A DNA stretch of 64,000 nucleotides from Paraglaciecola sp. MB-3u-78 (GTDB taxonomy: Bacteria > Pseudomonadota > Gammaproteobacteria > Enterobacterales > Alteromonadaceae). The stretch spans positions 496,001 through 560,000 of the forward strand of contig NZ_PJCF01000004.1 of NCBI RefSeq assembly GCF_002835935.1, read 5' to 3'. Shown piece after piece: positions 1 through 64,000 of the stretch. The position numbers and the translations under genes are program-made. The notes below the pieces were generated by a model that saw nothing but the letters and a program-made list of their open reading frames with translations, had not been told where the DNA came from and did no database searches. Every line of letters starts with the position of its first letter. The first letter of the stretch is position 1.

Positions 1-161
1 CTTTCTAAACCGTTAATACAACGTAATAATGTAGACTTCCCCGATCCTGAAGGACCAATCAAAACAACAACTTCACCCGCATTAATCGATAAGTCCACCT
101 TATCGATCACGGTAAGGTCTCCAAAAGCTTTTGAGGTTTGTTTAAACTCAATCATGCTCAT
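1..161 (-). CDS. glnQ: Polar amino-acid ABC transporter ATPase, N-terminal part (cut by window edge)
   Basis: This is the ATP-hydrolysing subunit that would power the importer encoded by the next two genes at the inner membrane. Only about 53 residues are in the window, but they contain a complete Walker A motif (GPSGSGKST) followed by LLRCINGLE, which is typical of the GlnQ/HisP/ArtP class. The start codon overlaps the permease stop in an ATGA arrangement, so translation is coupled to the permease. A second ATG two codons in is an alternative start. Family assignment is secure; the substrate cannot be told from this fragment. Confidence 0.93.
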
Positions 162-814
162 AAAACTTTCATCCTTTTTTCGATAGTTCTCAATATCAGG
201 GTTATTGATCCTGTCATCAGAAGATAAAGTATCGCCACTGATGTCCATATTTCTACCGCTCGAAAGTTAGCCGCCATAATCTCCTGTCCGGTACGCGTCA
301 ACTCCCCTACGCCAATAACTATAAACAATGACGTATCTTTTAAACTCACAATACATTGATTACCTAAAGGTGGGATTAAGCGTCGAAAAGCCAAAGGGCT
401 TATGATGTAAAGCAACACTTTCCAGTAAGGTAAACCTAAAGCTAACCCCGCTTCTGCTAAGCCTTTTGATATAGAAATAAGTGACCCTCGCACAATTTCA
501 GCAATATAAGCTCCGGCATTAACAATGATCGCTAAAATAGCTGCCGACATAGGGTCTATACGAATATTCGCTATAACAGGTAATGCAAAATACAAGAACA
601 TAACCTGAACAACGATAGGGGTACCTCTAACTAACTCAATAAAAATCAGCGCAATCGTATTGATAATTGGACCACCATATGCACGCATCAGCCCAGCTAT
701 AACACCAATAATAATACCGCCCAAAAGACCTAATGAGGTAATATATAAAGTGATTTTTGCCCCGTCGAGAAGTTCAGGCATAAATTCGATAACAACAGAC
801 CAATCTATTTCCAT
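158..814 (-). CDS. glnP: Polar amino-acid ABC transporter permease
   Basis: Inner-membrane permease of the HisM/GlnP family, about 218 residues. Several hydrophobic segments are visible (for example [20 protein letters not shown]), as is the family's cytoplasmic coupling loop ([20 protein letters not shown]). I placed the start at an ATG preceded by GGAGC about eight bases upstream. A longer reading with 18 more residues exists but lacks a ribosome binding site. It lies between the binding protein and the ATPase and overlaps the ATPase start, so the three form one operon. The symbol reflects family rather than proven glutamine specificity. Confidence 0.93.
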
Positions 815-890
815 AAATTTTGCTCCAATTTTGTAATTTAAATATGCGTTGAAGAAACACTTCAGCATCGATAATTTTTTGATTAAAAAT

Positions 891-1640
891 TTATTTCTTA
901 TTTAAAATAAAAGTATTCTTGCCAAACCATTTGCTATAAATATCGTCGTAACGTCCGTCTGCACGCATATTAGCGAGCGCTTTATTCACCCGATGAACTA
1001 ACTCTCCGCCCTTTGGAAATGCGATACCATATTGATGCGCCATCATATTTTCTCCCACAGCTTTAAATTGCCCGTTACCTGCCGTTGCTATGTAATACAT
1101 AATGTTGGGCGTGTCGAAAACAACAGCATCAACACGACCTGAAAGTAGCTCTAGATAGGCATTGCCAATATTTGGAAATAGATGGAATGTTGTGTCTTTA
1201 AAATTTTCTTTTGCATAATAGGCTGCTGAAGAGCCCGTTTTAATTGCAATTATTTTTCCTTTTAAATCATGGCTTGATTTAATATCACTGTTTGTCGGCA
1301 CCATTATCGAAAAACCACTTTCGTAATAACCATCAGAAAAATCGAGCACCTTCTCACGCTCTGGTGTTATGGTTATGCCTGCTAGTGCTACATCCACCTG
1401 ACCCACTTGTAATGCAGGAATAATCCCTAAAAAGTCCATAGATTGAAGACGATATTCCAACTTTAATTCATCCGCGATAGCCTCCCACAAGTCAATATCA
1501 AAGCCGACATACTCCCCTTTATGCCTAAATTCAAAAGGCACAAAAGCGGTGTCTGTGGTAACAATGAGTTCATCGGCAAAGCTTGTATTGATATTAAAAA
1601 TGAGCAACACACCAATAACGTATTTAATTAATTTATTCAT
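891..1640 (-). CDS. glnH: Periplasmic amino-acid-binding protein of ABC transporter
   Basis: Solute-binding protein of family 3 (SBP_bac_3), 249 residues. An N-terminal signal peptide is visible, with likely cleavage after ...NTSFA (residue 22). The mature start [15 protein letters not shown] and the block [14 protein letters not shown] are classic for the GlnH/HisJ group. It is the first gene of the operon with the permease and ATPase. A perfect 18-bp palindrome lies 14 bp upstream of its ATG. The neighbouring aminotransferase and BKACE genes suggest the ligand is an amino acid that is then degraded, but the substrate is unknown. Confidence 0.92.
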
Positions 1641-1653
1641 ATCATTTACTCTT

Positions 1654-1671
1654 GTTTAACTTAAGTTAAAC
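1654..1671. promoter_or_regulatory. Perfect 18-bp palindrome upstream of glnH
   Basis: The sequence GTTTAACTTAAGTTAAAC is its own reverse complement. It sits between the likely promoter and the glnH ribosome binding site. This could be an operator for a dimeric regulator, or a hairpin in the mRNA leader. No family-specific site was recognised. Confidence 0.5.
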
Positions 1672-1833
1672 ACATAAATTTGCACAATAATATTTAACGC
1701 AATTATATTTGCAGTGGATGCACAATTAAACACAATGTTTTGCGCTATGCAATAACTAAAAATAATACTCTGTGTATTTAAGACTTAAAAAGCAGATGAT
1801 ATTTATTTTAATACCATGAAATAAACAGCTATT

Positions 1834-2730
1834 TTAACGAGTTAATTCAACTTCAAACCATGCTAATAATTTTTGTATTAATGGGTTTTGTTGCTTATAA
1901 GAAGGTGTTAAAAAGTAGTATCCGTAGCCACTTTCATAGGTTAAATCCAATAGATTTATCAATTCATCAGCAGCAAGTGAATCTTTAGCTAAAAAATTGG
2001 GGATCAGAGCAATTCCATGCTTTTGCTTTGCTGCCTCTAAAGACATAAAAAAGTGTTCAAATGCATGATTAAAACTTAACGTATTTCCCCAATGCTCGTC
2101 GCCTAATAAATTGCTAAAACATTGCGGCCACAGCTGTGGACGAGTGGTTGATTTTATTAAGGGATAATTCAATAAATCTTTATTTTTATTAATCGGTAAC
2201 TCTTTCACCAAGTCTTTATGAATAATAGGTAACAAGGTTTCTTTGATTAATAAATGAGCATTATGATGACTTAGCGATAACGGCAAACAACGAATAGCAA
2301 TATCGGCACTTGATTGATGAAATTGGTATGCTCCATCACCAGAAATAAGGTTTAACCGTAAGGAAGGAAAAGCCTCGCTTAGCTTATTTAATCGAGGGAT
2401 CATCCACAAACTACTTAAAGAAGGAGAAATATCCAAGGTTAAATATTGTATTTCTGATGAGAACTGTTGAAGGCTAGCCGTTGTACTTTGAATTTGCTCC
2501 AATGTCGACATGATCGTGGGTAAGTAATATTTACCTGCTTCAGTCAGTTGTAAACCCCTAGGGGTTCGGTCAAATAACTCAAGTTGTAAGTGCTCTTCAA
2601 GCATTTTTATTTGCTTACTTACCGCTCCTTGCGTTACACACAAGTCAACGGCTGCTTGAGAAAAGCTTAATTTACGAGCAGCAACTTCAAATACTTTTAA
2701 GGCATTAAGTGGTGGAAGTTTCATTGACAT
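1834..2730 (-). CDS. LysR-family transcriptional regulator (GcvA-like)
   Basis: A 298-residue DNA-binding regulator. Residues 7-66 form the LysR winged helix-turn-helix (LNALKVFEVAARKLSFSQAA ... TQGAVSKQIKMLEE). The rest is the co-inducer-binding domain. The PPLNALKVFEVAAR opening is typical of the GcvA subgroup. It is divergent from the aminotransferase-BKACE operon across a 112-bp gap, the usual LysR arrangement, so it probably controls that operon and perhaps the importer on its other side. The inducer may be the substrate amino acid (inference). Confidence 0.9.
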   Translation of the reverse strand: MSMKLPPLNALKVFEVAARKLSFSQAAVDLCVTQGAVSKQIKMLEEHLQLELFDRTPRGLQLTEAGKYYLPTIMSTLEQIQSTTASLQQFSSEIQYLTLDISPSLSSLWMIPRLNKLSEAFPSLRLNLISGDGAYQFHQSSADIAIRCLPLSLSHHNAHLLIKETLLPIIHKDLVKELPINKNKDLLNYPLIKSTTRPQLWPQCFSNLLGDEHWGNTLSFNHAFEHFFMSLEAAKQKHGIALIPNFLAKDSLAADELINLLDLTYESGYGYYFLTPSYKQQNPLIQKLLAWFEVELTR

Positions 2731-2842
2731 AACTCACCCTATTACTTTTTCTCATAGGGGATGAAAATATATCGTTTGATCGTCCCTGTAAAGCCATATT
2801 ATGGTTACTTATACATAATACGCTTGATTAGAAAATACAATA
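2731..2842. promoter_or_regulatory. Divergent promoter region between LysR gene and aminotransferase
   Basis: This 112-bp gap must hold both divergent promoters. It contains a short perfect inverted repeat, CCATATTATGG at 2794-2804, which may be part of a LysR binding site. An AT-rich stretch follows it before the aminotransferase start. The repeat is short and could be chance. Confidence 0.35.
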
Positions 2843-4189
2843 ATGAACCACCTTTTTCAACGCCACTGCCATTCAAACCTTCCTATTGCCGTAAAAGGTG
2901 AAGGTGTTTATTTATTTGATAAAACAGGAAAAAAGTATCTTGATGCGAGTGGCGGAGCAGCAGTTTCTTGTTTAGGTCATAGCCAGCCAGATGTACGTGC
3001 AGCAATACATAAACAAATTGATCAACTGGCCTACGCTCATACAGGATTTTTTAATACAGATAACGCCTTAGAACTTTCTGAAAAATTAACGCAAGCAGCC
3101 CCTAGTGATTTAAATCATGTGTATTTTGTTTCAGGTGGATCTGAAGCCGTTGAATCAGCACTTAAACTAGCACGTCAATACTTTGTAGAGAAAGGTGAGT
3201 TACAACGCACACATTTTATCTCTCGTAAACAAAGTTATCACGGCAATACGTTGGGAGCACTTGCCGTAGGTGGTAACGCATTACGACGTGAACCTTTTTC
3301 ACCCATTCTAATGCCAACAGAACACATATCAGCTTGTTTTGCTTACCACGGTAAAAAGGCATCGGAAAGTTTATACGAGTACGGCCAACGTACTGCTAAT
3401 GAATTAGAAACACGTTTGTTGGAAGTTGGGCCTGAAAGCGTTATTGCTTTTATTGCTGAACCCGTTGTTGGCGCTACTGCAGGAGCTGTAGCCGCAGAAG
3501 AGGGCTATTTTAAACGTATTCGAGAAATATGTGATAAATACGGTGTACTGCTAATTTTAGACGAAGTAATGTGTGGTATGGGCCGCACTGGCACTTTATT
3601 TGCCCATGAACAAGAAGGCATTCATGCCGACCTTGTTACTATTGCCAAAGGATTAGGTGCAGGCTATCAACCTATTGGTGCGATGCTGGCCTCAAAAGAA
3701 ATACATAATACTATTTCACAAGGTTCAGGTTTTTTCCAACATGGACATACTTACATGGGTCATGCAACTGCGGTAGCCGCGTCACTTGCCGTGTTAAATG
3801 TGATTGAAAAGAATAACTTATTACCCAGAGTACTAGAAGCTGGTGATCTATTACAAACACGCTTAACTGAGCGCTTTAAAGATCATCCTTTTGTTGGAGA
3901 TATACGCGGACGTGGTTTATTTAGGGGTCTTGAGATTGTTGCAAACCGTGAAACTAAAGCACCATTTTTATCGAGTTCAAAACTTCATTCACTTGTAAAA
4001 AACAAAGCCATGGAAATCGGTTTAATGTGTTATCCAATGCCAGGTACCATCGATGGTCAAAACGGACATCATGTTTTATTAGCGCCGCCCTTTATTATCA
4101 GCAATGAACAAATTGACGAGCTTATCGACAAACTCTATACCAGTGTAGATTCAGTGACCCAATCCTTGTTTAAAGAAGGACAATACTAA
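2843..4189 (+). CDS. Class III PLP-dependent aminotransferase
   Basis: Pyridoxal-phosphate aminotransferase of the acetylornithine/omega-amino-acid (class III) fold, 448 residues, a normal length. Visible landmarks are GGAAVSCLGH near the start, FVSGGSEAVESALKLARQY (cofactor phosphate loop), LILDEVMCGMGRTG (PLP aspartate) and TIAKGLGAGYQPIGAM with the Schiff-base lysine. It should convert an amino group of a small amino acid into a keto group using a keto-acid acceptor. Its stop overlaps the start of the BKACE gene by one base (TAATG), which implies the product is a beta-keto acid passed to that enzyme. The exact substrate is not known. Confidence 0.9.
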   Translation: MNHLFQRHCHSNLPIAVKGEGVYLFDKTGKKYLDASGGAAVSCLGHSQPDVRAAIHKQIDQLAYAHTGFFNTDNALELSEKLTQAAPSDLNHVYFVSGGSEAVESALKLARQYFVEKGELQRTHFISRKQSYHGNTLGALAVGGNALRREPFSPILMPTEHISACFAYHGKKASESLYEYGQRTANELETRLLEVGPESVIAFIAEPVVGATAGAVAAEEGYFKRIREICDKYGVLLILDEVMCGMGRTGTLFAHEQEGIHADLVTIAKGLGAGYQPIGAMLASKEIHNTISQGSGFFQHGHTYMGHATAVAASLAVLNVIEKNNLLPRVLEAGDLLQTRLTERFKDHPFVGDIRGRGLFRGLEIVANRETKAPFLSSSKLHSLVKNKAMEIGLMCYPMPGTIDGQNGHHVLLAPPFIISNEQIDELIDKLYTSVDSVTQSLFKEGQY

Positions 4190-5010
4190 TGAACAACACT
4201 AAAAAAACGTTAATAATAGTAGCACCCAATGGCGCAAGAAAAACTAAAGCCGATCATCCTAATCTCCCTATTGGCCCAGAAGAAATTGCCAACGAAGTTG
4301 CAGCATGTGTAGAGGCAGGTGCGGGTATGGTGCATCTGCATGCGCGTAATGCTCAAGGAAAACATTCGTTAGATATTATCGATAACGCAACGGTTTTAAA
4401 AACGATTAAAGATAAATTAGGTGATAAGGTGATAATACAGCTAACAACTGAAGCTGTTGGTATGTATCAACCCTCACAACAAATGTCCTTAATACAATCG
4501 TTAAAACCTGAAGCCGCTTCTTTAGCTTTGTCTGAGTTAATTCCAGACCCAAGCTACGAAGAAAAGGCCAGCTTGTTTTTTCATTGGGCAGCAGAAAATA
4601 AAATATTGACGCAATACATCATTTATTCACCAGAGCAGTTAGCTTATTACCTTGATTTGAGAGAACGTAAATTATTGCCGAGCCATCACCACCACCTATT
4701 ATTGGTATTGGGTCGGTATCATGCTAAACAGCAATCTGAGCCAGAAGATCTCACTCCATTTTTACCTTTAATAAAACAATTAGATGTACGCTGGGCAGTT
4801 TGTGCTTTTGGCAAAAAAGAGTTGGATTGTTTACTTGCTGCTGCTGAATTAGGTGCAGATGTACGTATTGGATTTGAAAACAATATGCATACGCGTTCTG
4901 GTGAATTAGCCATAAATAATGCAGCTCAGGTAAAAATCCTTGCAAATGACCTAAACGAAAAATTTGCTCTTACTCCGATGAATGCCAGTACATTCCGTCA
5001 ATGCTTTTAA
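4189..5010 (+). CDS. BKACE family (DUF849) beta-keto acid cleavage enzyme
   Basis: Member of the 3-keto-5-aminohexanoate cleavage enzyme family, 273 residues, full length. The metal-binding motif MVHLHARN carries His49 and His51. IIQLTTEAVG and the C-terminal VRIGFENN carry other family residues. The family is known to condense or cleave beta-keto acids with acetyl-CoA, giving a CoA ester plus acetoacetate. Translational overlap with the aminotransferase suggests a two-step pathway of transamination then cleavage. No CoA-transferase or hydrolase for the products is nearby, and the substrate is unassigned. Confidence 0.88.
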   Translation: MNNTKKTLIIVAPNGARKTKADHPNLPIGPEEIANEVAACVEAGAGMVHLHARNAQGKHSLDIIDNATVLKTIKDKLGDKVIIQLTTEAVGMYQPSQQMSLIQSLKPEAASLALSELIPDPSYEEKASLFFHWAAENKILTQYIIYSPEQLAYYLDLRERKLLPSHHHHLLLVLGRYHAKQQSEPEDLTPFLPLIKQLDVRWAVCAFGKKELDCLLAAAELGADVRIGFENNMHTRSGELAINNAAQVKILANDLNEKFALTPMNASTFRQCF

Positions 5011-5086
5011 ACTATTGCAGCTAAGTGAAAAGTGAAAAGTAAATAAGTTTGGTGTTTGCTGAGTTCTTGGCGATTATACGAGTGAA

Positions 5087-5889
5087 GGTACTGTCAAGTT
5101 AACAAGCTGACTCAGAAACATGGGATAATCTGGGCATGCAAAATACCAATATTTATGCCGGATATCGCTATCCACCCCAGATAATCAGTCACGCTGTGTG
5201 GCTTTATCATAGATTTACACTTAGCTTTCGTGACATCGAAGAATTGCTGTCAGCAAGAGGTATTACCGTCAGTTACGAAACTGTCAGAAATTAATGTGAT
5301 AAATTCGTGCAAAGGTATTGCAGTCAAATTAGGAAGAACCGAGGGCAATTAGGTGATACCTGGTATCGTGAGGTATTTATCAACATCAATGGTGTCCGCA
5401 TTATCTTTGGCGGGCAGTCGATCAGGATGGTGACGAAATTGACATTCTGGTTCAAAAACGTAAAGACAAGAAAGCAGCGAGCCGATCCTTCCGAAAGTTA
5501 CTCAAAGGCCAGCAAGCCTCGCCAATCAAGATAGTCACCGATAAATTGCGCAGTTATTCAGCAGCAAAGAAAGAGCTGATACCTGATGTAGAACACTCCA
5601 CCCAGCAGTACGAAAACAACCGGTGCGAGTTATCCCATCAACCTGGTCGGCAACAGGAGAGGCAGATGAGGAAATTTAAATCACAAGGTCAGGCTCAACG
5701 TTTTCTCTCTAGTCATGGTGTGGTTAATAATCTATTCAGGCTTGGTCGCCATTTAATGAAAGCGAGTAATTACAGACTTATCCGAGACAGGTCGCTCGTT
5801 GAATGGAACAGGGTGAGCTATGTCCAAAATTTGGCATAGGTAATCAAACTGTCGTTCAATTCAACCGATCTCGGTAACTTGACAGTATC
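5087..5889 (+). mobile_element. Decayed IS6-family insertion sequence with terminal inverted repeats
   Basis: About 800 bp, the usual IS6 size. The ends carry matching inverted repeats with a perfect core TACTGTCAAGTTA (from 5089, and inverted ending near 5887). The outer bases and target flanks have diverged, so no target duplication is visible. The transposase inside is broken by frameshifts. Confidence 0.75.
5136..5839 (+). pseudogene. IS6-family transposase, frameshifted
   Basis: The translation starts MQNTNIYAGYRYPPQIISHA and goes on through RDIEELLSARGITVSYETVR, the conserved N-terminal helix-turn-helix of IS6/IS26 transposases. It then hits a stop after YETVRN and shifts frame repeatedly. 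The C-terminal part is readable as SQGQAQRFLSSHGVVNNLFR and ends VSYVQNLA, again typical of the family. The DDE catalytic core cannot be read in one frame, so the gene is dead. Confidence 0.85.
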
Positions 5890-6179
5890 GAAACCATATC
5901 TCTAGCCTATTCTGATCTGCATTGTGCCGCAATGCCTAGTGCAGGTCCTGCACGGCTATTTTTGAATCTCGCTATAGTATGAGTCGCCTTGTTACATTGC
6001 TTGTTTGATTCAATGCCGACATAAGAAGTATCACGCTATGGCGATGATAAGTAACAAGTGAAGGGCAGTACAATAGATAAGAAATCAGGCTGCTTACGCA
6101 GCCCGATTATTATTCAATCATTACTGACGGCAAAGATTGGACTGGCTTTTTAATCGCTAGATTTAGTCACTTACAGTTT
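5890..6179. other. Intergenic stretch between IS6 remnant and ice-binding protein
   Basis: No gene is visible. The only structure I can support is the hairpin at 6088-6103, listed separately, which would end transcription of the ice-binding protein gene. Confidence 0.5.
6088..6103 (-). terminator. Hairpin downstream of ice-binding protein gene
   Basis: GGCTGC-TTAC-GCAGCC makes a perfect 6-bp stem with a 4-base loop. In the direction of the upstream gene it is followed by a weak T-rich run. It is a plausible but not strong intrinsic terminator. Confidence 0.5.
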
Positions 6180-6917
6180 TTATGGAGTAACGGTGTTCTT
6201 CTGCAAGGTAACGGCGGTTTGGGCAAATAATCGTCCCTTGACCGACGCATTGGTATTAACTGCAATCAAGGTTTTACTTAATATAACGCCTTGAAAACTG
6301 GCACCAGTGCCTATCGTTACGCCACCGGCAACCTGCCAGAAAATGTTTTCAGCTTTAGCGCCGCGGGCTAATATGACTGACCTTGATGAGGCTTGAAGTA
6401 AGTCCCCTGCAATCTGGAAAATCCACACAGCATCGTCGACTCCGCCAGCATCAAGCGTTAAATCAGTTGAAATGCTCACAGTGCTGCTCCATTTGTGAAG
6501 CCCGGGAGCAAATGTTGAACCGCCAATCTCACCGGCGCCAATCTCAGTTGTATCAGGGTTAGTGCGCCCGGCTGCGTCTCTGTATGCATCTTCCATAGCA
6601 CCGATAGCACCGGTTAAGCCACTGGGGTCAGTTACAGCACAGGGTAAAGGACCGGCAGCATCAACGGTGAATACCTTGCCATCACCTACTACTTCATTAC
6701 ATTCAAGCAATAATGCCGCGCCGGTGATTGGACTTGTTCCAACACTACCCGTAACTACTGAAGGATATACATCAGTAATGCCAGTTTTAGTCAGTATGGT
6801 AAAATTACTGGCAGATCCGAGATTTACTGGATGCTGGTCAGCCATGACATTGGTTGCGAATAAACCACCAATCAGTAAGGGTAATAAAATTTTTTTCGAA
6901 TTTTTAATTATATTCAT
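6180..6917 (-). CDS. Secreted ice-binding protein (DUF3494 family)
   Basis: A 245-residue exported protein of the DUF3494 ice-binding family. A signal peptide is visible (basic NSKK, a hydrophobic stretch, likely cleavage after ...NVMA at residue 26). The mature part opens VNLGSASNFTILTKTGITD and ends with NIFWQVAGGVTIGTGASFQG and NTNASVKGRLFAQTAVTLQK, the hallmark C-terminal coils of the discontinuous beta-solenoid. Family members bind ice, stop recrystallisation or anchor cells to ice. Only one DUF3494 domain is present and no attachment domain follows. It is flanked by transposase remnants, which fits the horizontal spread known for this family. Confidence 0.93.
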   Translation of the reverse strand: MNIIKNSKKILLPLLIGGLFATNVMADQHPVNLGSASNFTILTKTGITDVYPSVVTGSVGTSPITGAALLLECNEVVGDGKVFTVDAAGPLPCAVTDPSGLTGAIGAMEDAYRDAAGRTNPDTTEIGAGEIGGSTFAPGLHKWSSTVSISTDLTLDAGGVDDAVWIFQIAGDLLQASSRSVILARGAKAENIFWQVAGGVTIGTGASFQGVILSKTLIAVNTNASVKGRLFAQTAVTLQKNTVTP

Positions 6918-7864
6918 ATTTTTCTTCTATTTGATAAAACAATAAAACAATCGCTTTAACAGCATTGTTTCTCGCTTACACAATGTATAACAACCATCCC
7001 AATGCGTAAGTTTTTCAAGTGGGGCGCCGTTATCCAAGGTACACTTATAAATTTAATAGTTATAAGACCATCAGCATACACGATGTTGGTCATTTTTACC
7101 GCACATTCTAAAAAAACCGGCTATAGGCAAAAAAAACATGCGCAAAAAGGGTATGTTAATCCATGGTTTACGCGAATACTCCGTCTCAGTGCCCCGCACC
7201 GGAGCCCCACGGAGCAATAACCAACTTTGAGTGCAGAAAGCAAAAATACAGGGCTTTTTGTCCCGGAAGTAAATCTAAAGATGGGCATATGGTCACGCTT
7301 TGCCATATAAAAAAAGATGATGGTTATTCAATCATGGCTCGATTTTATAGACCGTATATGGGGACTGTTTTGTTGATTATTTTTGAATCGCACAACAACA
7401 TCACCGAGATAAGCATGACTCAAAGCCTTCGCTCAGGGTAATCGTCAGGGCTATGTTCAGGTAAATTGGGCCGCGTGGATAAGATGTTTAAGGCGGAGCT
7501 AAATATTCCCTTTCAGCAAAATCTGTTGCGGGAAATAGCGGATGATGGCTCGGAACTGTTTATTATCAACAACATTCGTAATAATACCAATCCACCTTAA
7601 TATCTACTCACTCAGCGAACGATAATATTGGCTTAGTCTGGGTATAAAGCTTAAGCAAATTTGGCATCGCCCTTCGGGAAGGTCTGGCAAGCTCCCGAGC
7701 TGCATTGTATTTTGCGCATCCCTGCGCGCCAACTTTTCAGGGCCGTCTTTCAAACCTTCTGCAAGATTTGTTGGAACAAATCCCAACAGCTTCAGCTGGC
7801 CTGCTAAGCAGGTGAGCTACATGAATGTGGCAAATAAAAACATACCCGACGTTTTTGTTACGTC
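6918..7864. other. Accessory stretch without a supported intact gene
   Basis: Short open frames occur in all directions, but none has a recognisable domain, ribosome binding site or consistent composition. A 38-codon frame at 7484-7600 (MFKAELNIPFQQNLLREIAD...) has protein-like composition and may be the tail of a lost gene. The minus strand at 7604-7786 encodes a short frame (MGFVPTNLAEGLKDGPEKLA...) that looks like part of a dispersed repeat rather than a gene. I would call the whole interval decayed mobile DNA. Confidence 0.4.
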
Positions 7865-8166
7865 TATGAAGGCAACCAGCTCGCTAGAGTCAAACAGCAA
7901 GGACGAAAGGTTTTTACCTTGCACAAACCGTTGCACCTATGGCAGAGCAAGGGCTTGCGTCAGGCTGTGCATCAAATGTAGCAGGATTCAGTCTCCATGC
8001 AGGTGTTATGAGCAATGCACAGGATAGGGGTAAACTCGAAAGGCTGTGCCGTTACTTATTTTGAAGAGAGTCCCACTCTGGGGTATTAGAAAAAAGGTTG
8101 GCAATAACGACTTACCCCAAGGTTCGCTACCCACTCAAAACAGCCTACCGTGACGACACCACCGGT
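7865..8166 (+). pseudogene. IS91-family (Y2) transposase fragment
   Basis: Pieces of an IS91-type rolling-circle transposase can be read: YEGNQLARVKQQGRKVFTL, then in another frame VAGFSLHAGVMSNAQ and RGKLERLCRYLF, then after a stop VRYPLKTAYRDDTT. These match the order of the family's C-terminal half. The N-terminal zinc finger and most of the tyrosine domain are missing and there are frameshifts and stops, so it is a remnant. Confidence 0.7.
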
Positions 8167-8302
8167 CACCGGCGCAGTCATGCCATCTATCATTCCGCAC
8201 ATTTATTATAAATAAACCATCGGTCACTTATCAACCAATTTGAACGCAATTCGACCTTTTCGACATGATTTTTCAAAAATAAGTTGACGCCGATCTCCGA
8301 TC

Positions 8303-8989
8303 TTGATCTATTACTCACTTTTGCGAGTTAAATCTCATATCAGCAGCCTTAAAACCGCCCAGCAATGTCGCTATTTAGTGGCTGATGCCGCATTGTATGT
8401 CAAGGAAACCATCGTTGAAATGAATGCACTGGGCCAATTGTTTATTACACGAGTACCGCAAAAACTCAAAGAAGCAAAAACACTGATACAAAATGCAAGT
8501 TTACTGACATTTGAACCTATTTGTGATGGCTACCAAGGTGTCTGGCACATTAGCGATTATGGTGATATAGAGCAGAAATGGTTACTGGTGCGTAGTGAGC
8601 AAGCGACGAAACGAGAGCATTACACCCTAAATTCTCGGATGTTGAAGCAGGCAGGAGTCGCAAGACCTTCAAAAAATCATGCCAGCAAGCGTTTGCCTGT
8701 CGCACAGATGCCCTTGCAGCCATTGAGCAATGGCAGGAAAAACAAGCCACGCTGGCAGTCGAAGCCACAGTGCTTGAAGTGCCAGTTTACAAAGGCAAAG
8801 GATGAATACTTCCCTGATATGAAAAAAAAACCAACGCAAACCCCAACGGTTCGCTGGGTATTTCAGTGTTTTGCGGGTATTGATCTACTTACGATTAATG
8901 AGCAGCAAACGCTGCTGTTAAATATTAAAGACAGGCAATCCGTTATAATCAAAATTTTAGGTATAAATTATCAGAGGATATATTCCTAA
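8303..8989 (+). pseudogene. IS1634-type (DDE) transposase remnant with internal deletion
   Basis: The start of the reading, AQQCRYLVADAALYVKETI and LGQLFITRVPQKLKEAKTLI, matches the central region of IS1634-like transposases. The end, ADEYFP-like followed by KKPTQTPTVRWVFQCFAGID and the terminal INYQRIYS, matches their C terminus. Between them the frame is shifted (an unlikely Arg/Lys/Gln-rich stretch) and a large piece is absent. The N-terminal third is missing. It is non-functional. Confidence 0.75.
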
Positions 8990-9160
8990 AATGCTGCGGA
9001 ATGACGGCTATATATTAATGTTTTCTAATAACAAAATTGTTTACTGCCTTACTAATAAGTTTGCAACTTAGACGGGAATAATTATGAGGCTTTTAATTAT
9101 AGCAAATATCGGGAGTATAATAATCGATGCAAGGATAAACTGGGCTTAACGCAAGGTGAA

Positions 9161-9532
9161 TTGGCCGAAAAAGCCGGGATAAGTCAGCAACTTATTGGCA
9201 AAATAGAAAGCTGTGATGTGTCAAAACCTGGGTCGCTCGAAGAAATTGCTAAGGCATTACAGGTAAGTTACTCATGGATAAAGCATGGCGCTGCTGATAT
9301 TAGTAACAAGTCCGTATCTTCGAATATAGATTCATTTATATTAACTGCTGACAGCTCTATTGATGAAGCTATTAATACTATGATTATAATTAACGGCCAA
9401 CGTGGTTTAGCTCCAAATGAGCTTAATATTGAAGTGCTGAAAAGAGCCTTCAAGATCTCATTACGTGGAAAGCTAACAGGCGATTATGTAACCGCCGCAA
9501 TTAACGTTGATGATATTAAGCGACCTAGGTAG
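9161..9532 (+). CDS. XRE-family helix-turn-helix protein, start uncertain
   Basis: Small DNA-binding protein. LGLTQGELAEKAGISQQLIGK is a clear Cro/CI-type helix-turn-helix, but its first helix lies upstream of the only usable start (TTG). The frame stays open back to about 9059 without ATG, GTG or TTG. So either the true start was lost by mutation or an unusual start is used. The C-terminal half (residues 45-123) resembles no domain I recognise; it lacks the S24 peptidase residues of phage repressors. Its setting among transposon remnants suggests a leftover phage or plasmid regulator. Confidence 0.55.
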   Translation: MAEKAGISQQLIGKIESCDVSKPGSLEEIAKALQVSYSWIKHGAADISNKSVSSNIDSFILTADSSIDEAINTMIIINGQRGLAPNELNIEVLKRAFKISLRGKLTGDYVTAAINVDDIKRPR

Positions 9533-10338
9533 TTAGCTCTATACCAGCGCTTACCAACAATAAGGCTAATAAAATCAGAAAACACGTTTATTGAAATAGT
9601 CAGTACTTCACCTGACAAACATTAATCATAGAACTTAACCAAGTCTGGTATAGAGCTATGCGCTAGTTTTAGACATTACAGCCTCAGGCACCAGCCTCTC
9701 TTGCAAATACATAATAGCAATCTCTATGCTTCCGAAAACCTTTACAATCTTGTTTTCGACTTCTTTTTTGCTTCTTTATCCATATCAGATTGAAGCAGTT
9801 GAAGCCAAGTTATGACTAATATGACGGGGGGTATTGCATGATGCTCGTCCGTGAGTTCGTTTAATAATAAACATAGCTCACGAACTAGGGTATTCAAGTA
9901 AACTCAAGTATCTTAAATCCGTATGATTTTCGCGCCACTCAGACTCAAAAGTGCCATTTGTAGAAATTGAGAAGGACTAAGTTGACAGGCAGCTTCGAGC
10001 GCAGACTGTGTGAAAAATATTGAACACCTTTTGAGCTAATACCGTGCAATCAACATCATTGCTGACATGCCATCAAATGCTTCCCTTTTATTGCATTATC
10101 AGCACAAATGAAGCGATGGCAGAGCCCGCGGATGGCGCGCAAACATGACCGCCTATTTCATCCACCTTTAGCCAAATCAATAATTGTCAGGTTTTTTTAC
10201 ACATATTAACGCCCTTTAAAGTGTTAAATCCCCTTCAGCTCAGTGTTTGATATTTAATCCCAATGCATATGTCAATTTCTTTTACACTTTTAGTTTATAA
10301 GGCAGGCCATAACCGCTGGAGACCCTGTGCTTTCGAGG
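9533..10338. other. Intergenic stretch
   Basis: No gene is supported. On the minus strand around 9663-9780 a short frame reads KKEVENKIVKVFGSIEIAIM..., which is protein-like but starts just after a stop and has no start codon, so it may be a gene tail. The right end holds the leader and promoter region of the PEP-CTERM gene. Confidence 0.4.
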
Positions 10339-10356
10339 TTGGTATATTTTTTGCAT
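10339..10356 (+). promoter_or_regulatory. Sigma-54-type promoter of PEP-CTERM gene
   Basis: TTGGTATATTTTTTGCAT has the invariant GG and GC separated by exactly 10 bases, the -24/-12 pattern of sigma-54 promoters. It lies about 75 bp upstream of the PEP-CTERM start. PEP-CTERM genes are known to be controlled by the PrsK/PrsR sigma-54 system in several bacteria, which supports this reading. Confidence 0.6.
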
Positions 10357-10430
10357 GATGTTTTTAATCAGGTAATACATCTGATAGATAACGCACACAC
10401 GCTAACAACTAAAGAGAGAGATTTTTACTC

Positions 10431-11002
10431 ATGTTTCGTTCAATTATTTGCACAGTATTACTTAGTACCTTCGCCTCGACTGCAGGAGCCGTTATTATCG
10501 ATTTCGAGAGCGCTTTGACCTTCCCATACACAGAGGATGGCTTCTTGTTCCAACAAACTGCGGGCTCTTCATTTAGTTTCTCAGCCAATGGTAATCCTAG
10601 TACTTCATTTGATGGTGGCTCAGTTATTCCGAACATAGGAGATACCGTTACTGTCACGCAAATTGGTGGTGGCCTATTCACTTTTGACAGTTTTGATGCT
10701 GCTTCATTTGTAGATAACTTTTCTACTACCAGATTTGATTTCTTTGGTATTGTGGCGGGTCACAGACAGAACTATTCGCAGATTTTTCTCTTAACGATTC
10801 AACCTGGGCGAATTTCACCCCACTTTTCGCAGCGGCCATCGACACGCTTTTTATCTCTGTTGACCAACAGGGATCCACGGCACTGGCCATGGACAATTTC
10901 AGTTTAACATCGGCGGTATCGGTGGTTCCAGCTCCCGTCACCCTCGCTATCTTCGGTCTTGGACTCGTTGGCCTTGGATGTTCACGCCGCAAGAAAGCGT
11001 AA
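10431..11002 (+). pseudogene. PEP-CTERM sorting-domain exported protein, frameshifted once
   Basis: The first part reads as a secreted protein with a signal peptide (MFRSIICTVLLSTFASTAGA) and a beta-rich body. At about 10758 the frame shifts by one base. Continuing in the next frame gives TELFADFSLNDSTWANF..., LAMDNFSLTSAVSVVPAP and the C-terminal signature VPAPVTLAIFGLGLVGLGC-SRRKKA: short motif, membrane helix and basic tail, as recognised by exosortase. With a single base restored the protein would be about 190 residues. This may be a real pseudogene, a phase-variable state or a sequencing error. The exosortase is not in the window. Confidence 0.8.
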
Positions 11003-11894
11003 ACAGGACTTCTAGTGAGGGCTTTTTATTGACCGTAATTTGACAATGCTAACGTCCGCTCCTACATGGCGAAGCGTACGATCAAACCAGTTTTATCGGA
11101 TAATAGCTACGACCGCAAATGGCTCCAGTGAGCGAGGAACGGTCGTAGCCCAAACTGAATATATTGTTAACTTTTTTGATATTTGTGGATGCTATCGGTC
11201 GGAATCCTAGTGGCAAGTTTTCCGACAAAGCGGTCATTAGCGCTAAGAATTTTATAGGTGTATTTTGCTACTAAACCCCATATTTAGGAACGTCTTCTAT
11301 CCGTCGGCCATCTGCCAATTGCAGACGTAGCCGATCAGTTCAGTGAACGTTCCCAATTAGCAGTTAGGAGACAGTCAAGTTTTGTATTTGCATTCTGCGG
11401 AGTCCCGCTACTTGCGTAATATATATTTTAAATACCGTAAAGCAGCCTAGGAAAAATGCTGTCTATTAAAATCATGTTTTAAAATCCCCGACTCTATGGT
11501 CATTACAAGATAAAAATGTTTGCTTGTAATCCATGCTACTGACGCCTTTTATGATACTCCTACAATCCATGGTGCTGAGTTATTCCACAACTCAGTTCGG
11601 GCTATCCAAATGCTAGATATCTGTAAAGATAAAAGTATGGCGACACAGGTCATTGTCGCTCTATGAAGGCGACCAAGGGTATGAAAGTCATAGAGCGCCA
11701 GAGCAATTAAAAACGGCGAAAACACTGACTTACCAAAACACAATCCTAACCACCAATACATAAACCCGAGATCTCAGATTTAGTTAACGTGGGTGTTTAT
11801 GTAAGTACTCTGGCTTATATATTTTGGATGTTTTGGTATTTTGTTGGTATTTTGAACTATATTTTGGATTTCTTGGCATTTTGGTATTTAGTTT
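11003..11894. other. Intergenic stretch with T-rich imperfect repeats
   Basis: No gene is supported. Around 11817-11894 the top strand has imperfect repeats of a TATATTTTGGAT/TTTTGGTATTTT type. A minus-strand frame at 11549-11761 has no recognisable content. The rest looks like decayed or non-coding accessory DNA. Confidence 0.4.
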
Positions 11895-12031
11895 ATATCT
11901 CGTTTGAAAGGATATAATCAGCAGGTATTGTTATCCAAATTAAAGAAACAAGTTGTTGTTTTGAGTACGATGAGGCTCAGAAAACTTTAGATTTAGTTAA
12001 AAAAATTTTATCGATAAATTAGTGATTGGTT
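11895..12031 (+). repeat. Decayed duplicate of the 3' end of the hybrid histidine kinase gene
   Basis: This 137-bp stretch matches 17096-17232, inside the last part of the kinase gene, at roughly 85% identity by eye (for example AGGTATTGTTATCCAAATTA in both). The copy carries indels and stops, so it is not translated. It lies about 360 bp upstream of the kinase start, and its sequence match stops abruptly on the left. Confidence 0.85.
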
Positions 12032-12049
12032 AGAGCGTAATGAGCAAGA

Positions 12050-12240
12050 GGAGGCAATAGAAGGCAAGAGGAACGGTTTAAATCACAGCACCATGCTCAA
12101 CGATTTCTTGCTTGTCACGAACTTGTGAATAATCTGTTACGATTAGGTCGAAACCTGATAAAGCAAAGAATTACAGAACTTTGCGTGAGCGACCGTTTAT
12201 TAAATGGGAAAGAGTAAGCTGTGTCCAAAATATGAAATAA
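12050..12240 (+). pseudogene. C-terminal fragment of a second IS6-family transposase
   Basis: Readable as ERFKSQHHAQRFLACHELVN then NLLRLGRNLIKQ, and ending VSCVQNMK. It parallels the C terminus of the remnant at 5136-5839 (SQGQAQRFLSSHGVVNNLFR, VSYVQNLA). Only the tail is left, with a frameshift in the middle. It lies directly between the decayed kinase 3' copy and the intact kinase. Confidence 0.75.
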
Positions 12241-12388
12241 TGTAGTACGAAGGTCATTAATTCTGCTTGATTTCGACAAGTTCATAATACCGTGGTTCTG
12301 TATAAGTAAAATTGTCAGGGTGCAAGGCTGCGTTCCACGTTTCTATGCGATGGTGACTGGTTTCTATTACAAAAAAGAGGATTTCTTG

Positions 12389-15300
12389 GTGGGTACTATG
12401 ATTGACAGTCTGAGCAAATTTATAGATAAAGGGCTTAAGCGTCAGATATTCTGCTTGACCGGATTCTTGAATTCACTCAGGTGCTGCTCCCTGCTTCTCT
12501 TGTTGACGGCAATTGCGCCGATTGTGAACGCACAGTCCCTGGATCTGAATTTCAGCAATGAGGAGCTGGCCTGGATTGCTGACAATCCAGTGATCCGCGT
12601 CCACAATGAAACCAACTGGCCGCCATACAACTTCAACGTTGATGGAGAGCCGACGGGGTTTTCAATCGACTATATGCGGCTATTGGCCAAGCAGGCCGGT
12701 CTGCAAGTCGAATTCGTGAGCGGCCCGGACTGGAATGAGTTCCTAGACATGATGCGTTCTGGCGATCTCGACGTGATGCTCAACATTGTCGATACACCTG
12801 AACGTCGCGAATTTCTGCTGTTTACCTCCCCTTACTCGATCACCTCGCCTGTACTTGCCATCCAGGAGCATGTAACTGGGATAGCTTCCTTAAATGACCT
12901 GGTTGGTCGAACGGTGTGCATACCGCAAGGTTCGTCGACCGAGGAGTTTCTGCGCCAAAATTATTCTGATTTAAACCTTCTACCATTAAACGATGCAACG
13001 GCCTGCCTGCATGCCGTCGCCGATGGTCGGGCGTTCGCTTCCGTCGGTGGATTTTCGATTCTGGATTACCTCATCAAATCAACCAAGGTGCCGGGCGTGA
13101 AAATCGCCAATATAGAAGTAGATCCAAACATGGCATCAGTCATGAGTATCGCGACCAGTATTGGTCAACCGTTGCTAAGAAATATACTACAGAAGGCGCT
13201 GGACAGCCTTGATCGAACTGCAGTCACTGACCTACGGCAACAATGGTTGGGTAGCCCGCCTGCTATTACGGGTGTCGGCAATCTCTCAATACTGTGGTGG
13301 CTGGTCGGAGGCGTGTTCGGTCTATTCTTATTATTGATGCTGCTGAACGTAATAAGCAAACGTTTTTCATCTGATTCTGGCGTGGTTTTACAAACGGGCA
13401 CATTACGCTTTCGGATCATCATATACAGTTCACTCAGCATTTTCGTGATTACTATCAGCATCATCGGCTGGTTTGCTTTGGCACAGATCAAAGGAAAAAT
13501 ATTGATGGACATGAAAAACAATCTGGAAAACGTGCTTATAACGACAAATCAACGACTTGAAATGTGGGTAGATTCGCGGGTTTCACTTCTCACTCAAGTC
13601 GCCAGAAATACCGAGCTGATTGCTGCAATCGATGGGTTACTGAGAATCAAAGTGAATCCCGATGCACTAACGCAATCCGAAGAACTAGCCACAACACGTT
13701 TAGTGCTAGCACAGTATCGGGAAGAGCTGGAACTTGGTTTTTTTATCATCAACCGGGAAGGGATCAGTGTCGGTTCAGCTAGGGATAACAATATTGGCAT
13801 TCAAAATCTGATTGCCGACCAGAGGCCTAAATTACTTGAACGTGTATTTGCAGGTGAGGCCGTATTTGTACCATCAATATACTCCGATGTGGTCATAGGC
13901 GACAAAGACATAGCACATTCAATAAGTATTTTCATTGCTGTGCCGATTAAGCGCAAGGATGGTAAAGTTATCGCAGCACTAACGATGCGTCTCGATCCTG
14001 CACAGGGTTTCACACGTGTAATGCAATTATCCAGAGTTGGCGAAAGCGGAGAAAGTTACGCCTTCGATCAAAATGGCACTTTGCTTTCTGGAAGTCGCTT
14101 TGAAGATGATTTGCGGCAGATAGGTTTGCTTGGCGAAGGTGAGTCGAGCATCATGAATATTCAGATTCGTGATCCGGGTGTGAATTTAACACAAGGTTTT
14201 CGCTCAGACGTCCCTCGGAAACAGCAGGCGATGACTTTAATGGCAGACAGTGCGATAGCTAGCAAAGTCAATTCTAGAAACCAACAATCTCCCGTGCAAA
14301 GTAACCTGATTGGATATGGTGACTATCGCGGCGTTCCAGTTTTTGGTGCTTGGTTATGGAATGGCAACCTTGGGATCGGTTTGACCAGTGAAATTGATGT
14401 CGATGAAGCATTATCCACCTATTTAACTGTACAACAGACTGCTTTTGGTGTTCTCGGTATCACGCTTTTCTTGGCGCTCGGAGGCATAGTTTTAATCCTA
14501 GTGACCGGTGAACGAACCAATAAGATATTGTTACGGGCTAGGGATGAGTTGGAAGATCGTGTTGAAGAACGTACTCAGGAATTGAAGAAGGCGACCAAAA
14601 AATCAGAGTTGATTCTGGAGAATGCTACTGATGGCATACTAACAATAGACGATCAGCAGCGTGTCGTAGGATTCAACCCTGCATGTGAGCAGATGTGGGG
14701 CTACGGTGCGGACGAAGTGCTAGGTCATGAAATTACAATGCTGATCCCGGAGTATGCCCGGAAAGATCATCTCGCAAACGTTCATAGGTTTCGGGACAGA
14801 ACCACTGCCGGTATCAGTCTGGAGAGCCGTGGGTTGAAACTGTTTGGCCTAACAAAGTCCGGTGTTGTTTTTCCAACCGAAGTTGGAATAACCAAAAATT
14901 TGATTGACGGCGAAATATTATATTCTGCTTTTATTAAGGACATAACCGATCGTGTAAAGGCAGACACTGAGATCCTCGAGGCAAAAAATGCAGCCGATGC
15001 TGCGAATCAGGCCAAGAGCGATTTTCTAGCCAATATGAGCCACGAGATCCGCACGCCAATGAATGCGATTATTGGTTTGTCTGACCTAGCACTACGCACG
15101 TCATTAACGCCTAAACAACAAGATTATCTTAACAAAGTTCATTCATCGGCAAATTCTTTATTAGGTATCATTAACGATATTCTCGATTTTTCTAAAATTG
15201 AAGCCGGTAAGCTTGATATGGAAGTGATCCCATTTTCATTGGATGAGGTTTTGGAAAGTCTGGCCACCATGATTAGCGTTAAAACTCAGGAAAAAGATCT

Positions 15301-17278
15301 GGAGCTTTTGTTTTCAAGAGCTTCTGATGTACCTGTAAACTTACTGGGCGATCCACTTCGTTTAGGGCAAATTTTGATAAATTTATCCAATAATGCGGTG
15401 AAGTTTACTGAAAGAGGAGAAATACTGTTAAGAATAAGTTTAGTCAATCAGAAAGCTGATAGAGCGACGATAAAGTTTTCGGTTGAAGACACCGGCATTG
15501 GCATGAGCCAAGAACAAATGGGTAAATTATTCCAATCCTTCTCTCAAGCGGATACCTCAACATCAAGAAAATATGGCGGCACAGGATTAGGCTTAACTAT
15601 TTCTAAACAACTGGTTGAAATGATGGGCGGTAAAATCTGGATTGAAAGTGAACCCGGCAAAGGAAGCAAATTTATTTTTGATATTCATTTAGACATCAAC
15701 CCTAATCCTCAGGATAAAAAGCTGTCTTCTGATCTTGACGGACTTAAAGTTCTTGTCGTCGATGATAATCCACATGCCAGAGAAATATTAGAGCAATATA
15801 TCAATGATTTTGGTTTAGAAGTTGAGTGTGTTGCGGCGGCTGAAGAAGCGTTTGAAAAATTAATAGGTGTTGACCAACCATTTGATTTAGTTCTTATGGA
15901 TTTCATTATGCCCAATGGAATGGACGGCGTGACCGCTACCAAACAGATAAAGCAAAAACTAAAATTAAAGAAAATACCTAAAGTTATATTGGTTACCGCT
16001 TATGGTTATGGTGATTATGCTGATATGGACGGTGTTTCTTTGTTAGACAACGAACTGAATAAACCCGTCAATCCATCACTGTTGTTAGATACCATCATGG
16101 AGACTTTTGGCCATCAAATACTTGGTAACGCCAAAGGAAGTAGGCAGAGCCTAGGTATTGACAAAGAAGCGTTAGATAAAATTCGCGGTGCAAAGATTCT
16201 TTTGGTTGAAGATAATGCGATTAATCAGCAGGTAGCGACTGAACTATTAGAGGCGGAGTTATTGGTCGTAGATGTCGCTAATAATGGAAAAGAGGCTGTT
16301 GAGGATTTCGAATTAAATAATTATGATTGTGTATTAATGGACGTTCAAATGCCCATTATGGACGGCTATACTGCGACCAAGTTGATCAGACAAAAGCAAC
16401 AATATGCAGATTTACCAATTTTGGCAATGACAGCAAATGCAACTCAAGAAGATAAAGAATCGGCTTTGGCCGCTGGCATGAATGACCATATTAGCAAACC
16501 CATTAATCCCACGGTTTTATTTAATACACTGGTTAAATGGATAAAACCCGGTGATAGGGAAATTCCTGAAACAATAAAAATTGATGAGAATAATACCCCA
16601 GAGGCTAATACTGACGGGATAGAACAGATCAGAGGCCTTTCAATAGAAGAAGGGCTTAAACATGTCAATGGCAATAAAAAACTATTAAATAAACTCATTA
16701 TGGATTTCTATAATGACTATCAAAATGTATTGCTGACGATTGAGCAAGCATTGTCGTTAGAAAATTTTGACGAAGTACAAAGAATCGCCCACACATTAAA
16801 AGGAATAGCTGGAACCATTGGCGCATTATCTGTTCAGGAGCAGGCTGGTAATCTTGAGCTCGCTATTAAAAATAACCAAAAGGAATTATTTGAGTCTACT
16901 TTGGAAGAATTGGTTGTTGTTTTACAGCCATTATTTGAGCAACTCAAATTAGTCGCAAGTAGCAACAGCCAACAAGCTGATGACTCAGAGGTTTATATTC
17001 TGGAAAGTGTTGAAACAGTCAGTGAAAAGATAACTGCATTAGCGCAGTTATTAGAAGAAATGGACCCTGACTCAGAGGAACAGACTGAAGACTTAATATC
17101 TAGTTTGAAAGGATATAATCAGAAGGTATTGTTATCCAAATTAAAGAAACAAGTTGCTGGTTTTGAGTACGAAGAAGCGCAGAAAATTTTAGACTTAGTT
17201 AAACAAAATATTATCGATAAATCAGAGGCTGGTTTGCGCCTAATGGACAATTCAGATGATGTTATTGATCCAATTTAA
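12389..17278 (+). CDS. Giant hybrid sensor histidine kinase (PBPb-Cache-like-PAS-HisKA-HATPase-REC-REC-HPt)
   Basis: About 1630 residues, BvgS/EvgS-like layout. After a signal/membrane segment comes a periplasmic solute-binding-type sensor ([20 protein letters not shown]), a membrane helix pair, a second extracytoplasmic sensor region resembling Cache, another helix (near nucleotide 14,470), a coiled coil, PAS, HisKA (phospho-His codon 15041, SHEIRTPMN), HATPase (N, G1 and G2 boxes; GGTGLGL), two receivers (Asp codons 15899 and 16340) and HPt (His codon 16790, [13 protein letters not shown]). All phosphorelay residues are present. I chose GTG at 12389 because AAGAGGA lies seven bases upstream; ATG at 12398 is the alternative. 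Base composition changes from G+C-richer to A+T-rich near the H-box, which suggests a chimera. Confidence 0.9.
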
Positions 17279-17357
17279 ATCTTGTATTTGATGAAAATCA
17301 GACTAGATTTAACATTTACACTCACCTTTTAAATCATTGCTTTGGGGATAAATAAGA

Positions 17358-17828
17358 ATGAAAAATGGTAAAGATATTTGGATGCAGGCATCGGGCTCAG
17401 TTACCCAACGCATTAAACAGGATGATGTGGGTCAAGTGATCCACATTGATAAAATTGACGGTTCAAACGGTGTATTACTTGACCCCAAAACTGGTAGTTT
17501 CACGGTGGAATCTGACGGTGATTACCTTGTTGTTGCTGCACCACAGGTAGGGCGCGAAAATCCAGGCGACAACGCCAACTTTCGTTGCTGGCTGCGGGTA
17601 AATGGTGAAAACGTACCTGACAGCAATGTGCTGTTGAACCTGTTCCATGTAGACCTTAAAGACGTTATTGTCAGCCAGGGATTAGTCCACCTCAATGCCG
17701 GAGATGTTATTCAGGTCCTTATGGCAACCAATAACGCGGCTGCAGGTGTGGGTGTCGAAGCGATTCAACCTACACCAGATGAACCACTGGTGCCTTCCAT
17801 CATTTTCTCGATTGAGGCCTACGGTTAG
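17358..17828 (+). CDS. C1q/TNF-like jelly-roll domain protein
   Basis: 156 residues with no signal peptide or membrane segment. The pattern of beta-strands (GSFTVESDGDYLVVAAPQVG, FRCWLRVNGENVPDSNVLLN, VHLNAGDVIQVLMATNNAA and terminal PSIIFSIEAYG) resembles the C1q/TNF-like fold that forms trimers. This is a fold-level guess from spacing and the terminal aromatic strand. It sits 79 bp after the kinase and before the phosphatase, in the same direction, so it may be co-transcribed with them. Function unknown; it could be a ligand-binding partner of the signalling proteins. Confidence 0.55.
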   Translation: MKNGKDIWMQASGSVTQRIKQDDVGQVIHIDKIDGSNGVLLDPKTGSFTVESDGDYLVVAAPQVGRENPGDNANFRCWLRVNGENVPDSNVLLNLFHVDLKDVIVSQGLVHLNAGDVIQVLMATNNAAAGVGVEAIQPTPDEPLVPSIIFSIEAYG

Positions 17829-18007
17829 AAGTTTTTTCAGGTATTCCTCGGGTTTTAACAATTCAAGCACGCGATGCGGCCCTGTTCGGTTTATGCTCCA
17901 AGTGCATATTTACTTACCGTAAATTCGCGTTTTGTAAGGGGCTCGATTTACATCGGGCGTAGTGTGTTATAAAAAACATGAACGATAAATCAGTGGTGGG
18001 CTAGCGT

Positions 18008-19606
18008 GTGGTGGATAAAATCCAGAAGATATTAGTGGTCGATGATGAACGATTAAATATCAATGTGTTGGTTGAATTGTTAAAGCCATCTTATAAAATG
18101 ATGGCGGCAATAAATGGGCAGCAGGCGATAAAAGCAGCAAATTCTAACTCCCCACCTGATCTAATATTATTAGACATTATGATGCCTGAAATGGATGGTT
18201 ATGAGGTTTGTAAGCAATTAAAAAATGACCCTAAAACAAAAGATATCCCGATTATTTTTGTTACCGCAATGGGACAAGAAGAAAGTGAAGCTAAAGGTTT
18301 AGATTTAGGTGCTGCAGATTATTTAACAAAACCAATATCGCCAGCCATTGTAGAAGCCAGAGTTAAAACACAGTTAGCGTTAAAGCAAAGGCATGAAGAG
18401 TTAAAGTCAGCTTATAAAATCATTGAAGAACAAAAAAAACGCATGCAAAATGAGTTAGATGTTGGGCGGGAGATTCAATTAGCAATGGTTCCCAGCATTT
18501 TTCCAGCCAGTCACATGTATAATATTTACGCCTCATTAGAACCCGCAAGAGAAGTCGGTGGTGATTTCTATGATGTGTTTAATATAGATGAAGAACATGT
18601 TTGTTTTTGTGTAGGTGACGTATCTGGTAAAGGTGTTCCTGCAGCATTATTTATGGCTATGGCTAAGACGCTAATTAAATCCAGAGCTTCAAATGACCCT
18701 TCTACGGCAAGTATTGTTACACATGTTAATGATGAATTAAGTCAAGATAATGAGGGGTGCCTTTTTGTCACGTTATTTGTATGTATATTAAATACGCTTA
18801 CCGGAAAAGTATTAACTACCAACGCTGGACACAATCCACCCATTCTAAGACGCGCTAATGGCGTAATTGAGCTATTAAAGAGACTTGATGGACCGGTGGT
18901 AGCCGCAATAGAAGGTTTTGCCTACAAAGAAGGTTTTGTTCAGCTAAATAAGGGTGACTCTTTGTTGATATTTACTGATGGCGTGACAGAGGCAGATACC
19001 GCTCATGGTGAATTTTATGGTGATCCAAGATTAGTGAGCTTATTTGAAAATACCGAGAATCGTTCACCAAAACAAATGGTTGAACAGATACTTAGTGATG
19101 TGCATGAATTTGAAGGGCAAGGTCGTCAGGCTGATGATATTACCGTCATGGTATTAGATTACTTAGGCGAGATGCAAAGTGAGCAAGATAAAACTATTTC
19201 ATTTCAGGTCACTAATGCGTTAAATGAAATTGAAAAGGTTGTTGATTTATTTGATGAGTTTGCAACTAATAATAAAGTAAACCAAAAAGTAAAATCGACT
19301 ATTTCAATGGCACTTGATGATCTACTGACAAATGTAGTCAGTTATGGCTATAACGATGAACAGCAGCATAAAATCGGGGTGAGAATTTCAGTCGTTGAGA
19401 GTTCAATTGTCGTAGTAATTACAGACGATGGCATGCCTTTCAATCCTTTTCAAATGGAAAATCCAAATACAAAAGCATCCATTGAAGAAAGAGATATGGG
19501 AGGACTAGGTATTCATTTGGTTAAAAAGATGTTTGACCATGTTGCTTATCATAGAAATATTGAAAAAAATGTAGTGACTTTAGTAAAGCAGTTTACTGCT
19601 AAATAG
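18008..19606 (+). CDS. REC-SpoIIE/RsbU phosphatase-HATPase protein
   Basis: 532 residues in three domains. A receiver at 1-125 has phospho-acceptor Asp56 (DLILLDIMMPEMDGYE). A PP2C-type serine phosphatase at about 150-390 shows REVGGDFYDVF, VGDVSGKGVPAALFMA, FTDGVTEA and the terminal QADDITVMVL. An RsbW-like HATPase at about 400-532 has an N-box (MALDDLLTNVVSYGY) and G-box (GGLGIHLVKKMF). So one protein would join a phosphatase and an anti-sigma-type kinase, both acting on a STAS protein, under a receiver that the upstream kinase could phosphorylate. Start is GTG with only a weak ribosome binding site. The STAS target is the next gene. Confidence 0.9.
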   Translation: MVDKIQKILVVDDERLNINVLVELLKPSYKMMAAINGQQAIKAANSNSPPDLILLDIMMPEMDGYEVCKQLKNDPKTKDIPIIFVTAMGQEESEAKGLDLGAADYLTKPISPAIVEARVKTQLALKQRHEELKSAYKIIEEQKKRMQNELDVGREIQLAMVPSIFPASHMYNIYASLEPAREVGGDFYDVFNIDEEHVCFCVGDVSGKGVPAALFMAMAKTLIKSRASNDPSTASIVTHVNDELSQDNEGCLFVTLFVCILNTLTGKVLTTNAGHNPPILRRANGVIELLKRLDGPVVAAIEGFAYKEGFVQLNKGDSLLIFTDGVTEADTAHGEFYGDPRLVSLFENTENRSPKQMVEQILSDVHEFEGQGRQADDITVMVLDYLGEMQSEQDKTISFQVTNALNEIEKVVDLFDEFATNNKVNQKVKSTISMALDDLLTNVVSYGYNDEQQHKIGVRISVVESSIVVVITDDGMPFNPFQMENPNTKASIEERDMGGLGIHLVKKMFDHVAYHRNIEKNVVTLVKQFTAK

Positions 19607-19663
19607 AGTGTCGCAATAATACTAAATAAAGATTAATTAAACTTGAAGTATAAGAGGTAGTTT

Positions 19664-19999
19664 ATGAGCATGGAAACAAAAAAAGAACAAGGTGTGTTTG
19701 TTATTTCGCCTATAGGCCGTCTTGATACTAATACATCGCCTGATGCTGAAAGGTTGATTGTTGAAGCAATTGATAGTGGTGAAAAAAATGTCGTCATGGA
19801 CTATACATCCACTGAGTACATCTCAAGTGCAGGGTTACGAGTGGTCCTAAAAACTGCCAAATTACTCAAGCCTAAAGGCGGTGTTATCGTTGTTTGCAAT
19901 GGCAATGAACAAATAACTGAAGTTTTTGAAATAAGTGGATTTAGTGGCATGGTCGCTTCTTTTAATTCTCTAGAGGAAGCAGTAAGTTCATTAAACTAA
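19664..19999 (+). CDS. STAS-domain anti-sigma-factor antagonist
   Basis: 111-residue SpoIIAA/RsbV-type STAS domain. GRLDTNTSPDAERLI and VVMDYTSTEYISSAGLRVVL match the family; Ser55 in ISSAGL is the likely phosphorylation site. A good ribosome binding site (AGAGG) precedes the ATG. It lies 57 bp after the phosphatase/HATPase gene, so it is the natural substrate switched between phosphorylated and free forms. No sigma factor is encoded nearby, so the output may be something other than transcription. Confidence 0.92.
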   Translation: MSMETKKEQGVFVISPIGRLDTNTSPDAERLIVEAIDSGEKNVVMDYTSTEYISSAGLRVVLKTAKLLKPKGGVIVVCNGNEQITEVFEISGFSGMVASFNSLEEAVSSLN

Positions 20000-20052
20000 C
20001 CCCGTTATCCAAATACTAAAAAATTTGATTTTTTATTGGAGATAATTGTTCA

Positions 20053-22308
20053 ATGCATAACTTCATCTTAATTATTATTGCAACAGTGGCAATAGCAACG
20101 TTATTAAATGTGTTTTTAAAACGATTTAATATGCCTACAGTGATTGGATATATTTTTACCGGAATTATTGTCGGCGCAATATTTAATCTTAAAGTGCAAG
20201 GTAATGAAGAATTAGAGCATGTAGCTGAGTTTGGTGTGGTTTTCTTAATGTTTACTATAGGACTTGAATTTTCGATATCCCATCTTAAAAAAATGAAAAA
20301 GGAAGTTTTTATATACGGATTTCTACAAGTCTTTGTTAGTGGCATTGTATTAGCATTAATAGCACATTATATCTTTGCAATTGAATATAAGGCAGCAATA
20401 GTCGCTGGTTTTGGTTTGTCGTTATCATCAACAGCCATTGTATTAAAAATATTGAACGAATCGGGTCAAATTACAACTGACTACGGCCGCAACTCCCTTG
20501 GTATTTTAATTTTCCAAGATATCGCAGTTATTCCAATTTTATTGATGATCGCAATATTTACTAATAACGATAAGAGCCTTTCTGATTTATTATTAGAAAC
20601 AGCCATTGATGCGGCAATAGCTTTATCAATTTTAGTTTTAATCGGTAAATATCTACTCAGCTATTTTTTTAAAATTGTCTCTAATAGTAATTCAAAAGAA
20701 ATATATATGGGGTCGATTTTGTTTGTTGTTATAGGCGCTTCGTATATTGCGCATTACTTTGGCTTTTCTTATTCACTCGGCGCTTTTATTGCTGGAATGA
20801 TGATTGCCGACACAATTTATAAATATCAGGTAGAGGCTGATCTCATTCCCTTTAGAGATTTATTGCTAGGGGTCTTCTTTGTTTCCATAGGTTTACAAAT
20901 TGACCTCGGTGTTGTGAAGGATAATATCTTAATTGTTTTGGGGCTTAGTCTGTTTGTTATGTTAGTTAAAATGTCGATAACTTATTTAATATTAATTAAA
21001 TCAAACACACCTAAGACATCATTAAAAACAGCGATAACCTTATCTGAAATAGGTGAGTTTTCACTGGTTGTTTTCTCCTTGTTGATGGCAGAACAAATGA
21101 TGGATACCGTCACCATACAGATATTGATGGTGACAATTGTGTTAACCATGATCTATACACCCTTCCTGATTAACAACCTTGATTCAATCGTTGGTTTAGT
21201 CATAAAAACTGATGTCGCAAAAGAATCATTTGAAAAATCAAGCGTGATAGGTGGTCATGTTATTTTGTGTGGTTATGGAACTTTTGGGCAAGCCGTATCA
21301 GAGAAACTACAAAAGGAAGAAATAAACCATGTGATTATTACAGATGATACTGATGACTATGTCAAAGCAAAAGAATCTGAACGCAATGTAGTGTTTGGCG
21401 ATCCTGCCGATAGAGTTCTACTAGATAAGTTAAGGATTAAGGATGCAATGAGCATTGTTATTGCACTTGAGTCGATTGAAGAGATTCAAAAGGTGAGTGC
21501 CGCGATTACTCTAGTTGATCCTGATTTGAAAATTATTGCAAAAGTAGCTTCTGAAAAAGACAAAGCTAATTTAGATCAATTTAATCATGATTTTCTGTTA
21601 GACGGGAATGTTCATACCGCAACATTACTGGTTGACAAGATATCTAAATCTAGAATTTTGGCAAAGGAAACATCTAGTCTACAGTACTTAGGTAATTATT
21701 CTTTAGATGACCCTTTAGATGCAATTGAAAAAACGCAAAAAGAACAGGCCAGATTGCTAGATATCATTTCTAAATCTTTTAACGCATTTAGAGAAGAAAA
21801 AGACATTATGCAAATAAAGGCCCTTTATGATTCGTTTAAGGTTCTAAATGAAATTGTTGGTGCTGCTATTCGCGATATTTTAACCAATGCCAAGCTTGAG
21901 TCAAAAGAATATGAAAAAGTGAATTTGTTGATGGATAACCAGACCTTGCTTATTGCTCTTAATGAAGAGTTGGAAAAACTGGGTAAGGAATTAAAATTAT
22001 TGGAGGACAATGATAAAACAAAATCACTGGCTTGTATTGCAGTTGAAGGCTTGGATACAGTATTGTTAACCTTAAAAGATATAGCCGAAGACTATGATGA
22101 TATGGATATGGATATGTTAAAGGGGATGACTCTGGGAGAAGGTAAAGGATTATCTAAGATAAGAGAAAGCTATCTCGATACAAAAATGGAACTCAATGCA
22201 GAGTCTAAAGCATTGTTGGTTTCTTCAACAAATCATATGGAAGGACTTAAAACGATATTTGGTTCCATCGGAGAGAACTATCGAAAGATTTCTATTATGA
22301 ATGGATAA
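20053..22308 (+). CDS. CPA2-family monovalent cation:proton antiporter with RCK domain and helical C-terminal domain
   Basis: 751 residues. Residues 1-380 form a KefB/KefC-like transporter with about twelve membrane helices (FNMPTVIGYIFTGIIVG; FSYSLGAFIAGMMIADT). Residues about 400-520 form an RCK_N/TrkA-N nucleotide-binding domain (HVILCGYGTFGQAVSEKL). Residues about 555-751 are a long helical domain rich in Glu, Lys and Leu that I do not recognise; it is unusual for KefB proteins and recalls PhoU-like helical bundles. It follows the STAS gene by 53 bp with a GGAG ribosome binding site, so ion transport may be an output of the signalling operon. Confidence 0.88.
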   Translation: MHNFILIIIATVAIATLLNVFLKRFNMPTVIGYIFTGIIVGAIFNLKVQGNEELEHVAEFGVVFLMFTIGLEFSISHLKKMKKEVFIYGFLQVFVSGIVLALIAHYIFAIEYKAAIVAGFGLSLSSTAIVLKILNESGQITTDYGRNSLGILIFQDIAVIPILLMIAIFTNNDKSLSDLLLETAIDAAIALSILVLIGKYLLSYFFKIVSNSNSKEIYMGSILFVVIGASYIAHYFGFSYSLGAFIAGMMIADTIYKYQVEADLIPFRDLLLGVFFVSIGLQIDLGVVKDNILIVLGLSLFVMLVKMSITYLILIKSNTPKTSLKTAITLSEIGEFSLVVFSLLMAEQMMDTVTIQILMVTIVLTMIYTPFLINNLDSIVGLVIKTDVAKESFEKSSVIGGHVILCGYGTFGQAVSEKLQKEEINHVIITDDTDDYVKAKESERNVVFGDPADRVLLDKLRIKDAMSIVIALESIEEIQKVSAAITLVDPDLKIIAKVASEKDKANLDQFNHDFLLDGNVHTATLLVDKISKSRILAKETSSLQYLGNYSLDDPLDAIEKTQKEQARLLDIISKSFNAFREEKDIMQIKALYDSFKVLNEIVGAAIRDILTNAKLESKEYEKVNLLMDNQTLLIALNEELEKLGKELKLLEDNDKTKSLACIAVEGLDTVLLTLKDIAEDYDDMDMDMLKGMTLGEGKGLSKIRESYLDTKMELNAESKALLVSSTNHMEGLKTIFGSIGENYRKISIMNG

Positions 22309-22605
22309 TTTCATTGGCTGGTTATGTAGTTCAAATCCCATCTGACTTTAATCAGCAAAACAATGAAGCACTAGGAGCAATTGCACTAATTGTTGCTGAA
22401 TTGGAAAGCCGCTGAACTAGAACATTGTTAGCATTCAAACCTGTGCACTCTAATACCAGCTTAGTGGCAACTTGAGCCAGTCAATGAGTGATTAGTCTAC
22501 GGCTGGTATTGGCACAAACTTACAATTCAACCTTAATTTTCGACTGACCGCTTTCTCAGTGAACTTGCCGTTGAAGGCAAAGTTACTGAATGGCTAGATC
22601 GCTCA
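22309..22605. other. Intergenic stretch after antiporter
   Basis: No gene or convincing terminator is visible. The right end leads into the group II intron remnant. Confidence 0.4.
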
Positions 22606-22978
22606 TTGCCGCCACTCAGGTCTTGTCGCTCTTCACAATTCATCATTTTGAACAGGGAAAACATGTATGTACATGGCTGGATAAACTACTTTGGGATCGC
22701 CAATTGTTATCAACGCTGTGTCGAATTGGATCACTGGAACAGGCGCAGAGTGAGAATCGCCTATTGGCGACAGTGGCGTAAGCCCCGCACCAAAGTAAGA
22801 AACTTAATGAGATTAGGTATACGTTTACAAGCTGCGGTTGCGTGTGGCATTACCAGTAAAGGGCGTGGGGTAGTGCGAAAACTCCTGAGATCAATCAAGC
22901 CTTATCCTTGATTACTTAAAATCCGAAGGGCTTTACTCATTACGTGATGGTTGGATTGCGCTTCATTATCCTAAGTGA
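22606..22978 (+). pseudogene. Group II intron-encoded protein, C-terminal fragment
   Basis: Reads HGWINYFGIANCYQRCVELD, then NRRRVRIAYWRQWRKPRTKV and RNLMRLGI, which is the maturase (domain X) end of LtrA-type proteins. After a frameshift it ends GLYSLRDGWIALHYPK, another family hallmark. The reverse transcriptase part is missing, so the intron cannot move by itself. Confidence 0.85.
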
Positions 22979-23046
22979 AACGCCCTGTGAGGAGCCGCAT
23001 GCAGTGTGTTGTGGGGGCTGAGGATTAGAGCCCCTTGGCTACCGGA
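22979..23046 (+). mobile_element. 3' ribozyme end (domains V-VI) of group II intron
   Basis: The segment right after the maturase stop (CGCCCTGTGAGGAGCCGCATG and on to GGCTACCGGATT) has the look of the 3' catalytic domains of a bacterial group II intron. The exact 3' splice boundary is uncertain by several bases. It overlaps the 3' end of the next, opposite-strand gene. Confidence 0.6.
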
Positions 23047-23324
23047 TTATGTGAATAATGCACCAATTGAGAAAGCTTCTCGTGCAGACCTACAATTTTT
23101 TGAGCGCAATGCTCAGCATCAATTTCACTTGGAGCTTCATTTTTAGTCAGTGAATTAATTATCTCAAAGTACTCTTTACCAAGCTCTTTAGGTATATCAG
23201 TGCCGACCGATATATGCAGCAAATGGCTATTAATCGCATTTTTTAATCGGCTCTGCATTGAGCCTGGGCCAACTAGATTCATAATAGCCATATGTAATTT
23301 TTCCATTCCATAAATATATGACAT
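23025..23324 (-). CDS. Small protein of unknown function, 3' end runs into intron
   Basis: 99 residues; I do not recognise the family. It opens MSYIYGMEKLHMAIMNLVGP and is mostly helical. A very strong ribosome binding site (AGGAGG) lies eight bases before the ATG, so it is probably a real gene. Its last few codons (VAKGL) lie within the sequence assigned to the group II intron end, so the original C terminus may have been replaced when the intron inserted. Confidence 0.65.
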   Translation of the reverse strand: MSYIYGMEKLHMAIMNLVGPGSMQSRLKNAINSHLLHISVGTDIPKELGKEYFEIINSLTKNEAPSEIDAEHCAQKIVGLHEKLSQLVHYSHNPVAKGL

Positions 23325-23473
23325 AGTAAATACCTCCTACAACAAATATCAAAAATAATTATAGTTTATTTAGTTCAGGTCATACATTGATCTTAAGAAC
23401 AAAAAGATATCAACCGATCTATTAATAGCCGATGCTAACATAACTAATTATTAGTGAGACCTTGCAAGCTATA

Positions 23474-23489
23474 CTACCTTGTAAGGTAG
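23474..23489. promoter_or_regulatory. Operator-like palindrome before a micro-ORF
   Basis: CTACCTT-GT-AAGGTAG is a perfect inverted repeat just upstream of an AGGAGGT ribosome binding site. It resembles an autoregulatory operator, though no regulator gene follows. Confidence 0.4.
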
Positions 23490-23498
23490 GAGGTAGCT

Positions 23499-23549
23499 AT
23501 GTATAGACGCACTAAGAGTATAGGTAAAATAAAACGTCATTTTTCCTAA
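23499..23549 (+). CDS. Possible 16-codon micro-ORF
   Basis: ATG preceded by a consensus AGGAGGT at good spacing, encoding the basic peptide MYRRTKSIGKIKRHFS. The signal is the ribosome binding site plus the operator-like palindrome, not the peptide itself. It could be a leader peptide or the broken start of a lost gene. Confidence 0.3.
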   Translation: MYRRTKSIGKIKRHFS

Positions 23550-24127
23550 AATCAGAATACATGATGCCTCATATTTTCCATATTGACATCTATTTTATAT
23601 TCTTAAGGGAGTGAAAGTTGGCTATTTTTCGTCTATTAATCAACTGTTTTCACATAATTCAGAATTTAGAACAAGCGCTTCCCGCTGTTGTGCAAACCAG
23701 CTCTGAATATTGTTTATTATGATGAACGGCTTTTTTTCAAACAAACTTATCTGAGGTGGTGTTAGATTTTCGCCGTTAGATGCTTGCTTTCAGCGCGTAC
23801 TTGGTATCTAAACGGTTAGAGAAACTTATCCTCCCACCGTCCTCTCGCTCATTGCCGTCAGTCAAATTTGATTATTCGTATGATGATTTTTCGCTCAATA
23901 TAGTCTGATAGTTTGAATTCTCTTACGTCCGCTTTAGGTCGTTAGCTGCCCTTTTGGGCTGCGAACTAGACTGACAAATTATCGCGAAAATCAGTTTAAC
24001 TGAAGTGACTCCGAATGATGGGTATTGGCACATTTGAGCCGAATAGATAAAGGCAGAGCTACGCAGCATCTTCCCGCGCGGCGGCGGCCTTCTGTACGAC
24101 TTATTTTTTGTCTACAGCCACAAAAAG
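23550..24127. other. Intergenic accessory stretch
   Basis: No gene is supported. The interval 23890-23941 (CGCTCAATATAGTCTGATAG and onward) recurs imperfectly at 24327-24376, on the other side of the 100-bp duplication, so the area is built of repeats. Confidence 0.5.
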
Positions 24128-24326
24128 AAATATCGGGGTCAGAACAAGATTAAATAGCCATAAATAATTTAGTTATCTAAAAACCAATTTCGCCTCTCAC
24201 AATGGCTTAATCATATGTCTGATTTATAAATATCGGGGTCAGAACAAGATTAAATAGCCATAAATAATTTAGTTATCTAAAAACCAATTTCGCCTCTCAC
24301 AATGGCTTAATCATATGTCTGATTTA
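24128..24326. repeat. Two tandem copies of a 100-bp unit
   Basis: The unit beginning TATCGGGGTCAGAACAAGAT occurs at 24131 and again at 24231 with no mismatch seen across about 96 bases. Motifs of the type CGGGGTCAGAACAAGATTAA are often seen near REP-associated tyrosine transposases (my recollection), but no such gene is here. Confidence 0.9.
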
Positions 24327-24558
24327 CGCTCAATATAGTCTGATAGATCGAATTCTCTAACGTCAGCTATAGGTCGATTTAAGCCTTTTCTAGACTAGAA
24401 CCTTATGTCGGCTTTTGGCACAAACCCGACCAAAAAGGGGGGGCGTGGCTGTGCAAGATAAAAACTTTAATATGCTCGTACAGAAATGTTTATTGAAAAT
24501 AGGACTTTTGCATCTAATTCTTAATCTTCAACACTAGCTGTTGAGCAAATTTATTGAC

Positions 24559-24571
24559 GTGACACTGTCAC
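24559..24571. promoter_or_regulatory. matS: matS site overlapping the stop codon of the matP-like gene
   Basis: GTGACACTGTCAC fits the published matS consensus GTGACRNYGTCAC at every position. The gene's TGA stop lies inside it. Confidence 0.8.
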
Positions 24572-24987
24572 AGATTAATATTTTGGCTATTTATGGACGG
24601 TGGGCAAGCTTCTTTACTACGAATATCGATAAGCATGACAAGATAGTCCTTTATATTCATATCTTCGGCTGCTGCAAGATATTTTAAATCAAGGTATGTT
24701 TCGCGCGGTAACTCGACAGAAAAGGAAGCATGTTTACGCCTGGATTTCTTTTTGCGTAGCGCCGCTCGTAAAACGTTTAGCTGTTTTTCATTTAGGTGCT
24801 TCTTACACCATGAGTCTAGATTAGTAGCTAGGGAGTCATCCTGCTTTATAGAAATGAATGACGAAGTGATGATTTTTTTCAGTTCGTAATATTCGACATG
24901 TGCAAAATAAAAGGGGTCGTTTTTCAACTTACTCTGAATATATGACCACGCATGTACCTTGTTTTCGTCTGTGATTGTAAATCGCAT
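24568..24987 (-). CDS. matP: MatP-like macrodomain Ter protein (ribbon-helix-helix)
   Basis: 139 residues. The C-terminal part, LDSWCKKHLNEKQLNVLRAA, followed by a basic KKKSRRK linker and FSVELPRETYLDLKYLAAAE...YLVMLI, lines up with E. coli MatP (GWIDKHMNPELVNRMK..., then its ribbon-helix-helix). MatP binds matS sites to organise the chromosome terminus and delay its segregation. Two perfect matS sites flank the gene, one 18 bp upstream of the start and one over the stop, which strongly supports the call. The tail after the ribbon-helix-helix is short and lacks the coiled coil that E. coli MatP uses for tetramers and ZapB contact. Whether this is the cell's only MatP or a paralogue cannot be told. 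Confidence 0.75.
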   Translation of the reverse strand: MRFTITDENKVHAWSYIQSKLKNDPFYFAHVEYYELKKIITSSFISIKQDDSLATNLDSWCKKHLNEKQLNVLRAALRKKKSRRKHASFSVELPRETYLDLKYLAAAEDMNIKDYLVMLIDIRSKEACPPSINSQNINL

Positions 24988-25005
24988 TAGCCCATCCCAT
25001 AAAAT

Positions 25006-25018
25006 GTGACAGTGTCAC
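25006..25018. promoter_or_regulatory. matS: matS site upstream of the matP-like gene
   Basis: GTGACAGTGTCAC matches GTGACRNYGTCAC perfectly. It lies 18 bp before the start codon, where a bound protein would block transcription or translation initiation, so autorepression is likely. Confidence 0.8.
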
Positions 25019-25241
25019 GGTATATTTAACGAAGCAGATTGTGCGTCGGTCACGTACCTTTTTCTTCCCCATAAAAAATCATTTGCTTTTAGACGATCAG
25101 TATTTCATCGGGATGCTACACAAGAATCAAACTCTTTCTTGGTTTTTAACATTAGCCGCTTCCTTGATTGGCTAAAATCCATTATGTAATTAAAGACCAT
25201 GAAATGAATTTTTGCATGGTGCGGGTAGGCGGTTTAAATCT

Positions 25242-25451
25242 CTACCGCCTTTGTTTGCCAGTACCGTTGCTTAGCTTTTCGAACACACCCGTAACTTCAG
25301 AAACTTTTACAGGAACACCGGAAAGTCGCAATAAAGCTAATTCGCAGAAATAGCAAACAGAAGAAGATTCACCCGCTAAGTATGGTCTTTGACAATTAAC
25401 GCATAAATAAAAGCCCTTGGGGAATAAAGCCAAGGGCAGTAGGTCTTTCAT
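25242..25451 (-). CDS. Possible small zinc-ribbon protein
   Basis: 69 residues with two CxxC pairs, YLCVNCQRPYLAGESSSVCYF-CE, spaced as in a four-cysteine zinc ribbon. No strong ribosome binding site is seen. The 5' part of the frame contains a perfect hairpin, GCCCTTGG...CCAAGGGC at 25413-25437. Role unknown. Confidence 0.4.
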   Translation of the reverse strand: MKDLLPLALFPKGFYLCVNCQRPYLAGESSSVCYFCELALLRLSGVPVKVSEVTGVFEKLSNGTGKQRR

Positions 25452-25454
25452 CAA

Positions 25455-25736
25455 TATGAAATCGCTTGGAAGGAATTCTAAAGCATTTTAAGTAAAGACC
25501 AGTTTGGCAAAAAAGAAAAAGGCTGTGTGATATTTTAGTTAGCGAGGTATTAACTTATTGTTGGGCGGCGTCAATACTCGAAGGGTAATTTGATAATGTT
25601 TTAGCAAGCTTATTCGCACCTACTTTCCTAATAGAATTACACTAAGCTTATTTTTTGGAGGATGTTCCCAGAACGTTCCCACTTTTAATATACACTATGT
25701 TTTTTGGTGACTACTTTGGCTGAAAGCCTTTAGAAT
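25455..25736. other. Intergenic stretch between zinc-ribbon frame and tRNA
   Basis: No gene or clear signal is seen. The region downstream of the tRNA (25600-25736) shows no phage-like attachment repeat that I could match elsewhere in the window. Confidence 0.4.
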
Positions 25737-25813
25737 TGGTACAACCGAGTGGACTCGAACCACCGACCCCTACCATGTCAAGGTAGTGCTCTAACCAGCT
25801 GAGCTACGGTTGT
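25737..25813 (-). tRNA. tRNA-Val(GAC)
   Basis: 77 nt with encoded CCA. The acceptor stem pairs ACAACCG with CGGTTGT. The D-arm is GCTCAGCTGGTTAGAGC, the anticodon stem-loop CTACC-TTGACAT-GGTAG (anticodon GAC) and the T-arm carries GGTTCGAGTCC. It closely matches the E. coli tRNA-Val(GAC) layout. Confidence 0.97.
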
Positions 25814-25933
25814 ATTGATTGGACTGTCGCTAAAAGACTGAGCTTCTAAGCGGCGCGTATAATAACGATGTGATTATTTATCTGCAAGCCCTTTTTTAGT
25901 TATATCGGTTCGATCGCGCAGCAATTGTACAAA

Positions 25934-26935
25934 TTAGCGTTTACCTGGCTTGATATTGCAGCGTTTAAAGAATTTTTGCCAAAAATCTATATGTTGTTGC
26001 ATAGCAACTTGATAATTTTCAAAGCCTTGTTGGTTGGATTGGTTGATATAGTATTTAAAACTGGGTGACAAATTTGGATGGGCTACTAGGTCTTCTAAAA
26101 TGGGACTGAGTTGGTATTGGTAGTGATTAATTTGGCTGGCAAGAGGTTGGATTTTTTCGATAAAAAACTGCTGAAAAACGTTGCTTAGATATTCCGCTTT
26201 TTTGTTTGACCCGTTTCCGGAACATTGAAGGTTAACAGCGTGTTCTAAAAGCCATTCAGTAGCTTGATTTAAGTGTTTGGTTAATGTCAGTTGGCTTAAC
26301 CATAATTTAGCGGGTAACGGATTGTTCATCAAATATTGCAAATGTTGTTCTAATTCTGCACTGATAATCTGCTGTTTTTTGTCAAGTTGAACAAGGTAGT
26401 GTAATGCTGCTTTGGATTGATTCAGGCCATCTTGTTGATTGCCTTCAATTAATCCAAAATTGGCACTGAAACTTTGTTTTAATTCGCTGCTAAGTTGAAT
26501 TAAGTCTGCCCAAACCATCGGTAACTGCTGCGTTTTGGTTTGTTGCCAACTTGCTAACTTTTCTCGTAACTTTGAGTCTGTGGTGTCCTTAAGACATAGT
26601 TGCAACGCATCCAGTAAATGTCTTTCGTACAGATAACGGGTAGAGGGTAATTGGAGATTACCAAGGGACGTATTGCGCTCGGCAACGAGACTATACAATT
26701 CACAGTGTTGCAGGTTATAAAACTCAAAAAGTTTCATTGTGGTGGCCGGAATATTTTGTTTTATATCCCTAAGCGCCGGGTAGGGTGGCAAACTAATGTT
26801 CAGGCTGTCTGGGCTTTCAACCTCTAATACGTTCGCCATACGTTGTTGATAATCTTGTAAATGGTTTTGCAGTGAGTGGCTGCTGTCACAGCCCACAACC
26901 AACATCATCAACAGAATAAAAGGGTTCTGACGCAC
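25934..26935 (-). CDS. DUF3080 family lipoprotein
   Basis: 333 residues with a lipoprotein signal (FILLMMLVVGC, Cys16 as lipidation site). The body is helical and matches the DUF3080 family known from marine gammaproteobacteria; no molecular function is known. The GTG start lies two bases after the stop of the pteridine reductase gene, so the two are translationally linked. A ribosome binding site (AAAGG) lies inside the end of that gene. Confidence 0.8.
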   Translation of the reverse strand: MRQNPFILLMMLVVGCDSSHSLQNHLQDYQQRMANVLEVESPDSLNISLPPYPALRDIKQNIPATTMKLFEFYNLQHCELYSLVAERNTSLGNLQLPSTRYLYERHLLDALQLCLKDTTDSKLREKLASWQQTKTQQLPMVWADLIQLSSELKQSFSANFGLIEGNQQDGLNQSKAALHYLVQLDKKQQIISAELEQHLQYLMNNPLPAKLWLSQLTLTKHLNQATEWLLEHAVNLQCSGNGSNKKAEYLSNVFQQFFIEKIQPLASQINHYQYQLSPILEDLVAHPNLSPSFKYYINQSNQQGFENYQVAMQQHIDFWQKFFKRCNIKPGKR

Positions 26936-26937
26936 AG

Positions 26938-27681
26938 CTAACCTTTTGTATAGGAAGAAATACTGCGTCCTCCATCAACGGCAATAATTTGTCCTGACAC
27001 ATAAGAGGCTTCTATTAAAAACTTAATTGTATGGGCAATATCTTCCATGGTGCCTAGTCGCTGTGCGGGCACTTGGTTTAGAATTTGTTGTTTATCATCT
27101 TGGGTCATTTGCATTTCTGGCCATAATATTGCGCCCGGTGCTACACCGTTAACACGTATCTCAGGCGCTAATTCTAAAGCTAAAGATTGGGTCATGGTCA
27201 CTAGCGCTGATTTGGCCATGCAGTAAAGCGTGTGATCTTTTAAGGGTCTTGTAGCATGGATATCGACCATATTAATAATGACACCCGTATTTTGAGCTAA
27301 TGCGGGTGCACAATATTGAGATAAAAATAATGGCCCTTGCATATTACTGCCAACAAGGTTTTGCCAGTCTTTGGTGGTGATAGTGCCAACGGGAGTGGGA
27401 TAAAATGACGATGCATTATTAATTAATACATCTAAGCGACCAAATGAATCGATGGCTTGTTGACCAATGCGCTCAACGTTCGATAAGTCGGACAAATCAC
27501 CTTGCACCAACATGGCCGACTTTGCTCTGATGTGATTGAGCTCTAAGCATAGTGATTCGGCTTCTTGTCTCGATTCATTGCAATGCACCACAATGTTTGA
27601 ACCAAAAGAATGTAGGTATTTTGCTGTATGGGCGCCGATCCTTTTGGCACTACCTGTAATAAGGGTGACTTTGTTTTCCAT
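26938..27681 (-). CDS. folM: Pteridine reductase (FolM-like short-chain dehydrogenase)
   Basis: About 247 residues. NADPH-binding start VTLITGSAKRIGAHTAKYLH with the GxAxRIG form typical of pteridine reductases rather than ordinary SDRs; the NNASSF motif and the catalytic Tyr-x3-Lys (YCMAKSAL) follow. It should reduce dihydromonapterin or dihydrofolate. I start it at ATG 27681; an in-frame TTG three codons earlier is possible. It heads a two-gene operon with the DUF3080 lipoprotein, an arrangement I associate with this group. Confidence 0.88.
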   Translation of the reverse strand: MENKVTLITGSAKRIGAHTAKYLHSFGSNIVVHCNESRQEAESLCLELNHIRAKSAMLVQGDLSDLSNVERIGQQAIDSFGRLDVLINNASSFYPTPVGTITTKDWQNLVGSNMQGPLFLSQYCAPALAQNTGVIINMVDIHATRPLKDHTLYCMAKSALVTMTQSLALELAPEIRVNGVAPGAILWPEMQMTQDDKQQILNQVPAQRLGTMEDIAHTIKFLIEASYVSGQIIAVDGGRSISSYTKG

Positions 27682-27791
27682 TTTACTCAAACTTAAGCTA
27701 TTAAAAGATAAGGGTATATCCGAACGGTGTTAAAGAATAGGGTGGGCTGAGTAGGAAAGATCAACTGACCCTCACATTTACCCTTAAAAAT

Positions 27792-28652
27792 CTAGATATC
27801 TAGGTTTTTAAGGGTGAATTTTGCGCTATCTAGATAATGACCACCAAAAAGTATCGCGTGGTTCAATACATGGTAAAGCTGATAAATGGGCTTACGATAT
27901 TGATAGTCTGTGTCAAGTGGCCAAAAGTCATCATAGCCTTGATAGAAGCTTTCAGGAAATCGACTAAATAATTCTGACATGGCTAAGTCTGTCTCGCGAT
28001 CACCAAAATAAAGGGCTGGGTCGTATAATACCGGCTGATTTTTATAAAACCCGGTGTTACCTTGCCAAAGGTCACCATGTAGCATTGATGCTGTGGGGTT
28101 ATGACCCGAGAGTAAGTTTTTGATTGCTGCTACTACATCATCGATATTGATTGAAATATGACCTTTTTCAGATAACAATTGCAGCATAAACCCAATACGT
28201 TGCTCAGCAAAAAAATAACTCCATTTCTTTTGCCAGAGATTGGGTTGCGAGGTCAGCCCAACAAAATTATCTTCTTGCCAACCATACATATTTTGAGTAT
28301 GTGTCTTATGGAGTTCAGCTAATTTTTGCCCAAAGTGAAACCAACTTTGTTCATCACCTTGGGTCATAGCTATGTGTTCTAAGACTAAAAAGCTATGATC
28401 TGATACCACACCGGTACAAATGATTTTTGGCACTTTAAATAGTTGGGTGTTACTAAAGTGTTCTAAACCTTCCGCTTCAGCCTCAAAATTAGGTCTGTGT
28501 ATCTTTTCATTGGTTTTGACAAAAAAGCGCCGTTTTCCGTCTGATATTTTGTAGGCTTTGTGACTCTCGCCAGCTGTGACTTCACGAATGTCGTCACAGA
28601 TGAAATCTTGTTGAGTACACTCACTGATTTGTTCGCTAATAAAGTGCCACAT
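27792..28652 (-). CDS. yniA: Fructosamine/ketosamine kinase family protein (YniA-like)
   Basis: 286 residues of the fructosamine kinase fold. Catalytic loop SMLHGDLWQGNTGF, metal-binding YDPALYFGDRETDLAM and the N-terminal lysine region RFFVKTNEK are all present. The family phosphorylates sugars bound to proteins to let the adducts fall off. In E. coli yniA also lies near the thrS-ihfA region, as here, which supports the assignment. Confidence 0.9.
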   Translation of the reverse strand: MWHFISEQISECTQQDFICDDIREVTAGESHKAYKISDGKRRFFVKTNEKIHRPNFEAEAEGLEHFSNTQLFKVPKIICTGVVSDHSFLVLEHIAMTQGDEQSWFHFGQKLAELHKTHTQNMYGWQEDNFVGLTSQPNLWQKKWSYFFAEQRIGFMLQLLSEKGHISINIDDVVAAIKNLLSGHNPTASMLHGDLWQGNTGFYKNQPVLYDPALYFGDRETDLAMSELFSRFPESFYQGYDDFWPLDTDYQYRKPIYQLYHVLNHAILFGGHYLDSAKFTLKNLDI

Positions 28653-28758
28653 GTGCAGACCTGATTGGGTATGTGATTGCCTAATTATGGTGTAACTGGC
28701 TAACTTGTATGGATGATTAAGCTATAAAAGATGAAGTATTTATATGAATAAGTAATTT

Positions 28759-28862
28759 ATACCCTTACCACCGCAACATGGGCGTTTCAGAATGGCTGGA
28801 ATGTTTCATTTTATGGGCCGTTTAAGACTGGATGTCGGTCACCCTTTAAACTCCCATTGAAA
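28759..28862. repeat. Internally deleted copy of the MITE-like repeat
   Basis: Starts ATACCCTTACCACCGCAACA and continues with GCGTTTCAGAA and GATGTCGGTCACC, matching the inverted form of the element at 39311-39574. It then jumps to TTTAAACTCCC near the element's other end. The middle of about 150 bp is missing. Confidence 0.7.
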
Positions 28863-28934
28863 AAAGTGTATGGAACATATTTTAAAAACGTAGGTTGGCC
28901 TATGGTGAATACCATGGCTGCTATTCATCATCTG

Positions 28935-29585
28935 TCATTGAGAGGTGTTATGGGTATCTATTGGCTGATATTCATCTAATAAAATGACTTTTGTTAAATT
29001 TTGGAATGTTTTAAACATAGAGGTGATCAGTTCTCTATTCGCAAAAAATGTAGGTAGCTTACCCCCTGGATTACCACCTCCCATGTAAGTGATTTCGCTT
29101 TTTCCATTTTCTAGTGCATTTGCTTCCCATAATCCATGCATGTTTTGCATCCGCACATATTTTGGATGGTGGGGTATGGCATCGCCTCTGCCTGATATTT
29201 TAATTTGAACGTTATTGTCGGTGAAGGTGATGCTAGAAAACGTCACCATGTCGCGATTTTTTACTGGCCAAGGCGCTGTAAAAAAAGTAACAAACAAGCG
29301 TTCAGTTGGTGAAACCTCATCCAGAATTTTTACTTCGAGGCAGTTGTGTATCCACTTGGAAGAAAACGCCACGTCATCAAGCAAGGCGATTAAGGCATGG
29401 GGATTAGCTTCGACAATGGCTTTAACCCATATCTCTTTATAACCAGAATCGTTTAGTTTGCTGTAGATACTGACATTGTTTTTGTGTTTTTCCAGTTTCC
29501 AATTGTCTGCCCAACTTATCTTAGTGTTCAACAAAGCGGTTAAAACCAAGAAGCAAACAGCAGTTTTTATTGCTTTACATTGCAT
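28935..29585 (-). CDS. Secreted START-domain (lipid-binding-like) protein
   Basis: About 216 residues. A signal peptide (AVCFLVLTALLNTKISWA) precedes a START/Bet v1-type domain: WKLEKHKNNVSIYSKLNDSG, AFSSKWIHNCLEVKIL and PVKNRDMVTFSS are typical of StAR-related lipid-transfer domains in gammaproteobacteria. The ligand is unknown. ATG 29585 is preferred; a GTG one codon earlier is in frame. It is divergent from thrS and its 5' end overlaps the thrS promoter. Confidence 0.82.
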   Translation of the reverse strand: MQCKAIKTAVCFLVLTALLNTKISWADNWKLEKHKNNVSIYSKLNDSGYKEIWVKAIVEANPHALIALLDDVAFSSKWIHNCLEVKILDEVSPTERLFVTFFTAPWPVKNRDMVTFSSITFTDNNVQIKISGRGDAIPHHPKYVRMQNMHGLWEANALENGKSEITYMGGGNPGGKLPTFFANRELITSMFKTFQNLTKVILLDEYQPIDTHNTSQ

Positions 29586-29609
29586 CACTAAACCTTATCT
29601 CGTTATAAT
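29580..29609 (+). promoter_or_regulatory. Likely sigma-70 promoter of thrS operon
   Basis: TTGCAT (29580-29585) and a consensus TATAAT (29604-29609) are separated by 18 bp. Transcription would start near 29616, giving a leader of about 147 nt before thrS. Confidence 0.6.
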
Positions 29610-29650
29610 ACCTGTAATTGTTCTGATGGTAGCAGAGCATCTTTTTTCAA

Positions 29651-29676
29651 AGCACCCTTTTTTGGGTGTTTTTTAT
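29651..29676 (+). terminator. Terminator-like hairpin in the thrS leader
   Basis: AGCACCC-TTTTTT-GGGTGTT followed by a T-run, placed after the promoter and about 90 bp before the thrS start. There is no upstream plus-strand gene that needs a terminator here, so it may act as an attenuator. Confidence 0.6.
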
Positions 29677-29762
29677 TTTTATCAATTGGTTTGAATTAAA
29701 ACCGACTCTCAACATTCGCATGTGGCGCTTGGTAGGTGTCACCACTGCATAAGGATTTCCAT

Positions 29763-31676
29763 ATGCCCGTAATTACTCTTCCCGATGGCAGCCAACGCCA
29801 ATTTGAAAATGCTGTCTCTGTATTTGATGTGGCCAGTGATATTGGCCCTGGCTTAGCTAAAGCCACCATAGCGGGCAAAGTGGATGGCGTGCGCGTTGAT
29901 GCACACGACTTAATTGAGAACGATGCTCAACTGCAAATTATCACCGCCAAAGATGACGATGGATTAGAAATTATTCGACATTCTTGTGCTCACTTAATTG
30001 GTCATGCTATTAAGCAACTATACCCTGATGCAAAAATGGCAATTGGTCCGACTATCGATAACGGTTTTTATTACGATATTGACATGGAGCACTCATTGAA
30101 TGATGAGGACTTAGTCAAAATCGAAAAACGCATGTTGGAATTGGCAAAAACAAATTACGACGTTGTGAAAAAAGTCTTGACTTGGCAAGAAGCCCGAGAC
30201 GTATTTGAAGCTCGAGGTGAGTCTTACAAAATTAAAATCCTTGACGAAAATATCGACAAAGACGACAAACCCGGTTTGTATCATCACGAAGAATACATAG
30301 ACATGTGTCGTGGCCCCCATGTACCTAACATGCGTTTTTGTCAGCACTTTAAATTAATGAAAGTCGCCGGTGCCTATTGGCGTGGTGATAGCGATAACAA
30401 AATGTTGCAACGGGTTTATGGCACCGCTTGGGCTGATAAGAAACAATTAAAAGCTTACTTGAATAGATTAGAAGAAGCCGAAAAGCGTGATCACCGCAAA
30501 ATTGGTAAAGCCTTAGATTTATTCCATTGGCAAGAAGAAGCACCGGGTATGGTGTTTTGGCATAATGATGGTTGGAGTATTTACACCGAGCTTGAAAAGT
30601 TTATCCGTGGCAAATTGCGGGAATATGATTATCAAGAAGTGAAAGCGCCGTTAATGATGGACCGTAGCTTATGGGAAAAGTCTGGTCATTGGGATAAATA
30701 TGCCGAGAACATGTTCACCACTACTTCAGAAAAACGTGAATATGCCATTAAACCTATGAACTGCCCGGGTCATGTGCAGATTTTCAACCAAGGGTTAAAG
30801 TCTTATCGTGACTTACCCTTACGTATGGCCGAATTTGGATGTTGCCACAGAAATGAGCCATCAGGTGCATTACATGGTTTGATGCGTGTCCGTGGGTTTA
30901 CTCAAGATGATGCGCACATTTTCTGTACTGAAGAACAAGTGTTGGCTGAAGTGGGTGGTTGTATCGATTCAGTTTACGAAATCTATAAGATTTTTGGTTT
31001 CGAGAGTATCTCAGTGAAACTCTCCACACGCCCTGGAAAACGTGTGGGTAGTGACGAAGTGTGGGACAAAGCTGAGAAAGAATTAGCAGAAGCATTAACA
31101 TCTAAAGGTATCGACTTTCAGTACTTACCAGGTGAAGGGGCTTTCTATGGTCCGAAGATTGAATTCACCTTACATGATTGTTTAGACAGAGCTTGGCAAT
31201 GTGGCACAGTGCAACTCGATTTTTCTATGCCTGGACGTCTAGGCTCAACTTATGTGGCTGAGGATGGTGAGCGTAAAGTGCCGGTTATGATCCATCGAGC
31301 CATTTTAGGTTCTTTAGAGCGTTTTATAGGTATCTTGATTGAAGAATATTCTGGCCTGTTTCCACTTTGGCTAGCACCGACTCAGGCCGTTGTGTTGAAT
31401 ATTACCGATAAACAGGCCGATTATTCGAATAAAGTAGTGAAAAAGCTAAAAGAAAGTGGAATTAGAGTCAAGTCGGACTTGAGAAATGAGAAGATAGGCT
31501 TTAAGATCCGCGAGCACACGCTCAAGCGTGTCCCATATTTGCTTGTTGTTGGCGATAAAGAGATGGAAAGTGGGGAAATTGCTGTACGTTCGCGTAAGGG
31601 CGATGACCTCGGAAAAATGTCTATACAGGCATTTATTGATAAAACCATGTTGGAAGTTGACAACAAACATATCTGA
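29763..31676 (+). CDS. thrS: Threonyl-tRNA synthetase
   Basis: Charges tRNA-Thr with threonine. 637 residues, close to the E. coli length. Domains in order: TGS (about 1-62), editing domain ([16 protein letters not shown] with its histidines), catalytic core ([29 protein letters not shown]) and the C-terminal anticodon-binding domain. The start is ATG 29763 after AAGGA; a longer frame exists but has no ribosome binding site. It is first in the thrS-infC-rpmI-rplT block. Confidence 0.98.
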
Positions 31677-31699
31677 TTAATTTTGCGGAGGAACCACAT

Positions 31700-32242
31700 A
31701 TTAAAAGCGCTAACATGAAGGCTAAAGATTCGAACAAAGCTCGGATCAATGAAGAAATTACTTTAAATGAAGTACGTTTAGTGGGTAAAGAGGGTGAACC
31801 GTTAGGTGTAGTATCTATCAGTGAAGCCATGGAAGTCGCTGAACAAGCTAGTTTAGACTTGGTCGAAATTAGCCCTAATGCTGAACCGCCCGTATGTAAA
31901 GTAATGGATTACGGTAAGTTCTTGTTTGAAAAAAGCAAGACACTTAAAGAGCAAAAGAAAAAACAGAAGCAAATTCAGGTCAAGGAGATTAAATTTCGCC
32001 CTGGCACTGATGAAGGCGATTACCAGGTAAAACTGCGCAACCTGCGTCGCTTTTTAGAAGCGGGAGACAAGGCCAAAGTAACGATACGTTTTCGTGGACG
32101 TGAAATGGCACACCAAGAGATTGGCATTGAACAACTTAAACGCGTTCGCGCGGATTTGGAAGACATTGCCAACTGCGAATCTTTCCCTCATAGGGTAGAG
32201 GGTCGTCAGATGATCATGGTACTTGCCCCAATTAAGAAGTAG
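31700..32242 (+). CDS. infC: Translation initiation factor IF-3, probable ATT start
   Basis: Prevents ribosome subunit joining and checks start codons. The domain [20 protein letters not shown] and [20 protein letters not shown] are diagnostic. The nearest ATG (31715) gives a shortened N terminus, but an in-frame ATT at 31700 lies six bases after a strong GGAGGAA. E. coli infC also starts with AUU, which lets IF-3 repress its own synthesis. So the full protein is about 180 residues and the rare start is probably regulatory. Confidence 0.95.
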
Positions 32243-32359
32243 TTAAGGTCTACAAGTAGGATGGGTACTGCAACCCTGACTCACCTTGCTGCTATATATG
32301 TAACTTAAACTTTGAGTGTCTGCAACACGATAAGTTATTAACAATGCGGAGTTTTAGCA

Positions 32360-32557
32360 ATGCCTAAAATGAAAACACACCGTGGAGCCGCCAAGCGTTT
32401 TGTAAAAACTGCTAAAGGTCGTTTCAAGAGTAAACAGTCCCACTTGCGTCACATTTTGACCAAGAAGAGTTCTAAGCGTAAACGTCACTTACGTGGCAAA
32501 AAGCTGGTCCATGCGGCCGACACTGCGTTAATTCAACGCATGTTACCTTACGTTTAA
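32360..32557 (+). CDS. rpmI: 50S ribosomal protein L35
   Basis: 65-residue basic protein beginning [20 protein letters not shown], which is standard for L35. It lies between infC and rplT, as in nearly all gammaproteobacteria. In E. coli the infC-rpmI stretch carries the L20 translational operator; a similar site could be in the 117-bp gap upstream but I cannot prove it by eye. Confidence 0.98.
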
Positions 32558-32573
32558 AACAGGAGACTAGAAT

Positions 32574-32930
32574 ATGGCAAGAGTAAAACGTGGTGTTGTT
32601 GCACGTGCCCGTCACAAAAAGGTACTAAAACAAGCCAAAGGATATTATGGAGCTCGTAGTCGAGTTTATCGTGTTGCTGTTCAAGCAGTAACAAAAGCAG
32701 GTCAATATGCTTATCGTGACCGTCGCAACAAAAAACGTACATTCCGTCAATTGTGGATTGCACGTATAAATGCTGCTTCACGTCAAAATGGCCTGTCTTA
32801 CAGCCGTTTCATCAATGGTTTGAAAAAAGCCTCTGTTGAAATCGATCGTAAGATTTTAGCCGACATAGCGGTACATGATAAAAATGCATTCGTTGCATTA
32901 GTAAATGCAGCTAAAGGTGCATTAGCATAA
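32574..32930 (+). CDS. rplT: 50S ribosomal protein L20
   Basis: 118 residues, starting [20 protein letters not shown], the usual L20 N-terminal extension that binds 23S rRNA and is needed early in large-subunit assembly. Sixteen bases after rpmI with an AGGAG ribosome binding site. A strong terminator follows. Confidence 0.98.
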
Positions 32931-32985
32931 TTTTTTAGCTTTTTTAGCTAGATTTTTTAATAAATAGTCTTAAGTTCTTTCAGGA

Positions 32986-33013
32986 AACGGCGAGCATGAT
33001 GCTCGCCGTTTTT
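32986..33013 (+). terminator. Intrinsic terminator after rplT
   Basis: AACGGCGAGCAT and ATGCTCGCCGTT form a near-perfect 12-bp stem followed by TTTTTC. It should end the thrS-infC-rpmI-rplT transcript. Confidence 0.9.
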
Positions 33014-34514
<1,501 letters not shown>

Positions 34515-34528
34515 GTCGGGTCAAGAAT

Positions 34529-36913
34529 ATGAAATTTAGTGAAAAGTGGTTAAGAGAATGGGTCAATCCATCTGTAACAACAGATGAGTTATCAGAACAA
34601 CTCAGCATGGCTGGTTTAGAAGTAGACGGTGTTGAAGCGGTAGCCGGTGAGTTCTCTGGTGTAGTTGTGGGAGAAGTAGTGACATGTGGCCCGCATCCTG
34701 ATGCAGATAAGCTACAAGTGACAAAAATCAATGTAGGCGACGACGAACTGTTAGATATTGTTTGCGGTGCACCAAATTGTCGTCAAGGCATTAAAGTGGC
34801 TGTGGCAAAAGTCGGTGCCGTGTTACCCGGTAACTTCAAAATCAAGAAGGCGAAACTACGTGGTCAACCTTCCTTTGGTATGTTGTGTAGCTTTTCTGAA
34901 TTAGGTATATCTGACGACCATGATGGTATTTTAGAATTACCTTTAGACGCACCGATTGGTGAAGATATTAGAGCGTATTTGCAACTTGATGATGTGAGTA
35001 TTGAAGTCGATTTAACACCTAACCGCGCCGATTGTTTAGGGATTAAAGGCCTAGCTCGTGAAGTGGGTGTGCTTAATCAAACGTCAGTTACCGAACTGCA
35101 AGTCCCTGCAGTTACTCCCAGCATTACCGATAGCCGTCAGATTCAATTACTTGCACCTGAAGCTTGCCCTCGTTATTTAGGCCGAGTGATTAAGAATATT
35201 AATTTAGACGTATTAACACCTTTATGGATGGTTGAAAAGTTAAGACGTTCTGGTGTCAGAAGTATTGATCCTGTGGTGGATATCACTAATTTTGTATTGT
35301 TAGAGCTTGGGCATCCCATGCATGCGTTTGACAATAATAAACTTGAAGGTGATGTCGTGGTTCGATTTGCAAAGCAAGATGAAAAACTCACCTTGTTAGA
35401 TGGCAATCAAGTGACACTCCAGGACAACACACTAGTGATTGCCGATACGAATAAAGCCTTGGCTATGGCTGGTATCTTTGGTGGTCTTGACTCAGGTATG
35501 ACTAGCGAAAGTAAAGATATTTTTCTTGAATGTGCCTTTTTTACCCCCGATGCTATTATGGGTAAAGCGCGGCAGTATGGTTTGCATACTGATGCATCCC
35601 ATCGTTATGAACGTGGTGTTGACCCTCAATTGCAACATATCGCTATGGATCGGGCCACTCAATTGTTACTTGATATTGTAGGTGGTGACGCGGGCCCTGT
35701 GATTGAAGCGATAGACAGCGCTTTTGTGCCAAATAATTGTTTGGTAACCTTAAGGCACAGTCGCTTATCTAAAGTATTAGGTATTGAAATTGCTGCCGAT
35801 ACCGTCACCGATATTTTTAAACGTTTAGGTTTTAGCGTTTCTTTTGAAAATACAATATGGCAAGTCAGTGTGCCGCCATATCGTTTTGATATCAGTATCG
35901 AAGAAGATCTTATTGAAGAAGTCGCTAGGGTGTATGGCTACAACCAGATACCGGATATTGCGCCTGTTGCAAGTTTGAAAATGTCGCAACATCAAGAACA
36001 AAAAATTCAGTTAAATCAACTAAAAAATACCTTGGTCGAAAGTGACTACCAAGAAGCTATCACTTATTCATTTGTTGACCCAAAAATTCAATCTTTATTA
36101 TTCCCTGATATGGAAGGTTTGCAGTTACCCCATCCCATCTCTTCTGAAATGTCGACTATGCGTGTGAGTTTGTGGACCGGATTATTACAGTCTGTGTCAT
36201 ACAATCAAAAACGCCAACAAGGCCGTGTTCGATTATTTGAGTCGGGTTTACGTTTTATTCCTGATCCCAGTGAAAAGACAGGTGTCAAACAAGAACTGGT
36301 TATCAGTGGTGTGGTGTGTGGTTTAGTTGCTGATGAAAACTGGGATAACGTAACTCGTTCAATTGACTTTTTTGATGTAAAGGCAGACGTCGAAAATCTA
36401 CTTAATTGCGCTGGTGTTGTGGATTATCGTTTTGAAAGTGTCAATCATAGTGCATTACATCCTGGTCAATGTGCTGAAATTTTTAGCGGTGATTCATCCT
36501 TAGGAATGATTGGAGCGGTACACCCTCAGTTTGAAAAGGCACTAGGGTTAAATGGACGATGTTTTGTCTTTGAGTTGGAAATTCACTCTTTTGGAGTGAA
36601 AAAGTTACCTCAAGCGCAAGAAATTTCAAAATTCCCTGCAAATCGACGTGACATTGCAATCGTTGTAGACGATGATAAAGTAGTCGGAGATATTTTGACT
36701 TGCATAGAAAAATTTGGCGCAAATCAATTAGTTGGCCTAAACTTGTTCGACGTGTATCGAGGGAAAGGAATTGCACAGGGAAAGAAAAGCCTAGCAATTT
36801 CACTTGTTTTGCAAGATAAAACTAAAACACTAGAAGAAAGTGACATTCAGGCAACAGTAGATGGTATTTTAGCCACGTTGTCGCAAAATTTTGAAGCATT
36901 TTTGAGGGATTGA
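34529..36913 (+). CDS. pheT: Phenylalanyl-tRNA synthetase beta subunit
   Basis: 794 residues, normal length. An N-terminal tRNA-binding (EMAP-like) domain at about 39-150 ([18 protein letters not shown]), B3/B4 editing region (about 210-380; GHPMHAFD), B5 domain and a C-terminal ferredoxin-fold anticodon-binding domain ([20 protein letters not shown]). Partner of pheS. The stop is only four bases from ihfA, so these are one operon. Confidence 0.98.
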
Positions 36914-36917
36914 CGAT

Positions 36918-37214
36918 ATGGCGTTAACCAAAGCCGAAATGGCAGAACACTTATTTGAAAAACTTGGGATCAACAAGCGTGATGCTAAAGATCTGGTTGA
37001 GACTTTTTTTGAAGAAGTTCGCGAAGCCTTAGAATCAGGCGAACAAGTCAAGTTATCTGGCTTTGGCAATTTTGATTTAAGACAAAAAAATGAACGCCCG
37101 GGTAGAAATCCTAAAACCGGAGAAGACATCCCAATTAAGGCGAGACGAGTGGTTACATTTAGGCCCGGTCAAAAACTTAAAAGTAGAGTCGAGAGTTCGA
37201 AGCCAATAGATTAG
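36918..37214 (+). CDS. ihfA: Integration host factor alpha subunit
   Basis: 98-residue HU/IHF DNA-bending protein. Starts [20 protein letters not shown] and carries the beta-arm with [20 protein letters not shown]. It pairs with IhfB and bends DNA sharply at recombination, replication and sigma-54 promoters. The gene sits at the end of the pheST operon, as in E. coli. Confidence 0.98.
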
Positions 37215-37223
37215 TTACAGTTA

Positions 37224-37257
37224 TAAAAAAAACCGGTATTACCGGGTTTTTTTATAA
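37224..37257. terminator. Bidirectional terminator between ihfA and tyrB
   Basis: A run of A, then CCGGT-ATT-ACCGG, then a run of T. The same hairpin can serve the convergent ihfA and tyrB genes. Confidence 0.85.
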
Positions 37258-37273
37258 GAAACACAAAATATTG

Positions 37274-38464
37274 TTAAATTACAGATACCAATGCTTTGGC
37301 TAATGTATCAACGTTGGATTTGCTAATTCCTGCAATGTTCACACGACTAGAGCCAACAAAATAGACACTATGTTGGTCACGAACCGCTTGCACTTGCTCA
37401 GGGGTAATACATAAAAATGAAAACATACCTTTTTGCTTTTTAATGAATTCAAAATCTTTGCTTGAACCGTATTCATTCATTTTTGAAACCAGTAACGAAC
37501 GAAGATCTTGCATACGACAACGCATCGCCTCAACTTCAGCCATCCATTCATTGAGTAAGGTTTCGTCATTCAGAATAATATCCACCAATGCGCCACCATA
37601 GGAAGGCGGCATAGAATAAATCCCACGGGCAATGGATTGAATCTGACTTTGAATGGCTTGGCGGATTGTACTATTTTCTGTGACCATCACCGCAATGCCA
37701 ACTCGTTCGCGGTATAAACCAAAGTTTTTAGAGCATGAGGCCGCAATAATCACTTCAGGCAAGTTGTTGACTAACAAGCGCATTCCGAAAGCATCTTCTT
37801 CTAAACCATCACCAAAACCCTGATAAGCGGTATCTACAAAAGGAATAAAACCTGTCTTTTGCGCGAGTTCTAATACTACTTGCCACTGTTCTTTGGTTAA
37901 GTCTGCACCAGTTGGGTTGTGACAGCAGCCGTGTAATAACACCACATCCCCTTTTTTGACTTTAGCAAGACATTCGACCATAGCTTCAAAATTAATACTG
38001 GCATTGGTTTTATCAAAGTATGGATAGGTTTGAATGGCTAAACCAGCGTTGCCAATCAGCGGTATGTGGTTGGCCCAAGTAGGATCGCTGACCCAGACCG
38101 TGATGTTTTCGTCACAGCGCTTAATCAATTCTGATAAAATTCTTAATGCGCCACATCCACCAGGCGCTTGTACGGCAGCTATTCGATCGGCGAGTAAGGC
38201 TGGACTGTCTTTGCCTAACATTAGCTGTAACATACCATCTATGTAACCTTGGACGCCTTGGGGAGTAATATAGGTCTTAGAGTCCTCTTTACCTAACAGA
38301 ATGGTTTGTGCTTTAGCCACAGAATCGAGAATTGGCGTGTGACCTTGTTCGTCTTTATAAACGCCTACACCTAAGTCAATTTTACTAGGGTTAGTGTCGG
38401 CTTTAAATGCAGCAGACAATCCTAAAATTGGGTCGGCAGGAAGCTGGGGCAATACTTCAAACAT
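37274..38464 (-). CDS. tyrB: Aromatic amino-acid aminotransferase
   Basis: PLP-dependent class I aminotransferase, 396 residues, of the aspartate/tyrosine type. Visible are the N-terminal ADPILGLSAAFKADTNPSKI, LLHGCCHNPTGADLTKEQW, VDTAYQGFGDG and the PLP lysine in SCSKNFGLYRERVG. It makes tyrosine and phenylalanine from their keto acids with glutamate. Single gene, convergent with ihfA. aspC is a possible alternative name; the HGCCHNPTG form is common to both. Confidence 0.9.
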   Translation of the reverse strand: MFEVLPQLPADPILGLSAAFKADTNPSKIDLGVGVYKDEQGHTPILDSVAKAQTILLGKEDSKTYITPQGVQGYIDGMLQLMLGKDSPALLADRIAAVQAPGGCGALRILSELIKRCDENITVWVSDPTWANHIPLIGNAGLAIQTYPYFDKTNASINFEAMVECLAKVKKGDVVLLHGCCHNPTGADLTKEQWQVVLELAQKTGFIPFVDTAYQGFGDGLEEDAFGMRLLVNNLPEVIIAASCSKNFGLYRERVGIAVMVTENSTIRQAIQSQIQSIARGIYSMPPSYGGALVDIILNDETLLNEWMAEVEAMRCRMQDLRSLLVSKMNEYGSSKDFEFIKKQKGMFSFLCITPEQVQAVRDQHSVYFVGSSRVNIAGISKSNVDTLAKALVSVI

Positions 38465-38548
38465 GATGTTCCTTAATGATAAATTAGCAGATTAGGTAAT
38501 GAGTACTCATTATGCCACCGGTACTACAAAATTCGAGTTAAATTAGGA

Positions 38549-39310
38549 CTATTTTATACTGAAATTAAAGCTCTGGCTTGAAGTGCAGCTCGCAGTATTG
38601 TCGTAGGTACGTTCGTGCCACTGAACATTTTGCTGTTTATCCACTTTTAATACAGTGGAGGAGCGCGTGCCATATTCATCGCCAAGGATAAAAATAGACG
38701 AGAGACGGCGCTCCCAATCAATAGGTATACCTGTTTGTGGCAGATCTTCGTCAGCGGCTAGAGACTTATCTAACAATAGTGTAAACAATATTTCTGGGTT
38801 GATGTCGTGTCCATCCTGACAATACTCTTCTAATTTATTCACACCTTTATTAATTTTTGGCCAAGGGCTATTTAGGCTTGCATTGGATAACCCATAATAA
38901 CCATCAGTCAGTTGTTGCAGCTGATCCAAATGATTATTATAGACTGATAAATTATTCCATTTGCCAAACAGCAGGTTGTATCCATTGTAATTATTTTTGC
39001 TATTACTTAATGTTTGATAATATCCGTCTTCAGGTTGTTCTAAATAGCGACTGACTAACTCACCCCGAGTAACCGCATTTGCACATATATTTTGTGGGTC
39101 GCGGATATTGGTCAAAGATGCGACGTAGCCATGTTTATTGATCCCCATCCATGTGCCATCTGCTTGCAAATCTTTGCCAGCAATAATGCCATGCTCAGGA
39201 CCCCAAATGTGTGACTCGGTGGTGCCTCTATTAAAAAACTCGTCACGATTAGCCGCAATAATCAACGGGTAATCCTTATGCTGATTAACAGCTACAAACA
39301 AAATACACAT
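38549..39310 (-). CDS. NRDE (TANGO2-like) family protein
   Basis: 253 residues of the NRDE/TANGO2 family. Starts MCILFVAVNQHKDYPLIIAA followed by NRDEFFNR. Choosing ATG 39310 leaves Cys2 as N-terminal residue after Met removal, as expected for this Ntn-hydrolase-like fold. Bacterial function is unclear; eukaryotic TANGO2 is linked to haem and lipid handling. The gene starts exactly at the edge of a MITE-like element whose terminal repeat contains GAGGTGG, which may serve as its ribosome binding site. Confidence 0.85.
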   Translation of the reverse strand: MCILFVAVNQHKDYPLIIAANRDEFFNRGTTESHIWGPEHGIIAGKDLQADGTWMGINKHGYVASLTNIRDPQNICANAVTRGELVSRYLEQPEDGYYQTLSNSKNNYNGYNLLFGKWNNLSVYNNHLDQLQQLTDGYYGLSNASLNSPWPKINKGVNKLEEYCQDGHDINPEILFTLLLDKSLAADEDLPQTGIPIDWERRLSSIFILGDEYGTRSSTVLKVDKQQNVQWHERTYDNTASCTSSQSFNFSIK

Positions 39311-39574
39311 ATACCCATACCACCTCAAAATGACGGATTCAGCGGGAGTTTAAAGCAATTTAGGCAAGGCGACTACTTGCAGGCTTAGTAATCTAAGTCA
39401 AACGTAGTCAACGCTGGATAAATTGCTTTAAAACCCGCCATAAATGGAACGACTTGGGCACTCCACTTCTTCGTTGCGCCAATTCAGAAGGTGACCGACA
39501 TTCAGTCATTGACGCGCCTTGAATTGAAGCGCCCCAGTCGTTCTGAAACGCGCATTTTGAGGTGGTATGGGTAT
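39311..39574. repeat. MITE-like element with 22-bp perfect terminal inverted repeats
   Basis: 264 bp bounded by ATACCCATACCACCTCAAAA plus TG on the left and its exact complement on the right. It has no coding capacity. A deleted relative lies at 28759-28862 in the opposite orientation. No clear target duplication other than possible TA/AT bases. Confidence 0.85.
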
Positions 39575-39612
39575 AACCCCCCCTTTACGCAGTAATTAAG
39601 AAAGCCAAGCGT

Positions 39613-40569
39613 TTATTTAGTTTTTAGCTTATCAACTTGGGTAAACAAGTCGTTGGCGTTTGCAATAAATTTCTCTGTTTGTATTGCCGCCGTTATATTG
39701 TAAGTAGGTGGTAATAGTATTGGGTTGTAGCTAGGTCGTGGACTAAATTCATCGGTGTTTAAAAAACCCAAAGCATAAATAGGCGCTAGTATGATGAAGG
39801 TCATCGAAGATGCAATAATATTGCGCCTATGATTGGTTTGATGAAATGCGATAAATAGGCTCAACCAGATGAAGCTAGAAACAAGGATCGCAAATATCAC
39901 TAATTCAATCCATGTAAACCATGTCCCAGGATGAATATTAAATATAGCCACCTGTTGCAATAAAATTAGTCCATTGGCAAGTAAAACAACTATCCAAGTT
40001 AGATTGAATTGGCTAACAAAATGACTTTCTTTTTTGACGACTTTACCTAAGATTGCAAAACTTAATGGCCATAAACAAAGAATCGCCAATTGCCCAAGCT
40101 CAGAGGGAAGTGCTTTAATCAAATTAAACTCTTGTACACTCCCCAAGTATTTTGATAATAATAAAAAACTTAAACAAACAAAGGTTAAACAAATAGCTAA
40201 AAAGCTTTGATTTAACCAGCTAAGGTTCTCTTCCAATTCGCTTAAACGTATCGCCTCAGCTAAAGGCACTTTAGTATCGATTATTCTTAAACGGGTGCGA
40301 CCAATTTTGATTATGTCGTGTGAGTTAAGCGTGGCTTGCCTCACAAATTTATTGTTCACTTTAATGCCATTGGTTGACTGACAGTCATTGACCATGAGTT
40401 TGCCCGATTCAGGATCTATGGCGACCAACATGTGACTAGGACACACATAAGGGTCGTCTAAACGTAAGTCATTATTAAAATCACGCCCTACGCACACATA
40501 GTCTTGTTCAAATTTATAATGCTTAAGTGGGATATTTTTTCGAGAAAGCAGTTCTAAAACTATTGCCAT
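39613..40569 (-). CDS. FHA-domain membrane protein
   Basis: 318 residues. An N-terminal FHA phosphothreonine-binding domain at about 25-100 has the key residues (VGRDFNNDLRLDD, PSHMLVAID, NDCQSTNGIKVNNKFV). The remainder holds about five membrane helices (for example SFLAICLTFVCLSFLLLSKY). Its start overlaps the protease gene by 10 bp. It could recruit a Thr-phosphorylated protein to the membrane; no Ser/Thr kinase of the Hanks type is encoded nearby. Confidence 0.85.
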   Translation of the reverse strand: MAIVLELLSRKNIPLKHYKFEQDYVCVGRDFNNDLRLDDPYVCPSHMLVAIDPESGKLMVNDCQSTNGIKVNNKFVRQATLNSHDIIKIGRTRLRIIDTKVPLAEAIRLSELEENLSWLNQSFLAICLTFVCLSFLLLSKYLGSVQEFNLIKALPSELGQLAILCLWPLSFAILGKVVKKESHFVSQFNLTWIVVLLANGLILLQQVAIFNIHPGTWFTWIELVIFAILVSSFIWLSLFIAFHQTNHRRNIIASSMTFIILAPIYALGFLNTDEFSPRPSYNPILLPPTYNITAAIQTEKFIANANDLFTQVDKLKTK

Positions 40570-41816
40570 GCTATTGCGTCCATAAATTTCTGAGTGAATA
40601 CCAAAGCAGACTCTTTGCTAACGCCAGCCAATGTGTAATGGCTAATCAAACCTTGTTGGGCATGATCAAGTGTGGCTGCAACAAAAAGCACATCATAGAG
40701 CTGCTCGAATTCTTTGTAAGCCCTTAAACACAATACTGTTTTATTAGTCACACCATTGATATTGGTGACTTTATCTTGTTGGCAACGAAAATTAGTGACA
40801 TCGGTTTTAGTCGCATTGTTGCCAGCACCGGCACCTGTGATGCTTTGTGAATAGAAATTATAGAAACGATGTTCTCCCAAAGCCTTACCATCTAACCATT
40901 CAAATTCAATTTCAAGCCCCCCAGTGCGTAACCCACGGTGCAAATATATTTGTTCATCTAACTGACAACGGTTTTCTACCGACAAATATAATGCCTCCTT
41001 ATCGCTGGTATTAGAGCCACCCCAGCATGAGATAAAGTCGGTTATCTTCGAAGGGATCATCGCATCTCCTAATTCACTTGTTTCCCAAGTTTGGTTATTT
41101 AACAAGGAAAAAAGTCTATCCTGATTAGCTAATAATTGTGCTTGTATACGAGGCTTAAACTGTTCATTTTCTAACACTTGTGCATCTTGGCTTTTTAACA
41201 GCGCCTGAATTTTTTCCAATGGAATAAGGAAGCCAATTTGATTGCCTGCGGTTGCTACATTAACCCCCATCACTTCACCAAGCTTATTGACCACTGGCCC
41301 ACCACTCATTCCTGGGTTAATGGAACCCGTAAAATGGATCCGTTGGTAAAAACTACTTTTCTTTAATCCATTAAATGTACCTGGCACTACTATCATGCCT
41401 AGATCATGGGGATTACCTAGAGAATAAATATCACTGCCTTGCAATGGCAGAGACTGTGCAATAGGGAAAGCACTTTCTTGTTCGGACAGAACCACTTTTC
41501 TGACTAAGGCTAAATCATTGACTACATCTACATCAACAAGTTGCAGTTGTCCCTGGGAACCATCATGAGCCAAATATTCAATTCTGAATTTATCAGGGTT
41601 ATACACATATTCAGATACTACATGGTAATTTGTGACTATATTACCTAATGAATCGATCTGAAAACCAGATCCAATGGATGATTTATTACCAGACTCTAGT
41701 TCTATTATTTTGATTTGATACAGGGCAGTACGATGCTGCCCAAATAGGTTTTGGGCAGTTTGTTGACTATGTGCAAGCGAGCAGAACATAGAAAACACAA
41801 TTAGTAAAATTCTCAA
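40560..41816 (-). CDS. Exported trypsin-like serine protease
   Basis: About 418 residues. A signal peptide begins at TTG 41816 (MRILLIVFSMFCSLAHS). The S1C/DegP-like protease domain has the catalytic triad in NYHVVSEY (His), VVNDLALVRKV (Asp) and NPGMSGGPVVNKLGEVMGVN (Ser). There is no PDZ domain. Instead, about 190 C-terminal residues with several cysteines follow, which I do not recognise. A longer frame starts at TTG 41855 but would place extra residues before the signal. Overlap with the FHA gene suggests a common role. Confidence 0.82.
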   Translation of the reverse strand: MRILLIVFSMFCSLAHSQQTAQNLFGQHRTALYQIKIIELESGNKSSIGSGFQIDSLGNIVTNYHVVSEYVYNPDKFRIEYLAHDGSQGQLQLVDVDVVNDLALVRKVVLSEQESAFPIAQSLPLQGSDIYSLGNPHDLGMIVVPGTFNGLKKSSFYQRIHFTGSINPGMSGGPVVNKLGEVMGVNVATAGNQIGFLIPLEKIQALLKSQDAQVLENEQFKPRIQAQLLANQDRLFSLLNNQTWETSELGDAMIPSKITDFISCWGGSNTSDKEALYLSVENRCQLDEQIYLHRGLRTGGLEIEFEWLDGKALGEHRFYNFYSQSITGAGAGNNATKTDVTNFRCQQDKVTNINGVTNKTVLCLRAYKEFEQLYDVLFVAATLDHAQQGLISHYTLAGVSKESALVFTQKFMDAIAWQ

Positions 41817-41979
41817 GGTGATTGATCCAGTGACAATTAAGATTAGTGGAGCCAACTTGGTGGGCTACCTTAGGGGGTTAGCATAATCATTCAGGTTGTT
41901 AACATTTTGTTTACACTCGACAAAATGGTTTACATGAGCGACCATTTGGCTAGTTTAAATTGCACAAGCCAATAATGAA

Positions 41980-42612
41980 ATGCTTGATAGTGTAAATACT
42001 CCTATTCTTTGCGAACAAGTTCCCAGAATAGGCAATAAATTTAGTCAATGGTTGGGTACAACGGTATTAAAACTGTTGGGATGGTCTTACAGTGGCACTT
42101 TCCCTTGTTGTTCAAAGATGATCCTTGCGGTTGCGCCGCATACTTCTAACTGGGACTTTGTTCTGGGAATTGCGGTGGCATTTAACTTGCGTCTAAAAAT
42201 TTCTTTTTTTGGCAAGCACAGTATTTTTATACCCCCTTTTGATCGTCTTTTACGTCGATTGGGTGGCATTCCTATTGAGCGTAGCAAAACACATGGTTTG
42301 GTTGATGGCATGGCAGATAAAATGCGAGAAGCCGAAAGTATGGTGTTGTGCCTTGCTCCAGAAGGTACACGCAGTCCGATATCCCCTTGGAAAACCGGTT
42401 TTCTTCATATTGCCTACAAAGCCAAGGTACCTGTGTTTTTGGTAGCATTTGATTATAAGAAAAAACTTATCGAGTTTGGTCCCTTGCACAATATAAGCGA
42501 CAATACCCAACATGAACTCAATAGGATTTATCTGCACTTCAAATATGCACAAGGTAAGTATCCTGAAAAGATGATCACTAACGTTGTTCCCCCCTGTGGA
42601 GAGAGAGATTGA
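41980..42612 (+). CDS. PlsC-like 1-acylglycerol-3-phosphate acyltransferase family
   Basis: 210 residues. The acyltransferase motif HTSNWD (His54, Asp59) and APEGTR are present, as in the lysophospholipid acyltransferase family. It probably transfers an acyl chain in the inner membrane. This short version resembles those annotated in glycerophospholipid or ornithine-lipid remodelling; the acceptor is not certain. The stop overlaps the TTG start of the next gene (TTGA). Confidence 0.85.
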   Translation: MLDSVNTPILCEQVPRIGNKFSQWLGTTVLKLLGWSYSGTFPCCSKMILAVAPHTSNWDFVLGIAVAFNLRLKISFFGKHSIFIPPFDRLLRRLGGIPIERSKTHGLVDGMADKMREAESMVLCLAPEGTRSPISPWKTGFLHIAYKAKVPVFLVAFDYKKKLIEFGPLHNISDNTQHELNRIYLHFKYAQGKYPEKMITNVVPPCGERD

Positions 42613-43847
42613 AAAATAAAGGTTTTACTACCCGTTTGGTGCATGCAGACAGGTTGTTGAATACACCTGAAAGTGGTGCCATACATCAAGCCACTAATAA
42701 CTCAGTGTTGTTTGAATATAAAGATGCTCAAGGTTTAGTGGATGTTTTTCAAGGTAAAAAAACAGGGCATGTCTATTCTCGCTCGTCTTCAGGCTCCAAT
42801 GCTGCGCTGCAAAATATTCTTACTCATTTAGAGGGGGGAATAGGGGCGATAACCTTTGCAACCGGCATGGCGGCCATTACTGCCACTATGCTGAGTTTGT
42901 TTAAAAGCGGCGATCATCTGATTGTTAGTCATTTTTTGTTTGGTAATACCCGTAGTTTTGCCGAAACCTTACAATCTTTAGGCATTGAATTAAGTTTTGT
43001 TGATGTGACGGATGTGCAGAAAGTAAAAGCGGCTTTTAAAGGAAATACCAAAGCGGTTTACTTAGAAACTATTGCCAACCCGGTCACACAAGTGGCAGAT
43101 TTACGAGCCATTGGCCAACTATGCGTGTCTAAACATGCGCTTTTTTTAGTGGACAATACTATGACGCCAGCTAATATTTTTGACGCAAATTCAGTTTTGG
43201 CTTCACTAACCATTAGTTCTTTAACCAAATATATTGCAGGCCATGGTAACGTTTTAGGCGGTGCAGTAGTCGACACCGGATTGTTTGATTGGGGTGGCTT
43301 CGAGAACATTCTACCTATTTACCGTGGCCCAGATAAAACACAATGGGGGCTCACTCAAATTCGTAAAAGAGGCCTTAGAGATATGGGGGGGACTTTATCA
43401 CCAGATTCCGCTCATACTATTTCAATTGGCCTAGAGACCCTAGTACTGCGAACTGACAAAGTATGTGAAAATGCGATGCGTTTGGCTTCTTATCTGCATA
43501 ATCATGACAAAGTTTCGGCGGTGTATTATCCTGGCTTAGCTGGTCATCCTCAGCACTTTTTAGCCAGAGAATATTTTAAAGGTTATGGTGGGATTTTGAG
43601 TTTAGATTTAGTTGATGACATCGACCCCATTCAATTTTTAAATGCATTAAACTTAGTGATCTGCGCCACGCATTTAGGTGATACCCGTACATTAGCCTTG
43701 CCCGTCGCTTCTACCATCTATTTCGAGAGTAGTGCCAAAGAAAGACAAGAGATGGGTGTGAATGACAATATGATCAGAATGTCCATTGGTATTGAAGATA
43801 TAGACGATATAATCGCCGATTTTGAACAGGCATTTGCGAAGTTTTAG
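42609..43847 (+). CDS. Cys/Met metabolism PLP enzyme (cystathionine gamma-synthase/lyase-like)
   Basis: 412 residues of the trans-sulfuration family. Landmarks: HVYSRSSSGSNAALQNIL, EGGIGAITFATGMAAITATM, VYLETIANPV, VDNTMTPANIF and the PLP lysine in SSLTKYIAGHGNVLGGAVVD. It handles sulfur amino acids (O-acetylhomoserine, cystathionine or methionine); the exact reaction is not decidable by eye. TTG start with GGAGAGA upstream, overlapping the PlsC-like gene by four bases. Confidence 0.85.
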   Translation: MKNKGFTTRLVHADRLLNTPESGAIHQATNNSVLFEYKDAQGLVDVFQGKKTGHVYSRSSSGSNAALQNILTHLEGGIGAITFATGMAAITATMLSLFKSGDHLIVSHFLFGNTRSFAETLQSLGIELSFVDVTDVQKVKAAFKGNTKAVYLETIANPVTQVADLRAIGQLCVSKHALFLVDNTMTPANIFDANSVLASLTISSLTKYIAGHGNVLGGAVVDTGLFDWGGFENILPIYRGPDKTQWGLTQIRKRGLRDMGGTLSPDSAHTISIGLETLVLRTDKVCENAMRLASYLHNHDKVSAVYYPGLAGHPQHFLAREYFKGYGGILSLDLVDDIDPIQFLNALNLVICATHLGDTRTLALPVASTIYFESSAKERQEMGVNDNMIRMSIGIEDIDDIIADFEQAFAKF

Positions 43848-43985
43848 AAGCAGCTACGAGATAAGGCAGCTTCGAGCAGCGAGATAAAAGTAGAGTAAAA
43901 ATTTAAAAGACAATAAAGGGCATTATTTACAATAAATGATGCCATTTTTGATTGACAGTAGACCGAGTCTGAAAAATCATTTTTG

Positions 43986-44097
43986 CGTAGCTCGTAGCTC
44001 GTAGCTCGTAGCTCGTAGCTCGTAGCTCGTAGCTCGTAGCTCGTAGCTCGTAGCTCGTAGCTCGTAGCTCGTAGCTCGTAGCTCGTAGCTCGTAGCT
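43986..44097. repeat. Short tandem repeat: about 16 copies of GTAGCTC
   Basis: Fifteen perfect 7-bp units plus a partial sixteenth in a row, ending next to the stop codon of the OsmC-family gene. The unit length is not a multiple of three. A short related stretch (CGTAGCTCGTAGC) is found at 48657 in the cmoB-cmoA gap. Confidence 0.97.
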
Positions 44098-44489
44098 TAG
44101 GCTAGCTCAAAACTCGTGGTGATTTCAACATTTCCCGTGAGCATCAACATCACTGAACAATATTTGTCAGCAGATAATTGAACGGCTCTGGCGACATTTT
44201 TTTCAGTCAAACCTTCACCTTTGACAATGTAGTGAGCATGAATTGCAGTAAAAACTCGTGGCGCCTCTTCTGCTCTTTTTGCATCAAGTTGACACACACA
44301 ATCATCCACTTTTTTTCTGGACTTTTTAAGGATATCTACCACATCAATAGATGAACAGGCACCCACAGATAGCAATACTGACTCCATTGGGGTCATAGTT
44401 TCGCCATTACCGTCTAATTCCAAGGTATGGCCTGTCTCTGTTTTGCATGTAAATCGTAGGTTTTCTTGCCAACTAACCGTTGCTTTCAT
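44097..44489 (-). CDS. OsmC-family protein (YhfA-like)
   Basis: 130 residues. Redox cysteines at Cys45 (VGACSSIDVV) and Cys111 (ADKYCSVMLML) match the OsmC/Ohr fold, which reduces organic peroxides. The shorter length and MTPMESVLLSVGACS fit the YhfA subgroup, whose substrate is unknown. Its stop abuts the 7-bp tandem repeat. Seven bases downstream of the CvfB gene, so they share an operon. Confidence 0.88.
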   Translation of the reverse strand: MKATVSWQENLRFTCKTETGHTLELDGNGETMTPMESVLLSVGACSSIDVVDILKKSRKKVDDCVCQLDAKRAEEAPRVFTAIHAHYIVKGEGLTEKNVARAVQLSADKYCSVMLMLTGNVEITTSFELA

Positions 44490-44496
44490 AGTTTCT

Positions 44497-45345
44497 CTAC
44501 TTCTTAACGAGCGTTATTTTAGTTTTGTCTAACAATATACGTTTTTGTCTAAACAAATTGCCAATTGCCTTTTTATATACATTTTTGCTGACTTTAAAGC
44601 GTTTTGAAATCTCATCTGGTGGACTCTTATCGGTTAAAGTCGACAGGCCATCATGTGCAATTAGGTCTTCTATTATTTGTTCTTCTAGGGTGTTGCGAGC
44701 AGTAGGATCATGGAACTGAAAACATAAATCAATTTTGCCATCTTCTCTAATACGTTTGATATAGGCTTTTAAGGAATGACCTATTTTTATTGGCTGGAAC
44801 ACTTCGTCTCTAAATAACAAACCAAGGTGTGATCCATTGATAATGGCTTTGTAGCCCATGTCTGTCTGCCCACATATCAGTATCTCAACTTCTTGCTTAG
44901 CCTCGAACGTACCGCCTTCTTCACTCGACTCTTCATACAAAAAATCTTTGAGTTTAGTGGAAGCTGCCAAACGACCTGTTTCTTCATCACAGAACACATA
45001 GACCACATAAGATACCCCTTCAGACATCGGGTAATCTTGTTCACTAAAAGGTACTAATAAGTCTTTTTCTAATCCCCAATCTAAAAACACACCTACCTTG
45101 GTGACACTGACGACTTTTAAATAGGCACAATGATCTACAAACACCTTAGGACGTTTGATAGTGGCAATAAGACGATCATCGCTATCATGATAAATAAACG
45201 CATTCACCATATCCCCAAGCTTACAGCCCAAGGGCGCATTTTTAGTAGGGAGTAGAATTTGACCTTTATCGCCTGCGTCTAGGTAGAATCCAAAGGGCAC
45301 TTCATTGACGACTTCAAGATTATTAAACTTTCCAACTTGCGACAT
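44497..45345 (-). CDS. CvfB-like S1 RNA-binding protein
   Basis: 282 residues with repeated S1-type beta-barrels (NEVPFGFYLDAGDKGQILLP; KVVSVTKVGVFLDWGLEKDL; MGYKAIINGSHLGLLFRDEV) and a C-terminal winged helix that ends the protein, as in CvfB/YitL. The family binds RNA and affects virulence-factor expression in Staphylococcus. Function in proteobacteria is not known. Confidence 0.88.
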   Translation of the reverse strand: MSQVGKFNNLEVVNEVPFGFYLDAGDKGQILLPTKNAPLGCKLGDMVNAFIYHDSDDRLIATIKRPKVFVDHCAYLKVVSVTKVGVFLDWGLEKDLLVPFSEQDYPMSEGVSYVVYVFCDEETGRLAASTKLKDFLYEESSEEGGTFEAKQEVEILICGQTDMGYKAIINGSHLGLLFRDEVFQPIKIGHSLKAYIKRIREDGKIDLCFQFHDPTARNTLEEQIIEDLIAHDGLSTLTDKSPPDEISKRFKVSKNVYKKAIGNLFRQKRILLDKTKITLVKK

Positions 45346-45495
45346 GTTTTGCTGATTATCTTTAACGAAATTATAAGGATATTGTAACTTAGCAATAGAT
45401 TAAGAAATATAAAAACAATGTATATATTACTAAATTGATCGCTTTATTCATGGCATAATTGTGCTCATAGAAATTCCTTCTTTACATGGTACTTT

Positions 45496-46365
45496 ATGGC
45501 AGACGCTAACAATATTGTATTTTTAGATGGGCAGTTTATGCCAATGTCTGAAGCTAAAATATCGCCTATGGATCGCGGTTTTTTGTTTGGTGATGGTATA
45601 TATGAAGTGGTGCCATCCTACGATGCTAAGTTAGTGGGTTTTGGCTTACATATTCAGCGTATGCAAAATGGTCTGGATGCTATTGGTATAAAATTAAATA
45701 TGGGTGTGGATGATTGGCGTGATATCGCGCAAAATTTAATTGAAAAAAATGGCAAAGGTAATCTTGGTTTATACTTTCATGTTAGCCGTGGTGCGGATGT
45801 GAAACGATTTCATGCTTTCCCTGAGAATATCCAAACTACAGTGTTTGCTTATGCCTTCACAATCCCCGCGGCACCTATCGCTGATAAGCTAAAGGTCAAA
45901 CAATATAGAGTCACCAGTAGTGAAGATTTACGCTGGAAACGCTGCCAGATTAAATCTACCTCGTTATTAGGTAATGTGATGCATTTCCAACAAGGTCAGG
46001 AAGCGGGCGTTGATGAAACCATTTTATATAATCAGCGAGACGAGTTGACTGAAGCCAGTGCCTGCAATGTATTTATTGTCAAGAATGAAGTGGTGATAAC
46101 GCCACCTTTAGATAATCAATTACTGCCTGGCATCACTCGAAATATGTTGCTCGATATTTTACGTAAAGATGGCACCTTGCAAGTACAAGAAAGAGTGCTA
46201 AGCATGAGCGAAGTTCACGCTGCTGATGAGCTGTGGTTAACCAGTTCCAGCAAAGAAATTGCACCTGTAGTTGAGTTAGACGGACAACCGATTGGCAATG
46301 GCAGAGTAGGCGATATTTGGCAACTTGCGCAATACCTGTATTCTGCGAATAAACATAATTATTAA
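45496..46365 (+). CDS. dat: D-amino acid aminotransferase
   Basis: 289 residues of PLP class IV. FLDGQFMPMSEAKISPMDRG and FLFGDGIYEVVPSYD mark the family; the PLP lysine is in RCQIKSTSLLGNV. It interconverts D-alanine and D-glutamate through their keto acids. The next gene is alanine racemase 40 bp downstream, which supports a D-amino-acid role over branched-chain aminotransferase. Confidence 0.88.
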   Translation: MADANNIVFLDGQFMPMSEAKISPMDRGFLFGDGIYEVVPSYDAKLVGFGLHIQRMQNGLDAIGIKLNMGVDDWRDIAQNLIEKNGKGNLGLYFHVSRGADVKRFHAFPENIQTTVFAYAFTIPAAPIADKLKVKQYRVTSSEDLRWKRCQIKSTSLLGNVMHFQQGQEAGVDETILYNQRDELTEASACNVFIVKNEVVITPPLDNQLLPGITRNMLLDILRKDGTLQVQERVLSMSEVHAADELWLTSSSKEIAPVVELDGQPIGNGRVGDIWQLAQYLYSANKHNY

Positions 46366-46405
46366 ACTAATTCTCCTAACAATAGCTGGAATGTAAATAC
46401 CCCGT

Positions 46406-47503
46406 ATGTCTCGACCTGCCAAAATTATTATTGATTTAGCCGCTATTCAAGCAAATTGCCGCTTGGCTCAAACGCTAGCGCCCCATTCTAAAACAGTTGC
46501 CGTGGTAAAGGCCGATGCTTACGGACATGGCGCTGTTGAGGTGACCAAAGCATTAGAGCCACAAGTTGAAATGTTCACTGTGTCTTGTCTTGAAGAAGCT
46601 TTAATCTTGCGAGAAAACGGTTTAAAAAAACCGATCTTATTGTTAGAAGGGTGTTTTGATATAGGCGAATTAAAGATTGCTCTAGACAATCAATGTGAAA
46701 TTATTGTGCATAGCCGTTTACAACTCGAACAACTGCTTAATACCAGACTTAAAACACCGCTAAATATTTGGTTGAAAATTGATACTGGTATGCACAGATT
46801 AGGAATTTTGCCAAAGGAAGTTGAATCTATATATGCCAAGTTGGTTGAATCATCAAACGTTAATAATATCGTGTTGATGACACACTTTGCCCATGCCGAT
46901 GCTGTGGGTGGGGCGCATACCGCTAAACAAATTAGTCAATTTGAAACCTGTATTCAGCCGATTGTTGCCCATGCCAATCATAAAGTGGAACTGAGTATGG
47001 CTAACTCTGCAGCGTTATTGGCTTGGCAGCAAACTAGAGTGGATTGGAATCGACCGGGGATCATGTTGTATGGTTTGAGTCCTTTTGCAGAAACTATTGA
47101 GGAAGCCACTGCGCTTATCCCGGCCATGAACTTTGAGTCACAAGTGATAGCCTTGCGTGAGATTTTAACTGGGGAATCTGTAGGTTATGGTTGCACATGG
47201 ACGGCACAAAGGCCCTCTGTTATTGCCACCATTGCAGTAGGTTATGGCGATGGTTATCCACGCACCGCAAAATCGGGTACACCTGTATTAATCAACAATC
47301 AGCGAGCCCCGCTGGCGGGGAGAGTGTCTATGGATTTAATCTCCGTAGATGTCACTGAGCTAGCCAATGTGCAACTAGGCGATAAAGCGGTGTTATGGGG
47401 TAAGACGTTATCGGCTAATGAAGTGGCTAGTTGGGCGGATACTATTGGTTATGAGCTAGTAACGCGCATGCCGAGACGCGTGACTAGGCATTTTGTTAAG
47501 TAA
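46406..47503 (+). CDS. alr: Alanine racemase
   Basis: 365 residues. Makes D-alanine for the cell wall from L-alanine. PLP lysine Lys35 in VAVVKADAYGHGAVEV and the catalytic Tyr in SVGYGCTWTA are visible; the C-terminal beta domain contains GRVSMDLISVDVT. It follows dat in the same direction, giving two routes to D-amino acids for peptidoglycan. Ordinary length. Confidence 0.95.
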   Translation: MSRPAKIIIDLAAIQANCRLAQTLAPHSKTVAVVKADAYGHGAVEVTKALEPQVEMFTVSCLEEALILRENGLKKPILLLEGCFDIGELKIALDNQCEIIVHSRLQLEQLLNTRLKTPLNIWLKIDTGMHRLGILPKEVESIYAKLVESSNVNNIVLMTHFAHADAVGGAHTAKQISQFETCIQPIVAHANHKVELSMANSAALLAWQQTRVDWNRPGIMLYGLSPFAETIEEATALIPAMNFESQVIALREILTGESVGYGCTWTAQRPSVIATIAVGYGDGYPRTAKSGTPVLINNQRAPLAGRVSMDLISVDVTELANVQLGDKAVLWGKTLSANEVASWADTIGYELVTRMPRRVTRHFVK

Positions 47504-47544
47504 CCAGAGTTCAGGTTAACTAAGCTTGTATTAGTGAATGTGAA

Positions 47545-48516
47545 TTAACATTCAGCGACTAAAACGGCTCGAAGGGGAGCAGGATAACCTTCAATCGTTT
47601 TGCTGGGATCGTTCGGATCAAGAAAGTCTACTAATGATTGGCTGTCCATCCACTCTGTTGCTCTTTGTTCTTCTAATGATGTAGGTGCCACATCCACCAC
47701 GCGAATATTTTTAAAACCGACTCTTTGCATCCATAGGGTTAACGCTGCTGTACTGGGCAAATACCACAGATTACGCATTTGTGCATATCGTTCGCCGGGC
47801 ATAAATACTGTTTGTTCGTCACCTTCTACCACTAAGGTTTCAAGCACCAATTCACCACCTTTGCGCAACTGATTTTTTAACTGGTATAAAAAATCGATTG
47901 GGCTACGTCTGTGATACAACACTCCCATGGAAAACACTGTATCAAATGCTTTGAGTTCAGGTAATTGTTCCACACCTACAGGTAATAAGTGAATGCGCGG
48001 GTCAGGATTGAAGTGTTTAATCGCTTGGAATTGCATTAAAAATAGTTGCGATGGATCCGCGCCTACCACCATTTTGGGCTGTTCGCCTAACATGCGCCAC
48101 ATATGATAACCACTGCCACAACCGACATCTAATACATAGCGATCTCTAAGAGGCTGAATATGTGGTTGCACTCTGTCCCATTTCCAGTCGGAGCGCCATT
48201 CGGTATCGATATGAATACCCTGGATATGAAACGGTCCTTTGCGCCAAGGCGTAAATTGCTTAAGCAAGCCTATTATTTGTTTTTGGGTATATTCACTGAT
48301 ATCACCTTCTTGACCAAATTCAACTTTGTCTTGCAGGTTAATCGATGAGGGAGAGGTTTTAGGTAGCTTATTTAGCAACTTTACCCATTTAGTAAAGTCC
48401 CCGTGCAGTTGTTCTTTTTGCCAAGTAGCAATTTGAACCGGGAGTACTTCTAACCAATGACTTAAAGGTGAATCCGCAATCTGTTTATAAAAATCATTGA
48501 ACCAATTAACAGCCAA
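47545..48516 (-). CDS. cmoB: tRNA U34 carboxymethyltransferase
   Basis: 323 residues. Uses carboxy-SAM to make 5-carboxymethoxyuridine at the wobble base. The methyltransferase core [20 protein letters not shown] and [20 protein letters not shown] are diagnostic. The start is TTG with AGGAGG five bases upstream. It works with CmoA, encoded 152 bp upstream in the same direction. Confidence 0.95.
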
Positions 48517-48668
48517 GTGGCCTCCTGCAATAAAAGCAGCTTCGAGTTTCGAGCCGCGAGCTTCTAGCTTGAAGCAAAAAAACCAAAACTAGCACCATTC
48601 TCATTAATGTGACGTAGTTTTCGTTGATAGTAACATTTACTTTGTAAAAATATTTTCGTAGCTCGTAG
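48517..48668. repeat. cmoA-cmoB gap with GAGCTT/GTAGCTC-like repeat bits
   Basis: Contains GCAGCTTCGAGTTTCGAG near 48538 and CGTAGCTCGTAGCTAATAGC at 48657-48676, the latter reaching into the end of cmoA. These resemble the 7-bp tandem array at 43986-44097. Confidence 0.5.
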
Positions 48669-49403
48669 CTAATAGCTTTTTATCGCCACCATTGATGCAA
48701 AGTTAAAACAGGTAAACCAACGCACAACATCGCTAAAACCCACTTGTGTTAACCGGTCTTTATGTTGCTCAAATGTTTCTGTACGCATGACATCTTCTAA
48801 TGCGGTGCGTTTTTGACTTATTTCTAATTCACTATAACCGTTTCTACGCTTAAATTCGTGGTGTAGGTCAATCACTAAATCATTACCTTGTTCGGTGTCA
48901 TGACTCAGTTTTTCAGATAGCATTAAAACACCACCTGGATTTAATCCGTTATATATTTTCTGCATAATATCGATACGTTGTTCTGGTGGGATAAATTGCA
49001 GAGTAAAATTCATCACCACACAAGAAGCATTTGTAATCTCAATGTTTTGTATATCATCACAAATAACACTAATAGGTGTCGTCGCTTTAAAGGCCTGTAC
49101 ATGTAATTCACAGCGTTGTGCCATGGCAGGTGAATTATCAATGGCTAGAATTTGGCAGTTTTCGGTTTGGATATATTTGCTAGCGGCTAAACTGACCGCT
49201 CCTAATGAGCAACCTAAATCGTATATATTACTTTGTGGTTGTGCATACCTTGCGCAAATTTGACCTACAGTATCCACTATTGTGCTGTATCCAGGGACAG
49301 AGCGCTGGATCATGTCGGGAAAGACTTCCGCCACCGATTGGTCAAATCGAAATTCACCGACTTGTTGTGGTTGAGAATAAATGGTGTCTTTAACTTCTTG
49401 CAT
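48669..49403 (-). CDS. cmoA: Carboxy-S-adenosyl-methionine synthase
   Basis: About 244 residues. Turns SAM plus prephenate into carboxy-SAM for CmoB. VAEVFPDMIQRSVPGYSTIV, VYDLGCSLGA-type motif (IYDLGCSLGAVSLAASKYIQ) and VVMNFTLQFIPPEQR are the family's hallmarks. ATG 49403 gives the expected length; an upstream GTG adds eleven residues not found in the family. Confidence 0.95.
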   Translation of the reverse strand: MQEVKDTIYSQPQQVGEFRFDQSVAEVFPDMIQRSVPGYSTIVDTVGQICARYAQPQSNIYDLGCSLGAVSLAASKYIQTENCQILAIDNSPAMAQRCELHVQAFKATTPISVICDDIQNIEITNASCVVMNFTLQFIPPEQRIDIMQKIYNGLNPGGVLMLSEKLSHDTEQGNDLVIDLHHEFKRRNGYSELEISQKRTALEDVMRTETFEQHKDRLTQVGFSDVVRWFTCFNFASMVAIKSY

Positions 49404-49819
49404 GATTGCGTAATGACCTCGATAAAAATAATCCACAATTCTACCTGTGCAATCTCATCCAAGCAATTTCCTTTGCTTCCAATTTGTTAGTCATACCAAT
49501 CCGTATAATTGCTGGCGTGCAAAGGTCGAAAGGCTTAAGTCAAGAGGTGAGAATATGAGTAAGAGAATATAATACCCAGGATGTCACCCAAGATCGTGGT
49601 AAACGAAGATCATCAGTTAAGTGATACCCCAACATGAACAGATCCTAGGGTAGTCGATTGGTTAATCAAAATTGGCTTAATAAATAGACGATTATTTTAA
49701 AAAAGTGAAATCTAGCTCATGAATTAGGTATAAGTACGGATTATATCTTCATTAGTTGAGACTAAAGTATAAGTCTTCTATAAAGTAGTTAAAATAATAA
49801 TATAAACGGGCTGAGTTCA
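49404..49819. other. Divergent intergenic region between cmoA and response regulator
   Basis: No gene is supported. It must contain the cmoA promoter and that of the response regulator. The section 49545-49700 is not recognisable. Confidence 0.4.
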
Positions 49820-50458
49820 GTGGCGAAGTTTTTAATAGCAGATGATCATCCTCTTTATAGAGAAGCATTGATATCGGCACTGCAGCCATTGTTTAAGAAT
49901 GTCGATATTATTCAATCTGATTGCTTAGATTCGACACTAAAGGCTTTACAACAACATGCAGATTTTGATTTGATTCTGTTAGATTTGAATATGCCAGGTT
50001 GTGATAATTTTTATGGTTTGATCCGTGTCACCCAAGATTTCCCGCAGGTACCTGTAGCCGTTATATCCGCAAGTGACTCCGTTGAAGTCGTATCTAAAGT
50101 AATGAGCCTAGGAGCCAAGGGGTTTATACCAAAAGCTACAACCACTCAAACCATCGCTAATGCATTGAAACAAATAATGCTTGGCAATAACTGGTTACCA
50201 GAGGGCATGCAATCGAGAATTGAACATCTGGCACCCATTATTGATGTGGCAAGACTAGTAGGTGAATTGACACCTAAACAATTCCAAGTATTAAAACTAT
50301 TGCAAAATGGTTTGCTTAACAAACAGATCGCTTATGATTTAAATATTACCGAGGCGACTGTCAAAGCCCACATCAGTGGGGTTTTTAGAAAACTCAATGT
50401 TAATACTCGTACGCAAGCGGTATTACTGTTGAACAAATTGGATATAGCTGAGCAGTAG
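49820..50458 (+). CDS. LuxR-family (NarL-type) response regulator
   Basis: 212 residues. Receiver at 1-125 with phospho-acceptor Asp55 (DLILLDLNMPGCDN), then a LuxR helix-turn-helix at about 145-210 (LTPKQFQVLKLLQNGLLNKQ, ITEATVKAHISGVFRKL). GTG start. No histidine kinase is adjacent, so it is an orphan here. It lies two bases before adenosine deaminase, suggesting co-transcription. Confidence 0.92.
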   Translation: MAKFLIADDHPLYREALISALQPLFKNVDIIQSDCLDSTLKALQQHADFDLILLDLNMPGCDNFYGLIRVTQDFPQVPVAVISASDSVEVVSKVMSLGAKGFIPKATTTQTIANALKQIMLGNNWLPEGMQSRIEHLAPIIDVARLVGELTPKQFQVLKLLQNGLLNKQIAYDLNITEATVKAHISGVFRKLNVNTRTQAVLLLNKLDIAEQ

Positions 50459-50460
50459 TT

Positions 50461-51456
50461 GTGATAACCCCCGACTTGCCTTTAACTGATTTACATCGAC
50501 ACCTCGATGGTAATATTCGACCGTCAACCATTTGGCAGCTAGCTCAAAAATTTTCTATTCCACTGCAGCAACAAAACTTAGAAGAGCTAATCCAATCGAC
50601 GCAGATCCAAGTTAAAACGACCGACCTTTTGGCTTTTCTGCAGAAAATGGAACTGGGTGTCTCAGTATTAGCCTCAGAACAAGCCTGTTATAGAGTCGCA
50701 TATGAAAATGTCGAAGATGCCAAGCGGGCAGGGCTCACTTATGCAGAATTACGCTTCTCGCCGGTTTTTATGGCACATGCCCATAATCTACCTATAGATC
50801 AAGTGGTTGATGCTGTGATCGCTGGCTGTAAAGCAGGCACTAAAGAATACGGTGTACCCGTCAATCTCATTGGCATATTAAGTCGCAGTTACGGTGAAGC
50901 AACTTGTCATCAAGAATTGCAGGCATTGCTCAGAGCCAAAGACGATATAGTGGCCCTAGATTTGGCAGGTGACGAAAAAGGCTTTCCTGCCATCAGGTTT
51001 AAACAACATTTTAAATTAGCCAGAGATGCCGGTTGGAACATAACTGTGCACGCCGGTGAAGCCGACGGACCACACAGTATTTGGCAAGCGATTGATGAGT
51101 TAGGCGCAACGCGGATTGGTCATAGTGTGGCAGCGCATGAAGACACGCGGTTAATGGACTTTATGGCTAACAACAACATCAGTATAGAGTGTTGTTTAAC
51201 CTCTAATTTTCAGACCGGTGCTTGTACTAATATCGCCGATCACCCGATTAAAACCTTCATCGAAAGAGGCATAGTGGTGACCTTGAATACCGACGATCCC
51301 GGTGTGTCGGGGATTGAGATTGCTGATGAATATAAGTTAGCGAGGGAGGTTGTGGGGTTGTCTGCTGAGCAGCTTGCTCAGATACAGTTGAATGGGGTTG
51401 AGGTGGCGTTTGTGGAGGATAGTGTTAAGAGGGGGTTGTTGAGTCAACTTCGTTAA
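50461..51456 (+). CDS. add: Adenosine deaminase
   Basis: 331 residues. Zinc ligands His12 and His14 in LTDLHRHLDGNIRP, the third in VHAGEADGP, catalytic HSVAAHED and the aspartates in TLNTDDPGVSG are all present. Hydrolyses adenosine to inosine in purine salvage. GTG start right after the response regulator. The last 100 bp are G+T-rich, unlike the rest of the gene. Confidence 0.95.
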   Translation: MITPDLPLTDLHRHLDGNIRPSTIWQLAQKFSIPLQQQNLEELIQSTQIQVKTTDLLAFLQKMELGVSVLASEQACYRVAYENVEDAKRAGLTYAELRFSPVFMAHAHNLPIDQVVDAVIAGCKAGTKEYGVPVNLIGILSRSYGEATCHQELQALLRAKDDIVALDLAGDEKGFPAIRFKQHFKLARDAGWNITVHAGEADGPHSIWQAIDELGATRIGHSVAAHEDTRLMDFMANNNISIECCLTSNFQTGACTNIADHPIKTFIERGIVVTLNTDDPGVSGIEIADEYKLAREVVGLSAEQLAQIQLNGVEVAFVEDSVKRGLLSQLR

Positions 51457-51537
51457 GCTTTTCTTTTTTCTGCAAAAAATTATGCTCTAACGAGCACTGA
51501 CATCCTTGTCAGTTTTGACCCGAATCCCTTCGAACCA

Positions 51538-51571
51538 GTTACTTTTTCTTCTACAGCTAAGAAAAAGTAAC
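51538..51571. terminator. Perfect 13-bp hairpin after add
   Basis: GTTACTTTTTCTT and AAGAAAAAGTAAC separated by eight bases. Could be a terminator for add or part of the repeat that follows. Confidence 0.5.
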
Positions 51572-51579
51572 CAAAAAGA

Positions 51580-51795
51580 AGCCGCTCGCCGGGTTATGTT
51601 CTTCATCCAATTATTTATGAGATTTAGAACCTTTGTTTGCAAACAGGTTCAACCACTTTGAATTAGTCAATCACACGTCCCTGATGATCGGCACCCAAAC
51701 CTGACGTCCTTGTCAGGTTGTTCAACTGGGCGAAGCTGTGCTTCTAAAAAATCCAGTTGAACCCTACGAAATCTCAAAAATAATTGGCGAACATA
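51580..51795. repeat. Long imperfect palindromic repeat
   Basis: The left arm (51595-51625, TATGTTC...CCAATTATTT...GAGATTT) is complementary to the right arm (51769-51795). Inside is a second perfect stem, GTTCAACTGG/CCAGTTGAAC. It directly borders the IS66 element and carries no gene. Confidence 0.7.
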
Positions 51796-51821
51796 GAGTA
51801 AGCGGCTAATCAACCCACGTA

Positions 51822-53438
51822 TCAAACAGTCGTAATACTGCGCTTATAGTTCCACGGCAATAACGCTTCAAAATCTTCCACCGTTTCCGCATAGGGTATC
51901 GCTTTGAATATAGTATTGAGATATGCGTATGGCTCAATGCCATGTAACCGAGCGGTTTCAATCAAGCTGTAATGTGCGGCACTGGCGTTTGCGCCAGCAG
52001 GTGTGTCGGCGAATAACCATGCACGCCTCCCAACGGCAAAAGGGCGAATGGCGTTTTCAGCCATAATGTTACTGATGCGAAGCTGCCCATCTGTGCAATA
52101 CACAGTGAGTTTATCCCACTGATTATGCAAGTAGGTCATGGCCTTGCCAGTTAAACTGTCGGTGGCCACGCGCGGTTTGTTTGCCGTGAGCCATGCCTGC
52201 AGTGTGTTTAATATCGGCATGCTCTTAGCTTGGCGAACGGCCAGTCTTTTCTCATTGCTAGCATGTTTGATGGTGCGCTCAATCCCATAGAGCTTGTTAA
52301 TCAGGCTCAAGGCCATGTCGGCTTTGCTGGCTTTTATTTTTTTCCCTTTAGGTTGTGATTGCTGTGCCTCGATGAATTTGCGGCGAGCGTGATCCATACA
52401 GCCTAATTGAATGAGCTGGTTTTTGCGGCACACTTCGTTGTAACCTGCATAACCGTCGGTTTGCAGGTAGCCATGAGTAAATCCATGTAGCAAGCGCATA
52501 GGCACATGGCGAGCACGCGATGGGTCATAGTCAAACAGCACGCTTTGTTGGTCGGCTTTACCGCCGAGTGTCACCCACATAAATTTATCGCCCGTGGGCG
52601 CAAGCCCTGGCTCTTTTAATACCTGAATGCGGGTTTCATCCGCCATAATGAGTGAGCCGGCATGCTGAGTCTCCCTTAATAAGTTAATTAAGGGTTGGAT
52701 TTGTTTGCCTAGCGCAATGACATAGTTGGCGAGTGTTGTTCTTGATATGCTGCCCCCGTATCGTTCGATAATCCCCTCTAATCGATAAAGCGGCATGCCA
52801 TCGGCGTATTTAGCAATAATGATGTAGGTCATTAAGTTGATACTGCCCATGGCTTTGGGTACAGGGTGTTTAATGACCTCAGCCGCTTTCATGGTGGTTG
52901 TGCCTTGTTCGTCTTTAAACACCGCCTTTTCCTGCATGTACTCTAGTACCTGTACTTTGGCAGGGATAATATCTAGCTCTTCTCTGACTTTCACAAAGAA
53001 GGTATTGATTGCGCCTTCTTTTTCAGTATCTGACAAATACGCAAACACTTGGGTGCGTGGTAGGTTTTTAGCAAAGGGTTTGCGACCGGTTTTGGCTTTA
53101 GGCTCGCTTGTGGTCGGTAACTCAGGCTCAGTTTGTTCTGGCTCACTGGTCGCTTCGGCTTCGTTGAACAAGTTACCTTGCTCTGGCGGGGTTTGTTCAG
53201 AGCTGCTGCCAAAGCGTTTGCTATTAGATAAGCGTAAATACTCTTCGAGTAACTCAACGCGCTTTTTAAGTGAATCGATGACATCAGACTTCTTTTCGAT
53301 GATGTCACTTTGCTCTGCAATCAGTGTTTCTTTTTCCCCAATCACCCCGTCTTTTTCAGACAGCATAGCTTGCAACCTTGACATGGTATCGGTGTCGCTA
53401 AAAGCCTTGTTTTTATGGGTGTTGGGCGGTAATTTCAT
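51822..53438 (-). CDS. tnpC: IS66 transposase (TnpC)
   Basis: 538 residues, full length. An N-terminal coiled coil and zinc-binding region, then the DDE catalytic core with IMADETRIQVLKE (Asp), LQTDGYAGYNEVC (Asp) and NIMAENAIRPFAVGRR (Glu), and the C-terminal IS66 tail. No stops or frameshifts, so it may be active. Needs TnpA and TnpB in this family. Confidence 0.95.
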   Translation of the reverse strand: MKLPPNTHKNKAFSDTDTMSRLQAMLSEKDGVIGEKETLIAEQSDIIEKKSDVIDSLKKRVELLEEYLRLSNSKRFGSSSEQTPPEQGNLFNEAEATSEPEQTEPELPTTSEPKAKTGRKPFAKNLPRTQVFAYLSDTEKEGAINTFFVKVREELDIIPAKVQVLEYMQEKAVFKDEQGTTTMKAAEVIKHPVPKAMGSINLMTYIIIAKYADGMPLYRLEGIIERYGGSISRTTLANYVIALGKQIQPLINLLRETQHAGSLIMADETRIQVLKEPGLAPTGDKFMWVTLGGKADQQSVLFDYDPSRARHVPMRLLHGFTHGYLQTDGYAGYNEVCRKNQLIQLGCMDHARRKFIEAQQSQPKGKKIKASKADMALSLINKLYGIERTIKHASNEKRLAVRQAKSMPILNTLQAWLTANKPRVATDSLTGKAMTYLHNQWDKLTVYCTDGQLRISNIMAENAIRPFAVGRRAWLFADTPAGANASAAHYSLIETARLHGIEPYAYLNTIFKAIPYAETVEDFEALLPWNYKRSITTV

Positions 53439-53473
53439 GCCCGATATTATACTAAACTTGAGGCTAAAAAGCC

Positions 53474-53839
53474 CTAAAAAACACTGTCGAAATGCAACTT
53501 TTTATGGCCCTTCATGGCACTAATATCAAGACCATCAAGTAGCCAGTTTATTTGCTGGCCGTTGAGTGTTATCACCTCCTTTTCACACCTCGGCCAAATG
53601 AATCTATCTTCCTCTAGGCTTTTGTAATACAGCACGAAACCATTGTTTTCCCAGAACAGACATTTGATTTTAGTGCGCCGTTTATTGGTGAACACATACA
53701 AGTGACCCGAAAAAGGGTTGTGACCCAACTCACATTCGACAATGGCGCTAATGCCTCGAAATGACTTACGGAAGTCAATTGCCTGCGGATATAGATAAAT
53801 ATGCGTAAGCGACATGCACGGGCGCATCGCACTTGTCAT
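53474..53839 (-). CDS. tnpB: IS66 accessory protein TnpB
   Basis: 121 residues of the IS66 Orf2 family. QAIDFRKSFRGISAIVECEL, LYVFTNKRRTKIKCLFWE and GFVLYYKSLEEDRFIWP are typical. It is required for IS66 transposition but its biochemical role is unclear. Overlaps tnpA by four bases. Confidence 0.93.
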   Translation of the reverse strand: MTSAMRPCMSLTHIYLYPQAIDFRKSFRGISAIVECELGHNPFSGHLYVFTNKRRTKIKCLFWENNGFVLYYKSLEEDRFIWPRCEKEVITLNGQQINWLLDGLDISAMKGHKKLHFDSVF

Positions 53840-54138
53840 GACAATGCCGCCGTTAGCTGTTTCACCACATCGATATTATTGGGCGCAATACCCGATAACG
53901 ACAGGCCATTGGCGAAGTGCAGCGTTAATAATTCTGGCTTGGGTAAATACTCTGGAATAGGCAATGCAATGAAACCCGTTTTGACCGGTGCTGTTTCTTG
54001 CGTTTCTAATCTACGCTTATGGTGACTTAGTCGCTGCGGGTTTAGTTGATGCTTTTTACAATACTGCGTTTGTGTTAATGCTGAATCCTTCCATTGGCTT
54101 ACGTGTTGCTGCCAAAAGATGATGGGTTGTTTTGACAT
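53836..54138 (-). CDS. tnpA: IS66 accessory protein TnpA
   Basis: 100 residues. The N-terminal part has a helix-turn-helix-like stretch (FWQQHVSQWKDSALTQTQYC...HQLNPQRLSHHKRRLE), as in IS66 OrfA proteins. First gene of the element. Distant from other families, so the call also rests on position. Confidence 0.85.
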   Translation of the reverse strand: MSKQPIIFWQQHVSQWKDSALTQTQYCKKHQLNPQRLSHHKRRLETQETAPVKTGFIALPIPEYLPKPELLTLHFANGLSLSGIAPNNIDVVKQLTAALS

Positions 54139-54222
54139 GTCATTTCCTCACTTGATTTCAGTGACGAAATTATGCACCAGCGGTAATGGTAAAATAAGAC
54201 CGTGGGTTTATTTGGCGCTTAC

Positions 54223-54488
54223 CAATCAAGTGCGCCAACAAAAAAACAAACAAGTCAAAGCGCAAAACACCACAATGTAGTACAAACCAACGAAGCAAAA
54301 TTAGCCGCTGAAAAAGTAGTGGAAGCTAAAAAATCCAAAGAGAGCTCAACCAAAAAACCAAACAAGAAGACGAGAAAAAGGCACTTGTGGCGCATCGCGC
54401 CGATAATATTAGTGACGCAGATCAGAAAAGTAGTGAAGATGATGATTGGTATGCTGAGTATGATATTCCGGATGATTTGAATTGGTAG
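54223..54488 (+). pseudogene. C-terminal fragment of an unknown gene next to IS66
   Basis: The first part reads SAPTKKQTSQSAKHHNVVQT and on in one frame, a Lys/Ala-rich tail. After an A-rich stretch near 54360 the sensible reading moves to another frame and ends ADQKSSEDDDWYAEYDIPDD-LNW. The acidic end looks like a real protein C terminus. The 5' end is cut by IS66 and no matching part exists on the other side of the element. Confidence 0.5.
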
Positions 54489-54780
54489 GCTAACTAACCA
54501 CCGCATTTTTATGATCAAATAATCTTGATGTTGTCTGCTGCCATTTAATCTTTTTAGCATACTTATTAGCAGGTTAACTAGAGCAAGAGTCACTGATATG
54601 TCCCTCATATTGCAGGCCTGGGCCGTAACCAAGTTACCCTGTTTCCAGAAGCCTTAGATTATTTCGTTAATCAATTCACTGAAAATAGTTGATAGCTGCT
54701 GTATCCAAGTAGCATATGATTGATTAACTATTTTTAGGATTATTACAAGGTTCAACACAATTATTCTCAAATTCACACTT
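54489..54780. other. Intergenic stretch with a transposase scrap
   Basis: Apart from the transposase fragment at 54597-54692, listed separately, no gene is visible up to the end of spoVR. Confidence 0.45.
54597..54692 (+). pseudogene. N-terminal scrap of an IS1182-like transposase
   Basis: Reads HIAGLGRNQVTLFPEALDYF-VNQFTENS then stop. It resembles the start of IS1182/IS5-type transposases (GRNQVTLFPE...LDDFV). Only about 30 codons remain. Confidence 0.5.
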
Positions 54781-56313
54781 TTAAATAGCCAGTTCAGTCT
54801 GTTGTTTGAGATCTTCCGGACAACTAGCTAACAGTGAAATACTATTATCTTCAGCAAGTTGTTCTAATTTAACTCCAAATCCCCACAAACGGTGAAAGTG
54901 TTTAAGTACTGCTTCGCTACTTTTCGACAGTGGAATTGCATTTTGTGGAATGTAGCGCAGTGTTAAAGAACGATCACCACGGACGTCTACGTCATATACC
55001 TGAATATTTGGCTCAATATTACTTAAGTTGTACTGGGCAGAAAGTTTGTCTCTGATGTTTTGATAACCCAGTTCGTCGTGGATGGCCGAGATACAAATGT
55101 GTGGTTCTTGTTCGTCGTCTTCGATAGCAAATAGTTTAAAATCACGAATGATTTTAGGCGATAAAAATTGACTAATAAAACTCTCGTCTTTAAAGTTTTG
55201 CATAGCAAAATTTATAGTTTCCAACCAGTCTTTACCTGCAATGTCCGGTAACCAGCGTTTATCCTCTTCGGTGGGGTGTTGACATACCCGTTTAATATCC
55301 ATAAACATGTTAAAACCCAGGGCATAAGGGTTGATCCCTGAATAATTGGGACTGTTGTAATCCGGTTGTGCCACCACGCTGGTATGGCTGTGTAAAAACT
55401 CCATAATAAAACGGTCGGTAACTTTGCCTTCGTCATAGAGGTGATTAAGTATATGATAGTGCCAAAAGCAGGCCCAGCCCTCATTCATTACTTGGGTCTG
55501 TTTTTGAGGATAAAAATACTGGGAAACTTTACGCACAATACGCACCAATTCACGCTGCCAGGGTTCCAGTAGGGGAGCGTTTTTTTCAATAAAATACAGC
55601 AGATTCTCTTGAGGTTCAGAAGGAAACCGCACGTTTTTCTCAGGGTCCTTTAATTTTGCCTCAGGTAAGGTACGCCATAAATCATTGACCTGGGACTGTA
55701 GGTAGGTTTCTCTGTCATGTTGCCTTTCACGTTCTTCTTGCATGGAGATTTTTTGTGGCCGTTTGTAGCGATCTACACCAAAACTCATTAAGGCGTGACA
55801 AGAATCCATGATGTCTTCGACTGCAGATACGCCATATTTCAGCTCACACTTGGCCAGATAATTTTTGGCAAACAGCAGGTAATCAATAATCGACCCTGCA
55901 TCGGTCCAGGTTTGAAATAAATAGTTGTTCTTAAAAAAGGAGTTATGTCCGTAACAAGCATGGGCTATTACCAAGGCCTGCATAGTTATTGTATTTTCTT
56001 CCATTAAGTAGGCTATGCAGGGTTCTGAGTTAATTACTATTTCATAAGCCAGGCCCATTTGGCCGCGACGATAATTCTGTTCGGTCTGAATAAATTTCTT
56101 ACCAAAAGACCAATGGGTATAATTGAGTGGCATACCAACACTGGCATAAGCATCCATCATTTGTTCGGCGGTGATCACTTCAATTTGGTTCGGGTAGGTC
56201 TTAAGTCCATAGTATTTGGCAACACGGTCAATTTCTTGTTCATACTGTTCTAACAATGCAAATGTCCAGTCAGGACCATCACTTAAGGGCACTGATTTAT
56301 TGTTTTTGGCCAC
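54781..56313 (-). CDS. ycgB: SpoVR family protein (YcgB)
   Basis: 510 residues, standard for proteobacterial SpoVR. WSFGKKFIQTEQNYRRGQMG, HACYGHNSFFKNNYLF and NEGWACFWHYHILNHLYDEG are conserved blocks. Named after a B. subtilis spore-cortex gene; the function in non-sporulating bacteria is unknown, but it goes together with PrkA and YeaH in a stress/stationary-phase operon. One base after the yeaH stop. Confidence 0.95.
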   Translation of the reverse strand: MAKNNKSVPLSDGPDWTFALLEQYEQEIDRVAKYYGLKTYPNQIEVITAEQMMDAYASVGMPLNYTHWSFGKKFIQTEQNYRRGQMGLAYEIVINSEPCIAYLMEENTITMQALVIAHACYGHNSFFKNNYLFQTWTDAGSIIDYLLFAKNYLAKCELKYGVSAVEDIMDSCHALMSFGVDRYKRPQKISMQEERERQHDRETYLQSQVNDLWRTLPEAKLKDPEKNVRFPSEPQENLLYFIEKNAPLLEPWQRELVRIVRKVSQYFYPQKQTQVMNEGWACFWHYHILNHLYDEGKVTDRFIMEFLHSHTSVVAQPDYNSPNYSGINPYALGFNMFMDIKRVCQHPTEEDKRWLPDIAGKDWLETINFAMQNFKDESFISQFLSPKIIRDFKLFAIEDDEQEPHICISAIHDELGYQNIRDKLSAQYNLSNIEPNIQVYDVDVRGDRSLTLRYIPQNAIPLSKSSEAVLKHFHRLWGFGVKLEQLAEDNSISLLASCPEDLKQQTELAI

Positions 56314-56314
56314 A

Positions 56315-57601
56315 CTAAGTTACTCCTTTTTGTTTGCTGATGTTCTTATCAAATAGCTCTCTGAATACAGGGTAAATATCTCTCACTTCACGAATATGTT
56401 TAATCGAGAAATTTGGGTGGATGTCGCTTAGTTGCTGGTATTCTTCCCATAGACTTTGATGCTGGCGTTGAGTAATTTCTATATAGGCAAAATAACGTAT
56501 TATGGGCAAGAGTTGCTGGTGTAGAAGTTCACTACATTTGGGTGAGTCATCGGCCCAATTGTCACCATCCGAAGCTTGTGCTGCGTAGATATTCCAGTCA
56601 TTGCTTGGGAATCGTTCAGTTATAATGTTTTGCATCAGTTTGAGTGCGCTGGAGACTATAGTGCCACCGGTTTCCTGGGAGTAAAAAAACTCTTGTTCGT
56701 CGACTTCCTTGGCTTGGGTGTGGTGGCGGATATAAATTACCTCAACATTTTTATAGCTACGGGTTAGAAAAAGGTAAAGCAAAATATAGAAACGTTTGGC
56801 CACATCTTTTGTAGCTTGATCCATAGATCCAGAGACATCCATTAAACAAAACATTACTGCTTTACTGGTGGGAATGGGGCGATTTTCGAAATTTCGAAAA
56901 CGTAAATCAAAGGTATCTATAAAAGGTACCCTAGTGATGCGTTTTTTGAGCTCTGCAATTTCGTTTTTTAGAACTATGATTTCCATCTGGTGGTCAATGG
57001 TGTCATTTTTAAGTTTGAGTAACTTTTCTTCCAATTCTGCCAGTAAAACTTTTTTACCCGCTGTCATAGCTATACGCCGCGCGATCGAGCCCTTGAGTGA
57101 TCGTACAACATCCAAATTACTTGGTACCCCGTCAGACACAAAGCCAGCTCTATAGGTTTGGTACTGGACAAGTTTGTCGAGCTGATTTTTTTGCAAATTG
57201 GGCAGGGCTAAATCTTCAAATAGTAGGTCTAAATATTCATTTTTGGAGATATGAAAGATAAATTCATCTTCGCCTTCACCGGAGTCACTGGTCTCACCAT
57301 CACCATTACCCTGGCCATGGCCTCCCTGTGGTCGATTGACCTTGTCACCGCGACTAAAATGGTCGTTGCCGGGATGCACTCTTTCCTGTTTCCCCCCTTT
57401 AATTGTATGAAAAAAAGGCTCAGATACATCACGGCTGGGGATGCTGATTTTTTCGCCACTGTCAATATCCGTCACGCTGCGTTTACTGACGGAGTTGGCA
57501 ACAGATTGTTTGATCTGTTCTTTATAACGGCGCAAAAAACGCTGCCTGTTTACCGTACTTTTACCTTTACTATTTAGCCGTCTATCAATAAATTGAGCCA
57601 T
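56315..57601 (-). CDS. yeaH: YeaH/YhbH family VWA-like protein (DUF444)
   Basis: 428 residues. Begins [20 protein letters not shown] and has a Gly-rich linker with [20 protein letters not shown]. The VWA-like domain carries the MIDAS motif DVSGS ([20 protein letters not shown]). Conserved partner of PrkA and SpoVR, probably an adaptor or substrate of the kinase. Middle gene of the operon, 31 bp after prkA. Confidence 0.95.
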
Positions 57602-57632
57602 ACCACATCGCCTCAGTTTAATAATCTCGTAA

Positions 57633-59555
57633 TTAAGACGATTTTCTCACGCGTAAATACCATTCACACAAGAGTCGGACTTGTTTTTGGGTGTAACCTT
57701 TTTCCGTCATACGATCGACAAAATCCTCATGTTTCTTCTGATCGTCGGCTGAACCTTTGGTATTGAAGGAAATAACGGGTAACAAATCTTCAGTACTAGA
57801 GAACATTTTCTTTTCAATTACGGTGCGTAATTTCTCGTAACTGGTCCATGAAGGATTGTGACCTTTGTAATTGGCGCGGGCTCGTAATACAAAATTAACG
57901 ATTTCATTACGAAAATCTTTGGGGTTACTAATACCTGCCGGTTTTTCAATTTTTTCCAGTTCGCCGTTTAAGGCTTCGCGGTCAAACAGCTGACCGGTCT
58001 CAGGATCACGATATTCTTGATCCTGTATCCAGAAGTCAGCATAGGTCACATAGCGGTCAAACAAGTTCTGTCCATATTCAGAATATGACTCTAAATAAGC
58101 TGTTTGAATTTCTTTGCCAATAAACTCCACATATTTAGGGATCAAATAGCCCTTCAGGTGTTCTTTATATTTATCTGCTAACTCGGCTGGGAACTGTTCT
58201 CGGTCAATTTGGCGTTCCAGTACATAAAATAAATGAACAGGATTGGCTGCTACTTCTAGCTGATCAAAGTTAAACACCCGTGACAAAATCTTAAAGGCAA
58301 AACGAGTGGATAAACCCTGCATACCCTCATCTACTCCTGCATAATCCCTATACTCTTGGTAGGACTTGGCTTTTGGATCTGTATCTTTAAGGCTTTCACC
58401 ATCGTATACCCGCATTTTTGAATAGGTACTAGAGTTTTCTGGCTCGGTTAAACGCGACAATACACTAAATTGAGCCAAAGCCTGCAGGGTGTCGGGGGCA
58501 CATGGTGCGGCCGATAGCTGACTACTTGCCAGCAACTTACGGTAAATATTGATCTCCTCAGACACACGTAAACAATAAGGCACTTTTACAATATATACCC
58601 TGTCCAAAAAAGCTTCGTTGTTCTTGTTGTTTCGAAATGTTTGCCATTCAGACTCATTCGAGTGAGCCAGAATTATCCCGTCAAAGGGTAGGGCTGAGAA
58701 ACCTTCGGTCGGATTATAATTTCCTTCCTGAGTGGCTGTCAGTAGTGGGTGTAATACCTTAATCGGCGCTTTAAACATTTCCACAAACTCCATCATTCCC
58801 TGATTGGCTTTGCATAGGGAGCCAGAATATGAATATGCGTCGGGATCATTTTGCGCGTAGTGTTCAAGTTTACGAATATCTACCTTACCCACCAAGGCTG
58901 ATATATCCTGATTGTTTTCATCGCCGGGTTCAGTTTTGGCAATGCCTATCTGATCCAAAATTGAAGGGTAAACCTTGACCACTTTAAATTGGCTAATATC
59001 GCCATTAAATTCGTGAAGACGTTTTCGGGCCCAGGGCGACATAATAGATTTGAGGTAGCGATTGGGGATCCCGTATTCTTTCTGCAAAATCCCACCGTCT
59101 TCGTTTGCATCAAACAGGCATAAGGGATGATCATTTACCGGTGATCCTTTGAGCACATAAATAGGCTGTTTTTGCATTAAGTCTTTGAGTTTTTCAGCCA
59201 AAGATGACTTGCCGCCGCCAACCGGACCAAGTAAATACAGTATTTGTTTTTTCTCTTCTAAACCCTGAGATGAATGCCGGAGGTAGGACACAATTTGCTC
59301 GATGGACTCTTCCATACCATAAAAGTCGTCAAAGGCTGGATACATGGCAATAACACGATTGGAAAATATACGACTTAATGCTGGACGTTTTGAGGTATCA
59401 ATCATTTCAGCATCGCCGATAGCCATTAACAGTCGCTCCGCAGCACTTGCATACGCGCTTGTGTTTTTTTTACATATATCCAAAAATTCATTAATGCTGA
59501 ATTCTTCTTCTTTGTGTTGCTCGTACCTTTGCTGGAAATGATCAAAAATGCCCAT
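57633..59555 (-). CDS. prkA: PrkA family serine protein kinase (YeaG)
   Basis: 640 residues, full length. The AAA+ N-terminal domain has Walker A at 110-117 (GPVGGGKS); the C-terminal part is the PrkA kinase-like region. Long conserved stretches such as [20 protein letters not shown] support the call. In E. coli YeaG takes part in nitrogen-starvation and stationary-phase stress responses. First in the prkA-yeaH-spoVR operon, with TAGGAG as ribosome binding site. Confidence 0.97.
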
Positions 59556-60324
59556 AACTAACTCCTAGAAGAAAACATTTGTAGGTCATACTATATATAC
59601 TAGACCCTTATCAGCACTTTTGTGTAGCACATTAAGATTGATAATAAAAAAAAGCTTTCACTTAGCTTAATAATGTGATTTTTGATTTTTTTGTGGGCTC
59701 TAAAAAAGCTCAAACATAAATGTGTAGATGAGAATCTTGAATTAGTTAATGCCGAGGATCCGTACAGATAATTTGGACTCAAACCACGAAGCGTGCTTTA
59801 TGCATTTTATTATTTAGTAAAATTACAGAGATACCCATTGTAAAAAAATCAATAAAAGAACAGTTAAATCAATATATTACGTATATTTAATTGAATTGAA
59901 ACAACAACCATCATTATGGGGTTGGGCATTTCAGAGGCTTCGCCGATATTCATCTTAGGTGGCTCTGCCACTGCTTTCCCGCATGTAAAGTATCAGCACA
60001 AAAAGGCTTATTTTAGGGGCAAATGGCAAGCTTTAGCTGGCCTGAAAGGTAAAGTGCAACGGAAGCTGCGCGGGACGCACTTTATAAAAAAAGTCACTGG
60101 CTCGAAAGGATTCGAGACAAAAACCATCATGCGCACGCCGCGCGAATCGTGCTTTTTCTTAAACAAATATGAGCAGAGGAGGATAGTTTGCAACTAGATA
60201 TATAATGTACAAAAACAAAAAAACTCCCAATACCATGGCCTATTGTCCAAATTCAACATGCAATTTTACAACTGTATGAACTACTGTATATAATACTGGG
60301 ATTGTTCGTAACTGACGTCTTCTA
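59556..60324. other. Intergenic region between prkA and the FAN1-like gene
   Basis: Divergent promoters must be here. A 93-codon frame at 59916-60197 on the plus strand has no domain and an uneven composition, so I do not call it a gene. No tRNA, repeat or riboswitch was recognised. Confidence 0.4.
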
Positions 60325-62490
60325 ATGCGCAATTACCCCAAGGCACTACCAGAAAAATACTATCTTGACCATTTCAATGAATTTATTCATTTTATTACAC
60401 AACAGTGTGGGCATCTGTTGGATAAAGAACACCAAAAATTTATGAAATGTTACCAACAGTTAGCCCATGACACCCAATGTATGTTTGTCAGGGTAATCAA
60501 TCGGCAAGGTTGTTTTATCACCTTAGATAAAATGTATTATCACGAGATTAACAACTGTCAAAGTCAATTAGTCGCGCTACAGAAGGTCAATTTTTTAAGG
60601 AGATTGAAGCCTGAGGATATCCAAGGTTGGTTACAACAATTGACCAAAATACAATTGCTTGAAATTTTAGAGCAATATGCTGTTAGTGGTATTAAAAAAA
60701 GTGCTACGAGACAGGTTTTGTTAGAACAAGTAATTCATTCCTGTACTAATAACCAATGCCTTTCATCAGAGCTTGCCCAGAAAGTTTTAGTTAAAAACTT
60801 TGAGTATTGTTTAGCGTATTTATTATTCTTGTTTTTCGGTAATACCAGTAGTGGATTGAACAAGTTTTCTATGCGGGACCTGGGGGTATTAAAAACGCGC
60901 TCTGGCACTTCTGAACAAAACGCACGATTCAATAAATTAGAGCAAGGGAAGTGTGTTTTCTATTACAGTTTTAAACTCGAACAATTAAAACGTAATGAAT
61001 TAAATATTAAGGAATATGTATTAAATAATAAAGGGCCAGTAGAGCACCCAGTCATAATCATTAATTGTGCTCAATGTAATCAACTTAGAGATGAGTTTTT
61101 TTATGTGTTGGGTAAACAGCTGTTGGTTCAGTCTCTAGCATTAGCCTTGAAATACCTCAGTGCCTCTAGCCATCCAAAAGCGCAAGAGAAATGGTTAAGA
61201 GAGCTGTTTAAACTGGGTGAAAAAGACCGAGTAAAACAGGAATTAGAGTACCTTATCGATAATTCCTTGGATGATGCATTATTACTGTTTGCGGAAGATT
61301 TTTATCAACGTAAATTTCATCAGGTAAAAGTCAGTAAATTAACCAAGAAGTTGCGTGATGACAGTTATAATTTAGCGATAGACCTAATACATAAAGACCA
61401 AGTAGAAAAGGGCGTTAAACAGTGTTACCAGCGTTTAGGCTCAGTCGTATTTAGGACTGAAAACCGTTTGTTTAACGCATTATTTGGACTGTCATTTTGG
61501 CAAGAGCTGTTCAATGATGCTGATTCGGTAGCGACTGAGTTTGACCGCAGGCCAAAGGTAGTCAAAGAAAACATGATTTACCAGACGTTAGAGAACGCTA
61601 TCGAGCAACGTTTATTGATGTTTTCTGAGTCAAAAAGGGCGACTGCCTATTTAACCAAAATAGCTACCCAGTATTACGGCCAGCCTAATGGTATGTTTCG
61701 TTGGAATCCGCATATGATACAGATCATTTCAACTTTTTTGATTGCCGCTCCAGTAGAGGCTGTTGTGCAACATTTGAGAGCCATGGCAAAGAATTACCAT
61801 GGCTTGAACGATGGTTATCCAGACTTGATGATTATAGAAAATGAGCAACTGCGATTCGAGGAAGTAAAAGCGCCGGGAGATGTTATTAGGCCCAATCAAT
61901 TTGTCACTATGAATGCTTTACAAGACGCAGGATTTGACGTGCGGATATGCAGGGTAGAGTGGTTTGTTGATCCTATGCAGCCTTATGTGGTGGTGGATGT
62001 TGAAACAACGGGTGGTAAACAGCCACAACATCGCATCACTGAAATTGGTGCAGTAAAAATGATCAATGGCGAGATAGTTGAAAGGTGGAGCAGTTTGATT
62101 AACCCCCAAAGGCATATTTCCAGCTTTATCACTAAGCTCACTGGAATAAGCAACGATATGGTCAAGGATGCGCCTTTATTCAGTGAAGTGGCAGATAGTC
62201 TTAGTCAATTCATGGAAAACTGTGTTTTTGTGGCACATAACGTTAATTTTGATTACGGCTTTTTTAAACAAGAGTATCAGCGTCTCGACCGTAATTTTGT
62301 GATGCCTAAATTATGCACTGTGAGGGAAATGAGAAAGCAATTCCCAGGTCTTAGGTCATATTCGTTAGGCAATCTATGTGAAACCTTTGATATCTCCTTA
62401 GAGAACCATCACCGAGCGCTTTGTGATGCCGAGGCGGCAGCCGTGCTTTTAAAAATGGTCCATCAGCAAAAAATCACAATAGGCAAATAG
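60325..62490 (+). CDS. FAN1-like VRR-NUC nuclease fused to DEDDh exonuclease
   Basis: 721 residues. The N-terminal and central parts resemble bacterial FAN1 (SAP-like region near 90-140, helical/TPR-like middle). A VRR-NUC domain at about 470-540 holds the catalytic Asp500 and Glu513-x-Lys515 (GYPDLMII...EEVKAPGD). Then, from about residue 550, comes a DnaQ-type 3'-5' exonuclease: VVVDVETTGG (Asp558, Glu560), AHNVNFDYGFF, and HHRALCDAEAAA with the catalytic His and Asp. FAN1 repairs interstrand crosslinks by cutting near flaps, so the fusion would join structure-specific cutting to exonuclease trimming. Single gene; ATG start. Confidence 0.88.
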   Translation: MRNYPKALPEKYYLDHFNEFIHFITQQCGHLLDKEHQKFMKCYQQLAHDTQCMFVRVINRQGCFITLDKMYYHEINNCQSQLVALQKVNFLRRLKPEDIQGWLQQLTKIQLLEILEQYAVSGIKKSATRQVLLEQVIHSCTNNQCLSSELAQKVLVKNFEYCLAYLLFLFFGNTSSGLNKFSMRDLGVLKTRSGTSEQNARFNKLEQGKCVFYYSFKLEQLKRNELNIKEYVLNNKGPVEHPVIIINCAQCNQLRDEFFYVLGKQLLVQSLALALKYLSASSHPKAQEKWLRELFKLGEKDRVKQELEYLIDNSLDDALLLFAEDFYQRKFHQVKVSKLTKKLRDDSYNLAIDLIHKDQVEKGVKQCYQRLGSVVFRTENRLFNALFGLSFWQELFNDADSVATEFDRRPKVVKENMIYQTLENAIEQRLLMFSESKRATAYLTKIATQYYGQPNGMFRWNPHMIQIISTFLIAAPVEAVVQHLRAMAKNYHGLNDGYPDLMIIENEQLRFEEVKAPGDVIRPNQFVTMNALQDAGFDVRICRVEWFVDPMQPYVVVDVETTGGKQPQHRITEIGAVKMINGEIVERWSSLINPQRHISSFITKLTGISNDMVKDAPLFSEVADSLSQFMENCVFVAHNVNFDYGFFKQEYQRLDRNFVMPKLCTVREMRKQFPGLRSYSLGNLCETFDISLENHHRALCDAEAAAVLLKMVHQQKITIGK

Positions 62491-62512
62491 TTACAAATAA
62501 TTCGCCTCTGAA

Positions 62513-62787
62513 ATGGGCAAATTACCTTTTCCTTTAGAAAAGATGTATGCCCATTGGGTGTCTTCTAATACGGTTATTGCCCCCGCAACATCTATGGGTA
62601 TATATGGGAATGGGATCATGATGGCGATGTGAGCGAAATTGATGTGACATTTTCCGCTACTCATAAAGGTACAACTGTCCTCATCGAACATTCAGGCTTT
62701 CAAAAACAACAAAGCATAGCTATGCACGATCAAGGTTGGAGCAGCTATATTGATGGATTTAAACTGTTTTTATCAAAGACAATTTAA
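62513..62787 (+). pseudogene. AHSA1/SRPBCC-domain protein, deleted and frameshifted
   Basis: The start reads GKLPFPLEKMYAHWVSSNTV-IAPATSM and the end, in another frame, IWEWDHDGDVSEIDVTFSAT and GTTVLIEHSGFQKQQ...YIDGFKLFL. Both are parts of the Hsp90-activator-like (AHSA1/SRPBCC) fold, but the middle is missing and the frames do not match. It overlaps the end of the antiporter gene by a few bases. Confidence 0.7.
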
Positions 62788-64000
62788 TCTGTTGTCTTAT
62801 CTTCCGTTATCAGACTGACAATACGCCAATCTGATTTAGGTTGAATATTTCTTAAGCTAGTGAACATTCTTACTTTACCATTTGGTTCAATCGCGCATAG
62901 CCTAATGGAGCGTTTCTGATACTCTTTTTCATAATCTTCATAGCTGAATTCATCAGACAACCTAGTGGTTTTTATTGTGCCTCCCTTGTTAGCATACCCT
63001 GCTAGTTTTGCATAAGTCACATCTTCATTAAAAAGGCATAACTTTGCCGCATATGACTCTGATACTTGGTGGCTTGCACGTTTCTGGGGTTCGTTGACGC
63101 TTAAGCCTAGTACAGCTCCTTTACCCAGTTCGTGTTCGAAATGATAGGTTACCAAGGGATTGAGTTGTTTATAGGGCGAAATAACCAATACGGTGCCGTA
63201 TAGGGATAAATCTACAGTACGACCTGCATGCTCAGACATGGGGTTGCCGTAGTAGGTAGGGATATTGTCCATACGTGCTAGCCTTATCGATTCCCAGTTG
63301 GTATCTGCTATACGCACTGTGACCTCCTGAGCAATTAATTCCTTGGCAAATAACCTTGAAAATAAACCGCTACCAAAAATCAAAAATCCATAAGGGGCTG
63401 GGGCACGTAGCTCGAGCATTTTTGCCACTTTAACGGATGTCAGGCTTTGAATCACCACAGTGGTGATGATCACCAAAAACACTAAGGGTACTAATAATTC
63501 AAATTGGCCGTACTCTAAAGCCTCTAACTTCAATGCGAATAAAGCTGATACGGCTGCTGCCACTATACCCCGAGGCGCAATCCAGCTAAGAAGTGCCACT
63601 TCTCGCCAATTCAAATTAGTACCCAAGGACGATATAAAAACAGATATTGGCCTAGCAACAAACATGATAACCAGTAAGACAACAACAGATCCCCAGCCTA
63701 AATTAAGCATGGCACTGAGCTCAATTCTTGAGGCTAGAAGAATAAACAATCCAGAAATCAACAACACACTTAAGGTTTCTTTAAATTCCAAAATATCATC
63801 GACTTCGACCCGTTTCATATTCGCCAACCAGATACCCATGATGGTGACTGTTAATAAACCAGATTCGTGAGCAATCATATTAGAGCCTTCAAATGCACCT
63901 AACATTAAGGTTAATACTGCGGTGTTCACTAAATAATGGGGTATCCAGTTATTACGCAGCACGATACCCATTAGATAGCCTGAAAGTGCGCCAATAATAA
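62784..64000 (-). CDS. CPA1-family Na+/H+ (K+/H+) antiporter, N terminus cut by window edge
   Basis: At least 405 residues; the frame is open to the window end. The visible part has membrane helices with SGLLTVTIMGIWLANMKRVE and WREVALLSWIAPRGIVAAAV, the latter typical of CPA1 (NhaP/YjcE-like) antiporters. The C-terminal part has a nucleotide-binding-like fold (PYGFLIFGSGLFSRLFAKEL) resembling TrkA-N. It may exchange cations for protons in pH or salt homeostasis. Confidence 0.88.
   Translation of the reverse strand, partial: IIGALSGYLMGIVLRNNWIPHYLVNTAVLTLMLGAFEGSNMIAHESGLLTVTIMGIWLANMKRVEVDDILEFKETLSVLLISGLFILLASRIELSAMLNLGWGSVVVLLVIMFVARPISVFISSLGTNLNWREVALLSWIAPRGIVAAAVSALFALKLEALEYGQFELLVPLVFLVIITTVVIQSLTSVKVAKMLELRAPAPYGFLIFGSGLFSRLFAKELIAQEVTVRIADTNWESIRLARMDNIPTYYGNPMSEHAGRTVDLSLYGTVLVISPYKQLNPLVTYHFEHELGKGAVLGLSVNEPQKRASHQVSESYAAKLCLFNEDVTYAKLAGYANKGGTIKTTRLSDEFSYEDYEKEYQKRSIRLCAIEPNGKVRMFTSLRNIQPKSDWRIVSLITEDKTTD

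Follow-up and report, generated by a model that had tools for sequence, protein, structure and literature searches.

In the present study, we found that a short gene of Paraglaciecola sp. MB-3u-78 is framed by two matS-type palindromes, and we propose, with a probability of roughly two in three, that it belongs to the MatP superfamily as an accessory member spread by horizontal transfer, and that its product putatively binds the framing palindromes and thereby acts as an autorepressor. What was read from the sequence is the frame and its recurrence in diverged relatives, the homology to MatP, the plasmid or recombinase context of the relatives, the patchy distribution, and the absence both of canonical matP and of a terminus marked by matS. 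The window, that is, the whole 64-kb stretch of DNA analysed, contains exactly two perfect GTGACRNYGTCAC (matS) sites, GTGACACTGTCAC at 24559-24571 and GTGACAGTGTCAC at 25006-25018, and our scan agreed with the original prediction that two such sites, and no third in the window, frame a MatP-like gene. This gene occupies 24568..24987 on the minus strand, stop codon included, and encodes 139 amino acids. The coordinates also confirmed that one palindrome lies over the stop codon, as it contains the TGA, and that the other, which we propose as the operator, ends 18 bp short of the start codon, so that the gene has a site at its own promoter. Measured to their centres, the sites are at -25 relative to the ATG and at +2 relative to the stop codon end, and there is one upstream site only. 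The two are close together, as had been noted, but the gap of 435 bp given earlier was measured as 434 bp. With equal base use, about 0.015 perfect matS sites are expected arithmetically per 64 kb, and two sites within 460 bp are therefore above chance.

The sister genomes align from approximately the tRNA-Val(GAC) gene rightward (25737..25813, minus strand), a neighbour found conserved in these alignments, and the MatP-like gene was not covered among the matches listed. Window positions 22666-23049 and 23516-24130 are dispersed repeats, of which this genome and sister genomes contain several copies. In addition, a stretch of about 100 bp is directly repeated near positions 24129 and 24230.

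Judged by its amino acid sequence, the window protein is a relative of MatP, and the resemblance of the single sequence is real but weak. The Pfam MatP model gave 15.4 bits (E 0.026) and the NCBIfam MatP model gave 18.7 bits (E 0.0014), and the respective cut-offs of 27 and 165 were not reached. Profile A1 matched MatP in the PDB with E 2e-5, and the structure model of the protein, which was of moderate confidence (pLDDT 71, pTM 0.42), retrieved MatP-matS structures at the top of a Foldseek search. These results bear out the alignment with MatP that had been noticed at the outset; the HMM search and structure prediction proposed as its check matched the N-terminal domain and the ribbon-helix-helix (RHH) of MatP, below the curated cut-offs. 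The order of the two parts, the MatP N-terminal domain followed by the RHH, is that of canonical MatP. At the level of alignment columns, W60, R78 and R83, candidate DNA-reading residues of the alpha4/beta1 type, are invariant in 14 MatP-like and MatP proteins. The protein falls outside the canonical MatP clade. In alignment A2, the canonical C-terminal stretch (coiled coil, tetramers and ZapB) had no counterpart in the window protein, and the absence of the coiled coil, as originally predicted, is thus probable.

A second MatP-like copy, 46% identical to the window copy, was found at C6:83836-84246. Two of its sites precede the ATG, with centres at -61 and -26, and a third is centred 2 bp past the stop codon; two paralogues at this distance thus keep perfect sites in the same places, which speaks for the proposed reading. 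Contig C6 (148 kb) is plasmid-like, with F-type conjugation genes, ParA/ParB and a replicase-primase; its RepA-like protein was matched in 142 plasmid records, and the RepA-like gene lies 1.6 kb from the MatP-like copy. Two more diverged relatives, both found by protein similarity, have the same three-site frame in variant letters. In genome G060, the protein is about 30% identical to the window protein, the sites are at -60, -26 and -3 with different spacer letters, and the gene adjoins a resolvase and a RecD-like helicase. The G060 protein (L031:7253-7882) has 209 aa, and its extra C-terminal part weakly matches an Xre/MbcA/ParS antitoxin family (NCBIfam E 9.6e-5, below cut-off). The other relative, on plasmid pB of Spartinivicinus ruber, was obtained by tblastn with the G752 protein described below (E 9e-3) and checked by profile; its sites are GTTACCGTGTAAC (-54), GTGACCGTGTAAC (-19) and GTTACACGGTAAC (+10 past the stop).

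In addition, we searched 395 family genomes for matS pairs alone. Four genomes matched and the reversed control gave none; the matches were C6, G060, G752 and G184. The G752 pair precedes a previously unseen MatP-like gene, 50% identical to that of the window, with a third site 2 bp past its stop, an adjacent resolvase gene and two phage-integrase-family genes within about 8 kb. At the G184 pair (L086:1501-1544), no MatP-like gene was found in the 40 kb fetched; a helicase gene of RecD type, resembling that of G060, is about 0.9 kb away, and a nearby recombinase-type gene is G060-like too. In G094 (L035:1423-1803), a MatP-like frame stands behind GTTACCTGTCAC and GTGACAGGTAAC, which are half-site pairs with a 2-bp spacer, 24 bp apart. 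In the diverged relatives, the frame usually comprises a pair of sites ahead of the start codon and a single one at the stop. The upstream site is centred -19 to -26 from the ATG in all seven framed or paired loci, three of which were found via the site pattern, and a site lies -3 to +10 from the stop end in 5/9 accessory loci. MatP-type half-site palindromes stand upstream in six of the nine RHH-bearing accessory loci, five of which have them at the stop too; without G752, which was found by its sites, the counts are 5/8 and 4/8. Such sites were absent at the remaining three loci (Algicola, the Dongshaea plasmid and G355). Site and protein seem to vary together, since GTTACNNNGTAAC is a variant site reported for the MatP of another species in the available part of one account (PMC8669397).

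The distribution of the gene is patchy. Among the 22 genomes of the genus, it occurs in this one alone, in two copies, and in none of the 21 sister genomes, which is not the stable single-copy chromosomal inheritance of canonical MatP. Across the family, a MatP-like gene was found in 5/295 genomes at E <=0.01, and two of the five (G004 and G147) look false. Other relatives were found on plasmids of Spartinivicinus and Dongshaea. We take the chromosomal copy in the window to be a paralogue that was probably captured.

Canonical matP loci were examined for the same arrangement. The motif GTTAC-N3-GTCAC lies 11-29 bp before the ATG in 20 of the 26 loci and GTTAC-N3-GTAAC takes its place in two further ones, while 4/26 are without a site; T stands at position 3 in all 22 sites. 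In E. coli K-12, GTTACACGGTAAC lies 12 bp before matP. At these same loci, 20 sites with <=2 mismatches to matS fall in 1,248 upstream positions vs 25 in 85,338 positions elsewhere, and with <=1 mismatch the counts are 14 upstream vs 3 elsewhere. Because the GTTAC-N3-GTCAC motif is conserved before the ATG in so many loci, these results suggest that canonical matP may itself be autoregulated. With a weaker hybrid operator of this kind, canonical MatP would occupy its sites on the chromosome first and switch off its own gene only afterwards.

For the window gene, the autoregulation proposed at the beginning is judged likely, as the sites frame the gene and the upstream placement recurs. A dimer would be expected to read the site via helix alpha4 of the N-terminal domain together with the ribbon strand; in the accessible text of a study of MatP, alpha4 and beta1 enter the DNA groove (PMC8669397). 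DNA binding, repression and bridging remain putative activities of the window protein. The proximal operator would lie near the expected transcription start, and in the plasmid or mobile copies, where the second operator is 30-35 bp upstream, a -10-like hexamer would be enclosed by a bound dimer on either side. Such a hexamer (>=4/6) was found within the 22 nt before the proximal site in 22/30 canonical and accessory loci vs 34% of random windows, and it falls between the two sites in the six loci that have two. This is the geometry of a predicted autorepressor. These 22 do not include the copy in the window, for which the best candidate is the weak AAATAT at 25022..25027 on the minus strand, with three of six matches and under the four-of-six threshold; a sigma-70 scan gave no promoter pair on the gene strand at the window or C6 operators. 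The palindrome over the stop codon may serve to stop read-through, or it may act together with the sites at the promoter. A road-block seems likelier than a stable loop, in our inference, because E. coli MatP showed no looping in a loop assay, according to the part of the report at hand (PMC8053113), and the window protein is without the tail held to make tetramers.

We also considered whether the gene is the true MatP of this lineage and organises the terminus through its matS sites. The sites are perfect matS, and the contig of the locus also has a dif-like site, 186 kb away, so that the predicted proximity to the chromosome terminus stood. A terminus marked by matS was not seen, however. 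The clustering of matS around dif that had been expected in a full-genome scan was contradicted: the 6.48-Mb draft genome has just nine perfect sites (reversed-pattern control, 1), and five of them frame the two MatP-like genes of the window and C6. Two others (C6:139361 and C8:39437) lie in copies of one 378-bp repeat, 84% identical, and the remaining two lie within an outer-membrane efflux-type frame and within a frame beside transposases, these functions being assigned by eye. In the 21 sister genomes, the number of perfect sites per genome ranges from 0 to 4 (mean 1.9). One-mismatch sites number 68 genome-wide vs 45 in the control, which is in favour of a terminus role; among the sites listed on contig C1, 12 occur over 975 kb. 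The 400-kb surroundings of the dif-like site contain nine of these, against about six expected from the genome average, and we found no clear excess near dif. In four of five relatives tried, thrS lies about 400-479 kb from the dif-like site (the fifth, G014, had no dif match), and the terminus-proximal position of the window locus is inherited gene order and not matS marking. The search for a second, full-length matP gave no canonical gene over the cut-off in this genome or in 196 family genomes, though it did give the MatP-like gene of the plasmid-like contig. Since the sites are few and do not cluster at dif, the gene occurs in one of 22 genus genomes and canonical matP in 0/196 family genomes, the Ter-macrodomain reading fails; the missing C-terminal stretch also speaks against it, and we regard it as highly improbable. 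A second dif-like site, which differs in its central region, was observed at G000:C12:921188-921215, about 10 kb from a contig end, and perhaps belongs to an Xer-using element or a second replicon.

Another explanation is that the framed gene serves mainly replicon maintenance, its sites forming a small centromere-like or bridging locus, with autoregulation secondary. The RepA-like gene near the C6 copy, the conjugation genes of that contig and the relatives on Spartinivicinus and Dongshaea plasmids fit such a role, but C6 already has ParA/ParB genes of its own, just three sites stand at the gene, one paralogue is chromosomal and the upstream site is positioned as in canonical matP operators; we consider this explanation unlikely. 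The protein could also be an unrelated RHH regulator, for example an antitoxin-type repressor, with an operator that is matS-like by chance. A Pfam CopG-antitoxin hint (E 0.094), the Arc/CopG-type RHH structures that follow MatP in the fold search and the antitoxin-like end of the G060 relative point in that direction. Against this, the match takes in the MatP N-terminal domain too, while the small CopG/Arc-type structures align with the model at about residues 83-139 only; in NCBIfam, MatP ranks first for 6/10 accessory or phage relatives scanned and among the listed matches for G060; and the site is identical to matS and placed as before canonical matP. A chance resemblance is thus very doubtful, and an accessory, self-repressing MatP relative remains our preferred reading.

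CopG/Arc-type plasmid RHH proteins are autorepressors of their own promoters. The window gene resembles them in its RHH fold and in the palindromic operators proposed at its own promoter, but its product has an additional N-terminal domain and its site is matS. With the MatP/matS Ter system of E. coli, Vibrio and relatives, it has in common the N-terminal helical domain with RHH, the 13-bp matS and a site shortly before the gene. Unlike that system, the window protein is far below the cut-offs, in a separate clade and without the canonical C-terminal stretch, and its gene is patchy, mobile, without a site cluster at dif and framed by its own sites, including one at the stop codon. In the accessible portion of another report, matS is described on large Enterobacteriaceae plasmids (PMC11724359); matS is thus on extrachromosomal replicons in both cases, but there the host supplies MatP, whereas here the plasmid-like contig has a MatP relative of its own, and the search of 196 genomes of this family gave no canonical matP.

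MatP, matS, matS on large plasmids and plasmid RHH autoregulators are known already, and the mobile MatP branch, its self-framing sites and the conserved operator of canonical matP are apparently new, as no description of them was met in the literature searched. MatP is known for organising the chromosome terminus, and a review, in the part available, describes it as without effect on Ter gene expression (PMC3116907). The only consistent sites of the mobile branch frame its own gene and a conserved matS-like site precedes canonical matP; self-regulation may therefore go back far in this family, and the origin of the Ter macrodomain becomes open to testing. More tentatively, and in our view with the odds against it, MatP/matS may have originated as a self-regulating module carried by mobile elements, in which matS was first an own-gene operator and the Ter macrodomain a later use. 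The plasmid and phage branches would then keep the self-framing, including the stop site, canonical matP would keep the old operator as GTTAC-N3-GTCAC, and in the mobile branch the framed gene may, in addition, fold the surrounding replicon or serve as a mark on it. Our results also show plasmids with a MatP relative of their own where the family has no canonical matP, and the window protein, a small protein with a MatP-type DNA reader and without the canonical tail, would be useful for separating DNA recognition from the bridging and divisome roles.

Two viral contigs (L080:2752-3105, plus strand, and L076:2598-2951, minus strand) encode 117-aa proteins without RHH, in which the resemblance to MatP is confined to the end of its N-terminal domain (E 2.6e-4 and 6.9e-4 by profile; hhalign probability 84 over 33 columns). 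Short relatives of these proteins on two Halomonas plasmids are without paired matS-type sites; the viral genes themselves have such sites at -51 and -19.
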